Origin: Acidicapsa acidisoli
GTDB taxonomy: Bacteria > Acidobacteriota > Terriglobia > Terriglobales > Acidobacteriaceae
NCBI RefSeq assembly: GCF_025685625.1
Contig: NZ_JAGSYI010000002.1
Location: forward strand, 806,001 to 870,000
Direction of reading: 5' to 3'
DNA: 64,000 bases
Part shown: piece by piece, positions 1 through 64,000 of the stretch
Position numbering within the stretch: position 1 is the stretch's first letter
How the letters are laid out: the number at the start of each line of letters is the position of its first letter
Position numbers and translations under genes: made by a program
The notes under the pieces: model-generated
Seen by the model: the letters and a program-made list of their open reading frames with translations, nothing else
Told to the model about the DNA's origin: nothing
Database searches by the model: none

Positions 1-1639
1 CGTGGTGAAGCTGGGGCAGGACACGCTTGCGACTGTCTCGAAAGATCTTCAGGTTGCGGCATGGCTGACCGAAGCGCTGCTCCAGACCGAGCGATTCGAA
101 GGCCTTCGGCAAGGTCTTGAACTGACCCATAAACTGATGATCGAGTTCTGGGAGACGGTTTACCCGATCATCGAGGATGGGGATCGTGAACTGCGTGCCG
201 TTCCGCTTGCCTGGATTGGCTCAAAGCTCGACTTTCCTCTGCGCTCGACCCCGATTTGTGGAGCTGGCTACTCCTGGTTCGTTTACAAGGAATCCCGGGT
301 TGTTGGTTACGAAGACCAGGCCAAGACCGACAAGGACAAGAAGACCCGGTCTACGATGCTGGCCAACGGCAAGATTGCTCCGGAGGTTTTTGACAAAGCC
401 TTCGCGGAAACGCCCAAGGCTTTTTATCTGAAAGCGGAAAAGGACCTTGACGCCTGCATTGAGGCGCTTGCCAATCTCGATAAATACTGCGACGAGATGT
501 TCGAGGACGACGCGCCGGCCTTTGGCACCCTGAAGACGGGACTTACGGAAGTCCGCCATACGATTCATCAGTTACTGGAAAAGAAGCGCGAGAAGGAACC
601 GGATCCGGTCGAAGTCGAGTCCGTTGCTGAAGTTGCTTTAGAAGACACGCCCGCTGAGGAAGGGGACGCCGCTGCGGCTGCTTCGACTCGCGGTTTCGCA
701 GGCTCCTTTGTGGCCGAACCTGCGGACCGTCGTCAGGCCGTGGCGAGCATTGCAGGCGCCGCGGCTTTTCTGCGCAAGCGAGAGCCATTCAGTCCGGCTC
801 CTTACCTGTTGCTGCGCGCGCTTCGCTGGGGCGAACTCAGAACAGCTACGCGCCTCGGAGAAAGCAATCTGCTCGAGGCTCCGCCGACGGAGTTACGCCA
901 GCAGATCAAGCGGCTTGCGCTGAACAAAAAATGGAGCGAGTTGCTGGAGGCGGGCGAACAGGCGATGGCGCTGCCGGGCAGCCGGGCGTGGCTCGACTTG
1001 CAGCGGCTTTCTGTCGCTGCCTGCACGGCCCTCGGAGCCGATTATCAGCCGATCGCGACTGCAATCCAGTCCGAACTTCGTGCCCTGTTAAACGATTTGC
1101 CCGAACTGCTCGATGTCACTCTGATGGACGACACACCCGCCGCGAATCAAGAGACCAAAGCCTGGCTGAGGGGTCTGCAAACGCCCACACCGTTGCCCCC
1201 GTCCGAAGAAGATGCGGCGCCGGAAGAGGCTCCTGCCGAAACCAATGGAACGCCCACCTGGCTTGCGCCCTCGGTCGATGCCTACATGCTCGCGAAGGAT
1301 GCGCTCGCCGCTGGCCAGGAAGAGAAAGCCTTTGCCATCATGCGCGCCGAGGTGGGCCGGCAGCGTTCAGGGCGAAGGCGTTTCCGGCGCACCATGCAGA
1401 TGATCGAGCTGGCCATTGCCGCCGGCAAGGACGGAATCGCGCAGCCCCTCCTGGAAGACATCGCGGCGACAATCGAAACCCACAAACTGGATGCATGGGA
1501 AGATCCCGATCAAGTGGCAAGCGATCTGCTCAAGTTGATGCGCTACAGCAAGAAGATTCAAGGCAGCTCCAGCGACAAGCAAAAGCTCTTTGAACGTATC
1601 TGCCGCCTTGACCCCGTCCAGGCGTTGAACGCGGGGTAA
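1..1639 (+). CDS. tssA: TssA, type VI secretion baseplate/sheath cap protein (5' truncated)
   Basis: TssA (ImpA family) organises baseplate and sheath-tail assembly of the type VI secretion system in the cytoplasm. The visible protein is about 545 residues. It begins inside the ImpA N-terminal domain, at the SKDLQVAAWLTEALL segment, which normally follows some 50 further residues. The GTG at position 2 is therefore probably internal and the real start lies before the window. A low-complexity acidic, Ala/Glu-rich linker (about residues 200-240) joins the N-terminal domain to a helical C-terminal part. The stop lies 3 bases before tssE, so the genes form one operon. Identification rests on the N-terminal motif and on tssE-tssF-tssG-tssH following directly. 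Confidence 0.85.
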   Translation, partial: VVKLGQDTLATVSKDLQVAAWLTEALLQTERFEGLRQGLELTHKLMIEFWETVYPIIEDGDRELRAVPLAWIGSKLDFPLRSTPICGAGYSWFVYKESRVVGYEDQAKTDKDKKTRSTMLANGKIAPEVFDKAFAETPKAFYLKAEKDLDACIEALANLDKYCDEMFEDDAPAFGTLKTGLTEVRHTIHQLLEKKREKEPDPVEVESVAEVALEDTPAEEGDAAAAASTRGFAGSFVAEPADRRQAVASIAGAAAFLRKREPFSPAPYLLLRALRWGELRTATRLGESNLLEAPPTELRQQIKRLALNKKWSELLEAGEQAMALPGSRAWLDLQRLSVAACTALGADYQPIATAIQSELRALLNDLPELLDVTLMDDTPAANQETKAWLRGLQTPTPLPPSEEDAAPEEAPAETNGTPTWLAPSVDAYMLAKDALAAGQEEKAFAIMRAEVGRQRSGRRRFRRTMQMIELAIAAGKDGIAQPLLEDIAATIETHKLDAWEDPDQVASDLLKLMRYSKKIQGSSSDKQKLFERICRLDPVQALNAG

Positions 1640-1642
1640 ACG

Positions 1643-2146
1643 ATGGCCAGGAGCCTTGGCGAAACAACGATTACCGTCTCCGTTCTGGATCGGCTTATCG
1701 ATCTTGAGCCGGAAAACCGGATGGAGAATCCGCTGAGCCGTTCCCAGTCCGTGCGTCTTCTCAAGAGCGCCGTACGCCGAGATCTGGAATGGCTATTGAA
1801 CTCGCGTCGCATCTGCGACCCTCCCAACGAAGCGCTGAAGGAAGTGAATCGCTCCGCCTATGTGTACGGGCTGCCAGATCTCTCATCGCTGACCATGGCT
1901 TCGACGGGAGATCGGAACCGGCTCGTGAAGCAGATTCTAGCCACCATCAACCTATTTGAACCGCGCCTTTCGAATGTACGTCTCGTGATGGTTGAGACCC
2001 CTGATGCGGCCAAGAAAGACGTGCGTTTGCGTATTGAAGCGATGCTGCGGATGGACCCTGTGCCGGAGCCGGTGTCCTTTGACACGGTCATCGAATTGAA
2101 GAGCGGCAATTGCCATCTCACCGGAAGCGACGATGGGGGGCGATGA
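1643..2146 (+). CDS. tssE: TssE, gp25-like T6SS baseplate wedge protein
   Basis: TssE is the homologue of phage T4 gp25 and links the baseplate to the contractile sheath. The 167-residue protein shows the family pattern: an N-terminal segment with SVLDRLIDLEPE, then SRSQSVRLLKSAVRRDLEWLL with the arginine-rich helix, and the YGLPDLSSL stretch typical of GPW/gp25 domains. Its length is normal for TssE. It starts three bases after tssA, and its TGA overlaps the ATG of tssF, suggesting translational coupling. Family assignment is firm from sequence and context. Confidence 0.9.
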   Translation: MARSLGETTITVSVLDRLIDLEPENRMENPLSRSQSVRLLKSAVRRDLEWLLNSRRICDPPNEALKEVNRSAYVYGLPDLSSLTMASTGDRNRLVKQILATINLFEPRLSNVRLVMVETPDAAKKDVRLRIEAMLRMDPVPEPVSFDTVIELKSGNCHLTGSDDGGR

Positions 2147-3987
2147 TGCGCGATGATCTGCTGCTTTACTACGAGCGGGAATTGGACTATCTGCGCAAAT
2201 CGGCGGCGCAGTTTGCGGAGAAGCACCCCAAAGTCGCCTCGCGCCTGGTGCTTGAACCGACCAAGTGCGAAGACCCGCACGTCGAGCGGCTCCTCGAAGC
2301 ATTCGCCTTTCTTACGGCACGCGTGCACCTCAAGATGGAGGACGAGTTTCCGGAAATTACCGAGGCGCTGCTGACGGTCGTCTATCCGCAACTGGTGCGT
2401 CCGATTCCGTCCATGTCGGTGGTTGAGTTTCAACTCGATCCGGACAAGGGAAAGCTCACCAGCGGCATGAAGATCGAGCGTAACTCGCCTCTCTATTCAA
2501 AGCCCATCGGCGGCGTCCCCTGCACCTTTCGCACTTGCTATGACACGACACTCTGGCCGCTTACGGTCGCTGCGGCGGAATTGAGCGCGCCCAGCCGGTT
2601 GAAGCCCGCAGTGAAGACAAATGACTCGGCGTGGGCCATCCGGCTTGAACTTCGCTGCGCCCGCGATGTGACTTTTCCCGCGCTCAAGCCGGACAAGCTG
2701 CGCTTCTACCTGGACGGCGAGAGCGGCTTGGTCAACATACTGTACGAACTGCTTTTCAGCCGTCTCAATCGCATCATGATTCGTGATCTGACGGCGGGTT
2801 CGCGGCTGGCGCCAGTAACTTTGCCGGCTTCAGCCCTGAGCGCGGTCGGATTCGGTCCCGACGAAGGTATAGTTCCCTACCCTTCCTCCTCGTTCGCTGG
2901 ACACAGGCTGCTGATGGAGTACTTCGCGTTTCCTGAGAAGTTCTTTTTCATCGACTTATCCGGCCTCGAAGCCGTCGGCGAATCAGGTTTCAAGGACGCA
3001 ATCGAGATCATCTTCCTCATCTCGGAAGTGGAAGGGGAGGGCCGCGTTCAGCGCCTGGAGTTGGAACTCTCCAAAAAGACCTTCCGGCTTGGATGCTCTC
3101 CGGTGGTCAACCTCTTTCCGCAGGTCGCCGAGCCGATCCAGTTGAATCAGCGCAAATACGAGTACCAGATTGTGCCTGACGTGCGAAGGCCTTATTCGAT
3201 GGAGGTCTACTCGATCGACGAAGTCGGGGCCATCAATTCGAGCAACCAGAAGATTTCAACTTACGAACCGTTTTACTCGCTGCGGCATGCTGCGCGGAAA
3301 GAAGACCGGCCCTGCTTCTGGCTGGCTCGGCGGCGTCCTTCGGCTCGGCCAAACGACGATGGCACGGAGGTTTCGCTGTCGCTCGTAGATCTCTCGACTG
3401 CCACGGTCGATCCCGACGCTACCGTGCTTTCCGTCCGCACCACATGCACCAACCGCGATCTGCCGTCGCGCCTGCCCTTTGGCAATCAGGACAGCGACTT
3501 TGAGATGGAAGGGGCTGTGGCGATGCGGCGTATCGTGGCTTTGCGCAAGCCGACTGCGCCGGTTCGCCCCGCGCTGGGTAAAAGCACGTTGTGGCGGCTT
3601 GTCTCACATCTTTCATTGAATTATCTGTCGCTTGTCGAGGAAGGCAAGACCGCGCTCCAGGAGATTCTGCGGCTTTATGACGTGGGCCGCACGGCGTACT
3701 CGCAGAACGTGATTCAGAGCATTCTCCAGATCCGCAGCAAGCCGCATTTCACGCGCCTGATCTCCGAGCAGGGAGTCAGCTTTGCACGCGGTATACGCAT
3801 TGAAATGGAGATCGACGAAGACCAGTTCACGGGTGGTGGCGCGTTTCTCTTCGCCAGCGTACTGGAACGGTTCTTTGGCATGAGCGCCTCGTTGAACAGC
3901 TTCACGCAGTTGAGTGTTACCACTCCTCAGCGAAAGGAGGGCCTCCACGAATGGGAACCGAGAGCGGGACGGAAGCTGCTGATCTGA
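2143..3987 (+). CDS. tssF: TssF, T6SS baseplate wedge protein
   Basis: TssF (VasA/ImpG family) forms the baseplate wedge with TssG, TssE and TssK. It has the family N-terminus, LLLYYERELDYLRKSAAQFAE then HPKVASRLVLE, and the DPHVERLLEAFAFLTARV segment. At about 614 residues it is of usual length. The start is placed at ATG 2143, which overlaps the tssE stop, with a second ATG at 2146 equally possible. A G-rich stretch just upstream serves as ribosome binding site. The TTG at 2110 would add eleven non-conserved residues. The 3' end overlaps tssG by 37 bases. Confidence 0.92.
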   Translation: MMRDDLLLYYERELDYLRKSAAQFAEKHPKVASRLVLEPTKCEDPHVERLLEAFAFLTARVHLKMEDEFPEITEALLTVVYPQLVRPIPSMSVVEFQLDPDKGKLTSGMKIERNSPLYSKPIGGVPCTFRTCYDTTLWPLTVAAAELSAPSRLKPAVKTNDSAWAIRLELRCARDVTFPALKPDKLRFYLDGESGLVNILYELLFSRLNRIMIRDLTAGSRLAPVTLPASALSAVGFGPDEGIVPYPSSSFAGHRLLMEYFAFPEKFFFIDLSGLEAVGESGFKDAIEIIFLISEVEGEGRVQRLELELSKKTFRLGCSPVVNLFPQVAEPIQLNQRKYEYQIVPDVRRPYSMEVYSIDEVGAINSSNQKISTYEPFYSLRHAARKEDRPCFWLARRRPSARPNDDGTEVSLSLVDLSTATVDPDATVLSVRTTCTNRDLPSRLPFGNQDSDFEMEGAVAMRRIVALRKPTAPVRPALGKSTLWRLVSHLSLNYLSLVEEGKTALQEILRLYDVGRTAYSQNVIQSILQIRSKPHFTRLISEQGVSFARGIRIEMEIDEDQFTGGGAFLFASVLERFFGMSASLNSFTQLSVTTPQRKEGLHEWEPRAGRKLLI

Positions 3988-5102
3988 TCGATCCTGATGA
4001 TCCAAATAACCCGGTCAATGAACTTGATTCAATCGACGAGATGGATTCGCTTGATCAATTTGACAAAGCGGACCAGGCAACTCCGGGCGCATCCATGAAC
4101 CGGATGAATTCTCTCCTGGGCGAAGAACTGGTCGAGGATGCGCACTCCTTCGAGTTCTTTCAAGCCGTTTCGCTGCTGCAACGGCTCCGCGCGGATATGC
4201 GTCCGGTCGGAGGCTTCTCCAGCCCTGAGAACGAGGTTGTGCGGTTCCAGGTCAACCAGCGGCTCGGCTTTCCGGCAAGCGAAATACAGAAGCTCGAATT
4301 GAAGGACGACGCACCCGCAGAGATGACGGTCAATTTCATGGGGCTGACCGGTCCGCAGGGGGTGCTTCCCTACACCTACAGCGAGTTGATCCTGGAACGC
4401 GCGCGGGCCAAAGACTACAGCCTCGCGGCATTCCTGGATATATTCAATCATCGCGCCATTTCGCTCTTTTACCGGGCATGGCAAAAATCCCGCTTCCCGG
4501 TGACTTACTCCTCGGGCAAGCACGATCTTTTCAGCCACTATCTACTCGATCTCGTCGGACTGGGCACAACCGGGTTGCGCGACCGACAGGAGATTGACGA
4601 CGAGGCGCTGCTGCACTACGTTGGCTTGATCGCCATGCAGTCGAGATCCGCTACGGCCCTGGAGCAGGTCCTCGCGGACTACTTTGAGGTGCCAGTCGAG
4701 ATTCAGCAATTCACGGGGGCATGGTACGGCCTCGATCGCTCCACGCAATGCATGATGCGGGACGAGGAGTCGCCATCAAGCGAGGTTGGTTCCGGCGCAG
4801 TCGTTGGCGACGCCATCTGGGATCGTCAGGGGCGAGTACGCATACGTATCGGTCCGCTCGATATGGATCGCTACAACGACTTTTTACCCCAGGGCAGCGC
4901 GTACGACTCGCTTCGCGCCATCACTCGCTTTTTCAGTAATCAAGCCATTGACTTCGAGGTGCAACTGGTGCTGGATCGCAGCCAGGTGCCCGCGATTGAA
5001 CTCGATCTGGACTCGAGCAAACCAGCGAGGCTGGGCTGGGTGTCCTGGGCGAAAACTATTCCGCTGAATGCCGATCCGGACGATACAATTCTGTCTCTCT
5101 AA
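3951..5102 (+). CDS. tssG: TssG, T6SS baseplate wedge protein with acidic N-terminal extension
   Basis: TssG (ImpH/VasB family) pairs with TssF in the baseplate wedge. The conserved part begins near residue 50 (LLGEELVEDAHSFEFFQAV, the usual FDFFQAV-type opening) and continues with the FMGLTGPQGVLPYTYSELI motif. The first 45 residues are an unusual Asp/Glu/Asn-rich extension. The start at 3951 lies inside tssF but is preceded by a very good AAAGGAGG site at 3934-3941. That supports the long form, although internal ATGs cannot be excluded. The stop is ten bases before tssH. Confidence 0.9.
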   Translation: MGTESGTEAADLIDPDDPNNPVNELDSIDEMDSLDQFDKADQATPGASMNRMNSLLGEELVEDAHSFEFFQAVSLLQRLRADMRPVGGFSSPENEVVRFQVNQRLGFPASEIQKLELKDDAPAEMTVNFMGLTGPQGVLPYTYSELILERARAKDYSLAAFLDIFNHRAISLFYRAWQKSRFPVTYSSGKHDLFSHYLLDLVGLGTTGLRDRQEIDDEALLHYVGLIAMQSRSATALEQVLADYFEVPVEIQQFTGAWYGLDRSTQCMMRDEESPSSEVGSGAVVGDAIWDRQGRVRIRIGPLDMDRYNDFLPQGSAYDSLRAITRFFSNQAIDFEVQLVLDRSQVPAIELDLDSSKPARLGWVSWAKTIPLNADPDDTILSL

Positions 5103-5111
5103 GGGGGAACC

Positions 5112-7844
5112 ATGGGACTGAACCTGAAAGCACTGATTGCCAAATTGAACGACCCTTCGCGGGCTGCGCTGGAAGGCGCTGCCGGCCTGTGTCTTTCCCG
5201 CACCCACTACGACATCGAAGTTGAGCACTACCTGACCAAGCTGCTCGACTCGTCCTCGGGCGACTTCGCGGCAATCATCAAACACTTTGAGATCGACAAA
5301 TCAAGGCTCACTGCCGAACTGGCGCGTAGCATGGACAAGCTGAAGTCCGGCAACGCGCGCACTCCGGCTATCAGTCCCACCGTCCTAAAGATGCTGACCA
5401 CCGCGTGGACCATCGGCTCGATCGACTTCAACGCGGGCCAGGTCCGCACCGGGTTCACCATTCTCGCACTGGCCTCCGACGAGGAGCTTTCGCGACTGAT
5501 CCACGACGTGAGCAAGGAATTCCAGAAGATCAACGCCGAAGCGCTGCGCAAGGATCTGATGGGCATCGTAGCGCTCTCCAGCGAGACGACAACCAGCGGA
5601 GCAGCTATCGGCTCATCCGGGACAGGCGAAGGCGGCGCAAAGCCCATGGGCGGCAAGACGCCGAATCTCGACCAATACACGGTTGATCTGACAAGCAATG
5701 CCAAGCGCGGCAAAATCGACCCGGTGCTGGGCCGCGATGCGGAGATTCGTCAGGTCATCGACATCCTCACGCGACGCCGTCAGAACAACCCCATCCTCAC
5801 CGGCGAGGCGGGCGTAGGCAAAACGGCCGTCGTCGAAGGCTTTGCCATTCGAGTCGTGCAGGGCGATGTGCCTCCACCACTGAAAAACGTGAAAGTGCAT
5901 ACGCTTGACATGGCGCTTCTACAGGCCGGTGCAGGCGTCAAGGGCGAATTCGAGAACCGGCTCAAGGGATTGATCGAAGAGGTGAAAGCTTCTGCCACGC
6001 CGATTATTCTCTTCATCGACGAGGCTCACACCATGATCGGCGCAGGCGGTCAGGCGGGGCAGAACGACGCCGCCAACCTGCTTAAACCTGCGCTGGCCCG
6101 CGGCGAATTGCGCACTATCGCCGCAACCACGTGGTCAGAATATAAGAAGTATTTCGAGAAAGATGCCGCGCTGGCCCGCCGGTTCCAGGTCGTCAAGGTC
6201 GAAGAGCCAAGCGAGCATCAGTGCATGATCATGATGCGCGGACTGGTGGCGTCGCTGGAGAAGCACCACAATGTACGCATTCTGGATAGCGCGGTAGCTG
6301 CCAGCGTCCGGCTCTCGCATCGTTTCCTTGCGGGGCGCCAGTTGCCCGACAAGGCGGTAAGCATCCTCGACACGGCTTGCGCCCGGCTTTCGCTGGGCCA
6401 GAACGCCACGCCGCCAGCCATTGAGGACCTGACGCGAGTGATCGACGCGCTGGAAGTGCAGACGCGAATCCTCGAACGCGAAGAGATCGTCGGCGCGGAC
6501 CATCAGGAGAAACTGGCCGAGATTGCTGAACAGAAGCAGGCCGCAGAGGAAAAGCTGAAGGCATTGCAGGCCCGTTGGGACAAGGAGCGCGAGCTGGTCG
6601 CAAAGATTCGCGAATTGCGCGACAAGCTCGAAGCCGACCACGGCAAGAAGGCTTCTGCAACGCCTGCTGAAGCGACGCCGACGGACGACGCTGGAGAAAC
6701 AGCCCCGCAAGTAACGAAAGAGGCAGTAGCGGAGGCAACAACGGGGCCAGTATCAGAGGCTCCATCTCCCAGAGCGCAGTTGCAGGCCCTCGAAGCGGAA
6801 CTTGCCGCGCTGCAAGGAGAAACAGGGCTCATCCAGGTATGCGTTGACGCGCAGATTGTCGGCGAAGTGCTCTCGGCGTGGACGGGAATTCCCGCAGGCA
6901 AGATGCTCAAGGACGAGATCGCGACCATCCTCAGCCTTCAAGACCATCTCGGCAGACGCGTTATCGGCCAGCCCCATGCGATGGAAATCATCAGCCAGCG
7001 CGTCCAGACCTCGCGAGCCTCGCTCGACGATCCAAACAAGCCTGTGGGTGTCTTCATGCTCGTGGGCCCGAGCGGCGTAGGCAAGACCGAAACGGCCCTT
7101 GCGCTTTCCGACTTGCTATACGGCGGCGAACACAACCTGATCACCATCAACATGTCCGAATTTCAGGAACCGCACACTGTATCCACGTTGAAAGGCTCGC
7201 CTCCGGGATACGTGGGCTACGGCGAAGGCGGCGTACTTACCGAAGCCGTTCGCCGCAGGCCGTACTCCGTCGTGCTGCTCGATGAGGTCGAAAAGGCTCA
7301 TCCCGATGTGCTGGAGCTCTTCTTCCAGGTCTTCGACAAGGGCAATATGGAAGACGGCGAAGGCCGCTCCATCAACTTCAAGAACAACATCATTATCCTC
7401 ACGACCAACGCCTGCACGGACCAGTTGATGAAGCTGGTCGCCGACCCTGAGACCGCGCCCAGTCCGCGTGCGCTCATCGACACGCTGAAGCCAGAGCTGA
7501 ACAAGATCTTCAAGCCGGCATTTCTCGGTCGCATGGTCTTGATCCCGTATTATCCCGTGCGCGACGAAGCGCTCAAACAGATCATCCGGCTCAAGCTGGG
7601 CAAGATTCAACGCCGCATTCAGGAGAACCACAAAGTGAAGCTCTCCTACGACGACGCATTCCTCAACGAAGTAGCAAGCCGCTGCACCGAAGTCGAAAGC
7701 GGCGCAAGAAACGTGGATAATATCCTCACCAATTCTCTGCTGCCGGACATCTCACGCACGATACTGAGTGGCATGGCCGAAGGCGAGAAGATGAGCGCAA
7801 TTCACGTCAGCATCGGGGAAGATGGGTCGTTTGTTTATCAATGA
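5112..7844 (+). CDS. tssH: TssH/ClpV, AAA+ ATPase that disassembles the T6SS sheath
   Basis: ClpV unfolds contracted TssB/TssC sheath so its subunits can be reused. The 910-residue protein has a Clp-N domain (about 1-150), a first AAA+ module with Walker A GEAGVGKT (231-238) and Walker B ILFIDEAH (about 299-306), and a coiled-coil middle domain. A second module carries GPSGVGKTE and VVLLDEVEKAHP, and a ClpB-D2-type C-terminus follows. An Ala/Thr/Glu-rich insertion sits in the middle domain (about 515-560). A GGGGAA ribosome binding site precedes ATG 5112. Context with tssA-E-F-G separates it from housekeeping ClpB. Confidence 0.93.
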   Translation: MGLNLKALIAKLNDPSRAALEGAAGLCLSRTHYDIEVEHYLTKLLDSSSGDFAAIIKHFEIDKSRLTAELARSMDKLKSGNARTPAISPTVLKMLTTAWTIGSIDFNAGQVRTGFTILALASDEELSRLIHDVSKEFQKINAEALRKDLMGIVALSSETTTSGAAIGSSGTGEGGAKPMGGKTPNLDQYTVDLTSNAKRGKIDPVLGRDAEIRQVIDILTRRRQNNPILTGEAGVGKTAVVEGFAIRVVQGDVPPPLKNVKVHTLDMALLQAGAGVKGEFENRLKGLIEEVKASATPIILFIDEAHTMIGAGGQAGQNDAANLLKPALARGELRTIAATTWSEYKKYFEKDAALARRFQVVKVEEPSEHQCMIMMRGLVASLEKHHNVRILDSAVAASVRLSHRFLAGRQLPDKAVSILDTACARLSLGQNATPPAIEDLTRVIDALEVQTRILEREEIVGADHQEKLAEIAEQKQAAEEKLKALQARWDKERELVAKIRELRDKLEADHGKKASATPAEATPTDDAGETAPQVTKEAVAEATTGPVSEAPSPRAQLQALEAELAALQGETGLIQVCVDAQIVGEVLSAWTGIPAGKMLKDEIATILSLQDHLGRRVIGQPHAMEIISQRVQTSRASLDDPNKPVGVFMLVGPSGVGKTETALALSDLLYGGEHNLITINMSEFQEPHTVSTLKGSPPGYVGYGEGGVLTEAVRRRPYSVVLLDEVEKAHPDVLELFFQVFDKGNMEDGEGRSINFKNNIIILTTNACTDQLMKLVADPETAPSPRALIDTLKPELNKIFKPAFLGRMVLIPYYPVRDEALKQIIRLKLGKIQRRIQENHKVKLSYDDAFLNEVASRCTEVESGARNVDNILTNSLLPDISRTILSGMAEGEKMSAIHVSIGEDGSFVYQ

Positions 7845-7916
7845 TGCATCACCAGGATGCATCGCTTGGAGGAACAAGCGGATACCAGCAATTGAAGCTG
7901 CAAGAAACGAGAGGCC

Positions 7917-8594
7917 ATGGGCGGACATCGTAATCCCGGACCAACCGGAACCGGAACTGCCGGGAACGGTCATTCCGCCCATTCGGGCAACACGCACTCT
8001 CATTCCGGAGAACCTTCGTCTGGCCACAAGAAAAATCAGCATACGAAGCCACATCCAACTGGAACACCCGCTTCCGTCAAGCCGGTTCCGACTTCGAATC
8101 GTGTGAAACGGGTCGTAGTGGTCTTCAATGCAGATACTTCAACCGGAGAGGTTTTTGCGGTCGCTCCGGATGGCTCGATCCTTTTGAAAGGGGACGTAGT
8201 TGTCGGCGGGAAAGATTCGCCGACGCCAACCGGAACCTACCACGCCTTGCGTTGGGAATCGAATCATGTTTCCCAGAAGTACGGGTCTTATGCGAACACG
8301 CCCTGGGATCAGTCGCCGTTGGGCCTCAACGCATTCGGTCCCTTCCAACTGCATCTGAAGGAATTGGAAAGTAGGGGAATTTATCTTCATGGCACAATGG
8401 GCCCGTCCTGGAACCCATTCACGGCTCTGAATTCTCTGCTCAGTCCTACATCACATGGATGCGTCAGGATGTCGAATCGCACTGACATCGGCCTTCACGA
8501 TCTGATGCCCCATCCGGAAGGAATTGAAGTCAAGATCAGCACCGACAAGAATGACATCCCTACCGGTCAAGGGAAGCCTCAAGGAAATCCATGA
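7917..8594 (+). CDS. YkuD-type L,D-transpeptidase-fold protein, candidate T6SS effector
   Basis: The 225-residue protein ends in a YkuD-like catalytic domain (about 64-210). It has the TPTGTYHA strand near 103-110, YLHGT with His158, and the active-site signature SHGCVRMSN with His180, Cys182 and Arg184. Such domains make or break meso-diaminopimelate cross-links in peptidoglycan. The first 60 residues are Gly/His/Ser/Pro-rich and there is no signal peptide, so export by the general pathway is not expected. It lies between clpV and vgrG and its stop overlaps the start of a small membrane protein. The effector role (compare the Tlde1 family of Salmonella) is inferred from these facts. A GAGAGG site supports ATG 7917. 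Confidence 0.75.
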   Translation: MGGHRNPGPTGTGTAGNGHSAHSGNTHSHSGEPSSGHKKNQHTKPHPTGTPASVKPVPTSNRVKRVVVVFNADTSTGEVFAVAPDGSILLKGDVVVGGKDSPTPTGTYHALRWESNHVSQKYGSYANTPWDQSPLGLNAFGPFQLHLKELESRGIYLHGTMGPSWNPFTALNSLLSPTSHGCVRMSNRTDIGLHDLMPHPEGIEVKISTDKNDIPTGQGKPQGNP

Positions 8595-8899
8595 CCCGCG
8601 CCGTGCTCGTAGTTTTCGTGATTTGTCAGATCGCAGGAGAAGTAGCTACCTGGCTCAGTTCGGATCATTCGAGCACGGCGGGACCCTGGCTTTGGGTCAT
8701 CAGCGTAATATTTCTCTTGCCTGGAGATATCGCAGCGACCTGGTTGATTGAGAAGTTTCTGTGGAATTCTTCCTGGAATCTGCATCAGTTGCAATGGTTC
8801 AAGGCACCCTGCGAGATCGTCATCAACGCCCTGGTCTGGGCGCTCATTGCTGCGTGCTTCACCAGGATTGGCGGGAGATCAAAAAGGAAGAATGCTTAA
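8591..8899 (+). CDS. Small three-helix membrane protein, candidate immunity protein
   Basis: I recognise no named family. The 102-residue product has about three hydrophobic segments (residues 1-20, 31-52 and 75-95) and a basic tail ending GGRSKRKNA, as expected for a small inner-membrane protein. Its ATG overlaps the TGA of the YkuD-domain gene (ATGA), so the two are translationally coupled. In T6SS loci this arrangement is typical of an immunity gene. A periplasm-acting cell-wall enzyme would need a membrane or periplasmic inhibitor. The immunity role is inference from position and topology only. Confidence 0.6.
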   Translation: MTRAVLVVFVICQIAGEVATWLSSDHSSTAGPWLWVISVIFLLPGDIAATWLIEKFLWNSSWNLHQLQWFKAPCEIVINALVWALIAACFTRIGGRSKRKNA

Positions 8900-8981
8900 C
8901 GGATGCAGAGAATACACGCGGATTGACACGCCTGCCGGACACTCTGTAATCACGACAGCCAGGAAGGTTTGAATTCAGCTT

Positions 8982-11162
8982 ATGCCTACTTCACAAGAAG
9001 GCCGTCTCATCTCCATTACCACGCCGCTCGGCGACGATGTACTGCTGCTCGCCGGTTTCAGCGGACATGAGGCGATTTCGCGCCTCTTCAGCTTCCATCT
9101 CGACCTCCTCACGGAGCAGGGCCCCATCGACTTCTCCCAAATCGTCGGCAAGAACGTAACGATATCGATCAGCCAGTCGGACAACACTCCCCGCTACTTC
9201 AATGGCCTCGTCAGCCGGTTCGCCCAAAGCGGCGGAGATACACAGTACATGCGCTACCAGATGGAAGTAGTTCCATGGACATGGATGCTGACCCGCTACG
9301 CCGATTGCAAGATCTTCCACAACAAGACGATCGGAGACATCATTCAACAGGTTTTCTCCGATCGCAGCTTTACCGATTTCAAAATGTCGCTCAGCGGCAC
9401 CTATTCGCCGCTCGAATATTGCGTGCAGTATCGAGAGACCGACTTCAACTTCATCTCGCGCCTGATGGAACAGAACGGGATCTTCTACTTCTTCGAGCAT
9501 GAGTCAGGCAAGCACACGATGGTGATTGCCGATTCTTCGAGCATTCACCAGGATTGCCCCGGACAGTCGAGCGCGGGATACAACCTCGCGGGCGGCGGAC
9601 TGGACGCCGACGACGTCGTCAACTCCCTGAGCCTCGAACAGGAACTGAAAAGCGGAAAGTATACGTTGACGGATTATTATTTTGTGACTCCCTCAACCAA
9701 CCTGCTGGCGAGCGAGTCGACTGTTTACGAGGTCGGAGGCAACTCCGGCTTTGAAGTCTTCGACTATCCCGGCGAATACACGACTCGGGGTGATGGCACC
9801 TCCTTTGCCAAGCTGCGCATGCAGGAAGTGGAAGCGGACCATTTGCTTGCCCATGGCAGCAGCGTCTGCCGCGCCTTCACGACCGGCTACAAATTCGAAC
9901 TTGAGGACCACCCCCAGGACGCGTTGAACGACACCTATGTGCTCACTGAGATCCAGCACATTGCCTCCGTCGCCGAGTCATACTCGACCAGCGGCGGCGG
10001 CGAGGGCGAGGGCAAAGACAGTTATTCCAATCTCTTCACCTGCATTCCGGCTACGGTTCCATTCCGGCCCGCTCGCATTACGCCCAAGCCATTCGTGCAG
10101 GGAGTTCAGACCGCGACCGTTGTCGGCAAGAGCCAGGACACCGAGAACAGCAGTGCCGATGATCCAGGCACCGATGGCGAAGAGATCTGGGTCGACAAGT
10201 ACGGCCGCGTGGTGGTGCTGTTTCCATGGGACCGCAAGACTGCGTGCTCATGCTGGGTTCGCGTCTCGCAGGACTGGGCAGGACAAGGATGGGGCGCCAT
10301 CACGATTCCGCGCGTCGGGCAGGAAGTCATTGTCAGCTTCATCGAAGGCGATCCGGACCGGCCGATCATCACCGGGCGCGTTTACAACGCTACCCAAACC
10401 GTTCCCTATGCTCTTCCCGACAACCAGACTCGCAGCACCTTCATGACGCGGAGCTCCAAAGGCGGCAGCAGCAGCACGTACAACGAACTTCGCTTCGAAG
10501 ACAAGACCGGCAGCGAACAGGTCTTTTTCCGCAGCCAGAAAGACTATGACAATTACGTCGTAAACGACACCCGCGAATGGATCGGCAACAACTGCAGCCT
10601 GATCGTAACCAAAGACCAGATGGAAAGCGTGGGCGGCGACCGCCATGAACAGATAACTGGCAAGAATATCGTCAAGATTGGAGGAGACCGGCAGGAACAG
10701 TTAGGAGCAAATGAGACCATCACAATCGCGGGAAACCGCAATGAGAAGGTAAGCGGAAATCACGTCGAAACGATCAGTGGCGACCTCAACAGCAACATCT
10801 CCGGAAATCTCAACCAGAAAATCGGTAGCACCTTGTCGCTCCAGGTGGGCCAGAATCTGTACGAAAAATCCGGCTCCAATTACGCACATCAGGCGGGCGA
10901 GCAGATCCATCTCAAGGCCGGAATGACCGTGGTGCTGGAAGCCGGCACAGAGATATGCCTCAAAGTCGGAGGCAACTACATCGATATCAATCCAGCCGGC
11001 GTCTCGATCGTTGGAACCATGGTCATGATCAATAGCGGAGGCTCTGCGGGCTCGGGCTGCGGCTCAAGTCCAACTGATCCCACAAGTCCCGATAGTCCAA
11101 CCGATCCCACGAAACCGGATGAGGCCGACGACGGAAGCAAAGGCACCAAGATGAACTCGTAG
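8982..11162 (+). CDS. vgrG: VgrG (TssI), T6SS spike protein
   Basis: VgrG trimers form the puncturing spike on the Hcp tube. The 726-residue protein has the phage gpD-like N-terminal region (LISITTPLGDDVLLLAGFSGHEAISRLFSF). It then has the gp5 OB-fold region with IWVDKYGRVVVLFPWDR, WAGQGWGAITIPRVGQEVIVSF and GDPDRPIITGRVYN. A repeat-rich C-terminal beta-helix follows (VGGDRHEQITG, IGGDRQEQLG, IAGNRNEKVSG). The end is a Ser/Asp/Pro/Thr-rich tail with no recognisable toxin domain, so this is a structural rather than an evolved VgrG. It lies 82 bases after the candidate effector-immunity pair. Confidence 0.95.
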   Translation: MPTSQEGRLISITTPLGDDVLLLAGFSGHEAISRLFSFHLDLLTEQGPIDFSQIVGKNVTISISQSDNTPRYFNGLVSRFAQSGGDTQYMRYQMEVVPWTWMLTRYADCKIFHNKTIGDIIQQVFSDRSFTDFKMSLSGTYSPLEYCVQYRETDFNFISRLMEQNGIFYFFEHESGKHTMVIADSSSIHQDCPGQSSAGYNLAGGGLDADDVVNSLSLEQELKSGKYTLTDYYFVTPSTNLLASESTVYEVGGNSGFEVFDYPGEYTTRGDGTSFAKLRMQEVEADHLLAHGSSVCRAFTTGYKFELEDHPQDALNDTYVLTEIQHIASVAESYSTSGGGEGEGKDSYSNLFTCIPATVPFRPARITPKPFVQGVQTATVVGKSQDTENSSADDPGTDGEEIWVDKYGRVVVLFPWDRKTACSCWVRVSQDWAGQGWGAITIPRVGQEVIVSFIEGDPDRPIITGRVYNATQTVPYALPDNQTRSTFMTRSSKGGSSSTYNELRFEDKTGSEQVFFRSQKDYDNYVVNDTREWIGNNCSLIVTKDQMESVGGDRHEQITGKNIVKIGGDRQEQLGANETITIAGNRNEKVSGNHVETISGDLNSNISGNLNQKIGSTLSLQVGQNLYEKSGSNYAHQAGEQIHLKAGMTVVLEAGTEICLKVGGNYIDINPAGVSIVGTMVMINSGGSAGSGCGSSPTDPTSPDSPTDPTKPDEADDGSKGTKMNS

Positions 11163-11237
11163 CCGCATACTGGCGAGCTTCCGCCGTTGCTCACCTCGCT
11201 CTGAATTGTTATCGTACAAAAGGTCCGGTCATCGCCC

Positions 11238-12602
11238 ATGAAGCAACTACAGCCCGTCCTCTGGAGCAAAGGCACCTTCCTGACGCCGCAACACATGCAG
11301 CTTCAGGACAGGTTCCTGGAAGACAGCCTGAACTTCCGGCTGCAGGCGCTCAAGTTCTGCGCCTGGGGGTTCAGCGAGGTCGTGCTCGATCAGGAATTGC
11401 TCGCTGACGGGCAACTGGCTGTCACCCGCGCTTCCGGCATTTTTCCCGATGGATTGCTCTTCGATATTCCGGGCCCGGATCAGCCGCCCCCCTCAAAAGC
11501 ACTGGCCGAGTTCTTCGATCCCGGCGTGCGCGACCTCGACATCTACCTGACCGTACCGGATTACAAGCAGAAGGGATTGAACGTCGCCGGATTGGGCCGA
11601 GTGGCCGGCTCTCGCTACCTTGCTGAGATTGCCACCGTCCGCGATGACAACACCGGCACCGGCGAAAAGCCGATCCAGATTGCTCGTAAGAACCTGCGCT
11701 TGCTGGCCGCGAACGAAACTCGCGAGGGCAGCTCCGCGCTGCGCATCGCTAATGTGGAGAAAACCGAGTCCGGCGCGTTCCGGTTCAATACGCGCTTTGT
11801 TCCTCCGCTTCTCGAAGTGCGCGCCAGCGATTACCTGCGCAGCCTGATTAACGGCATTCTGGAGATACTATCGGCCAAAAGCACGCAGCTTTCCGGCAGC
11901 CGCCGGCAAAAGAACCAGAGCCTGGCCGACTTTACCGCATCGGACATCGCTAATTTCTGGCTGCTGTACACAGTCAACTCCAACATCCCGGTACTCAGCC
12001 ACCTACTGCAAGGCCAGCGCTGTCATCCGGAGGAACTCTTCTCGGCCCTCACCGCGCTCGGCGCATCGCTCACCACCTTTTCAAACACGATCCGCCCGCG
12101 CGACCTGCCGCTTTACGACCATTTGAATCTGAGCAAGGTCTTTACCGATCTCGACGAGAAGCTTCGCATCCTGCTTGAGACAGTCGTGCCGACCAATGTC
12201 GTTTCTCTGCCCCTGAAGCACGTCAACAATACGATCTACGCGGCGGCGATCGATCAGGACAAGTACCTCAACAACACGCGCATGTACCTTGCGCTCTCAG
12301 CAGACACCAGCGAAGACACAATCATTCGCCGCGTCCCGCAACTGGTGAAGCTCTGCTCCGCGACGCACATCGAACAGCTCATCAGCAACGCATTGCCCGG
12401 CATTGCGCTCACTCATGTATCGAGTCCCCCCAGCGCGATTCCAATCAAGATGAAGTACCAGTACTTCAGCCTTAATCAGTCCGGCGCAGCGTGGGACACG
12501 GTGACCCGCGCACGCAACTTCGGCGCCCATGTTCCGGCAGATATCCCAAATCCTCAGATGGAGCTGATCATCCTGCTTCCACAGGCGGGTGGAGCGAAAT
12601 GA
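11238..12602 (+). CDS. tssK: TssK, T6SS baseplate-membrane complex connector, copy 1
   Basis: TssK trimers connect the baseplate wedges to the TssJLM membrane complex. The 454-residue product has the family opening VLWSKGTFLTPQHMQLQDRF, the conserved EKPIQIARKNLRLLA, the HPEELFSALTALGASLTTF segment and a C-terminal LELIILLP-type ending (MELIILLPQ). ATG 11238 is the natural start. Its TGA overlaps the start of a second tssK. Both copies keep the family signature. Confidence 0.9.
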   Translation: MKQLQPVLWSKGTFLTPQHMQLQDRFLEDSLNFRLQALKFCAWGFSEVVLDQELLADGQLAVTRASGIFPDGLLFDIPGPDQPPPSKALAEFFDPGVRDLDIYLTVPDYKQKGLNVAGLGRVAGSRYLAEIATVRDDNTGTGEKPIQIARKNLRLLAANETREGSSALRIANVEKTESGAFRFNTRFVPPLLEVRASDYLRSLINGILEILSAKSTQLSGSRRQKNQSLADFTASDIANFWLLYTVNSNIPVLSHLLQGQRCHPEELFSALTALGASLTTFSNTIRPRDLPLYDHLNLSKVFTDLDEKLRILLETVVPTNVVSLPLKHVNNTIYAAAIDQDKYLNNTRMYLALSADTSEDTIIRRVPQLVKLCSATHIEQLISNALPGIALTHVSSPPSAIPIKMKYQYFSLNQSGAAWDTVTRARNFGAHVPADIPNPQMELIILLPQAGGAK

Positions 12603-13960
12603 GAACGCTGACAAAACCCGTCTGGTCTGAGGGGATGTATCTTGGCCCGCACCATTTTCAGGCCCAAAGCCGCTACTTTGAAGACGCCCTGGACTTCGTT
12701 ACCACCAGCCTATGGCGCGACGCCTATGGATTTGCGGGGCTTCAGTTCGACCCGGACGCTCTGCGCAACGGCACCCTGGCGCTGACCCACGCGCGCGGTC
12801 TCTTCTCCGACGGACTCGCCTTTGACCTGCCCGGCTCAGATATTGCTCCGACGCCGAGGGATTTCGCCGCATTGTTTTCGCCCGTGGCCGATCACCTCAC
12901 CATGCACCTGGCGGTTCCGGTTGCGCTGCGCGATGGCCAAAATACCAGCCTGCAAAGCGCCGCCGCACCATCCACTCAGATCCGCTATCAAGGCGTCGAT
13001 CAGATGCTGCCCGACCAAAATACTGGCCTCGACGAAAAGCCGATCAAGATCGGACGCAAGAATCTCCAACTGCTGGCCGAAGCGGAAGTCACGGATCACT
13101 GCGTAAGCCTCCCGGTTGTTCGCATCCTCCGCGACGGTTCCGGTCATTATGAGGCGGATCACACCTTTGTGCCTCCCTGCCTCAGCCTGAGCGCCAGCCC
13201 AGCATTGATTGACATGCTGCGCCGTCTCATCGAGATTCTGGATGAAAAGAGCACTGTCTTCACCCAGGAGCAGCAGCAGCGCGATGGTGTCTTCCAGGCA
13301 GGCATGTCAGCCCGCCACGTGGCCCAATACTGGTTCCTCCATGCGCTGAACTCGAACGTGTCGCCATTGCGCCATTTCCTGCTCTCGCGCCACGCCCATC
13401 CCCAGGAGCTTTTCCGCGAGATGTCCCGTCTCGCCGGGGCTCTGTGCACCTTTGGGCTGGAGGTCCATCCCCGCTCGCTGCCTGCCTATGATCATCAGGA
13501 GCTTGGAGCGCGTTTCGCGGCCCTCGATGAACACATCCGCCGTCATCTTGAGATCGTGATGCCCTCCAAGGCCATCAAGATCCCCCTCAGCCAGGTCGAG
13601 ACTTTCCTCTACCAGGGAGAGATCCAGGACGAGCGCTGCATTGGACCGGCGCGTTGGATTCTGGAGATATCGTCTCCCATCGGCGAGGCTGATCTCATCG
13701 CGCGCGTGCCAAAGCTCTCCAAAATGTGCTCTGCACGCTTTGTGCTCGAGCTGATCAAGCGCGCGTTGCCCGGCCTGCCTTTGAATCATCTTTCCGTACC
13801 ACCGCCGCAGATTGCCGCTCGCGTCGAAAGCCAGTACTTTGCCGTCAATCGCGGCGGTCCGTGTTGGGATCACATCGTGCAAACCCGCCAGATCGGCGTG
13901 TATGTTCCAGCGGAGATACCGTCTCCACAACTGAGCTTGATTGTCCTGCTGGACGAGTAA
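12599..13960 (+). CDS. tssK: TssK, copy 2 (tandem paralogue)
   Basis: This is a second TssK of 453 residues: PVWSEGMYLGPHHFQAQSRYF at the N-terminus, EKPIKIGRKNLQLLAEAE, HAHPQELFREMSRLAGALCTF, and a C-terminus ending LSLIVLLDE. The start is ATG 12599, inside the ATGA overlap with copy 1. The longer frame from 12491 would only read through copy 1. The two proteins align over their whole length but differ clearly, so this is an old duplication rather than a recent copy error. A heteromeric TssK or two baseplate variants are both possible. Confidence 0.88.
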   Translation: MRTLTKPVWSEGMYLGPHHFQAQSRYFEDALDFVTTSLWRDAYGFAGLQFDPDALRNGTLALTHARGLFSDGLAFDLPGSDIAPTPRDFAALFSPVADHLTMHLAVPVALRDGQNTSLQSAAAPSTQIRYQGVDQMLPDQNTGLDEKPIKIGRKNLQLLAEAEVTDHCVSLPVVRILRDGSGHYEADHTFVPPCLSLSASPALIDMLRRLIEILDEKSTVFTQEQQQRDGVFQAGMSARHVAQYWFLHALNSNVSPLRHFLLSRHAHPQELFREMSRLAGALCTFGLEVHPRSLPAYDHQELGARFAALDEHIRRHLEIVMPSKAIKIPLSQVETFLYQGEIQDERCIGPARWILEISSPIGEADLIARVPKLSKMCSARFVLELIKRALPGLPLNHLSVPPPQIAARVESQYFAVNRGGPCWDHIVQTRQIGVYVPAEIPSPQLSLIVLLDE

Positions 13961-14104
13961 GCCTCTCTTGCATGGCTTCCATGCGCTTCGCTGCCGATCC
14001 CTTGAATGGGGTACCTCCATTCCATTCTTCTCAGGGATGCGGGCTGAGTTGCTGCTCGATATCATTTTCAGAGGAATCTCATTGAGGTCCCTGGAGGATA
14101 AATC

Positions 14105-14527
14105 CTGCAGCGGCTCTTCTCCTCTTTTCCGGGCGGTTGGCCTGGTATCGGCCTGCTGCTATTGCGTCTGGCGGTCAGTTATCGGCTGATCGATCTCGGA
14201 CTTGGTTTCCTGCTCGCCCAGGATTCGTCGAAATCCAGCATCTGGCTTATGGGCGCGACTTGGCTTGTCGCCGGTTCTTGCCTGCTCACGGGCTTTCTGA
14301 CTCCGATTGTCAGCGCTGCGGCGGCAATTGCAAGCTCAACGGCAGTCCTTTCTCTGCTTTCATCGATCCCCCTTGGAGACTGGCGAAGCAGGATGACATC
14401 TGTCGACATCACGGCGGTCTTAATAGCTCTGGTCTTTCTTGGCCCTGGAGCGTTCTCTTTGGATGCGCGCCTATTTGGGCGGCGCGAGATCATCATTCCC
14501 GACACTCATCGTCCACCGAGACCGTAA
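14105..14527 (+). CDS. DoxX-like small membrane protein, probable non-ATG start
   Basis: The product is a four-helix membrane protein of about 140 residues. The region after LLLLRLAVSYRLIDLGLGF resembles DoxX/YphA-type proteins. No ATG precedes the first helix in frame. The nearest upstream in-frame stop ends at 14101. The best start is CTG 14105, seven bases after GGAGG (14093-14097), giving an N-terminus LQRLFSSFPGGWPGIG as seen in related proteins. A TTG at 14162 would cut into the first helix. Its function is unknown. It faces the AraC gene with a 12-base gap. Confidence 0.6.
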   Translation: MQRLFSSFPGGWPGIGLLLLRLAVSYRLIDLGLGFLLAQDSSKSSIWLMGATWLVAGSCLLTGFLTPIVSAAAAIASSTAVLSLLSSIPLGDWRSRMTSVDITAVLIALVFLGPGAFSLDARLFGRREIIIPDTHRPPRP

Positions 14528-14539
14528 CGAGCGGCGCGA

Positions 14540-15448
14540 TCACTCGGTACGAAATCTCCCCGGAGTGGCTCCGGTGAACCGCCGGAAAATTGTCGTGAAC
14601 TGGCTCTGGCTGGCGAAGCCGCAGCGATAAGCCACTTCAGCCAGCGAAACATCCGCGTCCTTTAGCAATTGCTGAGCACGTTCGACCCGACGGCGAGATA
14701 CATACTGGTGCGGCGTAAAGCCGGTCGATTGCCGGAACATATCCGCAAAATAATGCGCGCTCAGTTTGGCCACCTTCGCGAGCGCATCGATCGAAAGGTC
14801 GCGCTCGAGAAATTGCTCAATATATTCTCGAACCCTGCGCTCGCGGGCTGGCCCCAATCCCATGGCCGGCTCGGATGCTACCTCCAGATTGTCGTTGTAG
14901 CTGCGCAAGAGGTGAGTCGCCAGGACCGTGACAAGCGAATCTGCGAAGTCTTCGCACAGCCTTTGCGTTTCGCATTCCCGATACAGGGCACGCCCCAGTT
15001 CTTCGATGAACGGATCGCGCACCAGATGCGCTGTTCGCAGCTCAAAGGAACTGGAGTGCAGGATTCGCTCCGCAGTGTCCGCAAGCACGCTCTCGCTGAT
15101 GTAAATGTGGATCAGACTCGCGCGGCGTTGCCAAAGTGTCCGATGAGGTTCCCCGGCAGGGATCACGGAAACCGCGTTTCCGCTCAGTTCGCGATGGCCT
15201 GGAGGCTTTGATCCGCTCCTCCACTCGGCATGGACGTGAGCTGGTTCCAGCCCGATGGTCACCTGAGTACAGTCGTGGGTGTGCTCGCGCCAGGCACTGC
15301 GAGGCTGGTCGGCGGCATAGACCCAGTATCCTTTGCCCTCAAACCAGAAATGCTCCGACGGGAGCGGGTCTTCGGCTCCAACGAGAATAATGCGCGTATC
15401 TTCCCGTTTTTCTGCAGGTTCCGGATTGTTTGCTTCAATTTGCTTCAA
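14540..15448 (-). CDS. AraC-family transcriptional regulator
   Basis: This 302-residue regulator has an N-terminal cupin-like sensing half with an HTHDCTQVTIG strand. The C-terminal AraC DNA-binding domain (about 195-300) has two helix-turn-helix units: LSIDALAKVAKLSAHYFADMF and VSLAEVAYRCGFASQSQFTTIF, followed by RRFTGATPGRFR. TTG 15448 is chosen because an in-frame stop lies just upstream and no ATG exists. The codons around it form a tandem TTGAAGCAAA duplication. It is divergent from the bicupin-dehydrogenase operon across 140 bases and probably controls it. Confidence 0.88.
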   Translation of the reverse strand: MKQIEANNPEPAEKREDTRIILVGAEDPLPSEHFWFEGKGYWVYAADQPRSAWREHTHDCTQVTIGLEPAHVHAEWRSGSKPPGHRELSGNAVSVIPAGEPHRTLWQRRASLIHIYISESVLADTAERILHSSSFELRTAHLVRDPFIEELGRALYRECETQRLCEDFADSLVTVLATHLLRSYNDNLEVASEPAMGLGPARERRVREYIEQFLERDLSIDALAKVAKLSAHYFADMFRQSTGFTPHQYVSRRRVERAQQLLKDADVSLAEVAYRCGFASQSQFTTIFRRFTGATPGRFRTE

Positions 15449-15466
15449 TTTCCCGCCCGTACTTTC

Positions 15467-15478
15467 ATTCTAAAGAAT
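15467..15478. promoter_or_regulatory. Short palindrome in the AraC-bicupin intergenic region
   Basis: ATTCT-AA-AGAAT is a perfect dyad in the 140-base gap between the divergent AraC and bicupin genes, close to the AraC start. It is a weak candidate for a regulator site. Confidence 0.3.
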
Positions 15479-15588
15479 CCAAAATCCTTCGGGAGATGCG
15501 GAAAGACCGGCGCCGCAGATTTAACCATACTGAGATTCATGGACAGGGCTGAAGTCGTTCGGTACTTCACCCCAAAGGAGATGCGCAT

Positions 15589-16533
15589 TTGAGCACTGAA
15601 ACAGCATTGGAACTTATTCCGACAGCCAAGCTTACACAGGATGTCCAGATTTTTGAATACAGCAAGGCCGCTAACCCAATCGAGTCCGGATCAACGCCGA
15701 GCATTCCGATCAAGGAGTTTGCGGCGGACCTCTACGCGACCGGCAAGAGCCGCATTGCGCCGCTGGACCTGAGCGCCGAACTGCGAACCTCTTATGCGGC
15801 GACCAGTCCCAGCCTGTTGGCCAGCTTTGTTCGCATTAATGCCGGGGAGGAACTGACGACTTCTCCGAAGGCCAGCAGCGAGTTCTATTACGTCATTCGC
15901 GGCAAGGGAACCACGGAGACTGCCGAGGGCGCAATTACCTGGAAGGACGGGGATTTCATCACGCTTCCCGGACTGCGAGCAACCCACTTCGCGGAAGAAG
16001 ACACAGCGTTCTACATGGTCAACGACTCGCCCCTGTTCGCCTATCTGGGAGCAAAGCAGTCCGAAGCGCGCTTCTCCCCGACTGTTTATACCCGAGAGGC
16101 CGTTTTCGCCGAACTCGAAGCCGCCAGGAACGACCCCGAGGCTTCAAAGCGCAGCCGCATCAGCGTCCTGCTGGCCAACAAGAACTTTGAGCAGACGATG
16201 ACCATCACCCACACCCTTTGGACCATGTTCGGGGTAGTCGGGCCCGGCACGCGCCAGCTTCCTCATCGCCATCAGTCGGTTGCACTGGATTTTGTCGTGG
16301 AAGCGAAGCCGGGAGCATACACACTTCTCGGCCCGGAGCTGAATGAAGACGGCACGATCAAGGACGCGGTTCGCGTCGACTGGGTGACGGGAGCAGCCTT
16401 CGTTACGCCTCCAGGCTATTGGCATGAGCACGTCAACGCCTCCGACGCCGATGCATACGTAATGCCCATTCAGGATGCGGGCCTGCATACTTACCTGCGC
16501 ACGCTCGATATTCAGTTCTTTCTAGAAGATTAG
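15589..16533 (+). CDS. Bicupin protein, gentisate-dioxygenase-like
   Basis: The 314-residue protein has two cupin folds. The first centres on FYYVIRGKGTTET with HFAEE later. The second has the metal-binding pattern LPHRHQSVALDFVVE and PGYWHEHVNA. Gentisate 1,2-dioxygenases and related quercetinase-type enzymes share this plan, but the exact substrate cannot be read from sequence. The TTG start at 15589 follows AAAGGAG at 15574-15580. This is the first gene of the cluster facing the AraC regulator. Confidence 0.72.
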   Translation: MSTETALELIPTAKLTQDVQIFEYSKAANPIESGSTPSIPIKEFAADLYATGKSRIAPLDLSAELRTSYAATSPSLLASFVRINAGEELTTSPKASSEFYYVIRGKGTTETAEGAITWKDGDFITLPGLRATHFAEEDTAFYMVNDSPLFAYLGAKQSEARFSPTVYTREAVFAELEAARNDPEASKRSRISVLLANKNFEQTMTITHTLWTMFGVVGPGTRQLPHRHQSVALDFVVEAKPGAYTLLGPELNEDGTIKDAVRVDWVTGAAFVTPPGYWHEHVNASDADAYVMPIQDAGLHTYLRTLDIQFFLED

Positions 16534-16573
16534 CTCGTGGATTAACGCAAGGATTAGCAGGTCAAAGACATTG

Positions 16574-16598
16574 GCTGTGGAGCGAATCGCTCCACAGC
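16574..16598 (+). promoter_or_regulatory. Perfect 11-bp hairpin between the bicupin and dehydrogenase genes
   Basis: GCTGTGGAGCG and CGCTCCACAGC pair perfectly around a three-base loop, 41 bases after the bicupin stop. There is no T-run. It may partially terminate transcription or protect the upstream mRNA. Confidence 0.55.
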
Positions 16599-16643
16599 TC
16601 TCAACCATCCAAAAACTAATGGCAAGGAGAGCATCAGGCAGGA

Positions 16644-17549
16644 ATGACAGACACAATCATCAATAAACAAAACACACAGCTTGGCTTCATCGGCCTGGGA
16701 CTCATGGGCAGCCGGTTGATCCGCCGCCTTCATTCTTCGGGCTGGAATATACAGGGATGGAATCGCAGCGCGGAACCAGCACAAGCCCTTAGCCGCGATG
16801 GAATTGAAGTCGCCGATTCGCTCGCAAAATTGACCGCTGATTCCGCGGTCGTGCTTTCCTGTCTCGGCAACGATACAGCGGTTCAGGCTGTGTACTTCGA
16901 CGAGGGCGGCGTCTTTGCAGCCGTCGAGCCGGGAACAATCATTCTGGAGATGAGCACCATCTCGCCTGAGCTGTCGCGCCTTCTGCATCAGGAAGCTGAG
17001 AGTCGCGGTGCGCTCTTGATCGATCTGGCGATTTCTGGATCAACCGCGGCTGTCGAGGCGGGCGCAATTACCCTCCTGGCCGGCGGCGATCCGGACACGT
17101 TCTCTCAATGTGTTCCCATCTACGAGTCGATTGCCAAGCAGTGGTTTCTGATGGGGCCGGCAACTAGCGGAATCCGCATGAAGCTGGTCGTCAATCTTCT
17201 TCTGGGCGTCAACATGCAGGCCATTGCGGAGGCAGTCTCGCTCGGGGAGCATCTGCGGATCGAGCGCGATGTGCTTCTTGATGTCTTATCCAAAACGGCA
17301 GTGATCGCTCCGGCCTTCGTCGGAAAATTCCAGAAGATCAAAGACAACGACTATTCGCCGCAGTTTCCGCTGCGTTTGATGAGCAAAGACCTGGATCTAG
17401 TTGACAAGGCAGCCAAGCTCTCCGGCGCAGAATTACCGGCAACCAAGGTGGCTAAGTCGATCTACGCTTCCATCTTGTCCTCAAGCGGGGATCTGGATAT
17501 GTCTGCCATTACGCCCTTCGTCGGGCACTATCTCGATTCGCGTAAGTAA
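16644..17549 (+). CDS. NAD(P)-dependent 3-hydroxyisobutyrate-dehydrogenase-family oxidoreductase
   Basis: Members of this beta-hydroxyacid dehydrogenase family oxidise or reduce beta-hydroxyacids or aldehydes with NAD(P). The 301-residue protein has the Rossmann signature GFIGLGLMGSRL near residue 15, a DLAISGSTAAVEAGAITLLAGG substrate loop, and the catalytic-lysine helix MKLVVNLLLGVNMQAIAEA. Length is normal. GGCAGGA precedes ATG 16644. A strong hairpin separates it from the bicupin gene, so its transcription may be partly independent. Confidence 0.85.
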   Translation: MTDTIINKQNTQLGFIGLGLMGSRLIRRLHSSGWNIQGWNRSAEPAQALSRDGIEVADSLAKLTADSAVVLSCLGNDTAVQAVYFDEGGVFAAVEPGTIILEMSTISPELSRLLHQEAESRGALLIDLAISGSTAAVEAGAITLLAGGDPDTFSQCVPIYESIAKQWFLMGPATSGIRMKLVVNLLLGVNMQAIAEAVSLGEHLRIERDVLLDVLSKTAVIAPAFVGKFQKIKDNDYSPQFPLRLMSKDLDLVDKAAKLSGAELPATKVAKSIYASILSSSGDLDMSAITPFVGHYLDSRK

Positions 17550-17635
17550 TCGCCAAAGATGGCGTGTATCGAATTTACGTAGGCGCCGGGTGAAGGATGC
17601 AGTCCGTCCGGCAAAAGCAGTCAGGAGAAACTAAA

Positions 17636-18652
17636 ATGAACGATCAAGAACACAACCCCGAGCAGGTCGAAAGCCCATCGCGCCGGAGCTTTCTGGGAGC
17701 CGGTTCCGCAGCATTCGCCGCAGCGGCATTCGCAGGACTGGCTGCAAATGCGCAGGAAGTTACACAGAACAAAAAGCAGGTCTCCGGCTGGCCTGGCGTT
17801 CTGAACGGCAAAGTAGCTGTCGTCACCGGCGCAGCGCGCGGAATCGGACGCGCTGTCGCTGTCGCCTTTGCCGAAAGCGGAGCGAACGTGGCCGGAATCG
17901 ACATTTGTGCTACCGTCGATCCACGCTCCGGCGTCACTCCCGCCACTCGCGCGGAACTTGAGGAAACCGGGAGGTTGGTCAAAGCTGCGGGCGGTCAATG
18001 GCGCAGCTTCGTAATCGACCAGCGAGATTTGCCCGCCCTCCGTGGTGCTGCATCGCAGATCGAACGCGACTTCGGCGGGATTGACATTCTTTTCGCGAAC
18101 GCCGGAATCCAGGCATTTAAGCCGCTGCTCGAACTCGAAGATGCGGACTGGAGCATCACGATTGACACCAATCTGACCGGCACTGCGAACGCGATCCGCG
18201 CCTTCGCTCCGGCAATGGTGAAACGCGGCGGAGGCCGCATCATTGTGACCACATCGACGCAGGGGCGTCATGGCACGCTGTATGCAGCAGCTTACTCCGC
18301 TTCGAAGTGGGGAATTATCGGACTGATGAAATCGGCGGCGCTCGAACTCGGCAAACACGGAATCACGGTCAACGCACTGGTCCCAGGACTCATCGACACG
18401 CCGCTGACACGCCACGAGGAACGCTATGCGCAAGCCCTTGAAGTTGGTGGCAAGACTCCGTCCGGCAACCTACAAAAAGACGAGCAAGACGCACGCAACG
18501 CGCTGCAGACAAAGTCTCCGCTCGGCGTACCATGGATCGACCCTGCAAATGTAGCTCCCGTGGTCGTCTTCCTGGCCTCGGACGCTGCGAGAATGGTTTC
18601 TGGATCGACATACGACGTCACAGGCGGCGACAGCGCGAATAACGCCACATAA
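17636..18652 (+). CDS. Short-chain dehydrogenase/reductase with Tat-type signal
   Basis: This 338-residue SDR starts at ATG 17636 after CAGGAGAAA. The N-terminus has a twin-arginine signal, SRRSFLGAGSAAFAAAAFAG, with an AxA-like cleavage region. The enzyme domain has the cofactor motif TGAARGIG and the catalytic YSASK. It resembles SDRs of the glucose/carveol dehydrogenase type, with a longer insertion around residues 255-290 (TRHEERYAQALEVGGKTP). An exported SDR is unusual because the periplasm lacks free NAD(P). The signal may be a retained membrane anchor, or the protein may be exported carrying its cofactor. Confidence 0.85.
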   Translation: MNDQEHNPEQVESPSRRSFLGAGSAAFAAAAFAGLAANAQEVTQNKKQVSGWPGVLNGKVAVVTGAARGIGRAVAVAFAESGANVAGIDICATVDPRSGVTPATRAELEETGRLVKAAGGQWRSFVIDQRDLPALRGAASQIERDFGGIDILFANAGIQAFKPLLELEDADWSITIDTNLTGTANAIRAFAPAMVKRGGGRIIVTTSTQGRHGTLYAAAYSASKWGIIGLMKSAALELGKHGITVNALVPGLIDTPLTRHEERYAQALEVGGKTPSGNLQKDEQDARNALQTKSPLGVPWIDPANVAPVVVFLASDAARMVSGSTYDVTGGDSANNAT

Positions 18653-18798
18653 CCAACCTCGACCCCGCACGTATCAGTTGACGCTGATGGACATGCCGAG
18701 TCGCCGGAAATATCCGCGGCTCGGTCGTTTCACAATAAACACACCAGGCTTGCGGATGTATACCTTATCTTGTGAAGGACAACGTAGCGAGAGGTGCC

Positions 18799-19827
18799 AT
18801 GGAACGCAGAAGTTTTCTCAAGTCAGCAGTAGCCGCCGGAGTTGGCGTAGCGGCCGTTGGGGCCACTCTGGCCCAATCATCCACACTCGACAATCAGGCG
18901 CAGGGAGGTTCAAGACCGATGTCTCCAGATATGCTGTACCGGGAACTTGGTAAGACTGGTGAGAAAGTCTCCGCGATTGGGCTTGGCGGCTACCACCTTG
19001 GGAAGCAGGACGATCCCCAGGAGAGCATCCGGCTCATTCGCTCCGCGATCGATCGCGGAATCACCTTCATGGACAACTGCTGGGATTACAACGATGGCTT
19101 AAGCGAGGTGCGAATGGGGCAGGCGCTGCGCGACGGCTATCGTTCCAAGGTCTTCCTCATGACCAAAATGGACGGCCGAACAAAGGACTCCTATAACAAG
19201 CAGCTCGAACAATCGCTCGGACGACTGCAAACCGATGTCATCGATCTTGTTCAGTTTCATGAAGTCATTCGCATGGAAGATCCGGATCGCATCTTTGCCG
19301 AGGGCGGTGCGATTGAGGCGGCCGTAGCCGCGCGTAAGGCGGGCAAGATTCGCTACATCGGATTCACCGGCCACAAAGACCCTTACGTGCACCTCCGCAT
19401 GCTGGAGGTTGCAGAAAAGCATGGCTTCCATTTCGACACCGTGCAGATGCCGATCAACGTCATGGATGCCCACTTCCGTTCCTTCGGCAAGCAGGTCGTC
19501 CCGGTATGCGCTCAGCGCGGAATCGCGGTTCTGGCAATGAAGACTTTTGGAGACAACTTCATCCTGAAAAGCAACACCGTAACTCCGATCGAGGCGCTGC
19601 ATTACTCGCTGAACCAACCGGTTTCGGTGGTCATCACCGGGATCGACTCCACAACGGTCCTTGAACAGGCGCTCGAAGCTGTAAAAACCTTCAAACCGAT
19701 GAGCGATGCAGAGACCGCGAGCCTGCTTGAACGTACAAAAGACGCCGCATCCGATGGCAAATATGAACTCTTCAAAACCTCCAGTCACTTCGATGGAACC
19801 GCGCACAATCCTAGTTACCTTGGCTGA
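18799..19827 (+). CDS. Aldo/keto reductase with Tat-type signal
   Basis: The 342-residue protein begins at ATG 18799, after GAGAGG, with MERRSFLKSAVAAGVGVAAVG, a twin-arginine signal. The (beta/alpha)8 aldo/keto reductase domain shows YRELGKTGEKVSAIGLGGYH, the catalytic Asp/Tyr region FMDNCWDYNDG, Lys in FLMTKMDGR and His in LVQFHEV. It is second in a row of Tat-signal oxidoreductases after the SDR, 146 bases downstream. The substrate is unknown. The upstream in-frame ATG/GTG codons would place non-signal residues before the twin arginine and are not favoured. Confidence 0.85.
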   Translation: MERRSFLKSAVAAGVGVAAVGATLAQSSTLDNQAQGGSRPMSPDMLYRELGKTGEKVSAIGLGGYHLGKQDDPQESIRLIRSAIDRGITFMDNCWDYNDGLSEVRMGQALRDGYRSKVFLMTKMDGRTKDSYNKQLEQSLGRLQTDVIDLVQFHEVIRMEDPDRIFAEGGAIEAAVAARKAGKIRYIGFTGHKDPYVHLRMLEVAEKHGFHFDTVQMPINVMDAHFRSFGKQVVPVCAQRGIAVLAMKTFGDNFILKSNTVTPIEALHYSLNQPVSVVITGIDSTTVLEQALEAVKTFKPMSDAETASLLERTKDAASDGKYELFKTSSHFDGTAHNPSYLG

Positions 19828-19889
19828 CTAACTTCCTTTATCTCGAAAGATCAACCGCAAGACTCTACCTTACTTTTGGAGCAATCATC

Positions 19890-20777
19890 ATGAGCCAAAC
19901 ACAAGCAATTACAGCAGCGGCTGCAGGAACCTTCCCCATCGGAGGCGATCTGATCGTCAATCGCCTCGGCTACGGAGCCATGCGCATTACGGGTCAAGGA
20001 ATCTGGGGACCTCCCGCCGACAAAGCCGCGTCACTTGCAACTTTGCGGCGAACCATCGAACTGGGCGTGAACCTGATCGACACTGCCGACTCGTACGGAC
20101 CCGGCACTTCCGAAGAGTTGATTGCCGAAGCGCTGTATCCCTATCCAAAGGATCTGGTCATTGCGACCAAGGGTGGATGGGAACGTCCGGGCCCTGGTCA
20201 GTGGACTCACAACGCCAGTCCCAAACATCTCACGCAAGCACTGGAAGGCAGCCTCAAGCGGCTTCGCGTTGACAGGATCGATGTTCACCAGCTTCATGCA
20301 CCGGACAATGCCGTCTCTTTCGAGGCATCGGTTGAGGCGCTGGCAAAGCTGCGCGAGCAAGGCAAGATCCGCCACGTGGGCCTTTCGAACGTAACGCGCG
20401 AACACATCGAACGCGCTCGCAAGATTGTCCCCATCGTCTCAGTACAGAACCGCTACAGCTTTGCCGATCGCGAGTCCGACTTCATCGTCGACTATTGCGA
20501 AGAGCACGGCATCGCATTTCTTCCGTGGGCTCCGCTGGGACAGGCCAAGGAAGCGCATGACGCCATTCAGAAAGTCGCGAAGGAACTCCACGCAACGCCG
20601 CTTCAGGTCGCGCTGGCGTGGCTGCTCAAGCGATCCAAAGTGATTCTGCCTATTCCCGGAACCTCGTCGGTGGCGCACCTTGAGGAGAACATCGCCGCTG
20701 CCGGCCTGGAGTTGCCACAGGCAGCTTATGACAAGCTCGAGGCCGTAAGTCACCCACCGGTCAGCTTGCGCGGCTAA
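19890..20777 (+). CDS. Cytosolic aldo/keto reductase
   Basis: This 295-residue aldo/keto reductase lacks an export signal. The motifs are VNRLGYGAMRI at the start of the barrel, NLIDTADSYGPGTSEELIAEAL with the catalytic Asp/Tyr, VIATKGGW with Lys and DVHQLHAPD with His, and IPIPGTSSVAHLEEN near the cofactor end. It closes the gene series that starts with the bicupin gene. A strong hairpin 39 bases after its stop separates it from the converging gene. Confidence 0.88.
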   Translation: MSQTQAITAAAAGTFPIGGDLIVNRLGYGAMRITGQGIWGPPADKAASLATLRRTIELGVNLIDTADSYGPGTSEELIAEALYPYPKDLVIATKGGWERPGPGQWTHNASPKHLTQALEGSLKRLRVDRIDVHQLHAPDNAVSFEASVEALAKLREQGKIRHVGLSNVTREHIERARKIVPIVSVQNRYSFADRESDFIVDYCEEHGIAFLPWAPLGQAKEAHDAIQKVAKELHATPLQVALAWLLKRSKVILPIPGTSSVAHLEENIAAAGLELPQAAYDKLEAVSHPPVSLRG

Positions 20778-20778
20778 C

Positions 20779-20811
20779 GGCTGAACAAACGCTGAACAAT
20801 CGCTGAATAAA
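20779..20811 (+). repeat. Three tandem 11-bp repeats after the aldo/keto reductase stop
   Basis: Three near-identical 11-base units (GGCTGAACAAA, CGCTGAACAAT, CGCTGAATAAA) run head to tail from 20779 to 20811 between the stop codon and the terminator hairpin. No function is evident. They may be a slippage product. Confidence 0.6.
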
Positions 20812-20815
20812 CACA

Positions 20816-20855
20816 CCAGGCTGCCATCTACAGAACTTTGTAGCTGGCAGCCTGG
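20816..20855. terminator. Strong bidirectional hairpin between converging genes
   Basis: A perfect 11-bp stem (CCAGGCTGCCA with TGGCAGCCTGG) is extended by an inner 5-bp CTACA/TGTAG stem around a six-base loop. It lies between the aldo/keto reductase (plus, stop 20777) and the DUF1349-like gene (minus, stop 20872). This is the expected position for a two-way transcription terminator, though no long T-run follows on either side. Confidence 0.7.
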
Positions 20856-20871
20856 ACCACGTTTCAGTCAA

Positions 20872-21681
20872 CTAGCGTACCTGGCCTGCCGAGTTCTCGA
20901 GAAGGACGTTGGAAAGCACTGCTGTATCCGACGTGGCTGGCAGGTGCGAGCAGAAGCCTATACCTACGTAAAAGGGCCCGTCAAAGTGCAGCGTGATCGG
21001 CGGCCCAAGCTGGTGCATCGGCTCTCCCTCAAGGCTGACGAAAATTGCAATCGAGTCGCCATGCTTCTCGATCCCAACGCGCCTGGCGAGAACACCATTG
21101 AGGCCGCCGCCAAAGCGATATTGCAGATCCTTGATGGATTGGCCTTGTTCAGGACGATACGCCAAGTGGATCATGCCCACGCCGTGTTCGCCGAGCATCG
21201 CTTCCTTGGAATCGTCTTCAAGATTCTGGCGAATGACGAGGACTGCCTTGCGGTCACCGTAGCCCTTGGGGTCCGGAAACGTGACATCGGCTGCGAGTGA
21301 GACGTCTCCGGAAACCTTCGTCCAGAGATAACGGAACTCGTCGCGCGTATACCAGATGTTGTATCCGGCGGAGTGGATCGTGTACTGCTTCGTGCCGGCG
21401 TCGTAACTGGCGCTTCCCGGCACCACTGCGGCGCCAATATCGGATTGTCCCTGAAAGACTCCTATCGGCGTGTCGAAATTTCTGCTGGGCCGGTGAAAAT
21501 CCCCGGGCGGCGGTACCTGCACATGCGTTGGGGAGCCGGGTTGCGCCCAATCCGGAACGGCCGGCGTTGACGTAGCTGGTGATTGAGCGAGCAGCAGTTG
21601 CCCCGCTGCGCCGACCGTGAGCATGAATACCGAGACGTGCAAGAGTTGTCTATAAAACGCGCGACGGTTGTGGGTTTCCAT
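20872..21681 (-). CDS. Secreted DUF1349/LamG-like beta-sandwich protein
   Basis: The 269-residue product has an N-terminal signal segment (LLHVSVFMLTVGAAGQLLLAQ). The beta-sandwich is of the type attached to TolB-like proteins of Acidobacteria: SDIGAAVVPGSASYDAGTKQYTIHSAGYNIW, FRYLWTKVSGDVSLAADV, RKAVLVIRQNLEDDS and PFYVGIGFCSH are family-like stretches. Here the domain stands alone without a beta-propeller. It is probably periplasmic or extracellular and carbohydrate- or ligand-binding, but nothing in the sequence fixes the ligand. Confidence 0.65.
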   Translation of the reverse strand: METHNRRAFYRQLLHVSVFMLTVGAAGQLLLAQSPATSTPAVPDWAQPGSPTHVQVPPPGDFHRPSRNFDTPIGVFQGQSDIGAAVVPGSASYDAGTKQYTIHSAGYNIWYTRDEFRYLWTKVSGDVSLAADVTFPDPKGYGDRKAVLVIRQNLEDDSKEAMLGEHGVGMIHLAYRPEQGQSIKDLQYRFGGGLNGVLARRVGIEKHGDSIAIFVSLEGEPMHQLGPPITLHFDGPFYVGIGFCSHLPATSDTAVLSNVLLENSAGQVR

Positions 21682-21771
21682 AGCACAGAACTTTAGCAGA
21701 CTTGCTCACGGTAGCCATACCGTTGGCAAAGCACTGATACCGCTGTGCCGCAATGCGTCGACTGGAGTGAA

Positions 21772-21798
21772 TTGACAGCACGAATCTCGATCTAGTAT
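21772..21798 (+). promoter_or_regulatory. Possible sigma70 promoter for the ThuA-domain gene
   Basis: TTGACA at 21772-21777 is followed, after a short 15-base spacer, by TAGTAT at 21793-21798. Spacing is below optimum and the start codon is about 80 bases on, so this is a tentative call. Confidence 0.35.
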
Positions 21799-21877
21799 CC
21801 ATGGTGCGTCCTTAAATACGCTCGCTGATCCATCCCAGTCTGCCAAATCCAAGAAGAGTTCCAGGGAGACGTCAACT

Positions 21878-22864
21878 GTGTCCATCCGGCAAGGTCTTTC
21901 ACGGTACACTGCTGCGCTGCGGTGCGCAGTAGCCGTGGCGCATTCCATAATTCGTTCCAGTCGAAATTCCAGAGCGAAGCTTCTGCGCTTCGGGCTTCCG
22001 GCTCTTGCTCTTCTGCTTGTCTTTCATGCAACGCTGACGACCCAGGTCAACGCGCAAGGGAACGGCGCTGCAGTTGTGCAGGCGCCTCGCCCGTGGGGGC
22101 AAAATCCCAGCGGGATGCGCGTCTACATATGGGCGGGGCTCAAGTCGCACTTTTCCGGGCAGCACGACTATCCCCAGTTCCTCGCGGACTGGAGCAAGGT
22201 TCTCACCGAGCATGGCGCGGTAGTTGACGGAGCCTTGCATGCACCCACCGCGGCCGATCTCGAGCACACCGACGTTGTGATCCTGTACAAGGGCGACGCG
22301 GCTTACCTGAGCGATGACGAAAAAACTGCTCTCGATGCTTATATCAAGCGCGGAGGAGGACTGGTCAGCTTGCATGACTCGCTATGCGGCCCGGACCCCG
22401 CGTATTTCGCTACGCTGGTCGGCGGCGCGAAGAAGCATGGCGAGGTGAACTACACTCTCGGAGCGCCCATCCCTTACACCGTGGTAGATGCGGCCAACCC
22501 GATCATGAGCGGCATGACCAACATCACGATCTTCGACGAGGCCTTTTACAACATGATATGGGCGCAGAATCCTGGTATTCATGTGCTGGCGACTGCGGTC
22601 ATACCGGGCACGCCGAGCGCGGGCACGCACAAGGGCGAAGTGGTGCCGCAGATATGGACATACGAACATACGCTGCCTGGCGGCGAGCCCGCCAGGGCCT
22701 TCGTCTGGATGCAAGGGCATGAGTACGCGAACTTCGACAATTACCAGATTCAGCGCATGCTGCTGCGCGGTATTGCATGGGCGGCGAAGAAGCCCGTCGA
22801 TTCGCTGATTGACTATGTGCCGCCGCCGCCGACGCATGTGCAAGCGGCTGGGACGGGACGATAG
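21878..22864 (+). CDS. Exported ThuA-like (trehalose-utilisation) domain protein
   Basis: The 328-residue protein starts at GTG 21878 after AGGGAGA. A hydrophobic segment at about 37-58 (LLRFGLPALALLLVF) acts as signal or anchor. The rest is a ThuA-like class-I glutamine-amidotransferase fold: MRVYIWAGLKSHF, DVVILYKGD, IKRGGGLVSLHDSLCGPD, NPIMSGM and RAFVWMQGHEYANFDNYQIQRMLLRGIAWAAK. Such proteins occur in sugar-degradation loci but their biochemical activity is not established. The gene has no obvious functional partner next to it. Confidence 0.75.
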   Translation: MSIRQGLSRYTAALRCAVAVAHSIIRSSRNSRAKLLRFGLPALALLLVFHATLTTQVNAQGNGAAVVQAPRPWGQNPSGMRVYIWAGLKSHFSGQHDYPQFLADWSKVLTEHGAVVDGALHAPTAADLEHTDVVILYKGDAAYLSDDEKTALDAYIKRGGGLVSLHDSLCGPDPAYFATLVGGAKKHGEVNYTLGAPIPYTVVDAANPIMSGMTNITIFDEAFYNMIWAQNPGIHVLATAVIPGTPSAGTHKGEVVPQIWTYEHTLPGGEPARAFVWMQGHEYANFDNYQIQRMLLRGIAWAAKKPVDSLIDYVPPPPTHVQAAGTGR

Positions 22865-23158
22865 CGGACTGAGTTTTTGGGCGAAAATGCAGGACTTGCG
22901 ACACGACAAACTCATGGGGGGGTGGGGGTGGTCCTATTTTTCCCGTAAACGATTGAAAAGGTTATGGCTTACAGCGGAAATCATGGTGCTTAAATGGCGT
23001 TTTTGGGCGGTTTTAGTGCTGATTTGCGACAGCGAATTTCCTCTGCGAATCGCTGTCAGACAAGCAAAGACCGCCTCGGATGCCGCCCGGTTTTATTCTG
23101 GCTGATCTATTCTGACTGATTTGAGAGTAATTCCCGGCAAAGTTGGTTCGAGATTCTT
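22865..23158. other. 294-bp noncoding spacer with G-rich tract and hairpin
   Basis: This gap between converging genes holds a G-rich tract at 22916-22931 (seven G, T, five G, T, two G) followed by a T-rich stretch. A perfect 8-bp inverted repeat GACAGCGA/TCGCTGTC lies at 23028-23057. Base use is unlike the flanking genes. I see no convincing reading frame; the 98-codon frame across it has no protein-like character. It may be one copy of a dispersed intergenic repeat. Confidence 0.5.
23028..23057. terminator. Hairpin between converging genes
   Basis: GACAGCGA and TCGCTGTC form a perfect 8-bp stem with a 14-base loop, in the spacer between the ThuA-domain gene and the outer-membrane gene. It could terminate either transcript. 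The absence of a T-run makes this tentative. Confidence 0.4.
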
Positions 23159-23737
23159 CTAGAAGCGCCAGACCAAGCCTGTTGAGATACGGCCGAAGTT
23201 ATTGGGCAGGCCGGGGAGCCGATACGGATTGGGGGGATACAGGTTGGCGCCGAGAGCGAAATTGGTGTACTGATAGCCGCCGTCCACACGATAGGCGAAG
23301 TGCTTCGAGAGCGTTGTGTCCAGGCCGCCGCCGAAGAACATCGCAAAGGAAGCAGCCACGCCGATTGCCTGGTTTGGCCCCCAGTTCTTGTTCAGACCGG
23401 CGTCTCCAAAGAGTGCTTCGCCAAAGATGGATTCTCTGCGGTAGCGCCAGACGTATTGGCCACCGGCCTCGATGAAGAGAGCGTGCTGAGGTGCTCCGAG
23501 GTTGGTTCCGCGATAGCCGTAGGTGTCGAGTTTGAGACGCAAGCGATGCCACGACGGAAAGGCGAGGGATGCGTCCCATCCGTTGAGCGACTGCCGCGAT
23601 CCAGGAACTCCGTTGAAGGTGTTGGAAAGATAGGTGTAGCCGCCGTAGAGCTCATGACGGGCAGGAGCGTCCGATTGGGCGCGAAGGACGGGCGACAGGC
23701 AAAGGAGTGCGATGAGCGCGAAGATTCGAGACGGCAT
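23159..23737 (-). CDS. Small outer-membrane beta-barrel protein
   Basis: From ATG 23737 the product is 192 residues with a signal peptide (RIFALIALLCLSPVLRAQ). Alternating strands rich in Tyr and Gly follow (ELYGGYTYLSN, LKLDTYGYRG, ALFIEAGGQYVWRYR, FAYRVDGGYQYTNF). The terminal GLVWRF ends in the aromatic beta-signal recognised by the BAM complex. The pattern fits an 8-strand OmpA/OmpX-like barrel. The longer frame to 23920 adds an arginine-rich stretch that does not look like protein. Confidence 0.75.
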   Translation of the reverse strand: MPSRIFALIALLCLSPVLRAQSDAPARHELYGGYTYLSNTFNGVPGSRQSLNGWDASLAFPSWHRLRLKLDTYGYRGTNLGAPQHALFIEAGGQYVWRYRRESIFGEALFGDAGLNKNWGPNQAIGVAASFAMFFGGGLDTTLSKHFAYRVDGGYQYTNFALGANLYPPNPYRLPGLPNNFGRISTGLVWRF

Positions 23738-23808
23738 TCGGTATCCGGGTAAGTTGACCTGATCTATCGTATCGGTTTGACGTGGTTTATGGGAATGGAC
23801 AGTCCTCG

Positions 23809-24564
23809 TTACTTCGCAGTCCAGCCGCCGTCGATGAGGATGTCGGTTCCGGTGATGAAGCCTGCTGCGTCCGAACAAAGATAACAGGCGAGCGAGCCGA
23901 TCTCTTCGATCTTTCCCCATCGCCCGATCGGCAGGCTAGCCATGAATTGCGCATTGGCTTCCGGATTGTTCATGACGGCTGTGTTCATATCGGTTGCGAA
24001 GGGGCCGGGGCTGATTCCGTTGACGGTGATTCCTTCGCCGGCCAGTTCGAGTGCGAGCGCACGGGTGAACCCAAGTAGCGCCGCCTTAGCGGAGGAATAC
24101 GCGGTACGACCGGGCAGCGAAACATGGCTCATGATTGAGGTCATGTTGAGTACGCGGCCGTAGCCGGAACCTTTCATGCCGGGCACGAAGGCACGGGACA
24201 TCAGAAAGGTCGAGATCAGGCTGGAATCGAGGACGCTTCGGAACTCTTCCAACGAGTAGTCAACCATATTCTTGCGGATATTGGTTCCGGCGTTGTTGAT
24301 GAGGATCTGGGGTGCTCCGAAGCGCTGCGTGACTGCTTCGGCCAGATTCGCGACCTGATCTTCCTGCGTTACGTCGGCAGTGAAGATGGCCGCTGTTCCG
24401 CCTAGTGCGGCGATGGTGTCGCGTACCTGCGTGAGGCGCTGTCTATCGCGTGCGACGAGGGCGATGTTTGCGCCGGATTCTGAGAGGGCTTTCGCCATTG
24501 CCTCGCCGAGGCCACGGCTTGCGCCGGTGATGACTGCTGTTCGGCCGGTCAGATCGATCTTCAT
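23809..24564 (-). CDS. Short-chain dehydrogenase, gluconate/deoxygluconate dehydrogenase-like
   Basis: The 251-residue SDR has TGASRGLGEAMAKAL for cofactor binding, the NNAGTN motif, catalytic Ser in TSIMSHVSLPG, YSSAK, and a C-terminus ending GTDILIDGGWTAK. Overall it resembles gluconate 5-dehydrogenase and 2-deoxy-gluconate 3-dehydrogenase enzymes. It lies downstream of a sugar-acid-type MFS carrier and a PQQ dehydrogenase, which fits oxidation of sugars to sugar acids outside and their reduction or oxidation inside. The exact substrate is inferred only. Confidence 0.85.
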   Translation of the reverse strand: MKIDLTGRTAVITGASRGLGEAMAKALSESGANIALVARDRQRLTQVRDTIAALGGTAAIFTADVTQEDQVANLAEAVTQRFGAPQILINNAGTNIRKNMVDYSLEEFRSVLDSSLISTFLMSRAFVPGMKGSGYGRVLNMTSIMSHVSLPGRTAYSSAKAALLGFTRALALELAGEGITVNGISPGPFATDMNTAVMNNPEANAQFMASLPIGRWGKIEEIGSLACYLCSDAAGFITGTDILIDGGWTAK

Positions 24565-24614
24565 GGGACGTGTCTCCTGTTTTGAGGTAGCTATGGATGA
24601 GTGGTATGCATTCC

Positions 24615-24681
24615 CTCAGGGGCTAAAGCCCACGTTCATTTTGTTCTGCTTTATGGCGCGGCTAAAGCCGCGCCCTTTCAA
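24615..24681. repeat. REP-like palindromic element (GGCTAAAGCC type)
   Basis: Two related palindromes with the core GCTAAAGC stand 35 bases apart. The first is GGGCT-AA-AGCCC at 24620-24631. The second is a perfect 9-bp stem GGCGCGGCT-AA-AGCCGCGCC at 24655-24674, followed by CTTTCAAAAC. Paired 'gctaaagc' elements of this kind are familiar to me from acidobacterial intergenic regions, which makes this a probable repetitive extragenic element. It sits between the SDR and MFS genes and its edge overlaps the MFS stop codon. Confidence 0.6.
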
Positions 24682-25937
24682 AACGTCGACGCGTTCATCT
24701 GTCTTCGTGCCGACTCAGGATCGAGGTAGAGCCAGCAGATGGCGGATATGGTTGCTGCCGCAGCCATGGTGTAGATGAGGATGTTCCAGTTGTTGCTGGT
24801 GCGTTCGAGGATGATGCCGCCTACTACTGGCGCGACGAAGCCGGCGAGATTGCCTAGCATATTCATTGCGGCTGCTACGGTTGCAGTGTACGGGCCTCCG
24901 ATTTCGACGCAGGCATCCCAGGAGATCGGCATGGTAAGGTCGCTCGCAAAACTGGCGAGGCCCATGGCCAGCATTGCGAGGACGACCGATTGAATCTGTG
25001 CGAAGGCCAACAGGAGGATGGCTGTTGCGAGAAAGCCGCAGAAAGCGATGGCGCGACGGGGTAAGCGCTTTGGGGCGAGTCCTGAGGCGAGCGAACCGAA
25101 GCCTCCGAATAAGAGCGGCAGGACCGCGAGAGCGGCTGCGCGTGTGGGAGACTGGCCGCGCCCTTCGCGCAGATAGGTGGGCAGCCAGGTGATGTAGAAG
25201 TACCAGACGTAGGCGAAGCAGAAGTACTGGAGGACAAGGATCGATACCTGCGGAGTGAGCAGAAGTGAGAGCCAGTTTCGTTCGCCGGGCCGGTGTGCGG
25301 TGAGTACGCGTGAGGAAGCAAGCAATTCCCTTTCTGCTTCGTTCACGGCGGGATGTTGCGCTGGATCGTCTTTGAACCAGAGCAGGAAGATAACGCACCA
25401 GACGAGCCCCAACGCCGCGAAGCAGACGAAGGCCCAGCGCCAGCCGAGCCAGGTGATGCAGAGCAGGGCCAGCGGCGGCGTGGCCGCTCCTCCCCAGCGC
25501 GTGCATGCCCACATCAGGGCCTGTGCTGTGACGCGCTCTCGCGCTGGGAGCCATGCACTGAGCATTCGTGTGAGATTGGGGAAGCAACCGGCCTCGCCTG
25601 CTCCGAAGAGGAATCGGATTGCGTACATGGACGGGACGTTCCAGGCTGCGCCGGTAAGTGCCGTGCAGGCGGACCAGGCGAGAACGATCTGCGCCAGAAC
25701 TCGCTTGACGCCGAGACGGTCGCCGAGCAGGCCCATGGGGATTTCAAAGATCGCGTACGAAAGTCCAAAGGCTCCGAAGATCAGGCCCATCTGCTGCTTT
25801 GGAATATGGAGGTCGCGCGCGATGGGTCCGGCAGCCTGGGAGATGGCGACGCGCTGCACATAGGAGAGCACGGCGAGGCCGATGGCCAGCGTGACGACGT
25901 TGTATCGGACGCGACTGGATGTATGAGTGGTCTTCAT
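24678..25937 (-). CDS. MFS transporter, ACS (sugar-acid:H+ symporter) type
   Basis: The 419-residue protein has twelve predicted membrane helices and MFS signatures: GLSYAIFEIPMGLLGDRLGVKRVLA in the helix 2-3 loop, and GAGEAGCFPNLTRMLSAWLPARER typical of anion:cation symporters for hexuronates, glucarate or galactonate. Its ATG overlaps the PQQ dehydrogenase stop (ATGA). Uptake of an oxidised sugar produced by that enzyme is a reasonable inference. The stop codon lies in the edge of a REP-like element, so the last residues may be recent. Confidence 0.87.
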   Translation of the reverse strand: MKTTHTSSRVRYNVVTLAIGLAVLSYVQRVAISQAAGPIARDLHIPKQQMGLIFGAFGLSYAIFEIPMGLLGDRLGVKRVLAQIVLAWSACTALTGAAWNVPSMYAIRFLFGAGEAGCFPNLTRMLSAWLPARERVTAQALMWACTRWGGAATPPLALLCITWLGWRWAFVCFAALGLVWCVIFLLWFKDDPAQHPAVNEAERELLASSRVLTAHRPGERNWLSLLLTPQVSILVLQYFCFAYVWYFYITWLPTYLREGRGQSPTRAAALAVLPLLFGGFGSLASGLAPKRLPRRAIAFCGFLATAILLLAFAQIQSVVLAMLAMGLASFASDLTMPISWDACVEIGGPYTATVAAAMNMLGNLAGFVAPVVGGIILERTSNNWNILIYTMAAAATISAICWLYLDPESARRQMNASTF

Positions 25938-27553
25938 TGTGGCAGGCTCCAGGCGTAGAGGCTGTCGCCGGCTCCGAAGACGATGTATTGTTTGCCGTCG
26001 AGGAGGTAGGTGATGATGCCGCCGGATTCGTTGGCTCCCAGTTCGTGATGCCAGAGGATCTGGCCTTTATCGGCGCTGAAGATGATGGCGTTCTTCTGGT
26101 CGTCTCCGGTGATGAGGAGATTGGTCGCGGTGGTCAGGATGCTGGGGCCGAGAGTCGTGGGGGCATTGTTCAGGTTTGGATAGACGTGTCGCCAGACGGC
26201 TTTGCCGGTAAGCGGGTCGATGGCTTGGAGGACTCGCTCGGATGGGCCGATTCCCTCGCCTGTGCCGCCGTAGCCGGAAGGCTGATCGCTGTCGTCGGTG
26301 AGATAGTAGATAGCCTTGCCTTCGACTGAGTTCACGTAGACCAGGCCGGTGTTTGGATTGTAGGCAGGGGCTTGCCAGTTGGTGGCGTTGACGATGTTGA
26401 TGGACCCGCCGACGGTGGGGTCTTTGTCCGGGATAGGGATCGGTTCGCCTTGCGGCGAGAGTCCGGAGGAATAATCGAGCGGGACATAGGGCTTGACGAC
26501 GAGGTATTTGCCGGTGACGCGGTCGAGGGTTACGAAGAAACCGTTGCGGGCTGCCTGCGCGAGCAGTTTGCGCGGCTTCCCACTTACGACGCGGTCGAAG
26601 AGGATGGGTGCGGTGGTGTTGTCGAAGTCATGCGTGTCATGAGGCGAGACCTGGAAGTACCACTTCAGTTCGCCGGTGTCGGCGTCGAGGGCGACGATGG
26701 ATTCGGTCCATAGATTGGCGCCGGGACGTCCCTGGCCGGCGAAGACCGGGTTAGTGTTGCCGGTGGGCCAGTAGAGCAGGTTTAGCGCGGGATCGTAGGT
26801 GCCGGGCATCCACGTCATACCGCCGCCGTGCTCGGATGCCGGTTCGTTGGGCCAGGTGGTCAGCGCGGGATCGCCTTTGCGGGGTGTAGACCACCAGGTC
26901 CATTGGAGATTGCCTGTGATGGGGTCGAAGGAATCGAGGAAGCCGGGCATGTCCATCGCATCGCCGCCTACGCCGATGATGACGTGGTTCTTGACGATGA
27001 GAGGCGCGGAGGTCGAGAAGTATTGCTTGCGGGCGTCGGCGTAGTTCTTCTTCCAAAGCTCCTGGCCGGTATTGGCGTTCAGCGCGATGAGCCAGTTGTC
27101 GGGCGTCTGAAAGAAAAGTGTTGTCTTCCAGATACCGACTCCGCGCTGGCCTACGAGATGGCCGCCGTGATCGACCCAGTCGTAGTGCCAGATCGGGTTT
27201 CCGGTGCGCGCGTTAAGGGCCCAGATGTGATCGGGAATCGTGATGTAGAGGATTCCACCGACTAGCAAGGGTGTGCACTTGATGATGGGAACGGGCGCGC
27301 CTCGCTGGGCACCCACGTCGGTGATCTTGTAGACCCATTGCTGGGTGAGATGTCTTACATTGGACGGCGCTATTTGGGTGAGCGTGCTGTAGCGCCTGCC
27401 GCTGTAATCTCCGTTGAAGGTGGGCCAACTGGTAATGGGGGCTTTGCCAATGATGCCGGGGTCAACCGAAGCATTGGGTGACGCATGTGGGACAGGGGGC
27501 GCTGCGCCTGCGAGAGTCGCGGTTGCAATGAGGATGCCGGTGGCGAGTCTCAT
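25934..27553 (-). CDS. PQQ-dependent dehydrogenase, periplasmic
   Basis: The 539-residue quinoprotein has a signal peptide (about 1-17) and the eight-bladed propeller pattern of membrane-independent PQQ dehydrogenases: WPTFNGDYSGRRYSTLTQI, then repeated blade motifs such as ALNARTGNPIWHYDW, ALNANTGQELWKK, ALDADTGELKWYFQ and AIDPLTGKAVWRH. It oxidises alcohols or sugars and passes electrons to a cytochrome. Its ATG overlaps the stop of the cytochrome c gene. No fused cytochrome domain is present, so the neighbour is the likely acceptor. The substrate cannot be read out. Confidence 0.88.
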   Translation of the reverse strand: MRLATGILIATATLAGAAPPVPHASPNASVDPGIIGKAPITSWPTFNGDYSGRRYSTLTQIAPSNVRHLTQQWVYKITDVGAQRGAPVPIIKCTPLLVGGILYITIPDHIWALNARTGNPIWHYDWVDHGGHLVGQRGVGIWKTTLFFQTPDNWLIALNANTGQELWKKNYADARKQYFSTSAPLIVKNHVIIGVGGDAMDMPGFLDSFDPITGNLQWTWWSTPRKGDPALTTWPNEPASEHGGGMTWMPGTYDPALNLLYWPTGNTNPVFAGQGRPGANLWTESIVALDADTGELKWYFQVSPHDTHDFDNTTAPILFDRVVSGKPRKLLAQAARNGFFVTLDRVTGKYLVVKPYVPLDYSSGLSPQGEPIPIPDKDPTVGGSINIVNATNWQAPAYNPNTGLVYVNSVEGKAIYYLTDDSDQPSGYGGTGEGIGPSERVLQAIDPLTGKAVWRHVYPNLNNAPTTLGPSILTTATNLLITGDDQKNAIIFSADKGQILWHHELGANESGGIITYLLDGKQYIVFGAGDSLYAWSLPQ

Positions 27554-28401
27554 TGCAGCGTCTCCAGGTAGGCGGTGACGTTGTGCATATCTTCGTTGGT
27601 GAGCGACTGGATTATCTGATGGTGTGCTGCGAGTGGATCTTGCATTTCGACCTGTACACCGGGCGTGCGGTCGACGATGTGTGTCTGGCCAGTGTGATCG
27701 ATGAGCGTGATGCGAAAGTCGCTGATTTGTGTGACTCGCCCGGTTAGGGTTGCGCCCTCGGGGGTTTTCACGGTTGCGGTGAGGGCCAGAGATTCGTTGG
27801 TAGAACGGATCGGCCAGATCCAGCCGCGCTGTAGTTGTTCGGGTAGGCGGAAGCGGCTGCCGATGTGCGCGAAGGCTCCAGGGGCGTGGCAGGAGACGCA
27901 GTGGGACGAGACGTATTCGCGGCCCCTTTCTTCGTTGCCTACGAGGATGTTGAGCACATGATAAGCGCCCCGATTGGCCACTTCCTCGACTTGGACATGC
28001 ACGAATTCGGCGATGTCCTTGAGCTGGTCTTCGGGCATGGTGGCGAAGGCGGGCATGCCTTTTTCCGGACGGCCCATTTTCAGGAACTCCGCGAGATGTT
28101 CGCCATGATCGTCTTTGAGCACCTCATCGGAGGTGATGAGGCTGGCTCCGGTTGCGCCGCGGGCCTGCGGGCCGTGGCAGAAGGCGCAGTTCTGCTGGTA
28201 GAGCGGCGCGCCGCGTGCTGCGGCGACTTTGTCCGGCTCAGGGCCGAGACCGAGAAAGGTGCGCGTGGCGGCGGCTCGCTGGTCTGGCGTTGTGCTCTGG
28301 GAGGCGGGCTGAGCGCCGTTCGGCAATTGCTGGCTGATTGCGATCTCCGCAAGGATTACGACGGCTCCGGCGAGCAGTGCTCGGACGACCGGATAGCGCA
28401 T
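27550..28401 (-). CDS. Diheme cytochrome c, likely electron acceptor of the PQQ dehydrogenase
   Basis: The 283-residue protein has an N-terminal signal or anchor helix (VVRALLAGAVVILAEI) and two heme-binding motifs: NCAFCHGPQ with Cys72, Cys75 and His76, and HCVSCHAPG with Cys168, Cys171 and His172. Candidate axial methionines lie in GRPEKGMPAF. The C-terminal part (about 195-283) looks like a beta-rich domain seen in quinoprotein-linked cytochromes. It overlaps the PQQ dehydrogenase start by 4 bases and leads the operon. AAAGGAA precedes its ATG. Confidence 0.88.
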   Translation of the reverse strand: MRYPVVRALLAGAVVILAEIAISQQLPNGAQPASQSTTPDQRAAATRTFLGLGPEPDKVAAARGAPLYQQNCAFCHGPQARGATGASLITSDEVLKDDHGEHLAEFLKMGRPEKGMPAFATMPEDQLKDIAEFVHVQVEEVANRGAYHVLNILVGNEERGREYVSSHCVSCHAPGAFAHIGSRFRLPEQLQRGWIWPIRSTNESLALTATVKTPEGATLTGRVTQISDFRITLIDHTGQTHIVDRTPGVQVEMQDPLAAHHQIIQSLTNEDMHNVTAYLETLQ

Positions 28402-28521
28402 GCCTGAAGTTCCTTTCTCGATAGGTCACTTCGCTTGAAATAAATACGGACGCATTCCGTGCCGTGCAGTCGCCCGCCGCAAGTATACAAATACATCCCG
28501 GTTTGGGCGACCCGGGGCGAG

Positions 28522-28556
28522 AACGCACCGAATTACGGCCCGGATAAAGGTGCGTT
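28522..28556. promoter_or_regulatory. Inverted repeat in divergent promoter region
   Basis: AACGCACC (28522-28529) and GGTGCGTT (28549-28556) form a perfect 8-bp inverted repeat with a 19-base spacer, between the divergent cytochrome and M61 peptidase genes. It could be a regulator site for either. Nothing more can be said. Confidence 0.35.
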
Positions 28557-28649
28557 AAAGACACTTTGAATTTAATTCGCTGCTTCGAATCCGGGGGAGG
28601 GTATGATGCACAGATAATCTTTAATCCGACTTTTTGATGGAGCGTGTGC

Positions 28650-30509
28650 ATGGAAAACTGCAGACTTCGCCTTTTTGTGTTCCTCGCTGTGATCTGTTCC
28701 GTGGCCGCTGCTTCGACGGCTGCTGAGACCATTTCGCTCAAGGTGGATGCAACCAAAACTCCGCAGAAGATTTTGCGCGTTCATCTGACGATGGCGGTCA
28801 AGGCAGGCCCGCTTACGCTGTACTATCCGAAGTGGATTCCCGGCGAGCACGGGCCGGATGGTCCCATCGCAAGCCTTGCGGGGCTCAAATTCGAGGGCGG
28901 CGGGAAGGCCATTCCGTGGAAGCGCGACCTGCTCGACGCATTCACCTTTCATGTGGAGATTCCCTCTGGCGTAACGCAGTTGGAGGCGGACTATGACTAC
29001 ATCGAGCCCCAGGGTGGGTCCGCTACGGACAAGCTGCTGGTGCTCGAATGGAATGAAGTGGCGCTCTATCCGGCTGGCACGGCTGCGGAGCAGTTGAGCT
29101 ATGAGGCAAAGCTTGTGATGCCGGATGGCTGGAAATTCGGCACGTCTTTGCCAGTGGAGGGGCAGTCGGGAAATCAGGTTTCCTTTGTGCCGATTTCTCT
29201 GGATCTGCTGGTGGATTCTCCGGTGATTGCCGGCGAATACTATCGCGCTATCGATCTCACTCCGCCGGGCGAGCCGATTCATCATGAGATTGACATGGTC
29301 GCAGACAGCGAGGCCGCGCTCGACATGAGCCCGGAGATTCAGAAGCAGATGACGAATCTGGTCGCTGAGTCGGGCAAGCTTTTTGGGGCACGCCATTATC
29401 GGGACTACCATTTTCTCTTTACGCTGAGCGATCATGTTGCGCATTTTGGGCTGGAGCATCATGAGTCGAATGACAGCCGTCTGCCGGAGCGCACCTTGAT
29501 CTCTCCGGATGCGGGCATGGCGCTGGGAGGTCTGCTGGCGCATGAATTTGCGCACTCATGGAATGGCAAGTTTCGGCGTCCTGCGGACCTGACGGTCGCT
29601 TACTATGAAGAGCCGATGAAGACCGATCTGCTGTGGGGTTATGAGGGGCTGACGGATTTCGTGGGACCTTTGCTGGCTGCGCGCAGCGGTCTTTGGACAC
29701 CGGAACAATATCACCAGTATCTGGCCAGCATCGCGGCGATGCTTGGTCCTGGCAGACCTGGCCGCACCTGGCGGCCATTGCTCGATACCGCCGTCGCTGT
29801 GCCGGGGTTCGGTTTTGGGGGCGGCAGCGGCTATCCGAGTTGGCGGCGTGGAAGCGATTACTACGACGAAGGCGATCTGCTTTGGCTTGAGGTTGCGACC
29901 ATTATCCATCGGGAGACGCACGGGCTGAAGTCGATTGATGACTTTTGCCACGCGTTTCATGGAGGCGCCAATCAAGGTCCGCAGGTTAGGACATATACCT
30001 TCGAGCAACTGGTGAGCGATCTGAATGCTGTCGCGCCTTTTGACTGGGCTGCGTTCTTTCACACGAGGCTTGATTCGACCTCCGCCGATGCGCCAGTTGG
30101 CGGAATTGAGAACGCGGGTTGGAAGGTGGTCATGAATGGGGAGCCAGCGAAGTTGCCAGGACGACGCGGCAACATGGATGACATCTACTCGATCGGTCTG
30201 CAGGTTGGCAGTGACGGAACGGTGACGGATGCTCTCGTCGGAGGTCCTGCGTTCGAAGCGGGCATCTCGTCGGGGATGAAGGTCATTGGTGTGAATGGCC
30301 GCGTTTACACGCACGATTTACTTGAGGACGCGATCAAGACTACAAAAGACGGTGACCACCCTGTGACTCTTCTTGTGGTCGTAAACGACTACTTCCAGAC
30401 ATCGACGATCCACTATAACGGTGGCGAGCGTTACCCGCATCTGGTGCGGGATGATTCAAAGCCGGATTATCTGGACGACATGATCAAGGCGCAGGCTGCG
30501 CATCTATAA
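28650..30509 (+). CDS. M61 glycyl-aminopeptidase-family metallopeptidase with PDZ domain
   Basis: The 619-residue exported peptidase has a signal peptide (about 1-25). Its N-terminal beta domain contains LYYPKWIPGEHGP. The zinc site is HEFAHSWNGKFRRP with His298, Glu299 and His302, and ETHGLKS-type helices follow. A C-terminal PDZ domain (about 530-600: VGGPAFEAGISSGMKVIGVNG) completes the M61 architecture. These enzymes cleave peptides after N-terminal Gly or Ala. ATG 28650 is preferred to the GTGs six and four bases upstream. It is monocistronic. Confidence 0.9.
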   Translation: MENCRLRLFVFLAVICSVAAASTAAETISLKVDATKTPQKILRVHLTMAVKAGPLTLYYPKWIPGEHGPDGPIASLAGLKFEGGGKAIPWKRDLLDAFTFHVEIPSGVTQLEADYDYIEPQGGSATDKLLVLEWNEVALYPAGTAAEQLSYEAKLVMPDGWKFGTSLPVEGQSGNQVSFVPISLDLLVDSPVIAGEYYRAIDLTPPGEPIHHEIDMVADSEAALDMSPEIQKQMTNLVAESGKLFGARHYRDYHFLFTLSDHVAHFGLEHHESNDSRLPERTLISPDAGMALGGLLAHEFAHSWNGKFRRPADLTVAYYEEPMKTDLLWGYEGLTDFVGPLLAARSGLWTPEQYHQYLASIAAMLGPGRPGRTWRPLLDTAVAVPGFGFGGGSGYPSWRRGSDYYDEGDLLWLEVATIIHRETHGLKSIDDFCHAFHGGANQGPQVRTYTFEQLVSDLNAVAPFDWAAFFHTRLDSTSADAPVGGIENAGWKVVMNGEPAKLPGRRGNMDDIYSIGLQVGSDGTVTDALVGGPAFEAGISSGMKVIGVNGRVYTHDLLEDAIKTTKDGDHPVTLLVVVNDYFQTSTIHYNGGERYPHLVRDDSKPDYLDDMIKAQAAHL

Positions 30510-30552
30510 ATTTGGCCGCCTCTTTGACTGCGGCAATGCCGATTATTGCGGT

Positions 30553-31428
30553 TCAAAAGAGTACGGAGGGAAGCCACGCTCCTGCTGGATCGTTATATAG
30601 CCCGATGCTCATCAGAGTCATCGGCTGGACGACGCGCAGACCGTTGGCCAGACACCAGCGCAGGAGAGCGCTATTGCGGGAAGGTACGAGAATTCCCGAT
30701 CCGGCTAAGGATTCTGCGGATACGATGAGGGACTGCAGGTCAAGATTCGTCTCTGCCGTGGAATGGCCAAAGAAGCCGAGGTGCGATGTATAGCCGGTGA
30801 TGCGGCCGGCGCGCTCCACCACGCACGCTGTACCGTGCTCGATTGCCTGTGCCAAGTCGACACCGCGGTCGAAGCCGTGAACTTGGTGCGACAGAGCGTT
30901 GCAGGCGCTTAAATCATCTGGTGTGGCCGGCCGCGCATGGCATCCCGTGATACTCCGTTCGAGGGTTCGTCCCTGCACACAACTCAGGGGTTCGCGGATG
31001 TCAAAGCCCAGCGACGTATAAAGCGAAAGCGAACGATTGTGAAAAGCGGCCTGGACGAGCCGAACACCAGCTGCGCCGCGCTCGCTTGCTCGATCCAGAA
31101 CGGCTTGCATCAGTTTGCGGCCTGCTCCGAGATTCTGCGTTGCGGGGTCGATGGTGATGGGGCCGACGCCCATAATGATGGAGCGCTCATCAAGGCCGTT
31201 GCTACCGACGATTCGGCCTTCGCTTTCGGCCACTACGCAAAAGAAGCCGGGACTTGAAAACAATGTCGAAAGCAAGCCGACTGCGGCCTCTGGTCCGGGA
31301 AAATCGCAGGGAAAGCCGTGAGCTGCATTGATGGAGGCAAACGCGTCGTAGCAGATCTGGCCGCAGACAGGGCCGTCCTCTGCTTTGGCGGGCCGCACCA
31401 CTACCTCGGACTTTATCTTCGACGACAT
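30553..31428 (-). CDS. GNAT-family N-acetyltransferase
   Basis: The 291-residue protein has an N-terminal GNAT domain (about 8-150) with VVAESEGRIVGSNGL, the acetyl-CoA loop PATQNLGAGRKLMQAV and NRSLSLYTSLGF. A second, more diverged GNAT-like half (about 155-290) follows. The architecture is that of double-GNAT proteins whose substrates are mostly unknown. It follows hypB by 102 bases in the opposite reading order (downstream on the same strand) and may be co-transcribed with the tail of the hyp genes. Confidence 0.78.
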   Translation of the reverse strand: MSSKIKSEVVVRPAKAEDGPVCGQICYDAFASINAAHGFPCDFPGPEAAVGLLSTLFSSPGFFCVVAESEGRIVGSNGLDERSIIMGVGPITIDPATQNLGAGRKLMQAVLDRASERGAAGVRLVQAAFHNRSLSLYTSLGFDIREPLSCVQGRTLERSITGCHARPATPDDLSACNALSHQVHGFDRGVDLAQAIEHGTACVVERAGRITGYTSHLGFFGHSTAETNLDLQSLIVSAESLAGSGILVPSRNSALLRWCLANGLRVVQPMTLMSIGLYNDPAGAWLPSVLF

Positions 31429-31530
31429 ATCGGAACAGCCTTTGATTTTTCAGGAAGTATAGCAGCCGCGCGGTTGCGCTCGTTGCAAGGTGGACGATGA
31501 TTGCAAATCAGTCCTGATGCGAGCGGAATC

Positions 31531-32214
31531 TTAAAATGCCACGGCTTCGCGCATTTCAGCAAGGCGCGCTGCGAGGAATTCCAGGAACTGCGGCATGCCT
31601 GCGCCGGTCTTGGCGGAAATGCTAAAGACGTCCATGCCGGGGCGCACGGCCTGGATGTTGGCGAGTGCGGCTGACGCGTCGAATTCGACTGCCTCGGCTA
31701 AGTCAGTCTTAGTGAAGATAGCTACATCGGCGCTGTTGAAGATGGTCGGGTACTTGAGGGGCTTGTCTTCACCTTCGGTGACTGAAAGCAATACAAGGCG
31801 CAGGTTTTCGCCGAGGTCGTAGGAGGATGGGCAGACGAGGTTGCCTACATTTTCGATGAAGAGGAAGTCGAGCTGGTTGAGGTCCCACTCATCCAGGGAT
31901 CTCTGCACCATGGCGGCTTCAAGGTGGCAGAGCGTACCGGTGGTGATCTGACGGACTGGCGCGTGGCTGCGGGCGAGGCGGAGGGCATCGTTTTCCGTTG
32001 CGAGATCGCCGACCAGCGCGGCCACGCGATAGTGTTCGCGGAGGATGGTCAGAATCTTTTCGAGGAACGCTGTTTTGCCCGAGCCGGGGCTGGAGACGAG
32101 GCTGACCACGAATACTCCGGCATTGCGAAATTGCTCGCGCAGGGCGCGCGCGATATGGTCGTTTTGCTTCAGCACATTCTTGCGAACTTCGATCAGGCGT
32201 GGTTCCTGCATCAT
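31531..32214 (-). CDS. hypB: HypB, GTPase for nickel insertion into hydrogenase
   Basis: HypB hydrolyses GTP to drive nickel delivery to the [NiFe] active site together with HypA. The 227-residue product has the P-loop SSPGSGKT, a VGDLATENDA switch region, the metal-site motif TGTLCHLEAAM, ENVGNLVCP, and TKTDLAE for guanine recognition. It lacks the N-terminal His-rich nickel-storage region of some HypB proteins. ATG 32214 overlaps the hypA stop (ATGA). It is the last maturation gene of the cluster. Confidence 0.95.
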   Translation of the reverse strand: MMQEPRLIEVRKNVLKQNDHIARALREQFRNAGVFVVSLVSSPGSGKTAFLEKILTILREHYRVAALVGDLATENDALRLARSHAPVRQITTGTLCHLEAAMVQRSLDEWDLNQLDFLFIENVGNLVCPSSYDLGENLRLVLLSVTEGEDKPLKYPTIFNSADVAIFTKTDLAEAVEFDASAALANIQAVRPGMDVFSISAKTGAGMPQFLEFLAARLAEMREAVAF

Positions 32215-32555
32215 GATTGGACCTCCAGTGCGGTGACTTCGAGTTCCCTTCCGCGAACGATCTCCGACGATGGCGCGCCGCATTGGGAGCAGCAAAACAT
32301 CTGGATGGTACTGAGTTCGCATTCGACCTTGCAGACGAGACAGAATATAACCACTGGGACTTCCTCGATCACCAGACGCGATTGTTTGAGCGGTGTATCG
32401 AAGGATGCCATCTCATACGACGCGATGAGCGATTCCTTGACTATGCCGGAGAGAGCTCCGAGCTTGAGATGCACTGCGTTGATACGCACGCCGCGCTGTT
32501 CGGCTTCTTGCTGAGCGAGGTCAACGATGCTCATCGCAATCGAGAGCTCATGCAT
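32211..32555 (-). CDS. hypA: HypA, nickel metallochaperone
   Basis: HypA binds nickel through its extreme N-terminus and works with HypB. The 114-residue protein starts MHELSIAMSIVDLA with the ligand His2, and has the zinc site CLVCKVE with CSQCGAPSSEIV. Start 32555 is fixed by the MHEL motif. The gene overlaps hypF by 8 bases upstream and hypB by 4 downstream, so hypF-hypA-hypB are coupled. Confidence 0.94.
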   Translation of the reverse strand: MHELSIAMSIVDLAQQEAEQRGVRINAVHLKLGALSGIVKESLIASYEMASFDTPLKQSRLVIEEVPVVIFCLVCKVECELSTIQMFCCSQCGAPSSEIVRGRELEVTALEVQS

Positions 32556-34869
32556 CGGGATTCTCCTTCGCTTCCTCGCGTGAGGCGCAAACCATTGTCG
32601 CAGATTCGGAGGCTGCTGAGGCGGCGAATGCTGCGAGCGTTGCCTGGCCGAGGCTGATTCCACCATCGTTGGGCGGGACGGCATGGTTGGTCCAGACGTG
32701 AATGGAAGTCTGCTGGAAGAGCGAATGAATTTGGGAGAGCAGGAGTTCGTTCTGGAAGACTCCTCCGGACAGGACTGCGGCGTTCAAACGATGCGCCCGG
32801 CAAAGATCGACAACGCAATCGCGCAGGGTTGTTGCCAACGATAGGTGAAATGCGCGCGCGATCTCGCGGATGTCTCGTCCGCGCTGGCGGTCGGAGATGA
32901 CGGATTGCAGTAACGGACGAAAATCGAGTTCGGAGCCTATGAATGGAAAAGCGTAAGCCTCGGCGTGGGTTACGCTGCGGGCGAGGTGTTCGAGCCACAT
33001 GGCGGCCTGGCCTTCGAATGAGATTTCGCGAGTGAAGCCGAGCAGGGCCGCGACTGCATCGAAGAGGCGGCCGATCGAGGTGGTGGGGAAGGTGCGGACG
33101 CCTTTGGTCACGAGTTCCACGGCCATATTGAAGCGGGCGGGAAAGTTGAAGGGCGTTGCGGTCATATCTGGCAATGGATCGAGTTGAGCGAGAAATCCAG
33201 CGGCGGCCTGCACTGGGAATCGCGCCGCCGCGTCTCCACCGGGCAGAGCTGCTGAGCGAAGATGCGCTACTCGTTCGAAACCCTCGCTGACGGAGCCGAC
33301 GAAGAATTCGCCGCCCCAGATGCTGCCGTCGTCTCCGTAACCGGTGCCGTCGAAGCTTACGCCGACGACGCGCGTTTGCCATTCGCCGCGCTCGGCCAAT
33401 GCTGATGCGATGTGTGCGCGGTGGTGTTGCATGGCGACGCTTTGTTGCGCATTTAATTCAGAGGCGTACATCGTGGAGGCATATTGGGGATGACTGTCAT
33501 GCACGAGGAGCAGATCGTTCCAATTTATCTCGTACATGGAGACCAGATCTGAGATCGTTTCCTGAAATGCGCGGAAGGCGTGAAAGTGATCGAGGTCTCC
33601 GATGTGCTGGCTGACGAATGCCTGGCCATCTACGACGAGAGTAATCGTGTTTTTGAGGTCTGCGCCGAGGGCGAGAATGGGGCGATTGGTGGGTAAGGAT
33701 GCCACGGCTCCGGGAGCGTAGCCGCGTGCGCGCCGCAGGATCACTGGGCCAAAGGCTCCGTCGTGGATGACTGAATCGTCGACGCGGCGGGCGATGGGGC
33801 GTTCGCCGATGAGGAATGCGTCGGCTATACCGTTCAGGCTTTCGAGAGCGTCTTCTTCTTCGAAGGCAATGGGTTCGCTGGAGCGGTTGGCTGAGGTCAT
33901 GACAAGGGCTTCGGGTGCTCCTGCTGCGAAGAGCAAGTGTTGCAGAGGCGTATACGGCAGCATGACTCCGAGATCGTCGTTGTCCGGGGCTACGCCGGGC
34001 AGGTTGATTCGGGCGGGGGCGAGGACGATTGGATGGGCTATGGAGGTGATCAATTGCTCGGCCTGCGGCGAGAGCGTTACGAGCGTTCGTGCAACATCGA
34101 GATTTCTGGCCATGACCGCGAAGGGCTTTTCCTTGCGGAATTTTCTCTCGCGCAGTGCGGCGTTGGCGGAGGCATTGAAGGCATCGCAGGCAAGGTGATA
34201 GCCGCCTAGTCCCTTCACTGCGACGATCTTGCCTTCGTGGAGAAGTTGGGCGGCGCGTCGGATTGCCTGTTGCGTCTCCGCGATGGTTTCACCTTGTTCG
34301 CACAGGTGAAATCCGGGGCCGCAACCAGGACAGGCGATGGGCTGGGCATGAAAGCGGCGGTCGGCTGGATTGTGATATTCGGCGTAGCAGCTTGCATCAA
34401 GCGGCCAGGAGCGCATGGTGGTATTGGGCCGATCGTAGGGCAGTGCGAGGACGACGCTGTAGCGCGGTCCGCAATTAGTGCAGTTGATGTAAGGGTACAA
34501 GTAGCGCCGGTCGGCCGGATTGAAGAGTTCGTTGAGGCAATCGGAACATACGGGCAGGTCGTGAGAGATGCGTACTGTGGGCCGTTCGTTGCGTTGGCTC
34601 TCGCGAATGCTAAAGCCGCGGAAGCTTTGGACTGCAACGGTTTCAATCTCGACTACGGAGACCTGGGCGGCTGCCGGAGGATGGATGCGCATTTCGTCGA
34701 CGAAGGACTCGAGGTCAGGTTTGGGACCCTCGACGTGAATCTCTACGCCCTGCTCGCCGTTCAGTACCCATCCGAAGAGGCCAAGGCTATGTGCGATTCG
34801 ATAAACAAAGGGACGGAATCCGACGCCTTGCACCACGCCGCGCACGCGAATGGAATAGGCAGTCAACAT
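32548..34869 (-). CDS. hypF: HypF, carbamoyltransferase for hydrogenase cyanide ligand synthesis
   Basis: HypF makes the carbamoyl group that HypE turns into the CN ligands of the active-site iron. The 773-residue protein has the full domain order: acylphosphatase (about 1-90, GVVQGVGFRPFVYRIA), and two zinc-finger motifs (CSDCLNELFNPADRRY with CTNCGPRY, and CYAEYHNPADRRF with CPGCGPGF). A YrdC-like domain (RRAAQLLHEGKIVAVKGLGGYHLACDA) and a Kae1-like C-terminal domain (AMQHHRAHIAS) follow. Length is normal. The gap to the upstream glutaredoxin-like gene is 3 bases. Confidence 0.95.
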   Translation of the reverse strand: MLTAYSIRVRGVVQGVGFRPFVYRIAHSLGLFGWVLNGEQGVEIHVEGPKPDLESFVDEMRIHPPAAAQVSVVEIETVAVQSFRGFSIRESQRNERPTVRISHDLPVCSDCLNELFNPADRRYLYPYINCTNCGPRYSVVLALPYDRPNTTMRSWPLDASCYAEYHNPADRRFHAQPIACPGCGPGFHLCEQGETIAETQQAIRRAAQLLHEGKIVAVKGLGGYHLACDAFNASANAALRERKFRKEKPFAVMARNLDVARTLVTLSPQAEQLITSIAHPIVLAPARINLPGVAPDNDDLGVMLPYTPLQHLLFAAGAPEALVMTSANRSSEPIAFEEEDALESLNGIADAFLIGERPIARRVDDSVIHDGAFGPVILRRARGYAPGAVASLPTNRPILALGADLKNTITLVVDGQAFVSQHIGDLDHFHAFRAFQETISDLVSMYEINWNDLLLVHDSHPQYASTMYASELNAQQSVAMQHHRAHIASALAERGEWQTRVVGVSFDGTGYGDDGSIWGGEFFVGSVSEGFERVAHLRSAALPGGDAAARFPVQAAAGFLAQLDPLPDMTATPFNFPARFNMAVELVTKGVRTFPTTSIGRLFDAVAALLGFTREISFEGQAAMWLEHLARSVTHAEAYAFPFIGSELDFRPLLQSVISDRQRGRDIREIARAFHLSLATTLRDCVVDLCRAHRLNAAVLSGGVFQNELLLSQIHSLFQQTSIHVWTNHAVPPNDGGISLGQATLAAFAASAASESATMVCASREEAKENPDA

Positions 34870-34872
34870 GCC

Positions 34873-35106
34873 CTACGCTGGCCCCACGATGCAGCTTCTG
34901 CCTTGCCAGCCGATCTGGATGACTTTACCGTCTTCTACCAGAACCGGGACGCTGCGTGAGCCGCTCAATGCTCGCAAGCGGGTGTTGGCTTCCTTGTCGG
35001 TTTCCACGTCGTACTCGCGGAACTCACGATTGCGCCATTCGAGTGATTCGCGCATTTCCTGCGTGTAGGGGCATGTGGGGGAGCCATACAGCTCAAGCAC
35101 GGGCAT
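34873..35106 (-). CDS. Glutaredoxin-like protein (Uxx-star type) in the hyp operon
   Basis: A 77-residue thioredoxin-fold protein: MPVLELYGSPTCPYTQEMRESLEW, with the redox motif CPYT, then SRSVPVLVEDGKVIQIGWQG including the cis-Pro VPVLVEDG region. It resembles the Uxx-star glutaredoxin-like (seleno)protein group, in which the first motif residue can be selenocysteine. Here it is an ordinary Cys codon. The start overlaps the SIS-protein gene by 14 bases and the stop is 3 bases from hypF. Its position suggests a redox or iron/CO/CN-ligand role in hydrogenase maturation, which is inference. Confidence 0.75.
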   Translation of the reverse strand: MPVLELYGSPTCPYTQEMRESLEWRNREFREYDVETDKEANTRLRALSGSRSVPVLVEDGKVIQIGWQGRSCIVGPA

Positions 35107-36292
35107 GATGAAGTGCCTCCAGTGTATCGAGAATGACGTGATATGCGGAGGCTTGTACCTCCTGAATGCGCGGAATGTAGTCGCTGCGGATGATGATGGG
35201 GAAATCGGCCAGGCTGCGTCGCGCGATTTCGCCACCATCGTTGCCAAGCAGAGCGATTGTCAACAGCTTGCGTTTGCGCGCCTCTTCGAGAGCGGAGACA
35301 ATGTTGCGCGAGCCGCCGCTGGTGGAGATGCCGATGGCGACGTCGTGAGGCTGTGCCTGCGCCATGAGTTGGCGCAGGAAGATCACTTCTACCCCGATGT
35401 CGTTGGCGAGCGCGGTCAGGTTGGCTGGTTCCATGGAGAGCGAGATCGCAGGAATGGCGTGGCGGCCTGGTTGCGGCAACACGCAGTCCATCGCCCAGTC
35501 GTTGGCGTCGGTCGCGGAGCCGCCATTGCCGAAGAGGATGAGCTTTCCCCCAAGCAACAGGCGCTCGTGAATGGCGATTGCCGCGGCACCGATCCCCTCT
35601 GACTCTTCTTTGGCTAACCGTGTGCGCAGCGCCGTGTCGTCGCGTACTTTCATTTGAATGGACGACGCAACTTCATCTACGAGAGATGAGGTTTTTTGCT
35701 TCTGCTGGCCGAGGAATGGATAGAGAAAGCCGGCATCGCCTACGTCCTGGCCCAGCTCGCGATGTTCGAGGAAGACATGCACTGTCTCCCAGAGCGTGTG
35801 GTAGAAAATCTCGACAAGCTCCTGATGAATGAAGGGGTCTTTGATGTCTGTCTGGAGCGCGTAGGAACCAAATGGGCCGGGAAGAGCGAAGGTCATGGCG
35901 CCGCGAGCGCTGGCTGATGCAAGAGCCGCCCACACCTCTGCGTCCCCTTCGGGCGGACCGAAGCCGAAGACGATGTCGTCGCTTCTCAGGATGGCTTCGA
36001 GCCAGGGCCGGCCGAGGGCTGACAGGTCGAGCGCAGGGAGGGCACGCTTGCCGACGATAACCGGATGGACAAACTCGACGGAGACGTGCTGGGCATCGGT
36101 CGAATACGGGCCGCACCCCAAGGCGAGCAAACGCCCGCCGCTCAAAAAACGCTCCGCCATATCCCGGCAGGCCAGGGCCAGTGGGCGGGCCTCACGGGTG
36201 AAGAAGTCTTCGAGAATCGAATTGCGGCGCAGCAGGCGTTCCTCTATCTGTGCTGCGAGATTGCAGGCAGTTGGCATGGCGAGACCTAGCAT
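35093..36292 (-). CDS. Double SIS-domain protein, GmhA-like, in the hyp operon
   Basis: The 399-residue protein contains two sugar-isomerase (SIS) domains. The first (about 30-190) is diverged (GGRLLALGCGPYSTDAQH). The second (about 230-399) has the clear phosphoheptose-isomerase signatures LILFGNGGSATDAND, IGISTSGGSRNIV and LGNDGGEIARR, with a YHVILDTLE C-terminal helix. GmhA makes D-glycero-manno-heptose 7-phosphate for LPS, but this gene is embedded between hypE and hypF with overlaps on both sides. A hydrogenase-linked role is therefore likely although unknown. ATG 36292 overlaps hypE by 7 bases; ATG 36277 is an alternative. Confidence 0.8.
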   Translation of the reverse strand: MLGLAMPTACNLAAQIEERLLRRNSILEDFFTREARPLALACRDMAERFLSGGRLLALGCGPYSTDAQHVSVEFVHPVIVGKRALPALDLSALGRPWLEAILRSDDIVFGFGPPEGDAEVWAALASASARGAMTFALPGPFGSYALQTDIKDPFIHQELVEIFYHTLWETVHVFLEHRELGQDVGDAGFLYPFLGQQKQKTSSLVDEVASSIQMKVRDDTALRTRLAKEESEGIGAAAIAIHERLLLGGKLILFGNGGSATDANDWAMDCVLPQPGRHAIPAISLSMEPANLTALANDIGVEVIFLRQLMAQAQPHDVAIGISTSGGSRNIVSALEEARKRKLLTIALLGNDGGEIARRSLADFPIIIRSDYIPRIQEVQASAYHVILDTLEALHHARA

Positions 36293-37407
36293 ATTCGCGG
36301 CAGCGGGTCGCCGACGAGCATGTCGATGATCCGCGAGCCGCCGTAGCGGGTGTTGACGAGAACTGCGTTGGCTGGCTCTTCCCGAATCTCTCCGATGATG
36401 CGGGCATCTTCGCCGCCTTCGGTTAGTTGAATTGCGTTCAAAGCCATATCGGCGTATTCGGGTGCGACTACGGCGAGAAACTGGCCTTCATTGGCGATGT
36501 GAAGCGGATCGAGGCCGAGCAGTTCACAAGCGCCGCGAACGGCTTCATGGATCGGGATCTCTTCTTCGAGCAACTCGACTCCCAACCCGCAATCGCGCGC
36601 CAGCTCGTTGAGGGCCGTCGCCACACCGCCGCGGGTGGGGTCGCGCATCCAGCGAATACCGGGACCGGCCTCGGCGGCGAGCGCCTCAACCATGGGCAGA
36701 ACCGAGCGGGTGTCGGAGCAGAGATCTGCCTCCAGATCAAGTTCGCCACGGGCAAGGAGGATGGTTATGCCGTGATCGCCGATTGGCCCGGAAATCAACA
36801 CTCTGTCGCCTGGCCGGACGGTTCGCGCGTCGATGTTCACGCCGAGTATGGGGCTGCCGATGCCCGCGGTGGTGATGTACATGCCATCGGCCTTGCCGCG
36901 TTCGACGACCTTGGTGTCTCCTCCGACCATAGCCACACCTGCGCGCTTGAGAGCAGCGGACATGGACCGAACCTCGGCTTCGAGGATGCTGCTGGAGAGG
37001 CCTTCTTCGAGAACAAAGGTTACGACCATAGCACGCGCCCTGGCCCCGGAAACGGCGAGATCATTCATGGTTCCGTTTACGGCAAGTTCGCCGATGGAGC
37101 CGCCGGGAAAGCGCAGCGGCTTGACGACGAAGCTGTCAGTGGTGAAATGAACCGACGCGCCGCCAATCTCAATACGGGCTGCGTCAGTCAGCGCTCCGTC
37201 TGACGCGGAGACCAGGAGTGGCGCAAACAGGCCCTCGACCAGCCTGCGGCTGGCTTTGCCGCCCGCACCGTGAGACATTTCAATCTGCGGGTCGCGGAAG
37301 CGAACGACCGATGAAGTGCTGGCGGATGAGTCGTCGGTCTTCAGGCTACTGCGGTGATTGAGGTCACCAGCGACTTCCGGTACTCGTAGTTGTAATACGC
37401 TGCGCAT
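36286..37407 (-). CDS. hypE: HypE, hydrogenase thiocarboxamide dehydratase
   Basis: HypE dehydrates the carbamoyl group carried on its C-terminal cysteine to thiocyanate, giving the CN ligand. The protein ends in the diagnostic PRIC (final Cys). It has the PurM-like motifs MSHGAGGKASRRLVE, FTTDSFVVKPLRFPGGSIGELAVNGT, GGDTKVVERGKADG and RDPTRGGVATALNELA. Start ATG 37407 gives about 373 residues and overlaps hypD by 67 bases. ATG 37458 would add a longer non-conserved leader. Confidence 0.94.
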   Translation of the reverse strand: MRSVLQLRVPEVAGDLNHRSSLKTDDSSASTSSVVRFRDPQIEMSHGAGGKASRRLVEGLFAPLLVSASDGALTDAARIEIGGASVHFTTDSFVVKPLRFPGGSIGELAVNGTMNDLAVSGARARAMVVTFVLEEGLSSSILEAEVRSMSAALKRAGVAMVGGDTKVVERGKADGMYITTAGIGSPILGVNIDARTVRPGDRVLISGPIGDHGITILLARGELDLEADLCSDTRSVLPMVEALAAEAGPGIRWMRDPTRGGVATALNELARDCGLGVELLEEEIPIHEAVRGACELLGLDPLHIANEGQFLAVVAPEYADMALNAIQLTEGGEDARIIGEIREEPANAVLVNTRYGGSRIIDMLVGDPLPRIC

Positions 37408-38468
37408 GAGCCCTCCGACGAAACCATCAGCGCGCCAATGGGATGTTCCGGGGTGCATTCCTTACCAAACAACTTGCATTGCGCGGGTTTCAAAACGCCT
37501 TTGAGCACTTCTCCACATTGGGCCGACTTCGGGTCCGCGACTCGCGTCTCGGGTACGCCGTAACGCCGCTCGGCATCGAATGCGGCGTATTTCTCGCGAA
37601 TGCGAAGAGCCGACTGCGAGATGAAGCCCAGTCCACGCCACTCGAAGTATGGCCGTAGTTCGAAGACCTCGGCCATGGCTCTCAGCGCCGCGCGGTTGCC
37701 TTCCCAGGGGACGACGCGCTTGTACTGATTCTCGACTCTGGCCTCGCCTGCCTTCAATTGCTGCAGCAACATGATGATGGATTGCAATAGATCGAGCGGC
37801 TCGAAGCCTGAGGTGACAACCGGCTTGCCCTCATTTTTCGCGATCCATTCATACGGTCTGCAACCGATCACCGCTGAAACATGGCCTGGCCCGATGAAGC
37901 CATCGAGCCGCATGTCGGGCGAATCGAGGATAGCGCGAATGGCAGGGACGATGGTGACGTGATTGCAGAAGACAGAGAAATTTTCGATGCCCTCAGCCTC
38001 AGCGCTCATCAGAGTAAGCGCTGTGGAGGGCGATGTAGTCTCAAAGCCGATGGCGAAGAAGATAACTTCCTTGTCGGGGTTCTTGCGAGCCAATTGCAGT
38101 GCGTCTGCGGGAGAATACACGATGCGCACATCTGTGCCACGGGCTTTGTGTTCAAATGGGCTGCCGTGGGCCCCAGGCACACGCATCATGTCACCGAAAG
38201 CTGCGAAGATTCTGTTCGGTTCACGAGCGATCATCAGCCCGTCGTCGATCCTGCCCATTGGAAGTACGCAGACTGGGCAACCAGGACCATGAATCAGCTC
38301 AACGTTCGAGGGCAGAAGGTCCTTCAATCCGAAGCGGTAGATGGCATGAGTGTGGCCTCCGCATACCTCCATGATCCGGTAATGGCGGTCTGGGTCGACG
38401 AGACGGTAGATCTCTTGGGATGCCTTGGTGATGAGTTCTGGATCACGGAATTCGTCCACATATTGCAT
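37341..38468 (-). CDS. hypD: HypD, Fe-(CN)2CO cofactor assembly scaffold
   Basis: HypD, with HypC, holds the iron while its CN and CO ligands are added, and carries a [4Fe-4S] cluster. The 375-residue protein shows IMEVCGGHTHAIYRFGLKDLLP, the active-site GPGCPVCVLP, FAIGFETTSPSTALTL, and the C-terminal cluster motif region FGKECTPEHPIGALMVSSEGSC. The translation start region GGAGACACTACG-ATG is identical to that of the hydrogenase large subunit gene. The gene is 34 bases downstream of hypC. Confidence 0.95.
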   Translation of the reverse strand: MQYVDEFRDPELITKASQEIYRLVDPDRHYRIMEVCGGHTHAIYRFGLKDLLPSNVELIHGPGCPVCVLPMGRIDDGLMIAREPNRIFAAFGDMMRVPGAHGSPFEHKARGTDVRIVYSPADALQLARKNPDKEVIFFAIGFETTSPSTALTLMSAEAEGIENFSVFCNHVTIVPAIRAILDSPDMRLDGFIGPGHVSAVIGCRPYEWIAKNEGKPVVTSGFEPLDLLQSIIMLLQQLKAGEARVENQYKRVVPWEGNRAALRAMAEVFELRPYFEWRGLGFISQSALRIREKYAAFDAERRYGVPETRVADPKSAQCGEVLKGVLKPAQCKLFGKECTPEHPIGALMVSSEGSCAAYYNYEYRKSLVTSITAVA

Positions 38469-38502
38469 CGTAGTGTCTCCGTATCAAGCAATGAGCAAAG
38501 TC

Positions 38503-38808
38503 TTAGTTGGGAAAATCGGGACCATAGCGAGTTGCACCTTCTTCTAGTCCGTAACCACGAACCTCCTCCATCGCCTGTTCCGTTTCGCCGAGCATGGAGA
38601 GCAGACGCATCTGCTCGGCCGCATCGAACTCACTGATCTTAGACATAGCGAAGCCGACGTGAATCAGCACCCAATCGCCTGTCTTGGGCAAATCGTCCGC
38701 GAGCAGACCGAGTTGAACTTTGCGGCGTACGCCGGCGACTTCGACGACGCCCACCTGATGCTGGCCGGAGACGAGTTCGACAATCCTACCCGGTATCGCT
38801 AGACACAT
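38503..38808 (-). CDS. hypC: HypC, hydrogenase maturation chaperone
   Basis: HypC carries the iron precursor to the large subunit. The 101-residue protein starts MCLAIPGRIVEL with the essential Cys2 and has the family core KTGDWVLIHVGFAMSKISE. It is slightly longer than typical, with a C-terminal tail after residue 85. It opens the hypC-D-E-SIS-Grx-F-A-B series and lies 52 bases below the YceI-like gene. Confidence 0.95.
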   Translation of the reverse strand: MCLAIPGRIVELVSGQHQVGVVEVAGVRRKVQLGLLADDLPKTGDWVLIHVGFAMSKISEFDAAEQMRLLSMLGETEQAMEEVRGYGLEEGATRYGPDFPN

Positions 38809-38860
38809 TGCTTTGCCCGCTTTCGCTCCAACGTTTCATGAGTTATAACATTCATCGTTG

Positions 38861-39481
38861 TCATCCTTGTTGCCGCGCCACCATCTCGAACGAGAATTTG
38901 AGTTCATCTTTGATTTTGAGTGCACCGCCCATTACGGAGAGTGGTCTAATCGCGTATTCGGATTGCCTCAAGATAAATTCACCGGAGGCCCGGAGCATCT
39001 CGTCATACATGGCAATGCGCGCTGTCAAAGGCTGGTTACGAGTTACTCCATGGAAACTCAAATTGCCATTGAGCATAGCGGAATACAGAGCTCCGTCGAT
39101 CCTGGTAATGGAAACCACCGCAGCCTCATAGACAATCTCGGGATGCGCTGCGACCTCGATTACCTGTTCATTCATCAGCTTCTCAATCTCGCGTCGATCC
39201 TTGTCGGTGATGTCGTCCAGAACGCTTAATGAGGACGCCTGGATCGACAGCTGGAATCCGCCTCCTTTGAGATCGTCAGGATTGAAGTCCACGGCGCCTG
39301 CAAATTTGCGGATGCCGATGGTTGGGTTATGCCCCATGGCAGATAAGACGCCAGTAGCGAATGCCTGCACGGTAAACCTGCTGGCTTTGGGGTCTATGAC
39401 GAAGTGCGCGAGTTTTGTTGCTGCAGCTTCCATGGAATCTGTCACGATTTCCCTTGCTCCATCCATGCGAATAGAGCCCAT
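38861..39481 (-). CDS. YceI-like lipocalin-fold protein in the hydrogenase operon
   Basis: The product of up to 206 residues resembles YceI-family proteins, which bind isoprenoid or quinone-like ligands in a beta-barrel: FVIDPKASRFTVQAFATG, AVDFNPDDL, KDRREIEKLMNEQVIEVAAHPEIVYEA and GNLSFHGVTRNQPLTARI are family-like. No signal peptide is evident, so a cytosolic form is likely. ATGs at 39481, 39466 and 39433 are all possible starts. Its place between the hydrogenase protease and hypC hints at quinone coupling or storage, but this is inference. Confidence 0.7.
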   Translation of the reverse strand: MGSIRMDGAREIVTDSMEAAATKLAHFVIDPKASRFTVQAFATGVLSAMGHNPTIGIRKFAGAVDFNPDDLKGGGFQLSIQASSLSVLDDITDKDRREIEKLMNEQVIEVAAHPEIVYEAAVVSITRIDGALYSAMLNGNLSFHGVTRNQPLTARIAMYDEMLRASGEFILRQSEYAIRPLSVMGGALKIKDELKFSFEMVARQQG

Positions 39482-39505
39482 TCCGCTCTTCGGCTTTGAC
39501 GCCTC

Positions 39506-39721
39506 TTACATCGACCGCAGTTTGAAGTACCGCTCGACATCCGGTATGACGGTTTGCGCAAGGTTGCCAACTCCGAGCTGGGACATGTAGCGGCGGATCA
39601 TGGGGTTGGAGAGGATGAGTCCTGCTCCAAACACCATGAGGGCGACACCGCCGAGCAAGTACAGCGTGTCCTTATCGTTGCTCAATCCTGCGCGGTTCGC
39701 TTCAATCAGAGCCGTTGCCAT
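39506..39721 (-). CDS. Small single-helix membrane protein of the hydrogenase operon
   Basis: A 71-residue protein with one membrane helix (TLYLLGGVALMVFGAGLILS) flanked by a polar N-terminus and an amphipathic C-terminus (RRYMSQLGVGNLAQTVIPDVERYFK). I recognise no named family. The position among hydrogenase genes suggests a membrane anchor or adaptor for the otherwise soluble hydrogenase, in the sense that membrane association needs some partner. That is inference only. GGAGAA precedes the ATG. Confidence 0.68.
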   Translation of the reverse strand: MATALIEANRAGLSNDKDTLYLLGGVALMVFGAGLILSNPMIRRYMSQLGVGNLAQTVIPDVERYFKLRSM

Positions 39722-39755
39722 ACTGTTCTCCTTTACCGAGTCAAGTGGGTTAATT

Positions 39756-40577
39756 TCACAGTTTCTCTTTATTCAGAATTCGATTTACCAGCGAGGTGGT
39801 TGTAGTTACGGCTTCCGCAACCGCAGCCTCGACGGGCGCGCTAAGTCCCATATGTCCCTCGTCTCCGCCCAAAGTCGCGGGTTCGCAGCCTACCAGGAGC
39901 ACTCGTTTGAGTGGCCCATTCATTGCGCGGGCCATGCGCAGTACGTTCATCGGATGCATGCTGTGCGGTTCGACGAAGTTTGGTTCGGATGCGGAAATCT
40001 TATCTGCATCCGGCTCCATAATGGAGACGGTTCCCGGTGGTTGTCCATGGGGATACGCGTCGATGAGGATGGTGGTTTCATAGCCGTCCTGCAAGGCGTA
40101 GGCCAGGTCGAGGCCGCGGATGCCGAAGTCAATCACACGCACTGCGGCGGGCAACTCGCATTTCGCCAGTCGACGAATCACCTCCACTCCGAATGCGTCG
40201 TCGCCGAAGAAGATGTTACCTATACCGGCGACGAGAATCTCCGGCTTCGCTGACAACGCTTTGACTGTCTGCTGATCTGGTGGGAGCAACTCGACTTCCG
40301 GGGGGCTGAAGAAGAAGCGGTGACCGGGTTGGCGCATCATGCCTAGATCACGTCCGGGATCATCCTCAAGCACCACGCAGATATGTATTTCACCTTCGTA
40401 GTCCTGCTCAAGACTCTCGATCGTTGCGATTTGTCCACGCAGGGCGATATCCAGAATATCGCCACCGTCTTTGGGATGGAGGCGCACGCGGTCTCCGGTT
40501 CTCAACTCGTCGCCGTTGACATACACGTGGTCGACTATGGCGTTGTCCTCGAGAAGGTTCCATTCCCATTCATTCAT
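39756..40577 (-). CDS. Hydrogenase maturation protease fused to an N-terminal beta-domain
   Basis: The C-terminal half (about 110-273) is a HyaD/HupD-type endopeptidase that removes the large-subunit C-terminal peptide once nickel is in. It has the GIGNIFFGDDAFGVEVIRRL nickel-sensing Asp region, IDAYPHGQPPGTV and EPHSMHPMNVLRMA. The N-terminal half (about 1-100) is a separate domain, with GDRVRLHPKDGGDILDIALRGQIATIE and the segment from ICVVLEDDPGRDLG to GHRFFFSPPEVELL. Such a domain is found fused or adjacent in group 1h loci and its function is not known to me. The ATG overlaps the upstream gene by 4 bases. Confidence 0.87.
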   Translation of the reverse strand: MNEWEWNLLEDNAIVDHVYVNGDELRTGDRVRLHPKDGGDILDIALRGQIATIESLEQDYEGEIHICVVLEDDPGRDLGMMRQPGHRFFFSPPEVELLPPDQQTVKALSAKPEILVAGIGNIFFGDDAFGVEVIRRLAKCELPAAVRVIDFGIRGLDLAYALQDGYETTILIDAYPHGQPPGTVSIMEPDADKISASEPNFVEPHSMHPMNVLRMARAMNGPLKRVLLVGCEPATLGGDEGHMGLSAPVEAAVAEAVTTTTSLVNRILNKEKL

Positions 40578-41641
40578 CGGAGCTCCTCATTGACTGGAGT
40601 CAAGCCGCGCAGTACTCCGTGCAGCTTCAAGAATTGCTCATCCGGCATGGATTCTGTGCGTTCAAGAATCGCGCGTGTGCGATCGTCGGACTGCCGCATC
40701 TCGCGCTTCTCGTCGTCAGTCAGGGTGAGAATTCGCAGGGAAAGAATCTCGTCGATCTCGGTGGAGTCAAAGAGATTGCCTGCGCTCTCAGGAGCAATTT
40801 GCGGGTAGTCGTAAAGGATGATCGGCGAAGATAGGACTGTATCTGCGTGCTTCGCAGCTTTGTCACCGACAAGAACCGGCCATGTGCCAACGTTGTTACA
40901 CTCTGTGGCAAAGTCTTTCAAGTCTGGCGGAGGCTCAAGCAGGGATACGAATTCACCTAGCTCGACACCAAGAACCGTGTGCGCCGAGACCATCGAAAAC
41001 ATGAGGACAGCTTCGCGTTCCTCCGATTCAAGTTCGTCATTGCCAGCCAGATTACTAACTTGCACCTGGAGCCGGAAGAGGCCGTCGTGGCAACGCTGCG
41101 AGGATAATTGAACCGATCCTGTCAACGTCTCCCACTGGCGGACAATTGCTCCTTCTTCCCTGCCCTGCTCATCCACCAGATACTCCACAGTCTTCCCTTT
41201 CGGAAACGTGAACTGTATGCACGAATGCGACAAAAGATTCGTCGGATCAAGCTCTCCATAAGTAAGATCCCGTTCAACTGCCTCCTGCCACGGTAGATAG
41301 ACTCGACCGCATGATTCGAAACTATCGACGAATTCATATAGACGAGACGCTTCAACGCGTTCTTCAGATTTCGATGTGTTGAGCCGGGCGATGGATCGCT
41401 GAACAATTTGAAGGAAACGCACCTTCACTGTGAGACGCGTCGAGTCCGATACTCTGACCAGGCACTCGGTCTGCATCGAGGAAGCTTCCGATCCCAACTG
41501 AAGGTCGCACCAGGATTGGGGATAGAGCACGCCGAAGTTCCATCGCTGCTGGTTTTTGATCGACGACTGTCTATAGGGATACAGCATATATCCCTCATAG
41601 AGTACGGCTTCGGCGATCTCTTCGACGCGATCCAGATTCAT
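40574..41641 (-). CDS. Conserved group 1h hydrogenase-cluster protein of unknown function
   Basis: The 355-residue protein starts MNLDRVEEIAEAVLYEGYMLYPYR and carries QQRWNFGVLYP, NVGTWPVLVGD, SSPIILYDYPQIAPESAG and FDSTEIDEILSLRILTLTDDEKREMR. I recall closely similar proteins from high-affinity hydrogenase loci of Actinobacteria and Acidobacteria, without an assigned activity. No metal-binding cysteine cluster or membrane helix is visible. Start 41641 is chosen on conservation; the frame extends to 41704. It overlaps its neighbours on both sides. Confidence 0.8.
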   Translation of the reverse strand: MNLDRVEEIAEAVLYEGYMLYPYRQSSIKNQQRWNFGVLYPQSWCDLQLGSEASSMQTECLVRVSDSTRLTVKVRFLQIVQRSIARLNTSKSEERVEASRLYEFVDSFESCGRVYLPWQEAVERDLTYGELDPTNLLSHSCIQFTFPKGKTVEYLVDEQGREEGAIVRQWETLTGSVQLSSQRCHDGLFRLQVQVSNLAGNDELESEEREAVLMFSMVSAHTVLGVELGEFVSLLEPPPDLKDFATECNNVGTWPVLVGDKAAKHADTVLSSPIILYDYPQIAPESAGNLFDSTEIDEILSLRILTLTDDEKREMRQSDDRTRAILERTESMPDEQFLKLHGVLRGLTPVNEELR

Positions 41642-42288
41642 GATTTCACCAACTCCTCTGCAAGCAGCATCCTCTCCAGCGCCTGTTCCCACGTAGGGAT
41701 GCAATGTTGCATCTTGTATAGATAAAGACGATTAAAGACATCACGACGCAGGCTAATCCAAACACCGTTCGGGTAGTATGTATCCATCATTTCGCGCCAC
41801 ACTTTCACCGGCAGCTTAAATCTTGCTTCCTGTTCCCATGAGATGGGTGCTACTTGCAGCGCGCTATCGAGTGGTGCATAGAAGACGGTGCCGCTAAAGA
41901 GCATGAGTAAGGGGATTTCACCGTCGGAAAGACCCTCAAAATACTTCGTTGCGGCGACGTTGAAGTCGAAGGTACACGGGACCTGAAGATCAACAGTAGT
42001 AGTAGCGCCCTCGAAGCCGGGAACGACCAGGTTGACGTGGGTCCACAGCATGCTACGCAGAGTCTGGCTCCATCGATCTGGCTCGCCAAAAAGATCGCGC
42101 ATGCGGCCTTGTTCCTCTGGAGTATAGCGGCGGCGGGTGACTTCGATCTGTATCTGGCAACGCAACGCAACGGTGTGAATGGCCTCGTCGGATTTAGCGT
42201 TTCTGATTTTCAGCCTAAAGGCAAGCATGGGAACAGCCGCGAACGGGACGATTTCCACTGCATCGATATGGAAGCTCAGATCAGGCAT
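41638..42288 (-). CDS. DUF6084-like hydrogenase-cluster protein
   Basis: A 216-residue soluble protein, PDLSFHIDAVEIVPFAAVPMLAFRLKI at the start and GVWISLRRDVFNRLYLYKMQH near the end. It resembles the uncharacterised DUF6084 family seen beside group 1h hydrogenases. Conserved patterns (YTPEEQGRMRDLFGEPDRW, LWTHVNLVVPGFEG, LLLMLFSGTVFY) suggest a beta-rich fold. It overlaps the next gene by 4 bases and the previous by 8. The function is unknown, and the family name is from memory and needs a profile search. Confidence 0.72.
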   Translation of the reverse strand: MPDLSFHIDAVEIVPFAAVPMLAFRLKIRNAKSDEAIHTVALRCQIQIEVTRRRYTPEEQGRMRDLFGEPDRWSQTLRSMLWTHVNLVVPGFEGATTTVDLQVPCTFDFNVAATKYFEGLSDGEIPLLMLFSGTVFYAPLDSALQVAPISWEQEARFKLPVKVWREMMDTYYPNGVWISLRRDVFNRLYLYKMQHCIPTWEQALERMLLAEELVKS

Positions 42289-42952
42289 ATAGCCCTCCGC
42301 TGACAGGTTCTGCCTTCGAGCGCAACTCCGTGAAAAACCGGCCGATCTCGGCCCATACTTCTGCGCCTCCGGAAAGGCCCCGCCAGTTTGCGCGGATGAG
42401 GCCGACGAGTTTGTAGCACTCGTCGATTGGCGCGATGTAATATTCGGCGCGCGTCATACCGTACGCGTGGCCTACGCGATTAACAAGCAGTGCTTCGATG
42501 TCTGGGCGCATTGCATGCAGTACTGGATTGTCATCTGCAATCTCATTCCATGCTTCGAGCGGCAGCAGGGATTCAACTGCGCCGGCTGGACTCGGATAAA
42601 GGGCGATCATCCTGTTCTCGGCACTAGAGCGAAAGAAGTATGCCATATTGATGGGAATGAGAAGACTCTCCCATTGCCCATCAGTCATGACGAAGTTGAC
42701 GAGATACTGAGCGCTTCTCGCGACACGTTTGTACTTTGATCTTTCCATGCCATCGAAGAGCATGGCGCATGCGTCGCAGGCGCAGAGAATCTGGCGGGAG
42801 GCAAGTTCGATCAAGTGCGCATGGTCATGAATCAAGCCTGCGCTGCAGAGTTCGCAGAATTCGGTTGCACGTGATGTCGACCGCCTTGTGCGCGTGAACT
42901 GACGCAGCGCTCCGAAGGCCTGATCGAATGAAACGGTGGGCTCCTCATTCAT
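42281..42952 (-). CDS. DUF5947-like hydrogenase-cluster protein with cysteine motifs
   Basis: From ATG 42952 the 223-residue protein has a possible metal or FeS site near the N-terminus, CELCSAGL, a His-rich stretch HDHAHLIE, and CACDACAMLF about thirty residues later. The remainder (TDGQWESLLIPINMAYFFRSS, ALYPSPAGAVESLLPLEAWNEI) matches what I recall of DUF5947 proteins from group 1h loci. A metal-handling or electron-transfer role is plausible by motif and place. The start overlaps the NifU-like gene by 8 bases. Confidence 0.75.
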   Translation of the reverse strand: MNEEPTVSFDQAFGALRQFTRTRRSTSRATEFCELCSAGLIHDHAHLIELASRQILCACDACAMLFDGMERSKYKRVARSAQYLVNFVMTDGQWESLLIPINMAYFFRSSAENRMIALYPSPAGAVESLLPLEAWNEIADDNPVLHAMRPDIEALLVNRVGHAYGMTRAEYYIAPIDECYKLVGLIRANWRGLSGGAEVWAEIGRFFTELRSKAEPVSGGLYA

Positions 42953-43556
42953 GGCGAGGCCTTTGCTCCTGATGGCCGTTCGGAAGATTCGCACCAACTG
43001 CCGTAAGACTGCGGCCCAGCAGGCTTTCCAATGCGACAAAGCCGTTTGGAACTGGCTCATCCAAGCCCAGAATCTCAAGCGTGGTTACATCCGGCGCGAA
43101 CTCGTAAACGCAGTCTTCAACGATAGCCCGCAGATCCTTCGTGGAGGAGCCGCAACTGTGGCCTGAAGTGGCAAGGCGCAATTGAACATAGCCCCTATTG
43201 CTCTCGTCGGCACGGATGAGTTCCACTGCGGTGGCAAGTTTACGCAGGCGCGGGCGCATGCGTTCGACGGCTCTCATCACACGCGTTTGTAAATCATCCG
43301 GATGCAGTGAATAGAGCAGGAGCAGGCTGCCGACGATGGAATCCTGACCGAGTTTGTGAATCAATGCCGGTCCCGTCTCCGCACTCTCGAATACGATTTC
43401 CATAACGCTTTCCAGACCTGCGCCATGAACATCCATGAGAAGCTGGACCAACTCTTTCCCGGTGACTTTCGCCGCGCTTTCCGGCAGCCGATCGAACTCT
43501 TCGACCAGTTTGCCGAGGCGCTTCATTTGTTCCTGAAATTCGCTGTCGTTGGCCAC
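42945..43556 (-). CDS. NifU-C-like protein in the hydrogenase operon
   Basis: The 203-residue product has a helical N-terminal half. The C-terminal domain (about 105-185) resembles the NifU/Nfu scaffold that donates FeS clusters: VELIRADESNRGYVQLRLATSGHSCGSSTKDLRAIVEDCVYEFAPDVTTLEI. The usual CxxC is altered, with SCGSST in place of CGSCPSS, so only one of the two scaffold cysteines is kept in that spot. GTG 43556 follows AAGGGGG. It is the first gene after hhyL, beyond a strong intercistronic hairpin, and may supply or sense clusters for HhyS. Confidence 0.75.
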   Translation of the reverse strand: MANDSEFQEQMKRLGKLVEEFDRLPESAAKVTGKELVQLLMDVHGAGLESVMEIVFESAETGPALIHKLGQDSIVGSLLLLYSLHPDDLQTRVMRAVERMRPRLRKLATAVELIRADESNRGYVQLRLATSGHSCGSSTKDLRAIVEDCVYEFAPDVTTLEILGLDEPVPNGFVALESLLGRSLTAVGANLPNGHQEQRPRHE

Positions 43557-43582
43557 ACGCCCCCTTAGGACTTTCGCTCAGG

Positions 43583-43614
43583 CGTGAGCGCGGCTGCAAC
43601 AGCACGCGCTCACG
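43583..43614 (-). promoter_or_regulatory. Intercistronic hairpin between hhyL and the accessory genes
   Basis: A perfect 10-bp GC-rich stem (CGTGAGCGCG with CGCGCTCACG) around a 12-base loop lies in the 75-base gap after hhyL. No T-run follows, so it looks more like an mRNA-stability or attenuation structure that sets structural above accessory expression than a full terminator. Confidence 0.55.
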
Positions 43615-43631
43615 TTCTGCAGATAGACAGT

Positions 43632-45431
43632 TCACGGCTGCTGAACGCCGAACATCGGAGAGTGGTGTGTTTCGAGTACCTTCCCATTGCCGAGGTACAT
43701 GTGCACACCGCAGGGCAGACAGGGATCGAAGCTGCGCACTGCGCGCATGATGTCGATGCCCTTGAATTTATCCGGACCATTTTCTTCGAAGATCGGAGTG
43801 TTTTGCACAGCATCCTCATACGGGCCCGGAGTGCCATAGGAATCGCGCGGGTTGGCGTTCCAGGGAGTTGGAGGGTAAGGATGATAGTTGGCGATCTTAT
43901 GATCGCGGATTACGACGTGATGCGATAGAACTCCACGCACCGCTTCGTGGAAGCCGCAGCCGATTGCTTCCTCAGGCACCTTAAATTCGTTCCATGTGCG
44001 CGTGCGGCCAGCGTGCAACTCGGCCAGGGCCTGCTCGGCGAAGTGAAGCGCTGCTGCCGCGGCGTAAGCCTGGAAGTAGGTGCGCGCTCGATCCCGCTCG
44101 ATGGCATTGCTCCACTTGGGGATCTTCCACTCGAACTCGACCTCTGGCAGCGAAGTGGTTTTGGGAAGGTAGATCTTGACGCTGTGACCTGTCGCTTTGA
44201 TATAGCCAATGTCGACGATTCCGGCCAGCGCCGTGGCCCAGAAACGCGCGATAGGTCCACCGCCGGTATCGAGCGCGAGATAGTCGCCGGTGCGCTTGTC
44301 GTACCAGCGAGGCGACATAACCCATGTGTACTTCTCTTTGAAGTCGCGCTTCTGAGGTCTGGGGAAGGTGCTTTGATTCCAGGGGTGACGCTGGTCGACG
44401 GGATTGCCCAGCGGGTCCTGCTTGACGAAGGTCTGTGAGTTTTGCCAGTCGTCATAGTAGGAACTGCCGAGCAGAATTCGAATGTTCAGATTGATATCCA
44501 CGAGATCTGTCGTAACCAACTGGCCGTCGACAACAACGCCTGGGGTAACGAACATGCCGCGACCCCAGTTCGTCATGTTCGCATAGGTGTAGTCGCAGAC
44601 TTCGGGGTCGTTGAAGGAGCCCCAGCATCCAAGCAAAATGCGCCTGCGACCCACTTCTTCATAGCCGGGGAGGGCTTCATAAAAGAAGTCGAAGAGATCG
44701 TCATGCAACGGCACGACTTTCTTCATGAACTCGACGTACTTCATCAGGCGGACGATGTAGTCGGTGAAGAGTTGCACTGTTGGTACTGTGCCGACGCCGC
44801 CGGGATAAAGCGTAGACGGATGAACGTGGCGGCCTTCCATCAGGCAGAACATCTCGCGCGTCATGCGACTCACTTGAAGTGCTTCACGATAGAATGCGCC
44901 GGTGAATGGATTGAGCGCGGTCATGATCTCGCTGATGGTGTGGTAGCCGTGCAGTTCAGCGTGAGGCGCGGCAGTGCGCTCTGCCTTCTCCCATACGCCG
45001 GGATTGGTCTCTTTGACCATTTTTTCGCAGAAATCCACGCCGACCAGATTGTCCTGGAAGATGTTGTGATCGAACATATACTCGGCGGCTTCACCAAGGT
45101 TGACGATCCACTCGGCAATCGCTGGCGGGCGGACGCCAAAGGCCATGTTCTGCGCATAGGTGGCGCAGGTGGCGTGGTTATCTCCACAGATTCCACAGAT
45201 GCGGCTGGTAATGAAATGGGCGTCACGAGGGTCCTTGCCCTTCATGAAGATGCTATAGCCCCGGAAGATGGACGAAGTGCTGTGACATTCGGCAACTTTG
45301 CGCTTGCCAAAATCGATCTTGGTGAAGATACCCAGACTGCCGACGATCCTTGTAATTGGATCCCAGTTCATCTCGACTAACTGGCTGGTTTGGGCGGCGT
45401 CTTCTCTTTGCGCGGCGGTAATCGTGCCCAT
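43632..45431 (-). CDS. hhyL: [NiFe]-hydrogenase large subunit, group 1h type
   Basis: The 599-residue catalytic subunit splits H2 at a Ni-Fe site. The four ligands are visible: L1 motif TSRICGICGDNHATC with Cys79 and Cys82, and L2 motif DPCLPCGVH with Cys571 and Cys574. After His577 a 22-residue peptide remains that the maturation protease should remove. The GDNH form of L1 and the extended HMYLGNGKVLETHH tail are typical of the oxygen-tolerant high-affinity group 1h (former group 5), which takes up atmospheric H2. A GGAGA ribosome site precedes the ATG. It forms an operon with hhyS, 21 bases upstream. Confidence 0.95.
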   Translation of the reverse strand: MGTITAAQREDAAQTSQLVEMNWDPITRIVGSLGIFTKIDFGKRKVAECHSTSSIFRGYSIFMKGKDPRDAHFITSRICGICGDNHATCATYAQNMAFGVRPPAIAEWIVNLGEAAEYMFDHNIFQDNLVGVDFCEKMVKETNPGVWEKAERTAAPHAELHGYHTISEIMTALNPFTGAFYREALQVSRMTREMFCLMEGRHVHPSTLYPGGVGTVPTVQLFTDYIVRLMKYVEFMKKVVPLHDDLFDFFYEALPGYEEVGRRRILLGCWGSFNDPEVCDYTYANMTNWGRGMFVTPGVVVDGQLVTTDLVDINLNIRILLGSSYYDDWQNSQTFVKQDPLGNPVDQRHPWNQSTFPRPQKRDFKEKYTWVMSPRWYDKRTGDYLALDTGGGPIARFWATALAGIVDIGYIKATGHSVKIYLPKTTSLPEVEFEWKIPKWSNAIERDRARTYFQAYAAAAALHFAEQALAELHAGRTRTWNEFKVPEEAIGCGFHEAVRGVLSHHVVIRDHKIANYHPYPPTPWNANPRDSYGTPGPYEDAVQNTPIFEENGPDKFKGIDIMRAVRSFDPCLPCGVHMYLGNGKVLETHHSPMFGVQQP

Positions 45432-45452
45432 CGTAGTGTCTCCTTTGCTCAG

Positions 45453-46517
45453 TTAGTACGTACTGGACTTGTAGCCGGTGGTGAGTTCGGCGCGTGGATG
45501 CCGCCACTTTGGCTCTTTGTTGACAGTGGCGTTGGTCATGGAGCGCAGGGCGCGAATCGCCGTGCCGTAGACGCCGACCGCGGTGCTTGAGAGTTTGCCG
45601 CCGGGAGGCTCGTCCATGAATGGCATGAACTTGTCGGGGAAGCCCGGCATAGTGCAGCCGATGCAGATGCCGCCAACATTGGGGCAGCCGCCGATACCGG
45701 CCATCCAGCCGCGCTTGGGGACGTTGCAGTTCACGACAGGCCCCCAGCATCCGAGCTTGACGATGCATTTCGGCGAACCGTAGGACGTGGCAAAATCACC
45801 CTGCTCGTAGTAGCCTGCGCGGTCGCATCCCTCGTGCACTGTTTTACCGAAGAGCCATGTGGGCCGCAGTTGGTCATCGAGCGGAATCATCGGGGCCAGG
45901 CCAGCGACTTGATAGAGCAAATACAGCACTGTCTCCATGAAGTTATCCGGCTGCACCGGGCAGCCGGGTACATTCACGATCGGCAGGCCAGCCTTGGATT
46001 TCCAGCCCCAACCGAGATAGTCGGCCAACCCCATGCAGCCAGTGGGATTGCCTTCCATGGCGTGAATGCCGCCGTATGTAGCGCATGTTCCGCAGGCGAT
46101 GACGGCGAGTGCTTTCGGAGTCAGGCGGTCGATCCATTCATTGGTGGTGATGGGCTGACCAGTAAGTGGATTGGTTCCGAGGCCCGCCCAGTAGCCTTCT
46201 TTCTTGATCTTCTCGTTGGGGATGGAGCCTTCCACGACAAGCACGAAGGGATCGAGTCGTCCTGCCTCTGCCTCATACCAGAATTTCAGAAAGTCATCGC
46301 CGTTCTCATAGGCAAGCACGGGATTGTGCAGATGCACTTTTGGCAGCCCCGGGATTGCGCCCAACAGGACGTCTTCAATGCTTGGCTGCGTGGCCGCTGT
46401 GATGGAAACGGAATCTCCGTCACACCCCAGACCTGCGGTGATCCACACGATGTGCAGTTCCGCGACTGCGGGTTTCTTCTGAGTAACTCGACCGTAAGGA
46501 GCTGCTTCTGGTGTCAT
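45453..46517 (-). CDS. hhyS: [NiFe]-hydrogenase small subunit, group 1h type
   Basis: The 354-residue electron-transfer subunit carries three FeS clusters. Proximal-cluster ligands are Cys32 and Asp35 (GLGCDGD, the Cys-to-Asp exchange known for the Ralstonia actinobacterial-type hydrogenase), Cys145 (CGTCATYGG) and Cys186 (GCPVQPDNF). Later Cys residues (231, 251, 257, 264, 278, 285, 288) with His228 serve the medial and distal clusters. There is no Tat signal, so the enzyme faces the cytoplasm. AAGGAGAA precedes the ATG. A 405-base regulatory gap separates it from the response-regulator gene. Confidence 0.95.
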   Translation of the reverse strand: MTPEAAPYGRVTQKKPAVAELHIVWITAGLGCDGDSVSITAATQPSIEDVLLGAIPGLPKVHLHNPVLAYENGDDFLKFWYEAEAGRLDPFVLVVEGSIPNEKIKKEGYWAGLGTNPLTGQPITTNEWIDRLTPKALAVIACGTCATYGGIHAMEGNPTGCMGLADYLGWGWKSKAGLPIVNVPGCPVQPDNFMETVLYLLYQVAGLAPMIPLDDQLRPTWLFGKTVHEGCDRAGYYEQGDFATSYGSPKCIVKLGCWGPVVNCNVPKRGWMAGIGGCPNVGGICIGCTMPGFPDKFMPFMDEPPGGKLSSTAVGVYGTAIRALRSMTNATVNKEPKWRHPRAELTTGYKSSTY

Positions 46518-46922
46518 AACCTGGATTCTCCTTTTCGGATATTGGCTGGTCTTGCATGTAGATTGCAGGCGACACCGCGCGGCATCCGCCTAAAACGCAA
46601 CTCAATCGCGAATAAATTCAGGAACGATAAGTCCGAATGATGTAAGCGAATTTTCCCGGTTTGCGTCAGCGCACAGTGGGCTTTAGCTGCGTTCACGCTC
46701 AGGAGAGACAGCGGGAAAACACCCCTCCTTAAACCCAGTTATCGGAACAGACGCGAGGAAAGGCTCGCAAGCGGGATGGACCCTATTCTGCGCTCATACT
46801 TGTTGCTCAAAGATAGATAGGGGAATTCCTGATACTAATATCAGGGAGTTTTGTAACTGGGTGTAGATACGCGAGCATCCTGCGGGATTGGAGTCTCAAA
46901 GGAAAGTCCGACTTGCGATAAC
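46518..46922. promoter_or_regulatory. 405-bp regulatory gap upstream of hhyS
   Basis: No plausible gene is present. The gap must hold the 3' end of the response-regulator transcript and the promoter of the hydrogenase operon, read on the minus strand. A clear inverted repeat lies at 46828-46845 and AAGGAGAA lies just before hhyS. I found no convincing sigma70 or sigma54 promoter by eye. Confidence 0.5.
46828..46845. promoter_or_regulatory. Perfect inverted repeat CCTGATA-N4-TATCAGG
   Basis: A 7-bp perfect dyad with four-base spacer, 78 bases beyond the response-regulator stop and about 310 bases before hhyS. It may be a binding site for the LuxR-type regulator encoded next door, or a weak terminator of its transcript; a TTTT follows on the plus side only. 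Confidence 0.45.
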
Positions 46923-47627
46923 TCAGCTTGACTTCTCGTTGATCTTCCACTGAATGGCGTGCTGGATCAGTTCGCGACCGCTGCGCAGTGCGAGTTTTTC
47001 TTTGAGGTGAGCCTGGTAAGTCTCGACCGTTTTAATGCTCAGGTGTAGTTCGTCGGCTATTTCGCGGGTCGCGCGGCCTTCGCCGATCAGGCGAAAGACT
47101 TCCAACTCGCGATCGGAGAGCGCGGCGATGCGCGACTGAATCATTGATGGGGCGCCACCGATGAACTGCTGCAGCATCTTGTTGGACATGCGGTCACTCA
47201 GATACAGGTCGCCATTGAGGATGCGGCGAATCGCTACCAGAACTTTTTCCGAAGCCTCCTGCTTCATGATGTAGCCGTTGGCGCGGGCACGTAGTGCGCG
47301 TTCGGCATAAATCGCTTCATCGTGCATGGATAGAATCAAAACAGGCAGGCCAGGGTCGGAGGCGCGAATGCTCTTGAGCAATTCCAGGCCGTCAGGACCG
47401 TTGAGCGAGATGTCCAGGATGAGAATGTCCGGTCGATGCCGGGCGATGGCCTGCATCGCGGCTTGCGCTTCCTCGGCTTCGCCGCAGACTTCCATATCGT
47501 GCTGCTGATTGATTAGAAGTGCAAGCCCCTGGCGCATGAGGGGGTGATCGTCTACAACCAAGACAGCTTTCTTGCCCTGATGCCTGAATCCCTCGCTCAT
47601 GGTGGTTGCCGCCATGTGTCTATCCAT
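46923..47627 (-). CDS. NarL/LuxR-family response regulator beside the hydrogenase operon
   Basis: The 234-residue regulator has a receiver domain (about 20-135) with acidic Asp26-Asp27 and phospho-acceptor Asp72 (LILDISLNGPDG), then a LuxR helix-turn-helix (LSDRELEVFRLIGEGRATREIADELHLSIKTVETYQ). The start overlaps the histidine-kinase gene by 8 bases; later ATGs at 47615 and 47600 are alternatives. It is the nearest gene upstream of hhyS on the same strand, which makes the hydrogenase operon its most likely target. Confidence 0.92.
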   Translation of the reverse strand: MDRHMAATTMSEGFRHQGKKAVLVVDDHPLMRQGLALLINQQHDMEVCGEAEEAQAAMQAIARHRPDILILDISLNGPDGLELLKSIRASDPGLPVLILSMHDEAIYAERALRARANGYIMKQEASEKVLVAIRRILNGDLYLSDRMSNKMLQQFIGGAPSMIQSRIAALSDRELEVFRLIGEGRATREIADELHLSIKTVETYQAHLKEKLALRSGRELIQHAIQWKINEKSS

Positions 47628-49215
47628 AGGACCTGATGGGGAATATGCATGTTACGGCCGTTCCCTGAACGGGCGCCTGTGCGATCTCCAACGAGCCGCC
47701 GATCATGCCGGCGCGATGGTTCATGATGTGAAGACCCATGCCATGGCTGTTTCCATGAATGAGGGAGATTCCACTGCCGTCGTCCTGGATAAGCAGCGTA
47801 CCCCAGCCATTCTCGGCCGTCAAACTGAGCAGGATGTTGCGAGCCCTGCCATGTTTCAGGGCGTTGTTCACCGCTTCCTGAGCAATGTGATAAAGGTGAG
47901 TGGCCATGGCATCGTCGTGAATCAGGACTTCGCTGCTGCACTCAAAGCGGCAGGTTATCCCAAATAGATCCTCAACTTCTGCCGCCCTGAGTTGCAGGGC
48001 CGACATCAGTCCCCGCGCGTCGGAGACTACAGGCAACAAACCTCGGGCCAGTTCGCGGGTCTTGTGGATGGCTTCATTGACCAGGCGCACGATTTTGGCG
48101 GCATCGGCTGCGTCAGTCAATTGTTTCTCAGCCAGTTTTGCTTCGTGCACCTTGGCCATGAAGGCTATACCGGTCAGGTGCTGCCCCAGGCCATCATGCA
48201 AGTCCTGCCCGATGCGCCGCTGCTCTCGGGCGCTGATGTTCACCAGCGCTTTTTCCAACTGCTCGCGTTCGGTGATATCGATCCCTGTCGCGATGATGTA
48301 GTTGGGTGTGCCATTGATTTGCGGCAGCATGGTGGTGGACCACGCGATAAGCCGTCGCGCGCCGTAGCGCGTCACCCAGTGGCTGCGGAAGTCGCGAGGC
48401 AGTAAATCGGCACTCAGTTCCGCAAAGGTAGCCTTGAAGCGCTCAACCTCTTCGGGTAACAGGAAGCATTCCCAGATGCATTTGTTTCGAACTTCGTGGA
48501 AGGAGTATCCAGTCGTCAGTTCGCAGGCACGGTTGAAGCGCACGATACGGCCTTCCGGGTCCAAGACGGTGACCAGGGCGCCGACCGTGTCCAGGATACC
48601 GGAGACTACGTTCCGCTCCTGTTGCAGAGCCTCTTCGGTGCGTTTCAGATCGGATATATCGAAGGCAACGCCGTGAATGAACCACGGCTCCCCGTCCGCC
48701 CGCCTCACCATTCGCGCGTCGCAGTGAAACCAGACCACGTGGCCATCGCGCGCAATCACCCGGTAAGAGGAGCGGAGCGGCGTGCCTGATAAGAACATGC
48801 TTGCCGCTTCCGTGCTCCAGCGCTGTTTGTCGTCGGGATGAATGTGCTGATACCAGCGAACTGGGTCTTCCAGCCACTCCTCGCGGGAGTATCCCAGTGC
48901 TGCCTCGATCTCGGGGCTGACATAGGCCTCGCTGACCCCGCGGTCTAAATAGGCCATGAAAACGACGGCGGGAATCTGTTCGAGCAGGGCGCGGTATTTG
49001 GCTTCGAGATTGGAATCTGGAGCGTCTCTCGAAGGCAGCGGCGACGCACTTGGAGGGACTTGGACAAATATGGAGGCCGCTTCCTCAGTCGCGTTGCTGA
49101 AGACACTCGCCAGATTGAGAAGGATCGCTTCCGCGTCAACGAGTTCGGGAGAAGACGCAAATTCCTCGAAGTGAGGACCTCGGTTTCCCCAGCCGGTCTG
49201 CTGAGATGATGCCAC
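47620..49215 (-). CDS. Soluble PAS-PAS histidine kinase (HisKA_3 type)
   Basis: The 531-residue kinase has an N-terminal region of about 70 residues without known domain, PAS 1 (about 75-190, ending WFIHGVAFDISDLKRTE) and PAS 2 (about 200-320, ending IATGIDITEREQLE). The dimerisation/phosphorylation helix REQRRIGQDLHDGLGQH has the acceptor His340. A HATPase domain with EAVNNALKHG and DDGSGIS follows. There are no membrane helices, so the signal is cytoplasmic. The GTG start follows CGGAGAGAA. It lies 95 bases downstream of an orphan hydrogenase small subunit and overlaps its response regulator. Confidence 0.92.
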   Translation of the reverse strand: MASSQQTGWGNRGPHFEEFASSPELVDAEAILLNLASVFSNATEEAASIFVQVPPSASPLPSRDAPDSNLEAKYRALLEQIPAVVFMAYLDRGVSEAYVSPEIEAALGYSREEWLEDPVRWYQHIHPDDKQRWSTEAASMFLSGTPLRSSYRVIARDGHVVWFHCDARMVRRADGEPWFIHGVAFDISDLKRTEEALQQERNVVSGILDTVGALVTVLDPEGRIVRFNRACELTTGYSFHEVRNKCIWECFLLPEEVERFKATFAELSADLLPRDFRSHWVTRYGARRLIAWSTTMLPQINGTPNYIIATGIDITEREQLEKALVNISAREQRRIGQDLHDGLGQHLTGIAFMAKVHEAKLAEKQLTDAADAAKIVRLVNEAIHKTRELARGLLPVVSDARGLMSALQLRAAEVEDLFGITCRFECSSEVLIHDDAMATHLYHIAQEAVNNALKHGRARNILLSLTAENGWGTLLIQDDGSGISLIHGNSHGMGLHIMNHRAGMIGGSLEIAQAPVQGTAVTCIFPIRSYG

Positions 49216-49232
49216 GGTTCTCTCCGCCTAAG

Positions 49233-49257
49233 TACATTCCGTCCAAATACATTCGGT
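49233..49257 (-). repeat. Imperfect direct repeat upstream of the kinase gene
   Basis: Two 10-base units, TACATTCCGT and TACATTCGGT (9 of 10 identical), start 15 bases apart in the gap between the orphan hhyS paralogue and the kinase gene. They could be a regulator site. Otherwise the 95-base gap shows nothing. Confidence 0.4.
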
Positions 49258-49310
49258 TCCGGCAATCAACTTTTGGTTGCTTCAACCGAAATGAACTTCT
49301 GCCTTCCGTA

Positions 49311-50333
49311 CTACTTGGCTGGTTGAGCGGTTCGCTGCCGCCAACTCGGTATTTTGTTCAGGGACGCCTGTGTGAACTTTCGAAGTGCATGAATCGCCCG
49401 CCCGTATGTCTGCACTGCCGACGAAGAAAGCAGCGATCCGGGCGGCTGGTTCATGAAGGGCATGAACTTGTCGGGAAAACCCGGCATCGTGCAGCCGATG
49501 CAGATTCCACCCACATTGGGGCACCCGCCGATTCCTCCCATCCAGCCGCGCTTGCCAACGTTGCACTGCACCACCGGTCCCCAACAGCCCAGTTTCACGA
49601 TGCATAATGGCGATCCGTACTCTTCTGCAAACTGCGCCTGCTCGTAGTAACCTCCACGGTCGCATCCCTCGTGGACCGTATTTCCGAAGAGCCAGGTGGG
49701 GCGCAGCGCTTCATCGAGAGAAATCATAGGCGCGCGCCCTGCGGCCATGTAAAGGAGATAGAGCAGGGTTTCCATGAAATTATCCGGCTGGACCGGGCAG
49801 CCGGGCACACAGACGATGGGAATGGCGGCCTTGGACTTCCATTGCCACCCGAGGTAATCGGGCAGCCCCATGCACCCGGTCGGATTCCCCTCCATGGCGT
49901 GGATGCCGCCGTAGGTAGCGCACGTTCCCACGGCGATCACGGCCCAGGCATGAGGAGCGAGCCGGTCAATCCATGAGCAGGTGGTAATGGGCTGGCCTGT
50001 GGCTGCATCCGTGCCCAGCGAAGCCCAATATCCCTCCGCTTTATTGTTTTCATTGGGGATAGAGCCTTCGATTACGAGAATGAACGGCTCTAGTTTGCCT
50101 TCCGCAGCCAGGTGGAAGCGGCGCAAAAAATCGTCCCCGACCTCGGAAGACAGAAAGGGATTATGGAAGTTCACTCGGGGAGTCCACGGCAACGCACCTC
50201 GAACTATGTCCTCGATGCTCGGCTGTGTTGCCGCAGTCATGGCGATCGTATCTCCGTCGCAGCCCAGACCGGCGGTGATCCAGAGAACATCGATTTCCGC
50301 GATTGGCGGCGAATTCAGACTCCAGTTAGCCAA
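49311..50333 (-). CDS. Orphan second hydrogenase small subunit (HhyS paralogue)
   Basis: A 340-residue paralogue of HhyS, similar along the whole length and keeping the cluster ligands: Cys25/Asp28 (GLGCDGD), Cys138 and Cys179, His221, Cys224, Cys244, Cys250, Cys257, Cys271, Cys278 and Cys281. One extra cysteine of HhyS (Cys142, CGTC) is Val135 here (VGTC). No second large subunit accompanies it. It is followed on the same strand by the kinase and response-regulator genes. An in-frame stop lies just upstream, leaving TTG 50333 as the start, with AGGGTGA as ribosome site inside a hairpin. A sensor or alternative electron-transfer role is inferred. Confidence 0.9.
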   Translation of the reverse strand: MANWSLNSPPIAEIDVLWITAGLGCDGDTIAMTAATQPSIEDIVRGALPWTPRVNFHNPFLSSEVGDDFLRRFHLAAEGKLEPFILVIEGSIPNENNKAEGYWASLGTDAATGQPITTCSWIDRLAPHAWAVIAVGTCATYGGIHAMEGNPTGCMGLPDYLGWQWKSKAAIPIVCVPGCPVQPDNFMETLLYLLYMAAGRAPMISLDEALRPTWLFGNTVHEGCDRGGYYEQAQFAEEYGSPLCIVKLGCWGPVVQCNVGKRGWMGGIGGCPNVGGICIGCTMPGFPDKFMPFMNQPPGSLLSSSAVQTYGRAIHALRKFTQASLNKIPSWRQRTAQPAK

Positions 50334-50338
50334 AAATC

Positions 50339-50375
50339 ACCCTGCGCTTCCCAACGGGAATATGCGACGCAGGGT
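50339..50375 (-). promoter_or_regulatory. Nested hairpin covering the ribosome site of the orphan hhyS paralogue
   Basis: An outer perfect 8-bp stem (ACCCTGCG with CGCAGGGT) encloses an inner stem TTCCC-AAC-GGGAA. In the minus-strand transcript the 3' arm contains the AGGGT of the presumed ribosome site, only a few bases from TTG 50333. Folding would hide it, suggesting translational control. Confidence 0.5.
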
Positions 50376-50405
50376 CCATAGTGTGCCAGAAATGAGGTTT
50401 AGGCA

Positions 50406-50425
50406 AGCGGAGAGGAGCCTCCGCT
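50406..50425 (-). terminator. Hairpin just after the hydrolase gene
   Basis: AGCGGAG and CTCCGCT form a perfect 7-bp stem with a six-base loop, starting nine bases beyond the hydrolase stop in its reading direction. It probably ends the hydrolase-dioxygenase transcript before the orphan hhyS paralogue. No T-run follows. Confidence 0.5.
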
Positions 50426-50434
50426 ATGACTAGA

Positions 50435-51106
50435 TCAGCCGATGGCACTCCGGATGAGCTCGCGAGCGAGTTCGATTTCTTCCGCTGTTACGGTGTGAGG
50501 CCGGCCGGGATAACGCCTGGTCGTCACTTCCGCGCCCATGTCGCGGAGAATGGCCGCAGACTCCTCAACCCTTGACCAGGGGACGTGCGGATCGGGGTCT
50601 CCGCTGGCGAAGAGGGCGGGCATACCTCCGAGTTCAGCGCTCCTTAAGCTGATTTGATCGGAGCTGGTTTGATCGCTCCGGATTGAGCCGGGCGGTCCGA
50701 TCAATCCACCGGTGAGAGCGATCAGGCCTCCGTAGCGGGAGGGAAAGCTCTTCACAAACTCCGTCGAAAGACAGGCGCCTTGCGAAAATCCGCCGATGAC
50801 GATGCGGTCGCGTGGAATTCCCGCCTCTTCGATAGATCGGACCACCGCGTTCACCTTGGCGAGAGCTGAGCTAAGGAATGGCTCGTTGGCCTGCCTGGGG
50901 GCGAGAAACGACTGCGGATACCATGTGTTCCCTTTCGCTTGCGGCGCAAGATAGGCCACTTCCGGTTCCCCGATTGCCTGCCCCAGGCCCAGTATGTCCG
51001 CTGCCGAGCCGCCGCGCCCGTGGAGCAGCACGACGGCCAGCGCAGCTTGTTTGAGAGGTGCGCCGAAATGTATCACCTCTCCGTTACCATGCGGATCAGA
51101 AATCAT
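50435..51106 (-). CDS. MhqD-like carboxylesterase/phospholipase, alpha/beta hydrolase
   Basis: The 223-residue hydrolase has LLHGRGGSAADI (oxyanion region), the nucleophile motif GGFSQGACLS with Ser108, the acid in ASGDPDPHVP and His204 in PGRPHTV. It resembles Bacillus MhqD and similar carboxylesterases. The start, ATG 51106, overlaps the ring-cleaving dioxygenase stop (ATGA). The same pairing occurs in the mhqODE operon of Bacillus, which answers quinones and other electrophiles. A short duplication, DQTSSDQIS, lies near residue 145. Confidence 0.85.
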   Translation of the reverse strand: MISDPHGNGEVIHFGAPLKQAALAVVLLHGRGGSAADILGLGQAIGEPEVAYLAPQAKGNTWYPQSFLAPRQANEPFLSSALAKVNAVVRSIEEAGIPRDRIVIGGFSQGACLSTEFVKSFPSRYGGLIALTGGLIGPPGSIRSDQTSSDQISLRSAELGGMPALFASGDPDPHVPWSRVEESAAILRDMGAEVTTRRYPGRPHTVTAEEIELARELIRSAIG

Positions 51107-52071
51107 GCGAGTACCTCTTTCCCTAATTTCTCTGATTTGTGGAGAACAACCGGAGCAAGGCGCTCTTCGATAAGTGCACGCTGCGGCTCCAGCCATTTCG
51201 GAACTCGAAGCTGCTCACCGAGAGATTCGATTGGTTCATCGGTGGCGAAGCCCGGTGTATCGGTCGCCAGTTCGAACAAGACACCGCCCGGCTCACGGAA
51301 GTAAATAGAGCGGAAGTAGTCGCGATCCATCACGGGCGAGCTGTGAAGATGCTTGCGGATCACGTCTAGCCACTCCAGTTGCGCCTGGTCGTCGGCCGCG
51401 CGAAATGCGATGTGATGCACGGTCCCGGCGCCAAGCCTTCCACGAGCCGCCTTCGGATTGACAACGACATCGATGTGGTTGCCCAGCGCATCACCCTCTG
51501 CCGAAAAACGTAGCCGATTGCCTTCTTCGGCGACTTTGCGGAAGCCGAGCAGCCCGAGCGCGTCTTCGGTCTGACGAGCGTCCCGTTCGAGCATCGTGAC
51601 TCCGAAGAAGCCACGGATGGCGTGTTCGGCAGGCACGTCCGCAAAGCGAGGAGCTTTCGCGTCCGAAGTGTCCGTGTGTCCGACGAGTTCGATCTTCATT
51701 CCATCGGGATCGCTGAAGATGAGCACCGTCTCTCCCATGCGGGTCTCCGTTTGCTCCAATTGCACGCCCTTTTCAACCAGCCTGTTTACCCAATAAGGGA
51801 GCGATGCGGGTGGAACGCTGAAGGCGGTATGCGTCACCTCACCGGCGCCGGTTACACCCCGGGCAGCTCCGGCCCACGGAAAGAACGTGAGGATCGTGCC
51901 CGGTGTTCCGGCGTCATCTCCAAAATAGAAGTGGTACGTCCCGGGATCGTCGAAGTTCACTGTTTTCTTGACGAACCGGAGTCCGAGCACTTTGGTGTAA
52001 AAGTCGAGGTTGCGTTGCGGGTCTCCCGCAATGGCGGTTACGTGATGCAATCCAACGATTGGGCTTGGCAT
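51103..52071 (-). CDS. MhqO-like ring-cleaving dioxygenase (VOC family)
   Basis: The 322-residue protein has two vicinal-oxygen-chelate modules: GLHHVTAIAGDPQRNLDFYTKVLGLRFVKKTVN at the start and a second one near 150-260 with TVHHIAFRAADD. The metal-binding residues fit the glyoxalase/bleomycin-resistance fold of hydroquinone dioxygenases such as MhqO. ATG 52071, eight bases after GGAG, is preferred to TTG 52077. It is coupled to the hydrolase gene, with a perfect palindrome 28 bases before its start. Confidence 0.87.
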   Translation of the reverse strand: MPSPIVGLHHVTAIAGDPQRNLDFYTKVLGLRFVKKTVNFDDPGTYHFYFGDDAGTPGTILTFFPWAGAARGVTGAGEVTHTAFSVPPASLPYWVNRLVEKGVQLEQTETRMGETVLIFSDPDGMKIELVGHTDTSDAKAPRFADVPAEHAIRGFFGVTMLERDARQTEDALGLLGFRKVAEEGNRLRFSAEGDALGNHIDVVVNPKAARGRLGAGTVHHIAFRAADDQAQLEWLDVIRKHLHSSPVMDRDYFRSIYFREPGGVLFELATDTPGFATDEPIESLGEQLRVPKWLEPQRALIEERLAPVVLHKSEKLGKEVLA

Positions 52072-52098
52072 TTTCAAATCTCCTTCGCTATCATAAGA

Positions 52099-52110
52099 TT
52101 CGATATCGAA
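52099..52110. promoter_or_regulatory. Perfect 12-bp palindrome, candidate MarR/MhqR-type operator
   Basis: TTCGATATCGAA is a perfect palindrome between the divergent MhqO-like and flavodoxin-like genes. It is close in kind to the MhqR box of Bacillus, also a TCGA-containing palindrome. The MarR gene 0.6 kb away is the likely ligand. Confidence 0.6.
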
Positions 52111-52236
52111 ATAAAAGATTCAAACACGACAATTCCGCTACCTTAAAAGCTGTGCGGCGGGATGGAGCTGGATTCGGCGAGCTTGCCGCCGATCCGCGCT
52201 AGTCTGCATTAAGAAGGTAGAAGGAAGGGTAAGAGC

Positions 52237-52692
52237 TTGCAAAACATCCTTGTCCTCTTTGAGGCCACGCAGGAAGACACCGAAGGGCTCGCCCTGGCGA
52301 TCGGGCTTGGCTCGGTGCATCAAGGAGCGAATATCCGCCTGCGGCATCTCGATCCGCAGCCGACCGCACAACTGGCGCATAAGAGTTATGGACGGCTCAA
52401 GGCAGACGATCTGCGCTGGGCCGAAGGCATCGCCGTAGTGCTGGAGACTGGTAGCTCGGAAGCCCTTGGCGAGATCGAACAATGCCTTCTGCTACTCTCC
52501 AAGGCCGGCAGTCCGTTCTCTAAGGTTGCCTATGTCTTTGGCGGGGATGCTGAGCAGAAGTCCGTTTCCCATTTGCATGGAGCGCTGCAACGGGCGGGCT
52601 TTCAGTTACTCAGCCAGCAGCCAGCGAATCAGGTGGTCACTCCTGCCTTCATGACGCAGATCGGCGAAAGGCTCGCTGAGGAAAAAATATGA
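52237..52692 (+). CDS. Flavodoxin-like small protein of unknown function
   Basis: A 151-residue product with a flavodoxin-like beginning (QNILVLFEATQEDTEGLALAIGLG) and alternating strands, helices and a segment FSKVAYVFGG. It recalls WrbA-type flavodoxins but the phosphate-binding loop is not the usual T/S-rich one, so FMN binding is uncertain. TTG 52237 follows AAGGAAGGG. It is divergent from the MhqO-like gene and in line with the MarR and pirin genes, which suggests a quinone-reductase-like role. Confidence 0.5.
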   Translation: MQNILVLFEATQEDTEGLALAIGLGSVHQGANIRLRHLDPQPTAQLAHKSYGRLKADDLRWAEGIAVVLETGSSEALGEIEQCLLLLSKAGSPFSKVAYVFGGDAEQKSVSHLHGALQRAGFQLLSQQPANQVVTPAFMTQIGERLAEEKI

Positions 52693-52697
52693 ACGAA

Positions 52698-52717
52698 TGT
52701 CGAATCATGCTTCGACA
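52698..52717. promoter_or_regulatory. Inverted repeat TGTCGAA-N6-TTCGACA before the MarR gene
   Basis: A perfect 7-bp dyad with six-base spacer ends 19 bases before the MarR start. It shares the TCGAA half-site with the palindrome at 52099-52110 and is a good candidate for autoregulation. Confidence 0.6.
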
Positions 52718-52736
52718 CCGAAACATCTGAACGACA

Positions 52737-53246
52737 ATGAGCGTTCGTCGGACGAAGGAAAGCGATGCGGATTCAACCACCGGACCAAAGCTTTGGGTGG
52801 TGCTTGCGCGGGCCTACAAATCATTTGCGTCCTTTATTGAGAGTTGTGTCGAGGCTGAGGGACTTTGCCTGAGTGACTTCATGGTGCTTGAGGTCCTTCT
52901 GCACAAGGGACCCATGACAATCTCCGCCATTGGAGACAAGGTTCTGCTTGCCAATGCTTCCATGACATCCGCTGTGGACCGTCTGCATTTGCGCGGCTTC
53001 GTGCTGCGGAAAAACCACGAGAGCGATCGGCGTATCAGGATGGTCGAACTCACTCCCGAGGGACACGGATTTATTTCTGAGCTTTATGAGAGACATGCAA
53101 AGGAGCTGGAGGCCGTAGTTTCGGTTCTCACGCAAGCTGAGCGGGCTTTGCTGCGCTCTTCGCTTAAGAAGCTGGGCTTCTCGACGGCGGAAGCTGCGAG
53201 TAAAAAGGTCGCCGCAACCGACAAACATGGATTGGTCGCACATTGA
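52737..53246 (+). CDS. MarR-family regulator, probable MhqR-like sensor
   Basis: The 169-residue protein shows the winged helix of MarR regulators: MTISAIGDKVLLANASMTSAVDRLHLRGFVLRKNHESDRRIRMVELTPEG. Cys residues sit near the N-terminal dimer helix (SFIESCVEAEGLCLSDFMVLE), where electrophile sensing occurs in related regulators. It lies 44 bases after the flavodoxin-like gene, with a dyad at its promoter. Control of the divergent dioxygenase-hydrolase pair is inferred from the matching half-sites. Confidence 0.88.
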   Translation: MSVRRTKESDADSTTGPKLWVVLARAYKSFASFIESCVEAEGLCLSDFMVLEVLLHKGPMTISAIGDKVLLANASMTSAVDRLHLRGFVLRKNHESDRRIRMVELTPEGHGFISELYERHAKELEAVVSVLTQAERALLRSSLKKLGFSTAEAASKKVAATDKHGLVAH

Positions 53247-53255
53247 TTGGTAGCG

Positions 53256-53276
53256 GCGGTTGGTCGCTCCAACCGC
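53256..53276 (+). promoter_or_regulatory. Hairpin between the MarR and pirin genes
   Basis: GCGGTTGG and CCAACCGC form a perfect 8-bp stem with a five-base loop in the 61-base gap before the pirin start. Without a T-run it may be an attenuator or RNA-stability element. Confidence 0.45.
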
Positions 53277-53307
53277 AATTGATGCGCGACAGATGGGGAA
53301 TACAGCC

Positions 53308-54012
53308 ATGATTACGATACGGAAGAGCGAAGAACGGGGCCATAGCGACAAAGGATGGGTTGACTCGTACCATACCTTTTCGTTCGACAGTTACAAAGAC
53401 CCGGCTCATATGGGATTTCGTTCTCTGCGCGTCCTTAACGACGATCGCGTGACGGCTGGCAGAGGCTTTGGTGCACACGCCCATCGCGATATGGAGATCC
53501 TGAGCTATGTCCTTGATGGCAAGCTGGCGCACAAGGACAGTATGGGACATGGGGAAGTCCTCGGTCCGAACGAGATCCAGCGAATGTCGGCAGGCAAAGG
53601 CGTTGTACACAGCGAATTCAATGGGTCGGAATCCGATCCGGTTCGCTTTCTTCAGATTTGGATCGTGCCGAAGATAACTGGCGTAGAGCCTGAATATGAG
53701 CAGGTGAAGTTCGACCCGGAAGAGAAACGGAATCGCTTCAAGCTTCTCGCCTCCGGGGAAGAAGCGCCTGGAGCAGTGCGAATCAGACAGGACGCTCGAA
53801 TGTTCGTCGCTGAGTTGACTTCTGGCACGGAGTTAGAGCATAGGCTGGCCGCTGCGCGCTTCGCATGGGTTCATGTCGTCAAAGGGACCGTCCGATGCAA
53901 CAATCAGGCTCTCGGTGCCGGAGATGCCTGTGCGATCGAGCAAGAGTTGGAGCTGAAGATAGTCGGCTCCGGTCCGGACGCAGCAGAAGTTCTGCTGTTT
54001 GATCTCGCGTAG
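53308..54012 (+). CDS. Pirin-family bicupin (YhhW/YhaK type)
   Basis: The 234-residue protein starts MITIRKSEERGHSD and has the pirin core RVTAGRGFGAHAHRDMEILSYVLDG and EIQRMSAGKGVVHSEFN, whose His and Glu residues hold a metal. Some members are quercetin 2,3-dioxygenases. ATG 53308 is placed by family start; the frame opens earlier at 53260 but that part is not conserved. It belongs to the presumed quinone/electrophile-response group. Confidence 0.87.
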   Translation: MITIRKSEERGHSDKGWVDSYHTFSFDSYKDPAHMGFRSLRVLNDDRVTAGRGFGAHAHRDMEILSYVLDGKLAHKDSMGHGEVLGPNEIQRMSAGKGVVHSEFNGSESDPVRFLQIWIVPKITGVEPEYEQVKFDPEEKRNRFKLLASGEEAPGAVRIRQDARMFVAELTSGTELEHRLAAARFAWVHVVKGTVRCNNQALGAGDACAIEQELELKIVGSGPDAAEVLLFDLA

Positions 54013-54117
54013 GCACGCCCTCACCATCCCACGACAACCATGTAGAAATTCGAGTTAGATACTCTGGCGGCAGATAGGTGGTCCAGCGGGCACGTTACCT
54101 CGTGCACAATTCTCCTA

Positions 54118-54146
54118 TTGACATTCTGTAGGACGAGTTGCATACT
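54118..54146 (+). promoter_or_regulatory. Sigma70-type promoter of the PadR-ADOP operon
   Basis: Perfect TTGACA (54118-54123), a 17-base spacer and CATACT (54141-54146, four of six consensus), 28 bases before the PadR start codon. This is the best promoter I can see in the window. Confidence 0.6.
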
Positions 54147-54174
54147 CATATAGTCTCTCGATAGGACTCTCTGC

Positions 54175-54507
54175 ATGAGCAATTCTCAAACAAATCTTCT
54201 TCAAGGCACGCTTGATTTGTTGATTTTGAAGGCTCTCGTCTCTGGAGAACTTCACGGCTTAGGAGTCTCGCGCCGGATTGAGCAGATTACGCAGGGGACA
54301 TTTCTCGTCAAGCCCGGCTCCTTATTTCCAGCGCTCCATCGCATGGAGGAAGCGGGATGGCTGAGTTCGTATTGGGGTGAATCGGAGAATAACCGGCGAG
54401 CGAAATTCTATCGGCTGACTAAGTCGGGCACCGCACAAATTCGGGTCGAAACAAAGGAATGGTCGAAAGTGGCAATTGCCATGGAGAACGCTTTGAAGTC
54501 TACTTAG
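54175..54507 (+). CDS. PadR-family regulator (acidobacterial type)
   Basis: The 110-residue PadR protein has QGTLDLLILKALVSGELHGLGVSRRIEQIT and LFPALHRMEEAGWLSSYWGESENNRRAKFYRLTKSG, the winged helix with its wing. This subtype is found directly before ADOP permeases in Acidobacteria. It ends ten bases before the ADOP gene and probably represses its own operon. Confidence 0.92.
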   Translation: MSNSQTNLLQGTLDLLILKALVSGELHGLGVSRRIEQITQGTFLVKPGSLFPALHRMEEAGWLSSYWGESENNRRAKFYRLTKSGTAQIRVETKEWSKVAIAMENALKST

Positions 54508-54517
54508 GGGGCAACTG

Positions 54518-57178
54518 ATGAATGTCTGGTCCCGCGCCAAGAATCTCTTCCGAAATCTCTCACAGAAGCAACAGGTTGAGAGCCAACTCGACGAGGAACT
54601 CAGTGCTTATGTCGATATAGCTGTAAAGGAGAAGATTGCCGCGGGGATACCCGCTTCCGAGGCTCGCCGGATCACGCTGGCTGAATTTGGCGGGATCGAG
54701 CAAGTCAAACAGGCGGTGCGCGATCATCGCGCCGGCACACGGTTGGAACGCCTTTCACGGGATATAAGTTTCGGCTTGCGCCAGTTGCGGCGAAACCCCG
54801 GGTTCACGGCGACGGCGATCCTTACGCTGGCGCTTTCCATTGGTGCAAATACAGCGATCTTTTCTGTCGTGAACGCGCTCATGTTGAAGAGTCTTCCCTA
54901 CTCTCAGCCCGAGCGAATGGGCACCATTTACACCCGCATCACAGGCACAAAGCCGTCGGACGAGCGTCATCATATCAATGGCGAGCAATGGGTGTTGCTT
55001 CGCGATAACGTTCCCGCATTGATCTCAGCGGCTTCTGGAATACGAGCCTCGGGCGTCAACGTTCAAGCGGGCTCCAATGTGGAATATGTACACAACGCTC
55101 GAATCTCCGCGCACTACTTCGACGTTCTGGCCATTCAACCGGCATTGGGACGCAACTTCACTGAGGACGAGGACCGTCCTCACGGCCCTAAGAGCGCCAT
55201 CCTGAGCGACAACTTATGGCGAAGCCTATTCGGCGCCGATCGCAATCTTATCGGGAAGACCATTCTCCTGAAAGGTGAGACCTATACAGTTGTCGGCGTA
55301 CTGCCACCAGATATTACGACTCCATCCAATGCTGACATCTATACCTCGCTGCAAGCAGCGCGCGATGGGGAAGGCGGTGGTACGAACTTCGAAGCCATCA
55401 CCCGTCTGCGCGACGGCGCCACCTGGCAGGAAGCGGATGCCGAGATCAACCGGAGTTGGTTGAAGCGTGCCAGCCGCTACGAACTGGAGGACGACCCAGG
55501 CGCACAAGTGACCTACTACTCTGTGCCGCTTCAGAAAGGTCAGGCGGCGGCGCTGCGTCCGCAGGCCTTGACGTTGCTGCTGGCAACTGGATTGATCCTG
55601 CTGATTGCCTGCGCCAACCTTGCGGGACTGACGCTGGTGCACATGATGCGGCGCATACCTGAGATTGCCACTCGCCTCGCGCTTGGAGCTTCTCGGTGGC
55701 AGATTCAACAGCAATTCTGGATCGAAAACCTGTTGCTGGCGATTGGGGGCGGCGTGGCTGGCATCTGCGTGGGCTACGTTGGTCTGAGATGCCTGCTGCA
55801 GTTGTTACCTGACCACTTTCTTCCTGTCGCGCATGTTCCTCTCGACGGTCGCGTGCTCGCATTTACGCTGATTCTATCGCTTTGTACCAGCGTTCTATTC
55901 GGCATGCTCCCGACGCTCGTGATTCGCAAGGTTGATCTGCGCTCGTCGATGGCGCAACGCAGCTTAGGAGGAAACCATCATCAGCGTGTGCGCCAGGCAC
56001 TCATTATCGCAGAGGTCTCATTTACCGTCGTGCTGCTGGCCGCTTCTGGCTTGTTGATTCGCACGCTGATTCACCTGGAGACGCTTCCGCCTGGATTCAA
56101 TCCAAACGGAGTCATGACGGCGAAAGCATCCCTTGACGATATCCGTTTTCACGATCCGGTCACGTTCCAAAAGCTATTGTCCGAAAGCACGGCAGCCATG
56201 CGTCAGATACCGGGTGTGCAGGATGCGGCAGTCGGCCTCGCGTTGCCGTATGAGCGCTCTGTGATTATGGGTGGAATCACCATCGGAGACGGCAAAGAGA
56301 TCGGGCAAAAGGCGATGGCGGACCAGATATACGTAACACCGGGTTATTTTTCTACCCTACAGATCCCTGTTCTTTCGGGGCGATCTTTCACCGAGGCTGA
56401 TGACGCGAATACGCAGCATGTGGCAATCGTCAATCAGGCATTCGTGCGCAAGTTCTTTCATGGAGCAAACCCCGTCGGCCGCCACTTGAATCTTCGAGAC
56501 ACCATGATAGTGGGAGTTGTAGCGGATGTATCGATGGCGCCCGGTATCGACGTAGCCGCTCCTCTGGCCGGTGAAGAAACCATATACATTCCGGCAACTC
56601 AAGTGGCGGTTAGTTTACTCTCAATGGTCCATGTCTGGTTTCAACCGAGTTGGATCGTTCGAACTGCTGCGCCGGTCGAAGGACTTACTGCGCAGATGCA
56701 ACGTGCACTTGCTACTTCCGCACCCAACCTTCCTTTTTCTGGCTTCTACAGTATGCGCGACCTGCAGACGAAGACCCTCGCGACGCAGCGCGTAGAGGTG
56801 GCGCTATTGAGCGCAATGGCAGGTTTGGCACTACTGCTGAGTGCTGTTGGAATATTCGCGCTCGTGGCCAGCATGGTCGGGCAGAAGACGCGCGAAATCG
56901 GAATCCGCCTTGCTCTCGGGTCGACGATTCGCCAAGCCATGCTCCATATCGGAGCGCCCGGAATTGAATCCTCGGGATTTGGCCTCATTCTGGGTTTGAT
57001 CCTGTGTGCAGGAGCTTTGCGAGTTATGCATAGCGTCCTCTATGGCGTAGGTGTCTATGACCTGACCACGATACTGGCCGTTGCAATGATACTGGCTGTT
57101 GTAACTGCCATCGCCAGCATCGTACCAATTCTTCGCATTTCTTCGATAGATCCTGCAACGACACTGCGAGAGGAATAG
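54518..57178 (+). CDS. ADOP-family permease (acidobacterial duplicated orphan permease)
   Basis: The 886-residue membrane protein has the typical ADOP N-terminal soluble part (QLDEELSAYVDIAVKEKIAAGIP, ARRITLAEFGGIEQVKQAVRDHR), then LRQLRRNPGFTATAILTLALSIGANTAIFSVVNALML. Two MacB-periplasmic/FtsX modules follow, with permease segments near 350-450 and 770-870 (REIGIRLALGSTIRQAMLHIG). No ATPase partner is adjacent, as usual for the family. The substrates are unknown; export of small molecules or lipoprotein-type cargo is assumed for MacB relatives. Confidence 0.93.
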   Translation: MNVWSRAKNLFRNLSQKQQVESQLDEELSAYVDIAVKEKIAAGIPASEARRITLAEFGGIEQVKQAVRDHRAGTRLERLSRDISFGLRQLRRNPGFTATAILTLALSIGANTAIFSVVNALMLKSLPYSQPERMGTIYTRITGTKPSDERHHINGEQWVLLRDNVPALISAASGIRASGVNVQAGSNVEYVHNARISAHYFDVLAIQPALGRNFTEDEDRPHGPKSAILSDNLWRSLFGADRNLIGKTILLKGETYTVVGVLPPDITTPSNADIYTSLQAARDGEGGGTNFEAITRLRDGATWQEADAEINRSWLKRASRYELEDDPGAQVTYYSVPLQKGQAAALRPQALTLLLATGLILLIACANLAGLTLVHMMRRIPEIATRLALGASRWQIQQQFWIENLLLAIGGGVAGICVGYVGLRCLLQLLPDHFLPVAHVPLDGRVLAFTLILSLCTSVLFGMLPTLVIRKVDLRSSMAQRSLGGNHHQRVRQALIIAEVSFTVVLLAASGLLIRTLIHLETLPPGFNPNGVMTAKASLDDIRFHDPVTFQKLLSESTAAMRQIPGVQDAAVGLALPYERSVIMGGITIGDGKEIGQKAMADQIYVTPGYFSTLQIPVLSGRSFTEADDANTQHVAIVNQAFVRKFFHGANPVGRHLNLRDTMIVGVVADVSMAPGIDVAAPLAGEETIYIPATQVAVSLLSMVHVWFQPSWIVRTAAPVEGLTAQMQRALATSAPNLPFSGFYSMRDLQTKTLATQRVEVALLSAMAGLALLLSAVGIFALVASMVGQKTREIGIRLALGSTIRQAMLHIGAPGIESSGFGLILGLILCAGALRVMHSVLYGVGVYDLTTILAVAMILAVVTAIASIVPILRISSIDPATTLREE

Positions 57179-57687
57179 AAACGATTCAGCAGCGAAATCG
57201 CCTGCGCACAAATTTTGCCTGGCTAAGTTCCGAATAGTCGCAATCTGGAACTTACCTCGCCCTTCCACGCCCTATCTCAATCCCGCATTCAACTGAGCTC
57301 GTGCTGGGCTCGCGCTCGGCCGTGGCTCTGGACTGTGATATTAGAGGTATCATTCCTGGACGAAAATAGAGCGCCCGGGAACTGAAAATGCTCGTACAAT
57401 CCCCGTTTTCTCTGAATCCGCTGGCTCCCTGAGGAAAACTCCGGGGCCTACCTATTTTTGTGACGCTTTTGTGAAGGGCGAAGAGCTATTGATACCTTCC
57501 TCAGGTGGCGGCGGAACCTGTAAACTCTGGTCTGTACCCGAACATCGCAATTCCACAAAGCACGCATGCTGCATGAATGCTCTTGAGGTTTCGTCTCGTG
57601 GTAACTTCCTTCGCCTCTTCGACAAACCCGGCTCAAGATGCAATCCCTCAGCAGGGGCATCCCTCTATGTCTTCTGCCGGAGTTGAA
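57179..57687. other. 509-bp noncoding region before the diguanylate cyclase gene
   Basis: No convincing coding frame is present. It holds TACAAT (57395-57400), which could be a -10 element without a good -35, and a bulged hairpin at 57401-57446. A long AT/GC-mixed leader then runs to the start codon. I looked for the GEMM-I c-di-GMP riboswitch core and did not find it. Confidence 0.45.
57401..57446 (+). promoter_or_regulatory. Bulged stem-loop in the leader of the diguanylate cyclase gene
   Basis: CCCCG, TTTT and CTC on the 5' side pair with GAG, AAAA and CGGGG on the 3' side, with small bulges, around an 18-base loop. It begins right after a possible TACAAT element. It may be a leader-RNA structure, or a late terminator of the ADOP gene. 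Confidence 0.4.
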
Positions 57688-59160
57688 ATGAACGCGAGCA
57701 CGTTGGTGAAAGAGATATGGCAGGGGTGTTGGCAGCGCGATTCCTGGAATCGTGCTGCCCTGTTTCGTCTCGCTGGGGTTTTTGTGCTCGCAGCCCTCAG
57801 TTCGTGGCTGGGCATCGTGCTTTCGCATCAATCCGAGGGAGTCGCTACAATCTGGCTCTCCAATGGACTGATCCTCGGTCTTCTCATCACGCAGCCGCGG
57901 CGCCGTTGGCTGGCCTACTTCTTGATTGGACTGTCCGCAGATACCTTTGCCGATATGTTCTACGGCGATCCCTTCCGGCTGGCGATTGGTGTTTCCCTTG
58001 CCAACTCCGTCGAGGTTGTCTCTTCATGCCTCCTGCTCACTCTGTGGTTTGACTCGCCTCTGGATCTTTCCAAGCGCAAGACACTTGTTGGCTTTCTGGT
58101 TATTTCCGTTGTGGGGGCGACCGCGCTGACTAGCGCACTCGGAGCCTGGTGGACCCTACTCCTTGTTCCGGGACCGCCGTGGTGGCAGATGTTCCGGACA
58201 TGGTATCTCGGGGACTTGCTGGGCATGGCGGTGCTCGCGCCATTGGTCATCATGGTGCAGCGGCCGGCATTCTTCTCGATGTTCCAGGCCAGGCACTTAC
58301 CTCACACGCTGCTCGTTCTTTCCCACCCGATGATTGTGACCGTACTGGTCTTCACACACAGCAGAGATCCGCTGATCTTCTTGATGTTTCCTACGTTCCT
58401 CCTCGTGGCTTTTCGCCTGGGACTGCCTGGCACCGTAGTCAACATTTTCCTCGTTACCCTCATGGCCATCGGCTTCACCGTGAAGGGACACGGCCCTCTG
58501 ATGCTCATCGTCGGCCAACACATGCTTCTGCACAGGATCGTTATTGCGCAACTATTTGCGGCGGTCGCAATTTTCACGATGTTTCCGGTAGCGGCGCTTC
58601 TGGAGGAGAAAGAGGAACTCAAGAACTCACTCGCTGCAAGCGAGGCCAGTTATCGCAAACTAGCCCACGCGGACGAGTTGACGGGGCTGCCTAACCGGCG
58701 GGCTTTCAATCTTCAGCTCGAGAACGCGTTTGCCGACGGGTTCTCGAACGGCAAACATCTGGGACTTGTCATCCTCGATGCCGATCTCTTCAAACAGTAC
58801 AACGACCACGTGGGTCATCTCGGCGGAGACGCATGTCTGCGCTCCATTGCGCAAGTGCTCGCTGGCATCGTGGAACCGGCAGGGGCGTTTGCAGCGCGAA
58901 TCGGCGGCGAGGAATTTGCGGTAATCCTTCCCGACACAACCGAGCCGCGTGCTCTACAGGTTGCTGAAGAGATTCGGCTACGTGTCGCTGAACTCGGTTT
59001 GCCGCATCCCGCCAGCCCGTGCGGAGTGCAAACCGTCAGCCTCGGGGTTGTGGTCCGAGTACCAATCAGCGGTCAGGCTTCCATTGAACTGGTGAGGTTA
59101 GCGGACCAGGCCCTGTACTCTGCCAAGCTCTCCGGACGAAACCAGGTGGCCTGCGGTTAA
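57688..59160 (+). CDS. MASE1-GGDEF diguanylate cyclase
   Basis: The 490-residue membrane enzyme has an N-terminal MASE1-type sensor with about eight helices (ALSSWLGIVLSHQSEGVATIWLSNGLILGLLI; FLIGLSADTFADMFYG; ALTSALGAWWTLL). A short linker follows, then a GGDEF domain (about 310-485) with HADELTGLPNRRAFN, DADLFKQYNDHVGHLGGD and the active-site loop RIGGEEFAV. It should make cyclic di-GMP. ATG 57688 follows GGAG by seven bases; the frame extends upstream to 57577 without conservation. Confidence 0.88.
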   Translation: MNASTLVKEIWQGCWQRDSWNRAALFRLAGVFVLAALSSWLGIVLSHQSEGVATIWLSNGLILGLLITQPRRRWLAYFLIGLSADTFADMFYGDPFRLAIGVSLANSVEVVSSCLLLTLWFDSPLDLSKRKTLVGFLVISVVGATALTSALGAWWTLLLVPGPPWWQMFRTWYLGDLLGMAVLAPLVIMVQRPAFFSMFQARHLPHTLLVLSHPMIVTVLVFTHSRDPLIFLMFPTFLLVAFRLGLPGTVVNIFLVTLMAIGFTVKGHGPLMLIVGQHMLLHRIVIAQLFAAVAIFTMFPVAALLEEKEELKNSLAASEASYRKLAHADELTGLPNRRAFNLQLENAFADGFSNGKHLGLVILDADLFKQYNDHVGHLGGDACLRSIAQVLAGIVEPAGAFAARIGGEEFAVILPDTTEPRALQVAEEIRLRVAELGLPHPASPCGVQTVSLGVVVRVPISGQASIELVRLADQALYSAKLSGRNQVACG

Positions 59161-59346
59161 AACGATTCGTATTGAATTCCCCATGACTGTTTTTTCTTAT
59201 TCGGGGATGCAAGACCATTCGATCGCGGCGTGCCCAGTGCCTTTTGTGCCAATGAGAGTAAGGCAAGCTGGCATCCCATGAATCGGGACAAACGAATGAC
59301 AAATCGATAACAACTGCATGCCCCGCGCCAGACGATACTCGCGATC

Positions 59347-62300
59347 ATGGCGATTGAACGAACCTACGACTCATCGAGAGCAATCACGCGAATTCTATGC
59401 TTACGGCTTTACGCCATTCTGTTATTTGCAATCCTGTTCGCACAGACTTTCCCTGCAACAGCACAGACTCCTGGCACCGGCGCCATTTCCGGCATGGTCT
59501 TCGATCCGGCAGGCGCCCCTGTTGTCCGAGCCAGCGTAACCGCCGTCAACGAACAGACGCATCAGTCCCGGTCAGTGGCTTCCAATTCTCAGGGCCTCTT
59601 CGAAGTCTCTCTACTCGTACCGGGTAACTACACACTCTCAAGCACAGCGACCGGCTTCGGGACGACGGCTCTCGATGCGGTCCAGGTGACGGCAAGCCAG
59701 ACCACTTCGGTGCACCTCACGCTTGCCATCGCCTCCGAATCGCAGACGGTGCAGGTCAACAGCGCCGCAGAGGACGTTGAGTTGGAGAGCTCAACGCTCG
59801 GCGGCCTCGTCAACGAAACTGCGATCAGTTCCCTGCCGCTCTCAAACAGAAACTATACGCAGATCCTCGGCCTCTCACCCGGAGTTGTCGTTGACTTGCC
59901 GGATGCCACAGCGTTAGGCAGCGGCACGCAAAACGTTGCCTCCGATGGCGCCACGCCTACCGCCAACAACATCCAGTTCAACGGGATCGACGCCAACAAT
60001 CTTGCGGAGAACTCCGCCGCAGCCGCCGAAACCGACGCAGGCACCGCGATTCCCGCGCCAGATACGATCCAGGAGTTCCGCGTGCAGACCGCGAACTTCG
60101 ATGCCGGCTATGGACGAGGTACAGGCGCAAATGTCGACCTGGTCAGCAAGAGCGGTAGTAACAGTTTTCATGGCAGTGCGTGGGAGTTTGTGCGCAACAC
60201 AATCTTCAACGCGAATGACTTCTTCTCAGAGCTTGATGGACAGCCTCGGCCGGACCTGAAACACAACCAGTTCGGCGGCGCCATCGGCGGACCGATCCGC
60301 CGCGATCGCACGTTCTTCTTCGCCTCATACCAGGGCCTGACGGAAGTGAATGGCCTAGGCGTCGAGCAGCACCCGATTTTGCCTCTGCTTACCTCGGACC
60401 GGTCCGCTGCAACGCTGGGTGCGCAGTTCTGTCCAGCAGGGCACCTCGACAATGCCGGCCAGCCAGCTACGGGATATCTGACCCTGGCCGGAGGCACGCA
60501 GGTCGCATGCGACGGCTCCAACATAAACCCGGTCGCCGTGGCCATCCTCAACGCCAAACTACCCAACGGCCAGTTCGCCGTGCCCAGTCCTCAGGTTCCA
60601 ATTCCGAATACCGGCCAAGACGCCTCGGATCAGGTTCCGATGGGTCAGTCGACCTACGCCATTCCTGCGCGCTTCCGCGAGGATCAGGCCACCGCTAACA
60701 TCGACCAGATCCTTACCGGTAAGAACACGCTTGCCGGTCGCTTCTTCTATGCCCGAACGCCAACAACAGAGCCCTTCTCGCCGAACGCCGCCAACGTCCC
60801 CGGCTGGGGTACGGACCAGCTCAATCGGAATACGATGTTTGTGCTTGCCGACACGCATGTCTTGCGCGCCAACTTTGTGAATGTCGCACGCTTTGGCTAC
60901 ATGCGCTTCGATGGCATGTCCAAAGTGCAGAACCCACTCACCGCCCAGGCCATCAGCGAAGGCACGCCCACCGGCGCCGTCGGTGCTGGACTCAATGCGC
61001 CGGGCCTCACCGTGGGCGGCTTCACCATCGGCGACGCAGGAACACCCTCTGCATGGCAGGTGACTAACTCCTTCATCTGGCAGGACACCGTGGCCCTGAC
61101 CGAGGGTCGCAACAACATGCGCTTCGGGGCGGAGTTCAAGCGCCACCAGATCGATGCCAATACACCGATCGAAACCGATGGACTCCTCCAGATCGGCACC
61201 TTCGATGACTTTCTGCTCGGCCAGAGCGCGGCACAGAATGGCAGCCCCTTCGGCCTCAGCAACGTCAGCAACAGCACTGCTGGCGCGGGCATCTTCCGAC
61301 GCAACGAGCGCTACACCGATACTGCGTTCTTTGTGCAGGACGACATCAAGCTCACGCCTCGTCTAACCCTCAACGCCGGGCTGCGTTACGAGATCTTCGG
61401 TGCCCCCACGGAGACCGACGGCCGCCTCGCCAACTTTAACGCCGATATTGCGGCCACTGGTCCCGTGTCGCCGGAGGGGACTTACAGCGGCTTCACGCTG
61501 CCTTCGAACTTTTCCGGTATGTTGCCGCAGGGCTTGATTCGGACCTCGTTCCCTGGCCTCTACCGCACGCCCCACGGTGATCTTTCTCCACGTCTCGGCT
61601 TCGTCTGGCAACCTACGCACGAGCCAGCGCTCGTCCTGCGCGGAGGTTACGGCGTCTACTTCGACCGGCACTCCGGCAACCTCGCCGAGCAAACCTTCAC
61701 GCAGGCTCCGTTCTCCGTTCTCCAGATCGTGGCCGGCGCTCCCAACGGTGCGGCAACGTTGCAGAATCCCTTTGTTCCCGTTGTGCCGTCCAGCTCAGCC
61801 TTCCCCATTTTCACGCCACGCACAGCAACCTCGACACCGTTCATTGAAGGCACGAATCCCGGCATGCTCGACGGCCGTACCCAAGAATACAACCTCAATA
61901 TCGAGTACGCGCTTGGACACGGTTATGTTTTGCAGACAGGGTATGTCGGCACGCAGTCCACGCATCGCTCTGGCCAGGTCGAGTTCGATCAGGCCGCGCT
62001 CGCCAGCCCTCAGGCTCCCATCAACGGACAGACCAACAACTCCATCAACAATGTCACCGCGCGCATGCCCATCCAGGGAGTAAGCCAGGGCTCGCTCTTC
62101 ACCGATTCTGTCTTCGTCGGCAACTACAATGCGCTACAAGCGGGTTTGGTCAAGCATCTCTCGAAGGGCCTGCAACTCCAGGCAAGCTACACGTGGTCCA
62201 AAAACCTTGACGAGGTCAACGGCGAAGTCGGAACTGACCTCTTCGAGTTGCAGCTACCCACCAACAACCAGCATGACCTGCGTCACGCCTCCTACGGTCC

Positions 62301-62913
62301 TGCGGGAACCGATCGCGACCAGAGGGCTGTGATCAACTTTGTCTGGACCACTCCCAGCTTCGCCAACACGCCGATTCTTGCACGCCGCATTCTCTCCGGT
62401 TGGGAATTTTCGGGCATTGGCGTCGTGCAATCCGGTATCCCGCTCAGTGTTTTTGACGGCAACGCCGGCTCAGTCTACGGCCTGCTCGGTGGCGAGGTGC
62501 GAGCCCAACGCACCGGCAGCAATCCCAAGACCCACGGGTCGCTCTACTCGCGAGTCCTCAACGGCTATCTTGATCCCAAAGCATTCACCCGGGCACCCGA
62601 GGCGCCCAATGGCACCAGTCTCGCCGATCAGGACTTCGGCAACAGCGGCGTGGGCTTCGTGCGCGGTCCGGGCCAGCACAACATCGACCTCGCAGTCGAG
62701 CGTTCGTTCCCTGTCCGAGAAGGCACAAGCTTCCGCTTGCGCGCTGAGGTCTTCAACCTCACCAACACACCACAGTTTGGCAACCCTAATACCAGCCTTG
62801 GCTACACAGACCCCACGCTCGTGAATCCATCTGCCAGCAGCACTTTTGGCAAGATCACCAGCACTTCATCCAACCCGCGCATCTTGCAGCTCGCAGCAAA
62901 ACTACAGTTCTGA
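59347..62913 (+). CDS. Oar-like TonB-dependent receptor with carboxypeptidase-regulatory domain
   Basis: This 1188-residue outer-membrane protein has a signal peptide (about 18-40) and an N-terminal carboxypeptidase-regulatory-like beta-sandwich (about 44-130: GAISGMVFDPAGAPVVRASVTAVNE). A plug follows (ISSLPLSNRNYTQILGLSPGV, IQEFRVQTANFDAGYGRGTGANVDLVSKSG), then a long barrel ending LQLAAKLQF. Such receptors are abundant in Acidobacteria and import or bind large substrates. It is followed 81 bases later by an HPr-kinase-like gene. The substrate is unknown. Confidence 0.9.
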   Translation: MAIERTYDSSRAITRILCLRLYAILLFAILFAQTFPATAQTPGTGAISGMVFDPAGAPVVRASVTAVNEQTHQSRSVASNSQGLFEVSLLVPGNYTLSSTATGFGTTALDAVQVTASQTTSVHLTLAIASESQTVQVNSAAEDVELESSTLGGLVNETAISSLPLSNRNYTQILGLSPGVVVDLPDATALGSGTQNVASDGATPTANNIQFNGIDANNLAENSAAAAETDAGTAIPAPDTIQEFRVQTANFDAGYGRGTGANVDLVSKSGSNSFHGSAWEFVRNTIFNANDFFSELDGQPRPDLKHNQFGGAIGGPIRRDRTFFFASYQGLTEVNGLGVEQHPILPLLTSDRSAATLGAQFCPAGHLDNAGQPATGYLTLAGGTQVACDGSNINPVAVAILNAKLPNGQFAVPSPQVPIPNTGQDASDQVPMGQSTYAIPARFREDQATANIDQILTGKNTLAGRFFYARTPTTEPFSPNAANVPGWGTDQLNRNTMFVLADTHVLRANFVNVARFGYMRFDGMSKVQNPLTAQAISEGTPTGAVGAGLNAPGLTVGGFTIGDAGTPSAWQVTNSFIWQDTVALTEGRNNMRFGAEFKRHQIDANTPIETDGLLQIGTFDDFLLGQSAAQNGSPFGLSNVSNSTAGAGIFRRNERYTDTAFFVQDDIKLTPRLTLNAGLRYEIFGAPTETDGRLANFNADIAATGPVSPEGTYSGFTLPSNFSGMLPQGLIRTSFPGLYRTPHGDLSPRLGFVWQPTHEPALVLRGGYGVYFDRHSGNLAEQTFTQAPFSVLQIVAGAPNGAATLQNPFVPVVPSSSAFPIFTPRTATSTPFIEGTNPGMLDGRTQEYNLNIEYALGHGYVLQTGYVGTQSTHRSGQVEFDQAALASPQAPINGQTNNSINNVTARMPIQGVSQGSLFTDSVFVGNYNALQAGLVKHLSKGLQLQASYTWSKNLDEVNGEVGTDLFELQLPTNNQHDLRHASYGPAGTDRDQRAVINFVWTTPSFANTPILARRILSGWEFSGIGVVQSGIPLSVFDGNAGSVYGLLGGEVRAQRTGSNPKTHGSLYSRVLNGYLDPKAFTRAPEAPNGTSLADQDFGNSGVGFVRGPGQHNIDLAVERSFPVREGTSFRLRAEVFNLTNTPQFGNPNTSLGYTDPTLVNPSASSTFGKITSTSSNPRILQLAAKLQF

Positions 62914-62994
62914 TACGGGACATAGCTACAGCCCAGGATAGCTCGCTAACACTCTTCTTTATAAAGATCAAGCCTATGGAGATCAAGGATACAA

Positions 62995-64000
62995 ATGGTA
63001 CAACAACCTGATATTGAATGCGACACTTCCGTTAGTGCACCAACGACAACCGAATTTCCCCGGCACCCGCTGGAGGGTCCCAGACTCACGCTGCGGAGCA
63101 TTTTTTATCCATATGGCTTTCCGATTGAAATCAGGACCAACTCGGCCGACGTTCTGCGTCAATACGAAGCCATGTGGGGAATGTTCGAAAAGCAACACAC
63201 GACGGATCTCATTCGTGCGGATGTCCAGGTTGTCACCTCCGATGCAAACGTCTGCCCTCCTGCCCCTGCTTACAGGCTCATCCTTCCTCTCATGATTGGT
63301 TCGGCGGACGCTGACAACTACAGCATCGTCGATCTCGAGCGCTCCCACGCTTCGATCGTGATCTCACAGGCTGCACTGCGGAATCCGCTCTATGCACAAT
63401 ACTTCCTCCTCGGAGTTCCTGCCTGCTGCATTACTACGCGGTACACCACGCCAATACATGCCGGATGCGTGGGGCTGCACGGCCGCGGGGTGCTCTTGTG
63501 CGGCGATTCCGGCGCGGGCAAATCAACGCTCTCTTACGCGTGCGCCCGTGCCGGTTGGACCTACACCAGTGACGATGCCTGCTTTCTGCTCGATCAAGGC
63601 TTCGGACGTCGCGTCACGGGCAACTGCCACCAGGTACGCTTTCGTCCCACTGCTGTCGAGCTCTTCCCTGAACTCTCAGGGCTTGAGATCACGCCGCGAG
63701 CAGCAGGCAAGCCCTCCATCGAGCTCTCCACCCAACCGATGAGACACATCCGGCGCGCATCAACAATGGGCATAGATGCCATAGTCTTCCTCAACCGCAA
63801 TTGGGACCGGGCACCGCAGCTCGTCCCCGGCAGCCTGGAAGCTGCGCGCAAATCCATGCGTGAGGTGCTCTTTGGCTCCGTGGACACTCGTGCTGTGCAA
63901 CACAAGGCCATTGACCGGCTACTGACTGCACCGCTCTATGAGCTTCGCTATACGAAGCTCGACGACGCTATCAGTCTACTCCGAGGACTGGTCGGGGATG
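62995..64000 (+). CDS. HPr-kinase-like P-loop protein (3' end outside the window)
   Basis: The frame from ATG 62995 stays open to the last base, giving at least 335 residues. It has a Walker A loop GDSGAGKST (about 170-178), followed by WTYTSDDACFLL with the Asp pair seen after the P-loop in HPr kinase relatives. The N-terminal 160 residues have no domain I recognise (GLHGRGVLLCGDSG begins the kinase part). Related proteins are called serine kinase of HPr-like or occur in RiPP clusters. No HPr or peptide precursor is in view, so its role is open. It may be co-transcribed with the receptor gene. Confidence 0.75.
   Translation, partial: MVQQPDIECDTSVSAPTTTEFPRHPLEGPRLTLRSIFYPYGFPIEIRTNSADVLRQYEAMWGMFEKQHTTDLIRADVQVVTSDANVCPPAPAYRLILPLMIGSADADNYSIVDLERSHASIVISQAALRNPLYAQYFLLGVPACCITTRYTTPIHAGCVGLHGRGVLLCGDSGAGKSTLSYACARAGWTYTSDDACFLLDQGFGRRVTGNCHQVRFRPTAVELFPELSGLEITPRAAGKPSIELSTQPMRHIRRASTMGIDAIVFLNRNWDRAPQLVPGSLEAARKSMREVLFGSVDTRAVQHKAIDRLLTAPLYELRYTKLDDAISLLRGLVGD

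Follow-up and report, generated by a model that had tools for sequence, protein, structure and literature searches.

Three consecutive genes upstream of hhySL in Acidicapsa acidisoli, which encode a paralogous group 1h hydrogenase small subunit, a soluble PAS histidine kinase and a response regulator, may work as a sensor-regulator circuit devoted to the high-affinity hydrogenase, with the paralogue borrowing the large subunit HhyL. We give this reading a probability of about one half. Genome comparisons suggest that the paralogue, kinase and regulator together control the hydrogenase genes. The window referred to below is the whole stretch of DNA analysed, 64,000 nucleotides in length.

Gene arrangement and the second small subunit

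The order and coordinates of the triad, as first read from the sequence, proved exact on rechecking (Table 1). The paralogue and kinase genes are separated by 95 bases, the kinase and regulator genes overlap by 8 bases, and the regulator gene and hhyS lie 405 bases apart. According to Pfam, the HisKA_3 kinase and the Response_reg-GerE regulator have the composition of a NarL/FixJ-type two-component system. An Rfam scan of positions 46400-51000 gave no match.

Table 1. Features of the hydrogenase locus, in window positions
Feature	Position	Strand	Description
hhyL	43632-45431	-	sole HhyL match in genome
hhyS, canonical small subunit (clade A)	45453-46517	-	
Second conserved promoter block TCCCGCTTG	46768-46776	-	40 bases downstream of operator; candidate core promoter element
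Palindromic operator-like site	46817-46833	-	consensus ATCRGGGAWTCCCYGAT, 2 mismatches
Regulator gene	46923-47627	-	234 aa; NarL/LuxR-type response regulator; Pfam Response_reg + GerE
Kinase gene	47620-49215	-	531 aa; soluble; Pfam PAS_3, second PAS, HisKA_3, HATPase_c
Kinase first PAS domain	48625-49008	-	query residues 70-197; type accompanying the paralogue across phyla
Kinase motif AEAILLNLASVF, candidate docking helix	49099-49134	-	N-terminal, residues 28-39
Paralogous group 1h small subunit (clade B)	49311-50333	-	340 aa; TTG start; Oxidored_q6 + NiFe_hyd_SSU_C

The second HhyS copy is real, and all of its FeS ligands were found by alignment: C25, D28, C138 and C179; H221, C224, C244 and C250; C257, C278 and C281. 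The assignment of these residues to individual clusters follows [NiFe] structures. The paralogue is 73% identical to hhyS over 331 aa without gaps, and the only two small-subunit matches in the whole genome are both located at the window locus. It possesses the domains, the ligands of three clusters and the Cys/Asp proximal site of group 1h small subunits. Direct encoding with an HhyL of its own, which is also typical of the group, was not found, there being no large subunit within the triad. The sequence-only description of the paralogue as lacking a large subunit applies to the immediate locus and not to the genome, where the one HhyL gene follows hhyS.

A quick tree of 108 rows separates the small subunits into two clades with SH-aLRT support of 99 each. 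The dN values between the paralogue and its counterparts in five relatives are 0.06-0.12. The two-clade tree and the low dN rule out chance or a recent duplication as the origin of the second copy. The dN/dS ratio of the paralogue was calculable for two of the five pairs and amounts to 0.03 and 0.05, with dS near saturation; that of hhyS is 0.03-0.05 in four of the five pairs. Comparison with these relatives gave no sign of decay of the paralogue.

Across the two clades, 132 columns are more than 95% identical in both. D28 is present in 87% of clade B and is replaced by Glu in 7 of the 55 sequences. The paralogue has lost the C-terminal LTTGY tail of hhyS and the PK pair at 242-243, which is adjacent to the distal-cluster ligand C244. 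The additional cysteines C119 and C175 occur together in 44/55 clade-B but only 4/53 clade-A sequences. A proximal cluster of the O2-tolerant type was considered and rejected: neither residue coincides with a position of the additional cysteines in E. coli Hyd-1, and 15 of the 53 clade-A sequences have C119 as well. A small-subunit structure model was poor over the half that binds the clusters, with a mean pLDDT of 62. The best solved relative is the actinobacterial-type HofK (5aa5), which aligns over 328 residues without gaps and with the FeS ligands kept. HofK shares the LTTGY tail with hhyS, whereas clade B mostly lacks it. Unlike in HhySL and HofK, the clade-B subunit is not directly followed by a large subunit in most loci.

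Association of clade B with kinases of one PAS type

The pairing of paralogue and kinase is conserved well beyond the window. A PAS kinase is encoded downstream within 6 kb in 53 of the 55 clade-B rows, which represent several phyla. Of the other two rows, L061 is truncated where its contig ends, and in L076 the kinase lies about 10 kb away. Widespread occurrence of the paralogue without the kinase was looked for in these rows and was not seen. Nor does the paralogue regularly have a large subunit of its own elsewhere: among 28 HhyL-bearing genomes of the order sample (249 genomes), 27 contain one match, and the match of the other is in two pieces. In the same sample the first PAS domain exceeds 200 bits in 15/15 genomes with two small-subunit copies and in 0/14 with one copy; one of the latter (G103) has a weak match (93 bits, 40%). 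In the phylum sample (396 genomes) it was found in 10/10 two-copy and 1/7 one-copy genomes, six of the ten two-copy genomes also being part of the order sample and the genomes in these counts not being independent of one another. The lone subunit of the one-copy genome with the PAS domain belongs to clade B.

All 72 kinases contain PAS_3, and their transmitters vary (HisKA_3 in 51, HisKA in 13 and HisKA_2 in 3). When the 72 kinases are aligned, the residues L and A of an N-terminal LxxLA motif reach at least 90% conservation. The motif region is modelled as a helix of residues 24-48 with low confidence (pLDDT about 50). Locus L104 contains the kinase, the regulator and the operator, but the 8 kb upstream hold no paralogue; the parts missing from this kinase frame are precisely the first PAS domain and the LxxLA motif. 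Judged by sequence comparison, clade B is a separate lineage genetically tied to kinases with the LxxLA motif and one PAS type. Two genomes (G116 and G208) encode the kinase, including its first PAS, and the regulator but neither a small nor a large subunit, which means that the kinase can exist without the subunits; the LxxLA motif is altered in both kinases. The regulator is absent beside the kinase in 15 of the 55 paralogue loci, one of which (L034) has a split frame. The PAS domains were also inspected for signs of heme, flavin or cysteine chemistry, and no residue pattern attributable to a cofactor was found. The cysteine of the WFHC stretch is not retained in two kinases of Planctomycetes (L065 and L079).

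A candidate operator upstream of hhyS

The hhyS promoter is probably a target of the regulator, via a candidate palindrome, in agreement with the sequence-only reading, which had suggested control of the high-affinity hydrogenase. With at most 4 mismatches, the palindrome ATCRGGGAWTCCCYGAT precedes hhyS in 30 of 31 loci with a close regulator, in 0 of 6 with a distant regulator and in 4 of 22 with none, the boundary of 280 bits between close and distant having been set after the count. These figures derive from 70 loci minus L034, L064, L204 and L207, giving 61 distinct promoters. The consensus was obtained from loci that were also counted, and the distant- and no-regulator loci serve as the check. 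Close regulator orthologues and the palindrome upstream of hhyS thus co-occur as sequence features. Two loci with regulator pieces below 280 bits, owing to a split frame (L085) and a contig end (L099), have the site and stand outside the 31 and the 6. The regulator of one of the six distant loci (L102) is a fragment, and one of the four sites without a regulator belongs to a locus cut upstream (L091), with the PAS elsewhere in its genome. The single close-regulator exception, L055, has a close regulator, yet only a 5-mismatch site. In L046 and L066 the regulator gene is located 2.7 and 3.8 kb upstream, yet the palindrome directly precedes hhyS.

Within the 64 kb the palindrome of the window is the only site at 3 or fewer mismatches. 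A search for further sites at 2 or fewer mismatches gave 0 to 7 per genome and 80 in 22 genomes, versus 20 for the reversed pattern; the 16 kinase-bearing genomes account for 64 versus 9 of these, and the 6 that lack the kinase for 16 versus 11. The excess may reflect further targets or only base composition. Among the matches listed, the perfect sites (G232, G014 and G117) are all at hhyS. A sigma-70 scan returned 1 site against a shuffle mean of 2.2.

The large subunit, the proposed circuit and its alternatives

Of 40 chosen genomes with a small subunit, 39 yielded HhyL; the exception (G277) contains the paralogue and the kinase. These genomes were chosen from 73 loci, and a later set comprised 11 (G268 in both). 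In seven assemblies (G254, G256, G265, G268, G271, G274 and G279) HhyL is accompanied by a clade-B protein as the only small subunit found, most of them being metagenome-assembled and possibly incomplete. G279 equals G346, with matching size and coordinates, and is 99% complete; G254 has a stop in the large-subunit gene and a short kinase, and G271 a stop in the small-subunit gene. Since the large subunits beside clade-B proteins fall outside the clade of those beside hhyS, this pairing is no proof of pairing with the HhyL of the window. Covariation between proteins was discarded as uninformative because the positive control failed: the partial r is -0.13 for paralogue and HhyL and 0.05 for the control, hhyS and HhyL. 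The values for the kinase are 0.37 with hhyS and 0.38 with the paralogue.

We propose that the paralogue would take the position of hhyS on the single HhyL, turning a fraction of HhyL into a sensor form. Lacking the hhyS tail and carrying fixed residues beside the distal cluster, it would dock on the kinase, at its helix and its first PAS, and this docking would replace electron transfer to the respiratory partner. The signal that sets the kinase activity would, as we infer, be either the oxidation of H2 or the redox state reached by the FeS chain. The phosphorylated regulator would then bind the palindrome and control hhySL.

The earlier suggestion of an FeS-only sensor of redox state or electron flux, in which the paralogue never binds HhyL and its clusters follow the electron pool of the cell and gate the kinase, now appears unlikely. 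The triad without a large subunit, the kept ligands, the C119-C175 pair typical of clade B and the several genomes (e.g., at L058, L072 and L077) in which paralogue and kinase are encoded apart from hhySL speak for it. The presence of HhyL in nearly all of the chosen genomes argues against it, as do the 132 shared columns, seemingly more than the clusters alone would need. Because in seven assemblies HhyL occurs with clade B only, a swap of the paralogue onto HhyL is favoured over such a sensor. The swap had been put forward as a mere second exit for electrons; we favour it as the sensor itself. A second exit, with the paralogue offering HhyL another acceptor and the adjoining kinase sensing something else, would fit the lost tail and PK pair and the same seven assemblies. 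The tie, across phyla, to one PAS type with varying transmitters would be difficult to account for if the paralogue had no part in signalling, and we consider a second exit the least probable of the alternatives. Hardly more probable is that the paralogue binds mature, hhyS-free HhyL, so that the kinase reports enzyme assembly and not H2. This rests on the same gene evidence as the circuit with a shared HhyL and would account for a conserved core mostly kept and an hhyS tail lost, but a pure binding reporter would have no need of every FeS ligand.

The proposed circuit is analogous to HoxBC with HoxJ and HoxA, except that the large subunit would be shared by metabolism and sensing. HupUV and HupT form a regulatory hydrogenase and kinase system akin to HoxBC/HoxJ. 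The likeness to the group 2b system HoxBC/HoxJ/HoxA, whose roles are described in the parts consulted of PMC10073562 and PMC5665086, lies in a small-subunit gene that neighbours the genes of a soluble kinase and of a response regulator serving hydrogenase genes. The window paralogue does have the linked soluble PAS kinase of regulatory hydrogenases. Unlike HoxBC, the triad has no large subunit of its own and hence no complete sensor pair. The paralogue belongs to group 1h, is 32% identical to HoxB and lacks the 50-residue C-terminal extension of HoxB described in the consulted part of PMC5665086, its tail being even shorter than that of hhyS. The pHG1 gene order was inspected for this comparison: the neighbour of hoxB carries a sigma-54 dependent annotation, whereas the window regulator is NarL-type. 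The comparison with HupT and HoxJ made in the sequence-only reading therefore stands for function and not for kinase homology (window kinase against HoxJ, blastp E 0.23). As the kinase resembles HoxJ in no more than generic domains, membership in HoxBC/HupUV was rejected and the analogy kept.

Extra hhyS genes are already published; the two-clade split and the kinase tie are new here. An "additional copy of hhyS" is reported for three acidobacteria, KBS 83, E. aggregans and P. methylaliphatogenes, in the consulted part of PMC8027828, and the copies located upstream in KBS 83 (L037), E. aggregans (L040) and Pyrinomonas (L103) all belong to clade B. The main text of that paper contains neither "histidine kinase" nor "two-component" nor words starting with "regulat"; relative to the part consulted, the kinase link, the clade split and the operator are additions. 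It places induction in carbon-limited stationary phase. A literature search found no paper linking the extra hhyS to a kinase, and a search for a kinase controlling expression of an atmospheric-H2 hydrogenase found none named.

Candidates for the sensor, its kinase, the regulator and the DNA site are here obtained together, and in cultured strains: the triad is present in KBS 83, Edaphobacter aggregans and Edaphobacter lichenicola, and Pyrinomonas has it with a more distant regulator and without the palindrome. Somewhat more tentatively, the triad may be one case of a transferable receptor cassette, in which a respiratory subunit turned sensory domain uses a short helix together with one type of PAS to plug into kinases with exchangeable transmitters, and borrows the active enzyme's catalytic subunit. 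The hosts are soil bacteria living on trace H2 in air. If HhyL is shared, one catalytic subunit would serve both metabolism and sensing; were the cassette reading true, a single HhyL would both oxidise and sense atmospheric H2, as an H2 sensor operating near atmospheric concentration.

Two lineages of the small subunit

The 7.1 Mb genome of Acidicapsa acidisoli encodes one HhyL match and no small subunit beyond hhyS and its paralogue. The nearest named proteins in the small-subunit tree come from Edaphobacter. The identities of hypC, hypD, and hypE are backed by matches to annotated pHG1 genes, and the names of the other hyp genes are presumptive.

Features of the hhy locus in the window, in minus-strand order except for the last row
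Feature	Position	Strand	Remark
Group 1h small-subunit paralogue	49311-50333	-	clade B
Soluble PAS-PAS-HisKA_3 kinase	47620-49215	-	
First PAS domain of the kinase	48625-49008	-	
NarL-type regulator	46923-47627	-	
Perfect inverted repeat	46828-46845		overlaps operator-like site
Operator candidate (palindrome)	46817-46833		
hhyS		-	clade A
hhyL		-	
NifU-like, DUF5947, DUF6084, unknown protein, maturation protease		-	accessory genes 3′ of hhyL
hyp genes		-	follow the accessory genes
Conserved hhy accessory protein	40574-41704		no Pfam or NCBIfam match

A quick-method tree of 108 small subunits, taken from 73 loci and further stretches, splits into clade A with hhyS (53 rows) and clade B with the paralogue (55 rows), each with an SH-aLRT of 99. 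The large-subunit gene lies directly 3′ in 51 of the 53 clade A rows. Of the two others, L083 stops at a contig end, and in L207 the large-subunit gene adjoins too, with overlapping open frames. In 53 of the 55 clade B rows, a same-strand kinase carrying the first PAS follows at a distance of no more than 6 kb; L061 is truncated by a contig end, and in L076 the kinase lies about 10 kb further downstream. Record titles assign clade B to Acidobacteriota, Planctomycetota, Verrucomicrobiota, Myxococcota, and Pseudomonadota, which may mislead because many of the records are MAGs.

The same association is seen at the genome level. Among the 249 genomes of the order sample, 29 encode a small subunit, and the first PAS scores above 200 bits in all 15 two-copy genomes and in none of the 14 one-copy genomes. 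Weak PAS matches occur in the one-copy genome G103 (93 bits) and in G148 and G209, both without a subunit match; G116 and G208 possess the kinase and the regulator and lack both hydrogenase subunits. In the overlapping phylum sample (396 genomes, 17 with a small subunit), the kinase is present in 10 of 10 two-copy genomes and in one of seven one-copy genomes, the latter including a match of only 43% identity (G534) and a fragment (G487). The one positive genome is G346, whose only copy belongs to clade B. A weaker PAS match (117 bits) without a subunit was seen in G349. HhyL was found in 39 of 40 chosen genomes and the first PAS in 36, the remaining four having a single clade A subunit each; 4 of 11 further chosen genomes contain this PAS. 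The paralogue and the kinase form a conserved module, to which we assign a probability of about 0.95.

In five genomes a second kinase with this PAS accompanies one detected clade B subunit: L205/L058 (G255), L206/L060 (G257), L073 (G268), L199 (G275), and L201 (G276). Perhaps one subunit is read by two kinases there.

Clade B subunits and the large subunit

Across the 55 aligned clade B rows the FeS ligands are all retained, apart from an Asp to Glu exchange in seven rows and one call missing at Cys281 (98%). The seven rows with Glu in place of the proximal-cluster Asp are L066, L069, L071, L075, L078, L093, and L103. Residues fixed in clade A are not fixed in clade B at 43-56, 128, 170, 187-196, 234-243 (adjoining the distal-cluster C244), 295, and the tail. 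The tail LTTGY, common to clade A and HofK of 5aa5, is gone from most clade B rows, with traces in L058, L067, L070, and L075. Cysteines at both 119 and 175 occur in 44 of 55 clade B rows versus 4 of 53 in clade A.

In seven assemblies HhyL is present and the clade B subunit is the only small subunit found. The gene order is small subunit-kinase-large subunit in G254 and G256 and small subunit-large subunit in G265, G271, and G274; the two genes are head to head in G268. In G279 they lie on separate contigs, with no small subunit preceding the large one; this assembly matches G346 (99% complete, 1% contamination) in size and coordinates. The weaker cases are G254, with a stop in the large subunit, and G271, with a stop in the small one. 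Four more one-subunit genomes (G259, G260, G262, and G277) were excluded: their large subunit is truncated, abuts a contig end, or was not detected. In a quick tree, the five placeable large subunits adjoining clade B subunits fall outside the main large-subunit clade (support 91), and that of G279 falls within it. G278 contains a clade B set of small subunit, large subunit, and kinase plus a second small-large subunit pair. Our reading of these cases, with the tree unrooted, is that such a complete arrangement is the older one and that the acidobacterial triad of paralogue, kinase, and regulator would then have lost its large subunit. That the paralogue acts together with HhyL is slightly favored.

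The palindrome upstream of hhyS

Across loci, the region 5′ of hhyS carries a recurrent 17-base palindrome. Among 36 distinct promoters it is perfect in 9 and has at most three mismatches in 26, for which first-order random sequences yield about 0.1. A fuller recount allowing up to four mismatches finds it in 30 of the 31 close-regulator loci (27 with at most three; the exception, L055, has five), in none of six loci with a distant regulator, and in 4 of 22 loci without one. Two of these four, L091 and L105, have at most three mismatches; the PAS was not found in the genome of L105. The palindrome was not found 5′ of the paralogue, where the best candidate has five mismatches. The natural reading of this distribution is that the regulator acts on hhySL, which we consider probable; the effect is taken to be activation and not repression. 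In the window, a further conserved block, TCCCGCTTG, stands 40 bases downstream of the palindrome.

The inverted repeat CCTGATA-TTAG-TATCAGG is not among the palindromes listed for other hhyS promoters. Genome-wide, operator-like sites with at most two mismatches number 64 versus 9 for the reversed pattern in 16 genomes with the kinase, and 16 versus 11 in 6 without; the excess possibly reflects further targets or a composition effect.

The kinase and the proposed sensor circuit

The set of 72 kinases with the first PAS includes those of G116 and G208 and a few second copies. PAS_3 matches all 72; the transmitters are HisKA_3 (51), HisKA (13), and HisKA_2 (3), and four kinases carry a receiver. 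Besides the first PAS, the kinases share AExxLxxLAxxF, an N-terminal motif whose strict form matches in 57 of 73. In the alignment of 72 rows, the positions conserved to at least 90% include one L and one A of the motif; all others belong to the PAS or the transmitter. In the window kinase, residues 24-48 are modelled at low confidence (pLDDT about 50; pTM 0.41) as a helix flanked by disorder. The kinases of G116 and G208, the two genomes without hydrogenase subunits, have a changed form of the LxxLA motif. In locus L104 (7959-9808), a kinase, a close regulator, and the operator precede hhySL; no paralogue was found in the 8 kb upstream, and the kinase frame has neither the first PAS nor the LxxLA motif. 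The helix suggests a candidate docking peptide, since it is a flexible element on kinases tied to one partner. Near the kinase and regulator of both G116 and G208 (L233 and L234) lies a beta-glucosidase-like gene; the gene downstream in L233 probably encodes, to judge by its sequence, a nitric oxide reductase.

According to PMC8027828, KBS 83 and E. aggregans have, like P. methylaliphatogenes, an additional hhyS roughly 3,600 bp upstream; its transcript was detected for KBS 83 and went undetected for E. aggregans. That paper also reports stationary-phase induction of hhyL, by about 125-fold and 3.5-fold. Our literature search, in which subscription papers were poorly covered, returned no paper linking the additional hhyS with a kinase. 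The nearest functional analogue of the triad is the RH system, as described in PMC5665086 and PMC10073562. The sequence-only reading had proposed that an FeS-only redox or electron-flux sensor could control the high-affinity hydrogenase. We favor a circuit in which the paralogue would pair with HhyL, dock on the kinase, relay H2 oxidation or the redox state of the FeS chain to it, and so control hhySL through the regulator; we give this whole chain an even chance of operating as stated.
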